Source: a virus
Strand: one strand, 5' to 3'
Virus record (IMG/VR): IMGVR_UViG_3300006928_000092
Coordinates: 1-23,375 of that record
Length of the DNA: 23,375 bases
This document shows, in pieces, positions 1-23,375 of this stretch (within the stretch, counting starts at the first letter, position 1; the number at the start of each line of letters is the position of its first letter). A program made the position numbers and the translations under genes. The notes under the pieces were generated by a model. The model had not been told where the DNA came from. It did no database searches and was given only the letters and a program-made list of their open reading frames with translations.

Positions 1-56
1 ATATCAAATTCTTTGTGAAAAAACTCAAGCCAGACAAAATAAGAGAGAGATGTATA

Positions 57-410
57 ATGACTAATAAAGAAAATCCAATGTTAAATAATCAATTAGAAGT
101 AGTTGAAAATATACTTAAAGATGCTTTAGATTCAATTCACTTTGTATCTAATTGGCATAGTGATCCTATTGAAAAAGCAGGTTTTGCTAATGATGAAGTC
201 ATTCAAAGTATTGATGAATGCGAAATATATATTAATGATGCATTAGAAGAACTTGAGCAATTTAAGTATCATTATAATTCTGAAGATGAAAATCAAAAAT
301 ATCAAAATGATGTAATACCAGCTGAAGAATCTTCATTATACGATGAAGAATTTTCATTTCAAGATCATGAAGATGAAACAGTAGGACCTAAAACTGGTTA
401 TGAAGATTAG
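57..410 (+). CDS. Acidic hypothetical early protein, 117 aa
   Basis: Unrecognised small protein, strongly acidic (Asp/Glu-rich, especially the last 40 residues) and mostly helical in character, with no membrane segment or known motif. The frame is open to the left edge of the window, so the start is uncertain. I chose ATG 57 because a purine-rich AGAGAG stretch lies just upstream and because another frame, open from the edge, stops at 62-64, so the ATG would overlap that stop as its neighbours' starts do. A GTG at 15 would add 14 basic residues unlike the rest. Its last bases overlap the start of the next small gene. Acidic early phage proteins often bind host proteins or mimic DNA, but nothing here shows a particular role. 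Confidence 0.6.
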   Translation: MTNKENPMLNNQLEVVENILKDALDSIHFVSNWHSDPIEKAGFANDEVIQSIDECEIYINDALEELEQFKYHYNSEDENQKYQNDVIPAEESSLYDEEFSFQDHEDETVGPKTGYED

Positions 411-522
411 TATATTTAGTGATCCCGCTGATGGACATGGATTCTGGCAATTCGCTGGAATCCTTTTGCCTTTATTATTAGTTTTAAGGGCTATTACTTT
501 TCACTTTTTTAAAACGGATTAA
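400..522 (+). CDS. Small membrane protein, 40 aa
   Basis: Short ORF starting with an ATG inside the end of the preceding gene and ending at TAA 520-522. After a short polar head (MKISIFSDPADGHGFWQF) it has one hydrophobic stretch, roughly residues 19-33 (GILLPLLLVLRAITF), long enough for a single membrane span, then a short basic tail. It exactly fills the gap between its neighbours, which supports its being a gene. Function is unknown; it could be a small inner-membrane effector of early infection. No strong ribosome binding site is seen, so translation may be coupled to the upstream gene. Confidence 0.5.
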   Translation: MKISIFSDPADGHGFWQFAGILLPLLLVLRAITFHFFKTD

Positions 523-524
523 AA

Positions 525-695
525 ATGACTAGAAAACACTTTATTGCATTTGCAGAATTGTGTGCATATAATGATGTAGACGATGCAATTGCTTACGATA
601 TAGCTGAAGTCTGTAAAACTTTTAATGGACGATTTAGCACAACGCAGTTCTTTGATTATATTTATAAACTCAAAGAGAAAATTAAACGGCACTAA
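525..695 (+). CDS. Small hypothetical protein, 56 aa
   Basis: Starts MTRKHFIAFAELCAYND and ends with a Lys/Arg-rich tail. The pattern of an N-terminal RKHF segment, a central helical part (DDAIAYDIAEVCKTFN) and an F-x-F-D-Y-I end resembles a type of small protein common in phage early regions, for which I know no function. It begins 2 nt after the stop of the upstream membrane protein and ends 15 nt before the next ATG, whose AAGGAG ribosome binding site follows the stop. It fills an otherwise empty stretch in the same direction as its neighbours. Confidence 0.55.
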   Translation: MTRKHFIAFAELCAYNDVDDAIAYDIAEVCKTFNGRFSTTQFFDYIYKLKEKIKRH

Positions 696-710
696 TTTAA
701 GGAGATAAAA

Positions 711-938
711 ATGTTTGAAGCCATAGTTATAGTATGTGTACATGCTCAATTAAGTTGGAAAACTTGTAGTACAGTTGTAGATACTCGAGGTCCATATAAA
801 ACCCACCAAGAATGTAAAGCAAGAACCGACGAAATGACTTTAAATATTAAAAATGAAATGTATCCTAATATACCTATGGCTTGGAGATGTGATAAGCCTA
901 TTTATCATATTAAAGAAAAGAAAGGAATTTCGTTATGA
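711..938 (+). CDS. Cys-containing hypothetical protein, 75 aa
   Basis: Preceded by a strong ribosome binding site (AAGGAG, 7 nt before the ATG). The first 12 or so residues are hydrophobic (MFEAIVIVCVHAQ), followed by several cysteines in a pattern C-x-T-V-V-D-T-R-G-P-Y-x-T-x-x-E-C and a final W-R-C. The hydrophobic start plus paired cysteines would suit a short exported or membrane-anchored protein with disulfides, but no clear signal-peptidase site is visible. Its stop overlaps the ATG of the next gene (ATGA), typical translational coupling. Function unknown. Confidence 0.6.
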   Translation: MFEAIVIVCVHAQLSWKTCSTVVDTRGPYKTHQECKARTDEMTLNIKNEMYPNIPMAWRCDKPIYHIKEKKGISL

Positions 939-1168
939 TAGCTTTATATTTTCCCAATGTTTCTAAAGCCGATTTAGCTAAACGTTTAGGTCCTCAAATA
1001 ACATATATTCGTAATGGACTTAATGGTGTAGATAGAGATAAAACTAATGATGAAAAAGCCTTATGGTTAATTGAACATATATTAGTTAATCTCGAAGATT
1101 TAGATGCAGTCAATAAAAGTAAATTTAAATTTGATAGAATAGCGAAAGGAAATTCTTGGAATGTCTAA
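935..1168 (+). CDS. Hypothetical protein, 77 aa
   Basis: Unrecognised protein of mixed charge with a probable helical middle (KALWLIEHILVNLEDLDAV). The ATG overlaps the stop of the previous gene and follows an AAAGGA ribosome binding site. The end overlaps the next gene by 8 nt. The segment VSKADLAKRLGPQITYIRNG could form a small helix-turn-helix-like pair of helices, but the match is not strong enough for a DNA-binding call. It belongs to the same co-directional run of small early genes. Confidence 0.55.
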   Translation: MIALYFPNVSKADLAKRLGPQITYIRNGLNGVDRDKTNDEKALWLIEHILVNLEDLDAVNKSKFKFDRIAKGNSWNV

Positions 1169-1490
1169 TACTTATGAACCATCAGATAGCATTACAACTA
1201 CTGTTAATCTAAATAAAATATCTATAGAAATAGAAAATAAACTACTTAATTTTATAGATCAAGATATTGTTCATGATATGCTTATGCCTATTGTTGAACA
1301 AATTGTTATAATAGAAAATAATTATACTCAAAAAGACTTAACGAAAATTGAAGAAGAAACTGAAGACGCTAAAATCGGTTTTGACGAATGGTCTACTAAA
1401 CGTATGAATAAAGCAAATGAGCTTATAGTTCCTATTATAACTCAAATTCTTAAAGATGCTCATTATATAAATGTAAATACTTGGAGATAA
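1161..1490 (+). CDS. Acidic helical hypothetical protein, 109 aa
   Basis: Starts at an ATG overlapping the previous gene by 8 nt, with a GAAAGGA ribosome binding site. Sequence is acidic and predicted mainly alpha-helical (for example IEIENKLLNFIDQDIVHDML and the EEETEDAK stretch). No domain is recognised. It is followed after 3 nt by a tiny membrane ORF, whose ribosome binding site (GGAG) lies within the end of this gene. Confidence 0.55.
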   Translation: MSNTYEPSDSITTTVNLNKISIEIENKLLNFIDQDIVHDMLMPIVEQIVIIENNYTQKDLTKIEEETEDAKIGFDEWSTKRMNKANELIVPIITQILKDAHYINVNTWR

Positions 1491-1493
1491 AAA

Positions 1494-1580
1494 ATGAAAC
1501 TGTTTGATCCATTTGACTACACACTCTTATTAATTGCTCTAGCATGTATATTTTATTGGAGCTTAACCCATCAGCTATAA
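1494..1580 (+). CDS. Tiny membrane protein, 28 aa
   Basis: A 28-codon ORF that usual length cut-offs would miss. It has a good ribosome binding site (GGAG, 7 nt before the ATG) and encodes a short amphipathic start (MKLFDPFDYT) followed by one hydrophobic span (LLLIALACIFYW). It fills the gap between two genes, and the next gene's AGGAGG site begins right at its stop. The good start context and membrane-span composition support a real product; function unknown. Confidence 0.45.
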   Translation: MKLFDPFDYTLLLIALACIFYWSLTHQL

Positions 1581-1590
1581 GGAGGACACC

Positions 1591-2013
1591 ATGAACCCTG
1601 ATGACATTAAAACAACTGAAGATACTGCACCATCTAATATTGAACCTAATGATAAAGCTGAATGGGAAGCAGCTAAAGAAGCAGCTCCACATCCATTTGA
1701 AGGTAATATAGGTATTGGTGCAGAAACTGTTAACGGCAGTTTATCTAAAATATCTGATATGATTAACGATCAAATTAATCAAGAAGTTAGTTATATTAGA
1801 GAAAATATTATTCAAGAGCTTCAAGAAATACTTTACGATAAAATTACTGAAGCTAAAGACGAACTTCATTATCAAGTTACTCATGAAATATCAAAGAAAT
1901 ATAATATAAATGATGAAGATATAAGTATTATCTTAAAAGGTCATGAAGAATATAGTCTTGAAGATAGAATTGATGACGTAATTGAAATGGAAATGGAGAT
2001 TAACATTGGCTAA
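1591..2013 (+). CDS. Acidic, coiled hypothetical protein, 140 aa
   Basis: The ribosome binding site is near-perfect (AGGAGG). The protein has a disordered acidic/Pro N-terminal part (about residues 1-40), then long amphipathic helices (about 50-110: SKISDMINDQINQEVSYIRE and following) that could form a coiled coil. No catalytic motif or known domain is visible. Its last 8 nt overlap the TTG start chosen for the next gene. The strong ribosome binding site suggests it is among the better expressed early products. Function unknown. Confidence 0.6.
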   Translation: MNPDDIKTTEDTAPSNIEPNDKAEWEAAKEAAPHPFEGNIGIGAETVNGSLSKISDMINDQINQEVSYIRENIIQELQEILYDKITEAKDELHYQVTHEISKKYNINDEDISIILKGHEEYSLEDRIDDVIEMEMEINIG

Positions 2014-2167
2014 ATTAAAACCTCGTTTAAGTATTAATGATAAAGAGTTACTTTTTGATTTAATCGAACATCGTATATTTCTTCTTACAAGTAGAATTGA
2101 CAGTTCTGAAGAACCTGATGCAATTCATAATCTTGAAAAACTAAAAGATAAATTGGAGCAAATGTAA
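2006..2167 (+). CDS. Small hypothetical protein, 53 aa, TTG start
   Basis: I place the start at TTG 2006 rather than an earlier TTG at 1982, because GGAG at 1995-1998 sits 7 nt upstream of it and the 8-nt overlap with the previous gene fits local practice. The protein (MAKLKPRLSINDKELLFDL and onward) is helical with alternating charges, ending in ...KLKDKLEQM. No domain recognised. The next ATG overlaps its stop by one base. A start without ATG makes this gene easy to mis-annotate. Confidence 0.5.
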   Translation: MAKLKPRLSINDKELLFDLIEHRIFLLTSRIDSSEEPDAIHNLEKLKDKLEQM

Positions 2168-2325
2168 TGGAAGCGTTATTAAATAAGCTTGAATATCGTA
2201 TTAATGAATTACATTGGGACTGGGACAGATTATCTGATAGTGGTAGAGAAACTTTAGATAAAATGTACAAATTAATTAAAAAGATAAAAAAGATGAACAA
2301 TCGTCATATTATAGAGAAAGAATAA
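2167..2325 (+). CDS. Small basic helical protein, 52 aa
   Basis: The ATG shares a base with the preceding stop (TAATG), and the ORF ends 4 nt before the ThyA-family gene. The product is helical and basic (MEALLNKLEYRINELHWDWD then a Lys-rich tail with KLIKKIKKMNN). Length and helical heptad-like spacing resemble the preceding protein, so the two may be related or act together; this is inference. No known function. Confidence 0.5.
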   Translation: MEALLNKLEYRINELHWDWDRLSDSGRETLDKMYKLIKKIKKMNNRHIIEKE

Positions 2326-2329
2326 TCTT

Positions 2330-3127
2330 ATGGAAATCTATCCTAATGAAAGAGGCTATAAAAGAATAGTCCACGATATTATACATAATGGTAGTTATCG
2401 TGAAACTAGGAATGGTCATGTAAAATCTTTACCTAATCAAATCCTTAAAATTGATGGCTTAGATCATGGATTATTTCCAATAATAACAACACGTTACATA
2501 CATTGGCCGGGTATTCTTGGTGAGTATGCAGCTATTATAAGAGGTCCTAAAAATGTTGAAGACTTTGAAAAATGGGGCTGTAACTACTGGTCTTATCTCG
2601 GTGATGAGAACGGCAACCTTAATTTGGACTATGGTAATCTTTGGATTAATGCAAATGGTAAAAACCAAATGCAAGAAGTGGCTATGGCTCTTCGTAATGA
2701 TCCAAGTAGTCGTCGCATGGTTATTAGTGGATGGAATCCTGGTAAACAAGATGATCTTAGTCTTCCCTGTTGTCACTATTCTTACCAGTTTTGGCGCAAC
2801 GATGACTATTTGGATTTACTCTGGATCCAAAGATCTGGCGACTTTATGGTGGGGATTCCCAGTGATATGGTGTTCGCTGCTACTATGCTTTCTTGTTTTG
2901 CCTCTTATGCTTGCATTAAGCCTAGATCTATTACTATGATTATAGGTGATGCGCATGTTTATGAAGAGCATATGGAAACAGCTAAAGTACAACTCGATAA
3001 AGTATGGAGGCAACCTCCTAGATTTGAATTAAAACAACAATATGATATTCAAGGATTTCAACCTGAACATCTTGGAATATTTGATTATAAGCATAGAGGA
3101 AAACTAAATTATGTATTTAAACCGTAA
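2330..3127 (+). CDS. ThyA-family pyrimidine methylase/hydroxymethylase, probably dCMP-specific
   Basis: Member of the thymidylate synthase / dCMP hydroxymethylase family (folate-dependent C5 modification of pyrimidine nucleotides). Visible family residues: GE at 64-65 (E. coli ThyA Glu58), Tyr101, the phosphate-binding SRR at 127-129, catalytic Cys148 in PCCHYSYQF, RSGD at 168-171, and GDAHVY (His/Tyr pair binding the sugar). The residue that is Asn177 in ThyA, which selects uracil, is Asp179 here (GIPSD). In phage T4 dCMP hydroxymethylase the equivalent is Asp, and an Asn-to-Asp change in ThyA is known to shift preference to dCMP. So I expect dCMP as substrate, giving 5-hydroxymethyl- or 5-methyl-dCMP; which one cannot be told from sequence. 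265 aa is normal for the family. It overlaps the MazG-like gene by 17 nt. A plain thymidylate synthase is the alternative. Confidence 0.85.
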   Translation: MEIYPNERGYKRIVHDIIHNGSYRETRNGHVKSLPNQILKIDGLDHGLFPIITTRYIHWPGILGEYAAIIRGPKNVEDFEKWGCNYWSYLGDENGNLNLDYGNLWINANGKNQMQEVAMALRNDPSSRRMVISGWNPGKQDDLSLPCCHYSYQFWRNDDYLDLLWIQRSGDFMVGIPSDMVFAATMLSCFASYACIKPRSITMIIGDAHVYEEHMETAKVQLDKVWRQPPRFELKQQYDIQGFQPEHLGIFDYKHRGKLNYVFKP

Positions 3128-3566
3128 TAATTGGGTTGAAGATATCGCATTAATGCATGCAAAATATAAAGCAAAAGATTGGGTTAAAGATAAAGTATGT
3201 GAAGAAGATTATAAAACTTTAGATACTTTTCTTGCTCACAGAATAGACTTTTTAGAAGAAGAAGTAACTGAAACTGTAAATGCTTATGGTGATGGAGATG
3301 CTAAAGAAGTAGTTGACGGATTAATAGATACAATCGTCGTTGCTCTTGGTACTTTAGATTTATTTGGTGTTAACTCTGCAAAAGTTTGGGATGAAGTATA
3401 TCATTCTAATATGAATAAAGAAGTTGGTGTTAAAGAGTCTAGACCTAATCCACTTGGTGTACCCGATTTAATTAAACCTGAAGGGTGGGAGCCACCTAAT
3501 ATAGGAATAAAAGATTGTGGTATACTACCTGCAGTATTAACTTATGCAAGAAAATTAAAGGAATAA
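3111..3566 (+). CDS. MazG-like nucleotide pyrophosphohydrolase, 151 aa
   Basis: All-alpha NTP pyrophosphohydrolase family. The metal-binding pattern ExxE...ExxD is visible: Glu51-Val-Thr-Glu54, then Glu66-Val-Val-Asp69, followed by GLIDTIVVALG with Asp73. Such enzymes cleave (d)NTPs to (d)NMP and pyrophosphate. The C-terminal KPEGWEPPNI segment is common in phage members. The gene overlaps the end of the ThyA-family gene by 17 nt, so the products are probably made together. A plausible role, by analogy with T4 gp56 (an all-alpha dCTPase/dUTPase), is to turn dCTP into dCMP for the neighbouring enzyme; substrate specificity is inference. Confidence 0.7.
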   Translation: MYLNRNNWVEDIALMHAKYKAKDWVKDKVCEEDYKTLDTFLAHRIDFLEEEVTETVNAYGDGDAKEVVDGLIDTIVVALGTLDLFGVNSAKVWDEVYHSNMNKEVGVKESRPNPLGVPDLIKPEGWEPPNIGIKDCGILPAVLTYARKLKE

Positions 3567-3570
3567 TAAC

Positions 3571-3954
3571 ATGAAACATTTTATAATTCGACCTGATCTA
3601 GGTGAAATAAATGAAGTATTTTATTTAGATAAATCAGAACCTAAATACCAATGGATACAACGTATGATTGGTGGTAACTTTGATTGTGTAGATATTAATG
3701 ACGAAGGTGATACTATATATATTAATGATGAAGGGTTACTAAAAAACTCCAATTATTTCTTTGAAGTTAATTCACCTCTTTATGAAAAGCCTTATCCTCT
3801 TGCAGGTACCGCTATAGTTTCTGGTACAAATATGGAAGGAGATGATGCTAAACCTAAAATTACACATAAAGAGCTAAAAGAAATAATTAAATTTAAAGGT
3901 AATCATAAAATTGATAATGATGCACTTGGATTTAAAATAGCAGCAATACACTAA
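3571..3954 (+). CDS. DUF3846-like protein, 127 aa
   Basis: Residues about 27-90 follow the pattern I know from the DUF3846 family: an I-G-G strand start (QRMIGGNFDCVDI), a Tyr/Asn-Asp-Glu-Gly-x-Leu segment (YINDEGLLKNSNYFF), then L-A-G-T-A-I-V-S-G and an acidic M-E-G-D-D. Proteins of this family are small, common in phages and plasmids, and of unknown role. A good ribosome binding site (AAAGGAA) precedes the ATG. The stop overlaps the next ATG by one base. The family call rests on memory of a loose pattern and could be wrong. Confidence 0.45.
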   Translation: MKHFIIRPDLGEINEVFYLDKSEPKYQWIQRMIGGNFDCVDINDEGDTIYINDEGLLKNSNYFFEVNSPLYEKPYPLAGTAIVSGTNMEGDDAKPKITHKELKEIIKFKGNHKIDNDALGFKIAAIH

Positions 3955-4178
3955 TGGATATTATTTCAATAAATAAAGCTAATAAAGCCTTCACAGGTTT
4001 ATATAATAATTGGTTTATTCATGAAAAGAATTGGTATAGTGAAAACCTTTTAAATATTAATGACGATATAGATCCAGATGATATTCCTATAGAAAATCTT
4101 GAAGATTGTGACTATAAAAATCTAAGAATTCTAGATGAATATTTTAATTATAATTTATATTTTGGAGTAGTAAAATGA
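3954..4178 (+). CDS. Acidic hypothetical protein, 74 aa
   Basis: ATG overlaps the stop of the preceding gene (TAATG), and its own stop overlaps the next start (ATGA), so it is translationally coupled on both sides. The middle is very acidic (NINDDIDPDDIPIENLEDCD) and aromatic residues are frequent (Trp, Tyr, Phe). No domain recognised. An acidic, aromatic surface is seen in several phage inhibitors and DNA mimics, but I would not assign a role. Confidence 0.5.
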   Translation: MDIISINKANKAFTGLYNNWFIHEKNWYSENLLNINDDIDPDDIPIENLEDCDYKNLRILDEYFNYNLYFGVVK

Positions 4179-4408
4179 AATTATCACATTTTTCAGTAAG
4201 TAAAAAGAAATCACCAGTAGACAATATGTTCAGAGCATTTGCTAAAGCATCTTCTTTAGATTTAGGTTTTAGTACTAAAGAAGAAATTAAAGCTAAAGAG
4301 AAAATGAATGTATTACATTGGGTTCCTCTAGGTAGCTTTAAAAATAGAAAGTTAGCATACGAATATATTGATAGTTTAAAGACGGATAGTGTAACGGTAG
4401 CACAATAA
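4175..4408 (+). CDS. Basic hypothetical protein, 77 aa, overlapping a tRNA gene
   Basis: Basic protein (MKLSHFSVSKKKSPVDNMF...), last gene of the early + strand run. The final 29 nt, including the stop codon, coincide with the 5' part of the tRNA-Trp gene (from 4380). The C-terminal residues TDSVTVAQ are therefore dictated by tRNA sequence, which suggests that the reading frame ran into, or was extended by, the tRNA. No known domain. The mRNA and tRNA are likely one transcript, and tRNA 5' processing would cut this message before its stop. Confidence 0.5.
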   Translation: MKLSHFSVSKKKSPVDNMFRAFAKASSLDLGFSTKEEIKAKEKMNVLHWVPLGSFKNRKLAYEYIDSLKTDSVTVAQ

Positions 4409-4453
4409 GCTCCAACCTTATTAGTCTGGGTTCAAATCCTAGTTCGTCTGCCA
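4380..4453 (+). tRNA. tRNA-Trp (anticodon CCA)
   Basis: All arms fold: acceptor AGACGGA (4380-4386) with TTCGTCT (4443-4449); D stem GTGT/GCAC (4389-4392/4400-4403) with a GG-containing loop; anticodon stem ATAAG/CTTAT (4405-4409/4417-4421) with the 7-nt loop CTCCAAC giving anticodon CCA at 4412-4414; a 4-nt variable region; T stem CTGGG/CCTAG (4426-4430/4438-4442) with loop TTCAAAT; discriminator G4450 and an encoded CCA tail at 4451-4453. It should read UGG as tryptophan. It overlaps the upstream CDS by 29 nt. No integrase gene lies nearby, so an attachment-site role is not supported here. Confidence 0.92.
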
Positions 4454-4678
4454 AGAATTCGTTAATATAGAGTAGATTAAGTTGCGAAAATTTAACGAAT
4501 AGCACAATAAACTGACAATGACTTGAGATTACGTAAGGCTCGATTTATCGCGGTAATTCCTGTCAGCCGACGGGCTACGAGGTGAGTGCAAAATAGCAAT
4601 GAGAGTTAAGGCCTCCTACTTGGTAGCGACAAGTAAAAAATGCGACTCCTAGCTAACTCGGCCTGGTTAGATTGCAAA
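4454..4678 (+). ncRNA. Candidate structured RNA between tRNA and terminator
   Basis: There is no convincing ORF in about 225 nt, in an otherwise gene-packed region. Base composition is more GC-rich than flanking genes and several helices are possible on the + strand: 4457-4465 with 4492-4500 (9 bp), CTGACA 4512-4517 with TGTCAG 4561-4566, ATTAC 4528-4532 with GTAAT 4553-4557, ACTTG 4618-4622 with CAAGT 4630-4634, GAGTTA 4603-4608 with TAACTC 4654-4659 and AGGCC 4609-4613 with GGCCT 4660-4664. The last two would form a pseudoknot. It runs directly from the tRNA into a strong terminator, so it is probably transcribed with it. I do not recognise the family. Confidence 0.45.
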
Positions 4679-4720
4679 AATAAGCCCAGGGTACATAACG
4701 TACTCTGGGCTTATTGATCT
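4679..4720. terminator. Bidirectional rho-independent terminator
   Basis: A 16-bp stem (4679-4694 with 4700-4715, a single G-U pair) with a 5-nt loop ATAAC, flanked by an A-run on the left and T-rich sequence on the right. It ends the + strand early-gene/tRNA transcript and also faces the 3' end of the minus-strand gene at 4731-5144, so it can serve both directions. Confidence 0.85.
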
Positions 4721-4730
4721 TTTAAAATTT

Positions 4731-5144
4731 TTACGAACCCCCATCCGACGTCTCCGTCAGTGCAGCAATTCTTGCGTTCAACTCGACTTCGGACAATTCA
4801 GCAGTATCAATCGTTAATGATGTTTGATCTATACGTTGCAATTTAGGTTGCTCAAATTCAGCAAGAGCAAGAGCTAATCTTTCAATAGTCTCTTGGTCTT
4901 CAACTTGCATTGCTTTAACTAATTGAACTTTTAATATGTCAACAGCAGCAGGCATCTCTGTGATAACATCGTCTCTAATCTTTTTGAACTCAGAGGCAGA
5001 CAATTTCATTGCATCTCTAAGAGATTTATTTTGTCGACGAGTTTCAGCACCTTTAGCTTGCATTTTTTTAGCATGTTCTGAATCTATAATTGGACGAAGT
5101 TGTTTAAGAGAATTAGGATGCTTTCCGCAGTTCTCGTATCCCAT
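4731..5144 (-). CDS. Possible small terminase subunit, 137 aa
   Basis: Minus-strand gene between two + strand blocks, with a perfect AGGAGG ribosome binding site 5 nt before its ATG. The protein is helical and charged: a basic N-terminal half (AKGAETRRQNKSLRDAMKL) that could bind DNA, a middle PAAVDILKVQLVKAMQ, then LAEFEQPKLQRIDQTSL and a C-terminal ELSEVELNARIAAL segment. The order basic helices, EFExPKLQR-like linker and LSxxEL tail resembles phage small terminase subunits, which recognise packaging sites on DNA; this is recall of a pattern, not a firm match. It is flanked by two near-identical direct repeats, one of which overlaps its last codons. Alternative: an unrelated DNA-binding protein. 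Confidence 0.45.
   Translation of the reverse strand: MGYENCGKHPNSLKQLRPIIDSEHAKKMQAKGAETRRQNKSLRDAMKLSASEFKKIRDDVITEMPAAVDILKVQLVKAMQVEDQETIERLALALAEFEQPKLQRIDQTSLTIDTAELSEVELNARIAALTETSDGGS
4733..4750. repeat. GC-rich direct repeat, copy 1
   Basis: ACGAACCCCCATCCGACG. It matches copy 2 at 5190-5208 except for one inserted A and one C/G change. It overlaps the 3' end (codons SDGGS and stop) of the minus-strand gene. Such a G/C run is rare in this AT-rich sequence, so the match is unlikely to be chance. Confidence 0.7.
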
Positions 5145-5157
5145 AATAACCTCCTGG

Positions 5158-5180
5158 GTAAATATTTACTTATAGGAGAC
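5158..5180 (+). promoter_or_regulatory. Candidate phage RNA polymerase promoter with palindrome
   Basis: The 12-bp perfect palindrome GTAAATATTTAC (5158-5169) is followed at once by TTATAGGAGAC (5170-5180), which resembles the initiation part of T7-class promoters (CTATAGGGAGA), with a possible start at G5175. It points into the replication module, whose T7-type RNA polymerase is encoded downstream. It lies in the only clear divergent intergenic gap, so the palindrome may instead be an operator for the minus-strand gene. Only one copy was found by eye. Confidence 0.4.
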
Positions 5181-5189
5181 ATTTAAAAA

Positions 5190-5208
5190 ACGAAACCCCC
5201 ATCCGAGG
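5190..5208. repeat. GC-rich direct repeat, copy 2
   Basis: ACGAAACCCCCATCCGAGG, near-identical to copy 1 (4733-4750) in the same orientation. Its 3' end supplies the GAGG of the ribosome binding site for the small basic protein that starts at 5215. The two copies bracket the minus-strand gene. Confidence 0.7.
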
Positions 5209-5214
5209 TGTGTT

Positions 5215-5376
5215 ATGCGCAAAATCAATCCTATTGCTAAAGCAATCGCTATAAGTCGTCGTCGTACGGCTAGTCTTATAGTTCCTAATAAAAAGAAATA
5301 TGATCGTAAAAAAGATAAACTTAACGAAAAAGGCTATCGCCTTTTTTTACAAGATAAATTACTTAATAATGAATAG
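5215..5376 (+). CDS. Small, very basic protein, 53 aa
   Basis: First gene of the replication block, with GAGGTG as ribosome binding site. The product is rich in Lys and Arg (MRKINPIAKAIAISRRRTAS, then VPNKKKYDRKKDK), like short basic proteins found next to replication genes in several marine phages; such charge suits nucleic acid binding, but no fold is recognised. A terminator-like hairpin (5327-5348) lies within its last third of codons, so full-length expression could depend on read-through. It ends 15 nt before the next ATG. Confidence 0.55.
   Translation: MRKINPIAKAIAISRRRTASLIVPNKKKYDRKKDKLNEKGYRLFLQDKLLNNE
5327..5348 (+). terminator. Terminator-like hairpin inside a coding region
   Basis: Stem AAAAAGGC/GCCTTTTT (8 bp) with loop TATC, followed by more T residues. 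It lies within codons of the 53-aa basic protein (reading NEKGYRLF). It could attenuate host-polymerase transcription into the DNA polymerase operon; alternatively it is a chance result of the codons. Confidence 0.45.
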
Positions 5377-5391
5377 AAAGGTAGGTTACTA

Positions 5392-5679
5392 ATGTCTAAA
5401 GTAACAGCAACTAAAATATTACAAGAAGCTATAGAACTTAAAGAAAAGAAAAGTAAAGATTATCAAGGATCTAAATGGTCTGAAGAAGATTATTTTCCAT
5501 TTGGAAATCAATCATATATGCATATGATACATACTAAATATTTACGTATGAGAAATTTGCTTGATAAACCAACTAAAGATGTAAACTTTGAATCACTTGA
5601 AGATACATTAACAGATATGGCAATTTATTGTGCAATGTTTCAAGCATATTTAGAGAACAATAGAAAGGAAACGATATGA
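5392..5679 (+). CDS. DUF1599-like (nucleotide modification associated) protein, 95 aa
   Basis: Matches the pattern of the DUF1599 family, named nucleotide modification associated domain 1: a K-x-x-D-Y-Q-G-x-x-W segment near the N-terminus (residues 22-29), F-G-N-Q-S (37-41), H-T-K-Y-L-R-M-R-N-L (47-56) and N-F-E-S-L-E-D-T-L-T-D-M-A-I-Y (65-79). The family is all-helical and has been linked by gene neighbourhood to phage DNA base modification; its chemistry is not established to my knowledge. It starts after an AAAGGTAGG-type ribosome binding site and overlaps the DNA polymerase start (ATGA), so the two are co-translated. This adds to the case for an altered nucleotide pool. Confidence 0.6.
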   Translation: MSKVTATKILQEAIELKEKKSKDYQGSKWSEEDYFPFGNQSYMHMIHTKYLRMRNLLDKPTKDVNFESLEDTLTDMAIYCAMFQAYLENNRKETI

Positions 5680-7502
5680 AACTCACGTTTGATATTGAAA
5701 CCGATGGGTTAGATGCAACTAAAATATGGTGTTTAGTTGTACAAAACATAGAAAGTAGTGGAGTATTTAAATTCACTGATGAAGATGATAAGTATCCTAG
5801 TATTGCTGATGGTCTTAGACTATTACAAGAAGCTGACTTACTAATTGCACATAATGGTATTGGCTTTGATGCATTAGTTATCTTAAAACTATATGGTATT
5901 AATTTATATCATAAAAAGTTTTTCGATACTTGGATTGCATCACAAGTATTAAATTATAAACGTCCACACAAACATGGTCTTGGTGGATGGGGTGAGTATC
6001 TTAAGTATCCTAAATTTGAATTTAGTGACTTTGATAATTACTCTGAAACCATGATGACATATTGTGCTAGAGATGTTAAAGTAAATACTGTTATCTTTCA
6101 TAGACTAATGAAAGAGCTTGAAGTTATTAGAGCAAAACAACCTTTAATAAGTAAAGGTTTATCTTCTGAAATGGAGGCAGCTAAATTTGATGCATACTGT
6201 AGACACTATGGATGGGCATTCAATCAAGATAAAGCTTTGATTTTGTTAGATAAAATTAAAAGTAGGATGTCTACTATAGAAAAGATAGTTGAACCTAAAT
6301 TACCTGCTGTTACACGCTTAATAGATAAGGCACCTAAGATTCCTAAGTTTACTAAGAAAGGATATTATACTGCAACAACTGCACGTATATTAAGTGAGTA
6401 CCTTAATAAATCTATTAAAGTAGAAGACATATATGCATGGCCTGCTGGTAAAGAGTTTCAACGTAAAGTTACTATGCCTGCTAACTTAGGAAACCTAGAA
6501 CAAGTTAAAGAATATTTATATTCTATTGGCTGGGTACCTGATGATTGGAAAATGGAAAGATTAGGTAGAGAGTTTATAAAGAAAACTCCTAAGTTAACTA
6601 AGACTTCTTTAGAAAAAGTTGGTGAGCATGGTATTCTTATTAACGAATGGACTACACTTAGATCACGTCGTGGTGTTGTTGAAGGTTGGTTAAGAGATCT
6701 AAAAGATAATAGATTACATGGTAAACTTTGGGTTGTAGGTACTCCTACATTTAGATGTCGTCATGAAGTTATTGCTAATCTTCCTGCAGCTGATGCTGAA
6801 TTAGGTAAAGAGTTACGTGAATTACTTATCGCTGAACCTGGAAGAAAGATTGTAGGTGCTGACTCTAGTGGTAATCAATTCAGATCCTTAGCTCATTATG
6901 TTAAAGATGATAATCTTACTAATCAAATTATGAGTGGTGATATACATCAATATAATGCAGACATTATTGGAACTGATAGAAGAACTGCTAAGACTTGGAT
7001 CTATGCATTTCTATTTGGTGCTGGTGCTACTAAACTTGGTAAAGTATTAACAGGTGTTAGTAATATTAAGAGAGGTAAAGAATCAGTAGCTGCTTATGGT
7101 GATGCTATTCCTGGATTAAAATCTTTAAAAGAAAAGATAGAAAATATCTGGACAACAACTGATAATCAAAGTACAGTTGAAGGATATATTCCTGGATTAG
7201 ATGGTCGTAAAGTTTATACACCACAATCTTATCAGACTTTAAATTATTTATTACAAAGTTGTGAAGCTATTACAACTAAATCTGCTTTAGCTTATCAACT
7301 TAAAAAGATTAAAGAAGAAAACTTAGATGCTCAACCTAGACTTTATTATCATGATGAAGTTGCTTGGTCTGCCTCAGATAAAGATGCAGATAGAGTATTA
7401 GAAATTCTTGTTGAATCATTTGCTGAAGGACCTAAAGAAGTAGGTGTTAATATTATGGCAGGTGAAGGTACAATCGGTAATAACTATGCGGAGGTTCACT
7501 AA
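5676..7502 (+). CDS. Family A DNA polymerase (T7 gp5-like), 608 aa
   Basis: Replicative polymerase with proofreading. Exonuclease motifs: Asp6-Ile-Glu8; NGIGFD with Asp65; Tyr130...Asp134. Polymerase motif A: DSSGNQFR at 396-403; motif B: KTWIYAFLFG from Lys439; motif C: HDE at 559-561. In motif A the usual Glu (E. coli Glu710, T7 Glu480) is Gln401. In motif B the Phe762/Tyr526 position is Tyr443, and the following conserved Tyr (T7 Tyr530) is Phe447. At 608 residues it is about 100 shorter than T7 gp5, so it may lack a full thioredoxin-binding insert. Its start overlaps the DUF1599-like gene and its stop shares a base with the next ATG, so it is part of the replication operon. Confidence 0.95.
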   Translation: MKLTFDIETDGLDATKIWCLVVQNIESSGVFKFTDEDDKYPSIADGLRLLQEADLLIAHNGIGFDALVILKLYGINLYHKKFFDTWIASQVLNYKRPHKHGLGGWGEYLKYPKFEFSDFDNYSETMMTYCARDVKVNTVIFHRLMKELEVIRAKQPLISKGLSSEMEAAKFDAYCRHYGWAFNQDKALILLDKIKSRMSTIEKIVEPKLPAVTRLIDKAPKIPKFTKKGYYTATTARILSEYLNKSIKVEDIYAWPAGKEFQRKVTMPANLGNLEQVKEYLYSIGWVPDDWKMERLGREFIKKTPKLTKTSLEKVGEHGILINEWTTLRSRRGVVEGWLRDLKDNRLHGKLWVVGTPTFRCRHEVIANLPAADAELGKELRELLIAEPGRKIVGADSSGNQFRSLAHYVKDDNLTNQIMSGDIHQYNADIIGTDRRTAKTWIYAFLFGAGATKLGKVLTGVSNIKRGKESVAAYGDAIPGLKSLKEKIENIWTTTDNQSTVEGYIPGLDGRKVYTPQSYQTLNYLLQSCEAITTKSALAYQLKKIKEENLDAQPRLYYHDEVAWSASDKDADRVLEILVESFAEGPKEVGVNIMAGEGTIGNNYAEVH

Positions 7503-7963
7503 TGATTAAAAATATTACAGTAACTAAAGATTTTATTGATCAACGTGATGCTCGTGCTGAGAAGTATAATCCTAATGGAAGAACACTTGAAAGATTAAAG
7601 CTTGATATTGAATGTGAAGTTTATGAGTGGGCTATGATTAAAGAGAATCATTGGGAAGAACATCCTTCTTGGAAAGTTGATGGTGTATTTAAAGGTATTA
7701 ATATAGATGTAAAGTTTATTAAAACCTGGTATAATATATCTCCAAAGAAAATGGTTTACTTATTACAGCAAAGAGATACTACACATGAGTTCTTTTTCTG
7801 TGAGTGGGATTCAAGACCTGAACGTTTATTAAAAGCCGGTGATAAAGTTAAAGTAAATTCACTTGGTATATTACCATACTGGCGTTTAATTGATATAATA
7901 AAACCCTCTAAGTTTAACGGATTTTATGCAGATGTAAGAAAGGAATTACAAAATGCAAAATAA
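7502..7963 (+). CDS. Candidate PD-(D/E)xK-type endonuclease, 153 aa
   Basis: Lies between DNA polymerase and exonuclease, where T7-type phages place nucleases. The sequence PSWKVDGVFKGINIDVKF (about residues 58-75) has the arrangement of a nuclease core: Asp60, a short hairpin, then Asp-x-Lys (IDVK); an upstream acidic helix (ECEVYEW) could supply the Glu. It does not resemble T7 gp3 endonuclease I beyond this. The ribosome binding site GGAGG precedes an ATG that overlaps the polymerase stop. The call rests on motif spacing and position; an unrelated function is possible. Confidence 0.5.
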   Translation: MIKNITVTKDFIDQRDARAEKYNPNGRTLERLKLDIECEVYEWAMIKENHWEEHPSWKVDGVFKGINIDVKFIKTWYNISPKKMVYLLQQRDTTHEFFFCEWDSRPERLLKAGDKVKVNSLGILPYWRLIDIIKPSKFNGFYADVRKELQNAK

Positions 7964-8768
7964 AATTATTAATATGTTTGTAGATACAGATTCTATATTC
8001 TTTAAGATTGCTTACAATTCTAAAACTCAAAATGAATTACGCAAAAACTTTAATAGTTTTTGTAGAACTATGGAGTTAGCAGTTAAAGAAAAATTAACTA
8101 ATCCTTTTGATGAAGAAGAAAAATTCTCTGTGCTATATGCAATTAAAGGTTTAAATAATTTTCGTAAAGAATTATGTGGTGACTACAAAGCTAAACGTCC
8201 TGAGTTAGATAAAGATATAAGAGATAAATTAAATTTCTTACATAAACATGCACTAAAGAAAGGTGCTGTTGAAGCTACTGGTATGGAGGCTGATGACTTA
8301 GTTTCTATATGGGCGTATGAAGCAAGAGAAAATAAAGAACAATATGTAATATGTGGTATTGATAAAGATCTATTACAAATTCCTGGTAATCATTACAATT
8401 ATAGTAAAGATACCTGGCAATTTATAGATGATGAGACTGGACATTATAACTTAATGTTACAATGTTTGACTGGTGATTCCACTGATAATATCATGGGTCT
8501 AAAAGGTATTGGTCCTAAGAAAGGTGCTAAACTTCTTGAAGGAGTTTCAAGTGCATCTCAATGGGATAAGGTACAAGACTTATGGAAAGAACATGGATAT
8601 GATCATGCTCAATGTCTTATGAGTTATAACCTATTACGTATGTTAACATCATGGAAAGAATATGAAGATATTAAATCATACATTCAAAATAAAACCTCTG
8701 TCCGCAAACCAAATGACGTACAGAAACAAAGCGATAAAGCAGATAAAGTATCTGAATTATCAAAATGA
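7953..8768 (+). CDS. 5'-3' exonuclease (FEN/T7 gp6-like), 271 aa
   Basis: Flap-endonuclease/5'-3' exonuclease fold. Metal-binding residues are visible: Asp11 and Asp13 (FVDTDSIFF), the basic arch NFRKELCGDYKAKRP (69-83), Glu112/Asp114/Asp115 (GMEADDLVS), Asp137/Asp139 (GIDKDLL), GDSTDNI (174-180) followed by a helix-hairpin-helix GLKGIGPKKGAKLL (182-195). In T7, gp6 removes RNA primers and degrades host DNA. It overlaps the upstream gene by 11 nt. Its last 35 codons, a Lys/Asp/Ser-rich low-complexity tail, are shared in another frame with the start of the RusA-like gene. Confidence 0.92.
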   Translation: MQNKIINMFVDTDSIFFKIAYNSKTQNELRKNFNSFCRTMELAVKEKLTNPFDEEEKFSVLYAIKGLNNFRKELCGDYKAKRPELDKDIRDKLNFLHKHALKKGAVEATGMEADDLVSIWAYEARENKEQYVICGIDKDLLQIPGNHYNYSKDTWQFIDDETGHYNLMLQCLTGDSTDNIMGLKGIGPKKGAKLLEGVSSASQWDKVQDLWKEHGYDHAQCLMSYNLLRMLTSWKEYEDIKSYIQNKTSVRKPNDVQKQSDKADKVSELSK

Positions 8769-9042
8769 ATTGAGAGATGAAATGAAGGGGGTGGCTTGGC
8801 CATTCTCTTCTAACCCTGTTTCATTTGAAATTACAGCAGGATTCTCTAATAAATCTTCTGACTTAGACAATGTAATTAAACCCTTATTCGATACTTACCA
8901 AGGTATCTTTGAAGAGTTCAATGATAATAAAGTTTATTACGCTGAACTACATAAAAAGATTGTACCTAAAGGTGAAGAGTATTTGAATGTTAAAGTGAAA
9001 GAATTTTTAGATGACAAGATACAAACAAACGGAGTGCCCTAA
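8662..9042 (+). CDS. RusA-family Holliday junction resolvase, 126 aa
   Basis: The catalytic segment fits RusA: DLDNVIKPLFDTYQGIFEEF (67-86) with Asp67, Asp69 and Asp77, then DNKV with Asp88, and the strand ending YLNVKVKEF. RusA enzymes cut four-way junctions as dimers. T7 uses gp3 for this; here RusA may replace it for resolving branched replicative DNA before packaging. The ATG at 8662 lies 107 nt inside the exonuclease gene; I accept it because the first 40 residues (with KPLSANQMTYR) look like the RusA N-terminal strand and loop, and GGAAAG sits just upstream. It overlaps the primase start by 32 nt. Confidence 0.8.
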   Translation: MKILNHTFKIKPLSANQMTYRNKAIKQIKYLNYQNELRDEMKGVAWPFSSNPVSFEITAGFSNKSSDLDNVIKPLFDTYQGIFEEFNDNKVYYAELHKKIVPKGEEYLNVKVKEFLDDKIQTNGVP

Positions 9043-10633
9043 GTGCGATTCATCAGATGCCTTTACAATTTATGATGATGGTGCTTATTGTTTTTCCTGT
9101 AATTATTCTACTAATAAAATTAATAATAACAATAACTTAACTGAAGAAAGTCAAACTAATATGATAAGAGATGACGAAGAAATAAATGACTTGAATAGTT
9201 TCCCAATTACTTCAAGAGGAATTTCCAAACAAGTGGTTGATCACTTTGGAATTAAGATGTCGGTTAATCCTGACGGTTCACCTGGTTCTCACTTCTATCC
9301 ATACACTAATAAGTATGATGGAAAAGTAATTGCATGGAAAGAAAGAAAGTTACCTAAAGATTTTATAGTTCATGGTAACTTTACTAACATAGAATTATTT
9401 GGTCAAGCCGCTGCTAATAATATTAGTGGTAAGACACTTGTAATAACTGAAGGTGAACTCGATGCTTGTGCTGTAGCTCAGGCATTCTTAAATAAATATA
9501 ATAAAATATATCCAGTAGTATCTATTCCTAGTGCATCAGGATATAAAATATTATTAGAGCAAAGAGAATGGGTTCAGAAATTTGAATCTGTTATATTATT
9601 CTTTGATCAAGATGCTGCTGGTAAAACAGCAACAGATAAAGCAGCTAAGATTATCGGTGCTGGTAAAGCAAAGATAGCTAAGCTAACAGAAAAAGATCCT
9701 TGTGATCAGCTCTTAAAGCATGGTCATGATAGTTTAATTAAAAGCTATTGGAATGCACAGACCTGGTCTCCCGCTGGTATTGTAACTGGTGAAGCAATAT
9801 GGGAACAGTATAAAGAACGACAAGCTGTAAAGTCTATTCCTTATCCTGATTGTTTGCAAGGATTAAATGATAAACTAAAAGGAATAAGACATGGCGAGAT
9901 TACGTTATTCACATCTGGTACTGGCTCTGGTAAAAGTACTGTTGTCAAAGAGATTATCCTGGAATTACTTCACAAGACTGAGGATAAGATTGGTCTCATA
10001 TCTCTTGAAGAAAGTGTCGGTGATACAGCCGAAAAATTCATTCACATGGTACTTAAACGGGAAGTCGGATCTACTCTGGCAGCTAAGGACCAAGAACGAA
10101 CAGCTTACATGGAAGTATTTGGCAATGAAAGACTTGTACTCCTCGACCATCAAGGATCTGTCGGTGACTCTTCGCTGATAGATAAGATAGAATATATGTG
10201 TCTTATGGGTTGTAAGTATTTAATCCTAGATCATATAACAATCGCTGTTTCAGAAGGAACTGAAGGACTATCCGGTAATGAAGCAGTTGATAAAGTAATG
10301 AGTGACTTACTTAAGATTGTAAAGAAGCATAACATTTGGTTGTGTTTAATCTCTCACCTAAGAAAAGCTCCTGGCGGAGGAACATCTTTTGAAGAAGGTA
10401 AACTTGCATCAATAGATGACATCAAAGGTAGTGGTTCTATTAAGCAGATCTCATTTGATATAGTTACATTTGCTAGAAATCTGGTATCTGAAAATGAAAC
10501 CGAACGTAATACCATTAAGTTTAGAGTACTTAAGTCTAGGTTTACTGGGCTTACGGGATCCGCTGGAGCAGCTGTTTACGATAATAAGACTACAAGGTTA
10601 ACAGCTGTAGGTACACACTTCACGGAGGTCTAA
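9011..10633 (+). CDS. Primase-helicase (T7 gp4-like), 540 aa
   Basis: Bifunctional replication protein. N-terminal zinc ribbon: Cys9-Pro-Lys-Cys12 and Cys27-Phe-Ser-Cys30. TOPRIM primase core: EGELD at 147-151 and Asp199-Gln-Asp201. C-terminal RecA/DnaB-type helicase: Walker A GTGSGKST at 303-310, LISLEE (motif 1a), Walker B ending LILDH with Asp407, and the LISHLR and SIKQISFD segments of motifs 3 and 4. It should form a ring that unwinds DNA and makes RNA primers for the upstream-encoded polymerase. The ATG overlaps the RusA gene by 32 nt and has no strong ribosome binding site, so translation is probably coupled. Length is close to T7 gp4 (566). Confidence 0.93.
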   Translation: MTRYKQTECPKCDSSDAFTIYDDGAYCFSCNYSTNKINNNNNLTEESQTNMIRDDEEINDLNSFPITSRGISKQVVDHFGIKMSVNPDGSPGSHFYPYTNKYDGKVIAWKERKLPKDFIVHGNFTNIELFGQAAANNISGKTLVITEGELDACAVAQAFLNKYNKIYPVVSIPSASGYKILLEQREWVQKFESVILFFDQDAAGKTATDKAAKIIGAGKAKIAKLTEKDPCDQLLKHGHDSLIKSYWNAQTWSPAGIVTGEAIWEQYKERQAVKSIPYPDCLQGLNDKLKGIRHGEITLFTSGTGSGKSTVVKEIILELLHKTEDKIGLISLEESVGDTAEKFIHMVLKREVGSTLAAKDQERTAYMEVFGNERLVLLDHQGSVGDSSLIDKIEYMCLMGCKYLILDHITIAVSEGTEGLSGNEAVDKVMSDLLKIVKKHNIWLCLISHLRKAPGGGTSFEEGKLASIDDIKGSGSIKQISFDIVTFARNLVSENETERNTIKFRVLKSRFTGLTGSAGAAVYDNKTTRLTAVGTHFTEV

Positions 10634-11103
10634 TGACTACATCTCAAAACGAAAAGCAATATAGATATGACTGTTTATATATTGATATTGCTTTACGTAT
10701 TAGTAATATGTCGCATGATACTGAGAGGAAAGTAGGTGCTGTAATAGTTAAAGATAATAATATACTTGCGTTTGGATTTAATGGTATGCCAGCTGGTATG
10801 ACTAACGAATGTAAGCACTCTAGTGGTGCTACTAAAAAAGAAGTTATACATGCTGAAGCAAATGCAATATGTAAATTAGCAAGAAGTGCAGGACATGCAG
10901 AGGGTGCCACCTTATATAGTACTCTCTCACCTTGCATAGATTGTGCTAAACTTATACTACAAAGTGGTATAATAAAATTTGTATACTGTGAACCTTATGA
11001 ATTTGATGAAGGTATATTATTATTACATGAAAATAAGGTAAAGATAAACCATATAGATAGAAGGAAAGAGTATGGAGACTCAGCTAAAGTATCTAGAAAA
11101 TAA
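10633..11103 (+). CDS. dCMP deaminase, 156 aa
   Basis: Zinc-dependent cytidine/deoxycytidylate deaminase fold: His73-Ala-Glu75-Ala-Asn and Pro100-Cys101-x-x-Cys104-Ala-Lys. The length and the NxFGFNGMPAG segment fit phage and bacterial dCMP deaminases. It converts dCMP to dUMP, feeding dTTP synthesis. With a dCMP-specific ThyA-family enzyme encoded in the same genome, the two would compete for dCMP, as in phage T4. Ribosome binding site GGAGG; the ATG shares a base with the primase stop; the end overlaps the RNA polymerase gene by 32 nt. Confidence 0.9.
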   Translation: MTTSQNEKQYRYDCLYIDIALRISNMSHDTERKVGAVIVKDNNILAFGFNGMPAGMTNECKHSSGATKKEVIHAEANAICKLARSAGHAEGATLYSTLSPCIDCAKLILQSGIIKFVYCEPYEFDEGILLLHENKVKINHIDRRKEYGDSAKVSRK

Positions 11104-13267
11104 AATTGGAAAGTCTAAAGCTCATATCGCTTGTAATCTATTAAAAGAAATTTCTTCTGATAGTATTAAAGCATACCTTGTATTTGCAATGGACACTATC
11201 CAACAACACTTTACTAGAAATAGTACACGTGGAAATAAATCATATCAAGGTGAAGCTAACTTAACTCATTTAAGTATAGCAGTTGGTTCTTTTATATTAG
11301 ATGATATTAAATATGCTAATAAAGACCACGCACCTTGGGATTGGTTTAGACTAAGAGCAATGATGGGAGACCTGTTCTTAGAAGCATTCTATCAAACACA
11401 CCAAATTAATATAGGTAAAACTAAAGACGGAGAGTTTATACCTGTAGAAAAGTTGGATCGTAGTTTGAAAAGAAGTCGTGCTCATTATATAGTTGTTCCA
11501 GAAAAGTGGGATCTTATTATACCTGATGGTAGAAGAGATCTACTTAGAGGAACTACATTTGAAATACCATTAGATATTAATAGTCTTATCCAACCTGAAA
11601 CTTTAAAGCCTGTTATTAAAGGCTGGGATTATAGTAGAAGATCTGAATTTAATAAGCATCTTCATCATAATTTTATAAAGAGTATGAATGTTTTACAACA
11701 GACTGGTTGGAAAATTAATACAAGAGTAAGAAGTATATTACATCGTAATAAACATAAACTTTTAGATCAGTATAAATCTTTTAAGAAGAAATATAAATCA
11801 AAAATAATTGAATTTGATTTGACTATGGCAAGAGCTGACTTAATAAAAGATGATACCTTCTATCAGTATGTTGAAGCTGATTACCGTGGTAGAATATATT
11901 ATACGACACCATTCTTAAACTTCCAAGGAAATGATTTAGCCAGAGGACAAATGCTTTTTGCAAAAGGTAAAGTCATGACTGAGGAAGGTTTAAGAAGGTT
12001 AAAGATTCATGTTGCTTGTGCATATAATGAAACGTTTCATAAAGATAATCTACCTGAATGGTTGTTTACTGATTATAAACCGTACTTAATAGAAGAAGGT
12101 TTAGAAGATATATCAGTAGATAAAATGAAGTTAGAAGATCGTGAAGCCTGGACTGATAATAATATAGAGTTTATATTTAAGATTGCTAAAGAAGAAATCG
12201 TAGATTCTAATGCAGAAAAACCTGTATCATTATTAGCTGCTGCTTTAGAAATATATAATGCAACAGAAACTGAAGGACCTTATATAACTTACCTTCCTAT
12301 TCCTATTGATGGTAGTAATAATGGATGGCAACATCTATGTGCTATGTCAAAAGATAAAGAGGCAGGTGAATTAGTAGGAGTTGTTCCGCAAGATATTCAA
12401 AAAGATTTCTATGTACAATGTGCAAAGAATCTTATTAAGAAAGTACCTGAATGGTTTGAAGAAAGACAAATCCCTATGAAGCATATAAGAAAAGGAATTA
12501 CTAAACGTGGTTCAATGACTAGAGCTTATAGTGCAGGTGCATTAAAGATTGCAGAGAATATGTATCTTGATTGTCATGTGGAAGGATACTTAGAAAAGTA
12601 TAATATAACTGAGGAAGATTGCGTCATGCTTGCTAGACAACTAGTTAAAGCTATTGACGAAGTTTGTGCTGGTCCATTGCAAACTATGAAATTCTTACAG
12701 AAAATTGCTGAAGCAGAGATAGCATCTGAGTATGCTAAAAATAGTAAGCAGAAATCTATAAGATGGACAACACCGTCAGGGTTCCCAGTAATTTATGAAG
12801 CATTTACTGAGAATGAATTTAAAGAAAAAGCTATCATTAGTTGTAGTGAAAGAAAGATTAAGCCAACTATTCTTAAAGAAGATGGGTCAAAGGAAGAGAC
12901 AGATACTATAAGAATCCAACACGTTGGTAAAGAACCTACAGACAAACCAAAGATTAGATCTTTTATGTCTGGTATCTCTCCTAACTTTGTGCACTCTATG
13001 GATGCTGCACATATGGCTAATGTAATCTGTGAATGGGAAGGGGATTTTGGCGCGGTCCATGATTCCTATAGTGTCCACGCATGTGATGTTGATAACCTTT
13101 TACAGTTAATAAAAGATAAATTTATTAAGATGTATAGTTATCAAAACTTCTTTGATGTCATTGAGAAAATGATCATAACGAATCCTGATAATTTCAACTA
13201 TCGGCAACCTAGAATAGGCGAATTAAATATTAAGGAGGTACAAAATAGTGACTACTTCTTCGCGTAA
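11072..13267 (+). CDS. T7-type single-subunit RNA polymerase, 731 aa
   Basis: DNA-dependent RNA polymerase for phage middle/late genes. Signatures: DYRGR with Arg274 (T7 Arg425); motif A IPIDGSNNGWQHL with Asp413 (T7 Asp537); motif B KRGSMTRAY with Lys478 and Tyr486 (T7 Lys631/Tyr639); motif C VHDSYS with Asp664 (T7 Asp812); and the C-terminal foot ...YFFA as in T7 (FAFA). It is about 150 residues shorter than T7 RNAP (883), the difference lying before Arg274, that is, in the N-terminal promoter-binding part. It may therefore recognise promoters differently, or need a partner as N4 RNAPII does. The start follows AGAAGGAAAGAG and overlaps the deaminase gene by 32 nt. Confidence 0.95.
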   Translation: METQLKYLENKIGKSKAHIACNLLKEISSDSIKAYLVFAMDTIQQHFTRNSTRGNKSYQGEANLTHLSIAVGSFILDDIKYANKDHAPWDWFRLRAMMGDLFLEAFYQTHQINIGKTKDGEFIPVEKLDRSLKRSRAHYIVVPEKWDLIIPDGRRDLLRGTTFEIPLDINSLIQPETLKPVIKGWDYSRRSEFNKHLHHNFIKSMNVLQQTGWKINTRVRSILHRNKHKLLDQYKSFKKKYKSKIIEFDLTMARADLIKDDTFYQYVEADYRGRIYYTTPFLNFQGNDLARGQMLFAKGKVMTEEGLRRLKIHVACAYNETFHKDNLPEWLFTDYKPYLIEEGLEDISVDKMKLEDREAWTDNNIEFIFKIAKEEIVDSNAEKPVSLLAAALEIYNATETEGPYITYLPIPIDGSNNGWQHLCAMSKDKEAGELVGVVPQDIQKDFYVQCAKNLIKKVPEWFEERQIPMKHIRKGITKRGSMTRAYSAGALKIAENMYLDCHVEGYLEKYNITEEDCVMLARQLVKAIDEVCAGPLQTMKFLQKIAEAEIASEYAKNSKQKSIRWTTPSGFPVIYEAFTENEFKEKAIISCSERKIKPTILKEDGSKEETDTIRIQHVGKEPTDKPKIRSFMSGISPNFVHSMDAAHMANVICEWEGDFGAVHDSYSVHACDVDNLLQLIKDKFIKMYSYQNFFDVIEKMIITNPDNFNYRQPRIGELNIKEVQNSDYFFA

Positions 13268-13505
13268 AGGTATGCTACCAGTAAGATTAGGGATAGAACC
13301 TGATAATAAAACTGCACTTGCAGGATTAAATATGGATCCATCTCTTGCTGATACGATGTCTGATAGACAACTTGATGAGTTAGTTATACAAAACGAACAC
13401 AATCGAATTGTCAATTGGTATAGTGGTGAAGGGAAAGAAGCTGAAGGCAAACAAGCCGCAGCTAATTATAAAAAGAAAGCATTAGAAAATCTTTCTAAAG
13501 CATGA
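13248..13505 (+). CDS. Hypothetical protein, 85 aa, GTG start
   Basis: Starts at GTG 13248 with a strong ribosome binding site (AAGGAGG, 9 nt upstream), inside the last codons of the RNA polymerase gene. The protein has a flexible start, then SDRQLDELVIQNEHNRIVNW and a Lys/Ala-rich helical C-terminus (GKQAAANYKKKALENLSKA). No domain is recognised. The strong ribosome binding site implies efficient expression. Its TGA overlaps the ATG of a small membrane protein. Being next to the polymerase, it could be a transcription or host-interaction factor, but this is only position. Confidence 0.6.
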   Translation: MTTSSRKGMLPVRLGIEPDNKTALAGLNMDPSLADTMSDRQLDELVIQNEHNRIVNWYSGEGKEAEGKQAAANYKKKALENLSKA

Positions 13506-13627
13506 TTGAAACTAATATCATTCCTAACTGGTGGCAGTGGTGGTTAATAATAGCTATCACTATTAATACAACAATCAATTTAATTGTCTTCTTTAAAGGA
13601 AGAAAATTTATTAAACTTAAGAAATAA
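13502..13627 (+). CDS. Small single-span membrane protein, 41 aa
   Basis: Begins ATGA within the stop of the previous gene and ends directly at the terminator. A Trp-rich start (IPNWWQWW) leads into one hydrophobic segment (LIIAITINTTINLIVFF, about residues 15-31) and a Lys/Arg-rich tail (KGRKFIKLKK). This topology, with a basic C-terminal tail, is compatible with a small pinholin-like or anchoring membrane protein, but no family match is seen. It is the last + strand gene before the convergent late module. Confidence 0.55.
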   Translation: MIETNIIPNWWQWWLIIAITINTTINLIVFFKGRKFIKLKK

Positions 13628-13671
13628 AAAATCCCCAAGAGTATCGTAAAGATATTCTTGGGGAATTTTTT
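13625..13671. terminator. Bidirectional terminator at gene convergence
   Basis: A 14-bp stem (13632-13645 with 13651-13664, one G-T pair) with loop GTAAA, an A-run to its left and a T-run to its right. It ends the + strand replication operon and also the minus-strand virion operon, which stops at 13675. Confidence 0.9.
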
Positions 13672-13674
13672 GTA

Positions 13675-13785
13675 TTACCTAAGGTTATTCTTGCGGTAGA
13701 ATTTATCTATATAATCTACATGCTTATTATAAAAGTAGTTATCTATCTTACCAAAGATCTTACATATTTCTAAACTTAAATACAT
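13675..13785 (-). CDS. Tiny basic protein, 36 aa
   Basis: A 36-codon minus-strand ORF starting 1 nt after the stop of the 1471-residue protein gene and ending just before the convergent terminator. The sequence (MYLSLEICKIFGKIDNYFYN then a basic KFYRKNNLR end) is aromatic and helical. It lacks a good ribosome binding site, so it would rely on coupling with the upstream gene. It fills an otherwise gene-free 110 nt; function unknown and it may not be real. Confidence 0.35.
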   Translation of the reverse strand: MYLSLEICKIFGKIDNYFYNKHVDYIDKFYRKNNLR

Positions 13786-13786
13786 T

Positions 13787-16700
13787 TTAATTTGCAAGAT
13801 TGACATTTAATGTACTCCCTAATCCTTGTTTCTTTAATTCACTAATTATTATTGCTCTTCTTTCTTTTAAATCTTTTAATGCTTTATCATTTCTTCTTTT
13901 TAAATCTAATCCTTGAGGACCTACAATAATTTTTAAGATCTTTTTAATATCACCTTTTGTTAAAGAAGTTGTTGGTGGTATTGTCTTACCATTTATAGTT
14001 CTAGGCATTGGCGAAAGATTATAACCAGCCATATTAATTAATGATTCAATACGGTTTGCTATTATAAAAGATCTTTTATTTTTTTCACTTGTAAAATCAG
14101 CAACAGTCATAAGTTTATTTTTACCTACAACTTCTGAAGGTGCTAAATCCATTACTCTTTTTACAATAGTTTGTAAATGTTTAGAGGCTTTATCCATATC
14201 TCTTTTAGATCGTCCTTCTGGTCCTGGAAAGATATGTCGTATACCTCTATAATCTATACCAAGATTTCCCCATGCTTCATGAAAAGATTTACCACCCATT
14301 TCAACGACAGTATTATCATCATTTGCTTTTTGATTAAGTAAATCTAATTGTTTATTACCCCATTCTAAAACTTGTTCGCTATCTCTAGATTCTATTAATG
14401 ATTGTTCATGATGTATATTCATTTCTTTACGAATAGTTCTAAAAGTACCTAAGTCTGTCCATACTGCATCAAAAAGTGGTGATATAAATCCTTGATTAGC
14501 ACCTCTTTCCTTAGCCTTTGTATGTATTTTAACCCAAGAATTTCCAGTAAATGATCTACCAATCATATTACCATCTTTACTTTGAGTGATAGTTGCTAAT
14601 AAACCTCCAGCTGTTTCTCTTCCAACTTGTTCCATCCCATCTCTTTCTACGATAGCTGCTGCACTTGGTACAGATCTATATAGTTCTACAGATTGTTGTC
14701 TTTTAGTTTTTCCTACAGCAAGACCTGTTAAGGCTCCACCTTCATCTCTTATATCCATAAGAATTCTAGGAAATTCTTTTCCCCAAACACCTTTATCTTG
14801 GTTATGTGTTAGCTTCATTCCTTTAGTATTTATTAATTGTTGAAAAGCTTCAGGGTTTTGTGCAAAACTTCGACGTATAATCTTTTCCATTAATTTAATA
14901 TTATAATTATTTTCTGTCTTAGCTTTCTTACCTACAAACTTTGAACCATCTTTCCAAGGTTTACTATATGTTGCTTCATCAAACTTTCCACTTTTATGAC
15001 TTTGATATGCATGCTCTACAGATTGAAATACTCTACCATTCTCTCCTTCAAAAGGTCTTTGTGCAAGGTTACTTAAGACTGCAGCTTCATTAGTTCCATG
15101 CCAAATATTAAGTGATCCTCTAGGATTTTCTCTTAACTCAGGTTCACTCATAGTATAATGCGCTTGCTTACGTTCATCTAAAGAACTTTCTTTTCCACTA
15201 ATCCAAGATGTAAATCCTAAAGAGTTTACAAACTTTATAGGTTGATCTGTTAAGATTGCTAACTGTGCATTTGTTTTTAATACCTGATTTATTTGAATTG
15301 TTTCTGGATCAAAAGTTTGATAAATAGAATCAACTAATATACTATGTAAAAATTCTATAACATCCTTTTCTTTTAATGCATTAGCAGATATTATATTACC
15401 AATATCTTTTGAGACTGGACTATTCTTTATAGTAATTCCTACATATTGTTTTAAAGATTCTAATTCTTGTCCATATCCCATAGTCATTGGGGATTTCTTT
15501 AAGAAGTTTGCAGTATCTTCAACTGCCTTCTTTAATATTTCTTTATACATAGGTTGTTGATTAATAGGAATCTCTAATCCATCTAACAATAAATTAAATC
15601 TATCCAGCATTGAATCTTTCATAGCAAATCTTAGATCTTGAAAATCCATTAGCTCTGCAGCAGCAGTAGTATCTGGTATTAATACCCCTGCTCTTTTTGC
15701 AATAGCTACACTACCTAAAGCCATCGCCATAGTAGCAGGACCATGAGTTTTACCATCTATCTCTACACCAATATTAGTCTTATGTATTGTTCCTGCTTTT
15801 CTAGCTTGATCCCACTTAGCTAAGTCCATAAGATAATCCATAAGTAGAATTACTTCTTCTTCATGACCATCAAGATAAGTCATTAGTGCTGGGTTCTTTG
15901 CAAGAAAATTATTATTAAAGTTTTGTTTTATTGAAGCCTTTACTCGATTTTCTTTTTCTTTATTTGATGGAGTAACCGCAGCTTTTGCAAAATTATGAAA
16001 GCTTTTTAATATTGCTTTAGCATTATTAACATCAAAGTTTTCTAAGTTTTCTAATAAATAATTTCCCCATCCTACTTTTTGTTTGTATTCTTCAGAGTCA
16101 ATTGATTGTTTAAATATTTTAATTCTTTCTTCAGCTGATCGTGCCTGTCTATATCGCTTTTTAAATTCTCCTTCAAAGAAGAAAGCAGACATAATCTCCA
16201 TCCAATCTTTCTCTGTTTCACTATTACCATTTGGAGTAAACTGATAGCTGTTACCACCACCTACTACAAATCTAATTAGTTTATGTGCTTGAGGATTATA
16301 TAAAGTTTGTTGTGCATGAATTCTACCAGTCAATGCTTGAATAGCAAAAGTTAAATGATTCTCTCGTCCACTATATTTTTGTATTGCATTTGCTACATTT
16401 ATAAACTTCTCTTGGTTTTCTCTAAGTATAGCTTGTGGATTATACTCTTCAGCTAGTTGATAAAGTCGTTCAGCTTTTTCACTATGACCTGCTTCCTCTG
16501 CCATTTTAGCATTTAAAAATAGTAATTCTTTTTCATTATGTAAATCAGCTAATTGATGTGCACCTATTTTAAATTGCTTAGCAAAGAAGCTATTAGGATC
16601 TATATCCCCACCTATTATTGGTACATCATGACCATTAAAAGCTAAGAGCACAGACCATAGAGCTATCTTTTCTCTTCGAGGATCATTAACATATTTTATT

Positions 16701-18202
16701 CTATTCATATTTTCTACAGCTTGATCAAGAATATGCCTTGTAGTTCCAGGTAAATCTGTTAAACTTCCTATTTTACTTGTCATATTTCTAGTAAGTACTG
16801 CTTGCTCAGTTACCTTATGACCCCCTTCACTTCTTGCAGAATCAGGTTCTACTTCTGGTTGGGAAAATAATCCAGGCATTCCCTGTCTTAATCTTGAAAA
16901 TTGTAAGATACCTTCAGGTGTAATTTGAAATACAGTTTGTCTATTTACTTTTTCAGGTAGCTCTTTAAATAAATTTGAGTTTGCTCTTGAATATAATCTT
17001 GCTACCATATCTCCTAGCATAACAAAAACATCAGGAGATAACTCTTGATAGTCTCTTAAATAAAAGTCTTGTGGTAAGCCTTGTTTATCTGCTTGAAATC
17101 TTTTCCATTCTTGATAAACACCTCTTCCTACTTGTTCAGACATTTCAGTTTTCTTTAAAGTAGGTAGCTTATTTAAATCTTTTATCTGCTCAATTTCTTG
17201 TACTACACTTTTAGGATCTGCATCAAATAACTCTAGCTGTTTATCTGCGTCTCCATTTAATCTCTGATGTAAAGCTTGAGTTGGTGTGATCCCTTTTTCT
17301 GCTGAATCTTTTTGTGCAGCAAACATTTCATCTACAAGAAACTGTTCCATTGCTAATGACATTATATATGGTAAGTCTGGATCAACATCTATATTACCTT
17401 GTTTATCTATTGCAGTTGCATTTAATATTTGACTATGATATGCAACAGCTTGTGCTGTAAGATTAACTTGAGATCCTCTTGTTATAGGTACATCTGGATT
17501 TAAAACATTACCTTCATTATCGATGTTTACAAAACCAGTATCAGTAACAGGAAGTCCAGTAGTCTTATCAATTCTACGTTCTTCTAATATACCAGGATGC
17601 TGCTCTTGAAATTCTTTAATACTTAATGGTGATAACCCTTGTTGTTTTCTTTCATTATTAATTGCATAAAATTTTTGAGTAGCTTCTTGTCCACCTGCCC
17701 ATCTAATATTACCAGTCATAGATAAACCTAGAGCTTTAAATATACTTGCAGAGTTAGATGCTCTTCTTCTCATATTATCAAGTGCCGTTATAAGATATTT
17801 TGGTAATACGTTAGGATCATATTTATCAGATTTCTGGTAGTCTCTTATTGCTTTAATTTTAGAATACATACCTTTAATATACTGATTCTGTTTATCTATA
17901 CGATCAGCATTAATTGTAGGTATTTTTCTTTCGGTTACACCAGTTTCATCTAATTCAGATGCGCCAGTAGTAACTTCATCAGTACCTGCTACCTCTTCAG
18001 TAGGAGCTGCTTCAGATTCTTTTATCTGTTCTTCTTTAAGTGTAAAAGGAGTTTCAATTTCCTGTTCTTGCTGTGCTTGATTATCTTCTTGAAAGAATTC
18101 TAATTGTTTATCACTTGCTGTTCCTAATTTATCGGCTAAGGTTTCTGCAGGTAAATCAATTGCTGCTTTCATATCTGCATCAGTTGTAATCTTAACACTC
18201 AT
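13787..18202 (-). CDS. N4-type virion RNA polymerase-like protein with embedded NADAR domain, 1471 aa
   Basis: Large late-module protein. Single-subunit RNA polymerase signatures occur in order: LTGRIHAQQTLYNPQ with Arg627 (T7 GRVYAVSMFNPQ, Arg425); motif A GVEIDGKTHGPATM with Asp816; motif B KKSPMTMGYG with Lys902 and Tyr910, keeping the 8-residue Lys-Tyr spacing of T7 KRSVMTLAYG; a plausible motif C SPLFDAVWTDLGTFRTIRKE with Asp1245, having Phe where T7 has His. Between B and C, residues about 1029-1155 form a NADAR (YbiA-like) domain: WHGTNEAAVLSNLAQRPF, SVEHAYQSHK (Glu1063) and VWGKEF (Trp1140). The first 100 residues are acidic and disordered; residues up to about 480 are unassigned. Like N4 vRNAP it would be packaged and ejected to transcribe early genes; packaging is inferred from neighbours. 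Ribosome binding site GGAG; 5 nt after the 1376-residue gene. Confidence 0.8.
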   Translation of the reverse strand: MSVKITTDADMKAAIDLPAETLADKLGTASDKQLEFFQEDNQAQQEQEIETPFTLKEEQIKESEAAPTEEVAGTDEVTTGASELDETGVTERKIPTINADRIDKQNQYIKGMYSKIKAIRDYQKSDKYDPNVLPKYLITALDNMRRRASNSASIFKALGLSMTGNIRWAGGQEATQKFYAINNERKQQGLSPLSIKEFQEQHPGILEERRIDKTTGLPVTDTGFVNIDNEGNVLNPDVPITRGSQVNLTAQAVAYHSQILNATAIDKQGNIDVDPDLPYIMSLAMEQFLVDEMFAAQKDSAEKGITPTQALHQRLNGDADKQLELFDADPKSVVQEIEQIKDLNKLPTLKKTEMSEQVGRGVYQEWKRFQADKQGLPQDFYLRDYQELSPDVFVMLGDMVARLYSRANSNLFKELPEKVNRQTVFQITPEGILQFSRLRQGMPGLFSQPEVEPDSARSEGGHKVTEQAVLTRNMTSKIGSLTDLPGTTRHILDQAVENMNRIKYVNDPRREKIALWSVLLAFNGHDVPIIGGDIDPNSFFAKQFKIGAHQLADLHNEKELLFLNAKMAEEAGHSEKAERLYQLAEEYNPQAILRENQEKFINVANAIQKYSGRENHLTFAIQALTGRIHAQQTLYNPQAHKLIRFVVGGGNSYQFTPNGNSETEKDWMEIMSAFFFEGEFKKRYRQARSAEERIKIFKQSIDSEEYKQKVGWGNYLLENLENFDVNNAKAILKSFHNFAKAAVTPSNKEKENRVKASIKQNFNNNFLAKNPALMTYLDGHEEEVILLMDYLMDLAKWDQARKAGTIHKTNIGVEIDGKTHGPATMAMALGSVAIAKRAGVLIPDTTAAAELMDFQDLRFAMKDSMLDRFNLLLDGLEIPINQQPMYKEILKKAVEDTANFLKKSPMTMGYGQELESLKQYVGITIKNSPVSKDIGNIISANALKEKDVIEFLHSILVDSIYQTFDPETIQINQVLKTNAQLAILTDQPIKFVNSLGFTSWISGKESSLDERKQAHYTMSEPELRENPRGSLNIWHGTNEAAVLSNLAQRPFEGENGRVFQSVEHAYQSHKSGKFDEATYSKPWKDGSKFVGKKAKTENNYNIKLMEKIIRRSFAQNPEAFQQLINTKGMKLTHNQDKGVWGKEFPRILMDIRDEGGALTGLAVGKTKRQQSVELYRSVPSAAAIVERDGMEQVGRETAGGLLATITQSKDGNMIGRSFTGNSWVKIHTKAKERGANQGFISPLFDAVWTDLGTFRTIRKEMNIHHEQSLIESRDSEQVLEWGNKQLDLLNQKANDDNTVVEMGGKSFHEAWGNLGIDYRGIRHIFPGPEGRSKRDMDKASKHLQTIVKRVMDLAPSEVVGKNKLMTVADFTSEKNKRSFIIANRIESLINMAGYNLSPMPRTINGKTIPPTTSLTKGDIKKILKIIVGPQGLDLKRRNDKALKDLKERRAIIISELKKQGLGSTLNVNLAN

Positions 18203-18207
18203 AATAT

Positions 18208-21200
18208 CTATTCTCCAAATAAATTACGGGCTAACCATTTATTTCCTTGATTAAATGGTCCTATTCCTGGTGTAATTTTAAATAATTTGTAAGCCCCTTG
18301 TTCTGTTTTACCTTGTATAATATTAACAGCACCTTCACCTGCTCTAGCTACATTAGATAAAGCAGCGGCTTCTCCTGATATATTATTAAATATCCACTCA
18401 ACAGGATTTTTAGATGATGTTTCATATATAGGAAATACAAAGTTTAAAGGTCTTTCAGCAACACCAATTAAACCTGATGCTCCAAATCCTCTTTGTAATT
18501 TTTCCATATCATCTAAGTAAGGTGAAGGTTTACCATACTTTATTAAATCTTTTAAGTACTGTGCTGCAAATCCTAATGCAATCATTGTTGTCATGATAGC
18601 AAACATATTATACTTCATTGCAGGTGTACCACGTTTAACATAGTCACCCCACATTCTTGGTATATGATTTGCAGTAAAGGTTGCAATAAAACCTTGGAAC
18701 TGTGTGAACAAAGCTAAGTGCTGGTTCTGATAAAACAATGGTCGGTTATATGTCATAGGTAAAGCAATAGCTTCGTTAACAAAATTTGATTCAGCATTAA
18801 CCATCATATTATCAAACTTTGAATCAGCATATTTTTGTGCATCACTTAATCTTAACTCAACTTGTCCATCAGCATTAATTGTTTGTTGTCCATGATGATC
18901 AGTTCTAGAAACATAATCAACTAACCAATCAACATCAATACCTAAATTTCTTAATTGCTCTTCAGCTTCTTGTACTTCATTAGTATATATAGCATCAGCT
19001 TGATCCCACTGTTGCTGAGGTCCTACAAAATTTGCTGCTTGTCTATGTCTAGCAATTAAGTTTACATGATTCATTATAAAATCTGACGCAATAGAAGCTC
19101 TTATATTACGTGTATAATCTGTCCATTGCTGTAGTAATATAATTCTAAAGAATCTATCTAATAACTTTCTTGATGCATGTGTATTTTCAGTTGCACCTGT
19201 AGTTTGTGCTGCACCAACGTCCCAATCAAAGTATCCTAATCTTTTAATGTTTGCTTGTCTTTCTTCTTTTTCTAATTGTCTTTGTGTAGAAGAATACCTT
19301 GGATCTTTTATAGTAGACCAAGCTGCTTGAGCAAACTCTTTACTAGCACTCATAATTGTTTTAGATATTTGTGTAGGTGTTAAAGCTCTAACAGTCATTG
19401 CTATTTCTACAAAAGAAGATACAACTGCTAATGGTAATCCTGCTAAAGTTGTAAAGAATAATAAGTTCTTTTGTACACGAGCAAGTGTTTTACTTTCTAA
19501 ACGTTTATAGTTACCTGATTCAGCATTTAAATAATCTTGTAATTGAGCAGCAACCTTAGCAATAGTTTCTCTATCTACTCCTTCTTGTTCTGCTTGCATT
19601 AATTTTTGATAGATCTTTTGATTGTTATCTCCAAGAAATTCTTGATAAGTTTGAAATCTTGCAGCAGCTTTTGCAGAGTTTGAAATATTTACAAAAGAAT
19701 CATTCTCCATAAACTTTTTAAAGGAATCTCTTTCTGCTAATCCTAAACGATTCTTTTTATGTTGTGAAGGTATATGCTTTCCTTTTCCTACATCAAAGAC
19801 ATTATCAAATCCTGTAATATTATTATCTTCTACAATATCCCGAGTTATATCTTTAGCTGTATTTAAATCCATACCAAATTCTTTAACTAAAGCCTCAGCA
19901 AATTCATTCTGATTTTTTTCAATGATACCTTTATCAAAAGATTTATATCTTTGTAAGTAGTTACCTCTTCTTCCTACTTGCTTTTCAAAAGATTTACCAG
20001 GATTATTTTGTTCCCAAGCATACTTTTGTGCTTCATATAATTTATCAGCTAACATTGTTGTATCTGAATACCATTGATTCAACCAAAACTTATGGTCTTT
20101 TAGATTAGCTTCTTGATCAAGACTATTCCAATCTTGTTGAGTAAGTTTTTTATTTTTTTCAGATCTTTGTTTTGTTTTATTGTTTATCCAATTATGAAAC
20201 TCATTAATAATTTGAGATAACTTTGCTTGATTAATTGTACCAAAGCCTGCCATCTTTGCATACTCTGCGGGTGTCTTAACTAAATTTCTATATTTAGTTA
20301 ATAGGTTACGCTTTCTTTCTTCAAAGTTTTCTCCTGAATGTATACGTTGTAAATTCCCACCAAACATACTAGCTAACTCTCTCATAGCTTGAGAAGTTTT
20401 TTGTATTGCTTCAGTAAATATAAATCTTGTAGAGCCTCTCCATAATACTGGAATAGCACTCCACATATCTTTTACTTTTTCAAATGCGTCTTTTGATTTT
20501 TGTTGTTTCTTACCTTCATTACTTAAGCTATTAAAATCTGAAGCTCCAGATTGAGAAGGTGTTGGTACAACTGTATTAATCTCTTTAATTGTTTGGATTT
20601 TACCAGTCTTTCTTTTCTCTTCTTGAGCTTGTTCTCCAGCAAAAGATAAACGTTTTTGTTCTGCTTTATCTCCTCTTACTGCAACATCTGCCCATTTTCC
20701 TGCATCATAAAGCGTTCCTGGTACAGAAAAAGCAGATCCAATAGTTCCTCCTGCAATCAAAGCATTAAGCATTCTATTCTGTAATTCCATTGGATTAAAC
20801 TTTTTATTACTTCCAGCAACAGCTGCCATATAACCAGTTAATTCTTGACCAGCTTCTGTTAATGCTTCAGAACTAAAACCTAATACTGATTTACTAGAAA
20901 AAGATTTTAAAAAGTTTACTGCAGTTAATTGTTGCTTTGCAATCTCTGCAGCATTTCCTAATAGCTTAGCAGATTCTACTCGAGTCATCTTATTAATTGC
21001 AAGTCTAGCTGCATCTTCTGTTATAATATTACCATCGGCTGCTTGCTTTTGTACATATGCCTTAACCATTTTATTTCTAACAGCTTCATTAAGTAGTGTA
21101 CCTTTAAAGTTACCCATTAAAAATTTAATACCTAAACGATCTAGCACAGTCATTGTAACACCAGCAGCTACCGCAAGTGTTGCTCTCTTCTCTTCTGGTG

Positions 21201-22338
21201 TTCCTTCCATTTCATTATAAGTTTGACCAGTAAAAATTGAAACAGGTAAAGCAAGTGATACCCCTTTAGTTGCAGGAGCTAAGACAGTACCAAGTATTGA
21301 AGCCCCCATATATGGTAGTGAGATAGCTGCATTAGTTTTAATGTATTCAAAGAATTCTCCAATGCCATTTATATCCCATTCATTTCCAACAATATTTCCG
21401 TCATCATCTAACACAGGTTTTAATGCATTCAATTTTAAATTAGGAACATCCATAAGAAGTTCTCTATTTCTAGCAACTCCTTGTTCTCCTTTTCCTTTAA
21501 GCCATTCAGAAAATCCTGGTATATCTGTTTTCTCACCAATCATTTGGATAGCACCATATATACTTTCTGCTGCACCATCCCAACCTACACCAAACCCATC
21601 CCATCCAGGATGTAAAGAGTGGTTTGTTATATCTCTATCTAACCAATCATTATAGACCATACTCTTATTATATTTTTGAGCTTCTCTTTGTCTTAATGCA
21701 AAGGCTTCTATTGATTCACCTGGTTGACGAGGCTTAGTTAAATTATATAATTCTTTTTCATTAAGTGCAACTTTTTGGAATTCTTTTTCTTTCCAAGTCT
21801 CTGCATTAGTTGCATCGTTAATTGCAACTTGTGCTTTCTCCCAATCATCTAACTCTTTATTTTCTAGTACCTGATTAGTAGCTTCAGAAACCTGAGCGTC
21901 TCCCCATTGCCATGCTTCTATATCTTCAGCAGTACTAAAAGCCCCTAGCTTTGTGATTCCTTTACGTAAAACTGTTTGAGTAAAGTCTTCACCTTTATTA
22001 TTTCTTAATCTAACTAATTGACGATTACCAGTAGCATCCATCTTAGGACTACCATCTGGGTTTGTTAAATAAACAACATTATTAAAGCCAAAGTTTTCAG
22101 CTAAGTTTCTAAGTTGAACCCAAGAAGCTGTACCCCCTGGATCACCCGCAGTAAACTTACCTTCAGGATCTAACCTCATAATCTCTGCGGCAGTAAGACC
22201 TTCTATTCTAAGTAATTTACCTTCAGTATTTCTTAAGGTATCTCCATCTACAAAAGCATGTCCATCACTACCAGTTAACTCTGTAGGTGTTGGACCAAAT
22301 AGATCTAGCACTTGCTGATCTGAAAGATTTAACGTCAT
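18208..22338 (-). CDS. Giant virion-type (ejection) protein with N-terminal SNase-like domain, 1376 aa
   Basis: Probable internal or ejected virion protein. Residues about 28-135 look like a staphylococcal-nuclease fold: VDGDTLR (Asp31, Asp33), LLRIEGLTAAE with Arg44 and Glu52 (8 apart, as Arg35 and Glu43 in SNase) and DATGNRQLV with Arg106 (SNase Arg87); the SNase Asp40 position is Thr49. Hydrophobic stretches at about 336-372, 386-400, 525-545, 955-985 and 1240-1262 could insert in membranes. Much of the rest is helical and charged. The C-terminal part (FTANHIPRMWGDYVKRG, later GIGPFNQGNKW) resembles large podovirus virion proteins I have seen without a defined function. AAGGAG ribosome binding site; 4 nt from the upstream gene and 5 nt from the polymerase gene, so one late operon. 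Confidence 0.65.
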   Translation of the reverse strand: MTLNLSDQQVLDLFGPTPTELTGSDGHAFVDGDTLRNTEGKLLRIEGLTAAEIMRLDPEGKFTAGDPGGTASWVQLRNLAENFGFNNVVYLTNPDGSPKMDATGNRQLVRLRNNKGEDFTQTVLRKGITKLGAFSTAEDIEAWQWGDAQVSEATNQVLENKELDDWEKAQVAINDATNAETWKEKEFQKVALNEKELYNLTKPRQPGESIEAFALRQREAQKYNKSMVYNDWLDRDITNHSLHPGWDGFGVGWDGAAESIYGAIQMIGEKTDIPGFSEWLKGKGEQGVARNRELLMDVPNLKLNALKPVLDDDGNIVGNEWDINGIGEFFEYIKTNAAISLPYMGASILGTVLAPATKGVSLALPVSIFTGQTYNEMEGTPEEKRATLAVAAGVTMTVLDRLGIKFLMGNFKGTLLNEAVRNKMVKAYVQKQAADGNIITEDAARLAINKMTRVESAKLLGNAAEIAKQQLTAVNFLKSFSSKSVLGFSSEALTEAGQELTGYMAAVAGSNKKFNPMELQNRMLNALIAGGTIGSAFSVPGTLYDAGKWADVAVRGDKAEQKRLSFAGEQAQEEKRKTGKIQTIKEINTVVPTPSQSGASDFNSLSNEGKKQQKSKDAFEKVKDMWSAIPVLWRGSTRFIFTEAIQKTSQAMRELASMFGGNLQRIHSGENFEERKRNLLTKYRNLVKTPAEYAKMAGFGTINQAKLSQIINEFHNWINNKTKQRSEKNKKLTQQDWNSLDQEANLKDHKFWLNQWYSDTTMLADKLYEAQKYAWEQNNPGKSFEKQVGRRGNYLQRYKSFDKGIIEKNQNEFAEALVKEFGMDLNTAKDITRDIVEDNNITGFDNVFDVGKGKHIPSQHKKNRLGLAERDSFKKFMENDSFVNISNSAKAAARFQTYQEFLGDNNQKIYQKLMQAEQEGVDRETIAKVAAQLQDYLNAESGNYKRLESKTLARVQKNLLFFTTLAGLPLAVVSSFVEIAMTVRALTPTQISKTIMSASKEFAQAAWSTIKDPRYSSTQRQLEKEERQANIKRLGYFDWDVGAAQTTGATENTHASRKLLDRFFRIILLQQWTDYTRNIRASIASDFIMNHVNLIARHRQAANFVGPQQQWDQADAIYTNEVQEAEEQLRNLGIDVDWLVDYVSRTDHHGQQTINADGQVELRLSDAQKYADSKFDNMMVNAESNFVNEAIALPMTYNRPLFYQNQHLALFTQFQGFIATFTANHIPRMWGDYVKRGTPAMKYNMFAIMTTMIALGFAAQYLKDLIKYGKPSPYLDDMEKLQRGFGASGLIGVAERPLNFVFPIYETSSKNPVEWIFNNISGEAAALSNVARAGEGAVNIIQGKTEQGAYKLFKITPGIGPFNQGNKWLARNLFGE

Positions 22339-22342
22339 GTTA

Positions 22343-23375
22343 TTAAGCTCCTTTACCTTCAGCTTTTAATTTCATATTATAGTTAAGTAAGTCTTGTGCA
22401 AATAATGCAAATGGTGTGTATCCTGGTATTGGATTTCTATATCTATTATCTAGTGTACCATTTTTGACTTGCTTTTCAAATTCAACTTTAACATTACCAT
22501 AAAAGATTTCAAGTTGCTTTTGTTTTGCAGCTGGACTTAACCCATGCCCAACTCCATATTTAGATTGAATGATATTATCATTTAGTGTTTTAAATTTATC
22601 ATGAGAAAATGTAACAGTCTCTCCGTCTACAGTTTCTTTAAGTAAACCAGGTACTGCAGCCTTATGAACAATTGCAAGTTGTTCTAAGAAAGGTCTTAGA
22701 CTACTTGGTTTTATACCATCTGGATCTCTATTTGTATGTGCAATAGCCATGTTGTATGCTTGAGTACCATACTCTGATGCTGCAAGAGGATCGATATTAT
22801 TTTCCATAGCCCATTTAACTATTTCATCTGCGGCTTTACCAGGTCTAATATCAGTTTTGTAAGTAACACTATAAGTATTGTTAGTCTTACTTCCTGTTTC
22901 ATATTTATCTAATCGATTATGATCTTCTTTAATACGAGATTCTACATGCTTAGCCATTTTCATTCTACGATCCTGATACTCTGGAGTACCTGCTACTAAC
23001 TTAGGATCAGTTTGGTATGATGCATCTATTCTAGTTTTACCACCATCAGCAGACGTATACTTTATCTTTTCCTTTGTGACCGGATCAGTTAACTCATATT
23101 CACGTGCCCATCCTTTTACCATCTTATTACCAACCTTTTTCCAATAAGGTTTACGTTCTCCTACCTGTCTAGGAGTTTGTCCTATACGTATAAGTTTACT
23201 ATAGTCTCCAGTCCTTTTAAAGTTTTGTATAGAACCAGCTGTAAACTTATGGCTATTCTCAGCAATGTATTTATTTATTGCAGCTTCTTTAGTATCAACT
23301 CTTTTTAAATAACCTTTAGCTGCATACTGTAAAGAGCCTCCATGATTAAATCCTAATAGTCTAGAACCAAGATAA
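22343..23375 (-). CDS. Virion-module protein, 5' end beyond window (344 residues visible)
   Basis: The frame stays open to the right edge, 85 codons before the first in-window Met commonly chosen (23122), so the real start lies outside. The visible upstream part contains YLGSRLLGFNHGGSLQYAAK, which loosely recalls the LG-x-GGA-type segment of virion peptidoglycan hydrolases; this is weak. The rest is charged and helical, with repeated basic and Asp-rich segments (TGSKTNNTYSVTYKTDIRPG, FLEQLAIVHKAAVP). It is co-transcribed with the two giant proteins, and its end supplies the ribosome binding site of the 1376-residue gene. A role as an ejected or internal virion protein follows from position only. 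Confidence 0.6.
   Translation of the reverse strand, partial: YLGSRLLGFNHGGSLQYAAKGYLKRVDTKEAAINKYIAENSHKFTAGSIQNFKRTGDYSKLIRIGQTPRQVGERKPYWKKVGNKMVKGWAREYELTDPVTKEKIKYTSADGGKTRIDASYQTDPKLVAGTPEYQDRRMKMAKHVESRIKEDHNRLDKYETGSKTNNTYSVTYKTDIRPGKAADEIVKWAMENNIDPLAASEYGTQAYNMAIAHTNRDPDGIKPSSLRPFLEQLAIVHKAAVPGLLKETVDGETVTFSHDKFKTLNDNIIQSKYGVGHGLSPAAKQKQLEIFYGNVKVEFEKQVKNGTLDNRYRNPIPGYTPFALFAQDLLNYNMKLKAEGKGA

Follow-up and report, generated by a model that had tools for sequence, protein, structure and literature searches.

The locus described here raises the question of which nucleotide a phage-encoded ThyA-family enzyme acts on, and what it makes, when the residue that recognizes uracil has changed from Asn to Asp. 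The gene lies in IMG/VR virus record IMGVR_UViG_3300006928_000092, which was analyzed over its whole length of 23,375 bases (hereafter, the window); the record is listed as linear and is therefore possibly a fragment. An earlier note on this DNA had pointed to an Asp that the protein shares with T4 dCMP hydroxymethylase, and had predicted that the enzyme acts on dCMP, so that the phage DNA would contain modified cytosine as an anti-restriction trait.

The open reading frame encodes a full-length, stop-terminated protein of 265 aa that matched PF00303 (5e-54) across residues 10-261. The gene and its key codons are located as follows.

2330..3127, plus strand: ThyA-family enzyme, predicted dCMP C5-methyltransferase of the LPCCH clade (PF00303, residue alignment, AlphaFold2)
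2762..2764, plus strand: codon of Leu145, at the position of T4 gp42 Asp145 and E. coli ThyA Leu143 (alignment)
2771..2773, plus strand: TGT codon of catalytic Cys148, the second Cys of LPCCH (alignment and direct codon reading)
2864..2866, plus strand: GAT codon of Asp179, the pyrimidine selector position (alignment and direct codon reading)

The window protein was aligned with E. coli ThyA, T4 gp42 and SPO1 gp29. Asp179 corresponded to E. coli Asn177 and T4 Asp179, Cys148 to E. coli Cys146 and T4 Cys148, and Arg128/129 to E. coli Arg126/127, which bore out the earlier reading of an Asp selector together with a retained catalytic Cys and phosphate Arg pair. Other residues of thymidylate synthase (TS) were also retained, namely Arg27, Glu65, Trp87, Tyr101, Leu145, His149, Arg168, Ser169, Asp171, His209 and Tyr211, and the equivalent of E. 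coli His147 was His. The C-terminal tail was present and aligned with the E. coli C-terminus. At E. coli Trp83, the solvent-gating position, which is occupied by Val85 in T4, the window protein has Leu, and within the clade described below only L002 and L003 share this residue. The AlphaFold2 model had a pLDDT of 93, and in a fold search with this model the top 50 PDB matches were all thymidylate synthases, T4 dCMP hydroxymethylase not being among the 50 matches listed; all that the search contributes is that the modeled protein appears TS-like. By profile, catalytic Cys, Arg pair and fold, the protein belongs to the PF00303 superfamily, and it lacks the Asn of canonical dUMP-directed enzymes. 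As the earlier note had anticipated, automatic annotation calls it thymidylate synthase: it scored 118.2 bits with the NCBI profile of that name, TIGR03284 (cut-off, 108.35). Comparison with the L002 gene gave a dN of 0.09 against a dS of 0.47; the gene is under purifying selection.

A tblastn search against 50,697 phage records returned best matches of 38-47% in Pelagibacter phage Kolga, Vibrio phage VPMS1, Edwardsiella phages KF-1, IW-1 and ETP-1, Pseudoalteromonas phage PH1, Dickeya phage Amaethon and two Manatee Spring podovirus genomes. Beyond this group the matches fell to about 32%, and those sampled had Asn at the selector. Scans of viral contigs yielded 37 loci and then 80 (of 144); the closest relatives, from other metagenomes, were 84% and 82% identical and both had Asp. 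The selector was Asp in all of the distinct clade sequences compared (72/72) and Asn in six of six N-type controls (E. coli, a Bacteroides phage, a T5-like phage, an Arthrobacter phage, phi3T and SPO1). The search seed patterns excluded the selector residue and included the LPCCH motif, so that the invariance of this motif is partly by construction. Two contigs with genetic code 25 (Gracilibacteria bins), read directly, also had Asp at the selector. Because Asp179 recurs in the clade, in the code-25 contigs and in the closest relatives, it is not a sequencing error or a chance substitution. The clade members in Gracilibacteria-binned contigs (L131, 7980-8777; L133, 8001-8777) each contain 16 in-frame TGA codons, read as Gly under table 25, and their carriers are probably phages or prophages with the code of the host.

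In a maximum-likelihood tree of 49 sequences, the clade formed a single group with 100/100 support and stood outside both the T4-type and the Xp12-type groups, which likewise have Asp at the selector; the Xp12-type group (AXL1, Tedan, JWT and RcRudolph) was also supported at 100/100. The separateness of the clade is settled, whereas the tree does not fix the number of separate Asn-to-Asp changes, some outgroup branches being long and the root arbitrary. The annotation of clade genes reads thymidylate synthase, with a single "pyrimidine hmase" among them. In L104, a single 567-aa frame at 1583-3283 (+) joins a 5'-3' exonuclease to a D-type ThyA protein, which may reflect either a genuine fusion or a misassembly.

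The Asp selector is common to enzymes with different products. In T4 dCMP hydroxymethylase, the water that attacks is activated by Asp145, located at -3 of the catalytic Cys, and Ser94 lies two residues before Tyr96; the D145N mutant formed zero 5hm-dCMP, TS enzymes have Leu at this position, and the T4 enzyme is without the C-terminal tail of TS (PMC6400193). The residue at -3 of the Cys was Asp in the hydroxymethylase-type proteins of T4, an Aeromonas T4-like phage, Microbacterium phage Cheeto1 and SPO1, whereas it was Leu in N-type TS, Asn in AXL1 and Leu in the window protein and its whole clade (72/72, the motif being partly the search seed). At the position of Ser94, the window has Leu99 (in Leu99-Asp100-Tyr101), and Leu, Ile or Val was found in 71 of 71 clade members having that column (Ser in 0/71), followed by an invariant Asp that is absent from E. 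coli ThyA and T4 gp42. The window protein therefore has the selector of a hydroxymethylase, but neither Asp or Glu at -3, nor Ser or Thr before the Tyr, nor the loss of the tail; an Asp selector without an acidic water-activating residue at -3 is the arrangement of the Xp12-kind methyltransferase. Asp179 was accordingly dropped as proof of 5hmC, because the T4 signature residues (Asp145 and Ser94) are absent from the window protein and the clade. The N177D mutant of E. coli TS and the N229D mutant of Lactobacillus casei TS shift their preference to dCMP and form 5mdCMP (as cited in PMC8670742). With the His147 equivalent retained, the clade would in effect be the natural counterpart of these mutants. 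Two residues count against a methylase. MetaGPA found Asp177 associated with DNA modification among environmental phages, where the residue at E. coli His147 tended to differ (PMC8670742), and the clade retains His, which would speak against this reading; the Leu in place of Trp83, close to the Val85 of T4, could make water attack easier. The Cheeto1 gene (L138, 1480-3648), annotated as "Thymidylate synthase", shows every residue of the T4 signature (Asp at -3, Ser and the Asp selector), and a glycosyltransferase lies three genes on; Cheeto1 is likely a glycosylated-5hmC phage with its enzyme annotated as TS.

The window also encodes replication, transcription and nucleotide-metabolism genes.

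3111..3566, plus strand: MazG/PRA-PH-type NTP pyrophosphatase (NTP-PPase; PF01503, 5.6e-10; EExxE and ExxD motifs conserved)
5392..5679, plus strand: Nmad1-like protein (DUF1599, nucleotide modification associated domain 1; PF07659, 1.4e-4, just under the cut-off)
5676-7502: family-A DNA polymerase
7953-8768: 5'-3' exonuclease
9011-10633: primase-helicase
10633..11103, plus strand: dCMP-deaminase family protein (PF00383, 2.6e-23; phrog_174, 1.2e-51)
11072-13267: single-subunit RNA polymerase

Two very large proteins are encoded on the opposite strand. A RusA-like resolvase frame at 8662-9042 (+) overlaps the end of the exonuclease frame by 107 bases. A NADAR-like (YbiA-like) domain at 14774-15091 (-) occupies residues 1038-1143 of a 1471-aa protein (13787-18202), with a match under the Pfam cut-off (E 2.1e-4); YbiA proteins are also encoded by phages AXL1 and DLP4 of the 5mC group. 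The window has a GC content of 32% and is depleted in CpG (observed/expected 0.45), a figure for the window alone. The window counts of 4-mer palindromes and the CpG ratio gave no clear signal, host controls being absent.

The first 17 bases of the NTP-PPase gene also form the end of the ThyA-like gene. Of 18 related records, 17 had a PRA-PH match, which lay immediately downstream of TS in 13 of those, and an iterative profile over more loci left this pattern unchanged. With its EExxE and ExxD motifs, the product has the marks of an all-alpha NTP-PPase, and it is predicted to hydrolyze dCTP (perhaps dUTP) to the monophosphate. A cyanophage MazG hydrolyzes dGTP and dCTP (as cited in PMC9038755). 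The nearest PDB structure to the window NTP-PPase is the MazG-like DR2231, a solved relative that gives no established dCTP preference, which would count against the methylase reading. Nmad1-like genes adjoin TS in many relatives. In AXL1, gp64, beside the TS gene, has an NTP-PPase as its N-terminal half and a homolog of the window Nmad1-like protein as its C-terminal half, although Pfam scores only the first half; likewise, the two halves of phrog_18404 match the two window genes respectively. The deaminase family gene was found in 14 of 18 related records. The companion set of NTP-PPase, Nmad1 (below the Pfam cut-off) and deaminase is thus present in the window and equals that of the Xp12-like phages, and therefore supports modified cytosine; the window module matches that of a 5mC phage group.

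Methylation produces DHF and requires DHFR, whereas hydroxymethylation produces THF (PMC6400193). In L004-L006, L010, L016-L021 and L103, the D-type gene has a DHFR gene as its immediate neighbor, which fits methylation because this reaction generates DHF. Those of the DHFR-adjacent relatives that were placed in the tree fall in the 12-row subclade of the window, L103 excepted. DHFR was not found in the 23.4-kb window fragment, and it is absent from most relatives too, which counts against the methylase reading.

The strongest competitor is a T4-like dCMP hydroxymethylase, which would make 5-hydroxymethyl-dCMP and give virion 5hmC, possibly further decorated. The shared Asp179 and the Leu in place of Trp83 would suit it, as would the adjoining MazG-type gene, given that T4 has a dCTPase that such an NTP-PPase would parallel. 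Against it stand the missing signature residues, the retained tail, the DHFR genes beside relatives' enzymes and the position of the clade outside the T4-type group. In addition, a search of 20 records found neither a GT2 glycosyltransferase nor a carbamoyltransferase (GT2 being the glycosyltransferase family covered). We therefore regard hydroxymethylation as unlikely. As to the earlier prediction, its first part, action on dCMP leading to modified cytosine, is well supported by the invariant Asp179 and the gene neighborhood, whereas the analogy with T4 gave way on the residues, the tail and DHFR; the note had itself allowed 5hmC or 5mC. 5-methyl-dCMP is the likelier product, and the prediction of T4-like 5hmC should give way to one of 5mC.

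The deaminase allows a further explanation, that of a reversed thymidylate supply in which methylation of dCMP comes first and dTMP or dTTP then arises through deamination of 5-methyl-dCMP or 5-methyl-dCTP, with DNA modification partial or absent. Besides the deaminase gene itself, each of the related records searched had a single PF00303 match and none had ThyX, so a second TS was not found, and the order DHFR-TS-deaminase occurs as an operon in L016 and L018-L021. DCTDs accept 5mdCMP, and Xp12 obtains dTTP by deaminating 5mdCTP (PMC12088426). However, no deaminase was detected in Kolga, VPMS1 and two other related records, which nevertheless keep the ThyA-like enzyme and the NTP-PPase; the adjoining NTP-PPase and Nmad1 genes suit nucleotide replacement better; and in Xp12 this route coexists with full 5mC. 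It is improbable as the main role of the enzyme. Matches of an iterative profile just upstream of TS in L034 and L101, taken as deaminases, were rejected: that of L101 (2116-2490) is a dGTP_diPhyd_N (PF18909) domain standing alone upstream of the ThyA gene, and that of L034 aligns with it. The Kafunavirus-like relatives L040, L043, L044 and L134 have the deaminase fused to a PF18909 domain; PF18909 was assigned by Pfam in L043, L134 and L101 and by alignment in L040, L044 and L034.

An ordinary thymidylate synthase acting on dUMP despite the Asp is very improbable, for although the remaining TS residues are all retained, annotation profiles name TS and dUMP could come from the deaminase, Asn177 is the established uracil determinant, Asp there favors dCMP, and a divergent clade has Asp throughout, with Asn in every N-type control.

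We therefore favor, as reasonably likely, a dCMP C5-methyltransferase that feeds 5mC into phage DNA and belongs to a clade distinct from those of the T4 and Xp12 enzymes. Its substrate is very probably dCMP, its product is probably 5-methyl-dCMP, and incorporation into DNA seems, with somewhat less assurance, to be its main purpose. With the uracil-selecting Asn changed to Asp, the enzyme would bind dCMP, and Cys148 would attack C6; the methylene group would come from methylene-tetrahydrofolate and would then be reduced by hydride transfer, as in ordinary TS, to give 5-methyl-dCMP and dihydrofolate. The MazG-type NTP-PPase would probably convert dCTP to dCMP, both feeding the substrate and excluding plain dCTP from replication. 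5-methyl-dCMP would be phosphorylated and the 5-methyl-dCTP used by the phage polymerase, so that virion cytosine would be largely or fully 5-methylcytosine and would resist many restriction enzymes; the anti-restriction role proposed by the earlier note is a reasonable inference. The encoded deaminase may convert dCMP or 5-methyl-dCMP to thymine precursors. A bolder and rather unlikely proposal is that the clade is a third separate dCMP-directed ThyA lineage in small marine and freshwater phages, including the SAR11 phage Kolga and the Gracilibacteria-bin phages (TGA = Gly), in which genomic C is replaced by 5mC and, via the deaminase, thymine is drawn from the same 5-methyl-dCMP, one methylase supplying both pyrimidines.

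The kind of system is already known, and MetaGPA had tied Asp177 to modified DNA, with residue 147 tending to differ. In the literature searched, no published description of the LPCCH clade was found, and a search for restriction or base-composition data for KF-1, VPMS1 and pelagiphage Kolga yielded nothing useful. The carriers include cultured phages of Edwardsiella, Vibrio, Pseudoalteromonas, Dickeya and Pelagibacter. If the clade consists of dCMP methylases, 5mC-substituted genomes would be far commoner in small aquatic phages than the few chemically characterized cases imply, which would bear on restriction, on host range and on virome studies of methylation by short-read or enzymatic methods. 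The residue at -3 of the Cys (Leu, Asn or Asp) would offer a simple rule for predicting 5mC or 5hmC from sequence.

Among known systems, the Xp12 type was represented by AXL1, to which Xp12 is reported to be closely related and whose enzyme is gp63. Xp12 DNA has 5mC in place of C (PMC7653180); for AXL1, the published evidence is of restriction resistance (PMC9206674). The window shares with this type the ThyA fold, the Asp selector, a non-acidic residue at -3 and the NTP-PPase, Nmad1 and dCMP deaminase genes, with DHFR in some relatives. It differs in its separate clade (100/100), in its motif (LPCCH, with Leu at -3 and His at +1, versus N-[VI]-P-C-P, with Asn at -3 and Pro at +1) and in having NTP-PPase and Nmad1 as two genes instead of one fused protein. 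With T4 gp42 it has in common Asp179, Cys148, the Arg pair, the Glu, the Tyr and the His/Tyr ribose residues, whereas equivalents of Asp145 and Ser94 are missing, the tail is retained and the two are distant in the tree. All examined catalytic and folate-side residues of E. coli ThyA except the selector and Trp83 are shared, with a full-length fold match (TM about 0.91, predicted model); the window protein differs in Asp for Asn177, an additional Cys before the catalytic one, Asp for Val93 and a tail that ends in YVFKP (LK[EA] in most relatives) instead of PVAI. The MilA CMP hydroxymethylase, to which the earlier note had also looked for comparison, shares the Asp selector, but its ribose-associated Lys133 and Ala176 (PMC5175136) are replaced by Arg128 and Ser169, as in deoxynucleotide enzymes; the window protein is not MilA-like in this respect, and these residues predict a deoxynucleotide over a ribonucleotide substrate. 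The engineered N177D and N229D enzymes carry one identical switch in a TS active site that retains His147, and differ in that they are laboratory mutants, whereas the phage clade exists in nature and has diversified.
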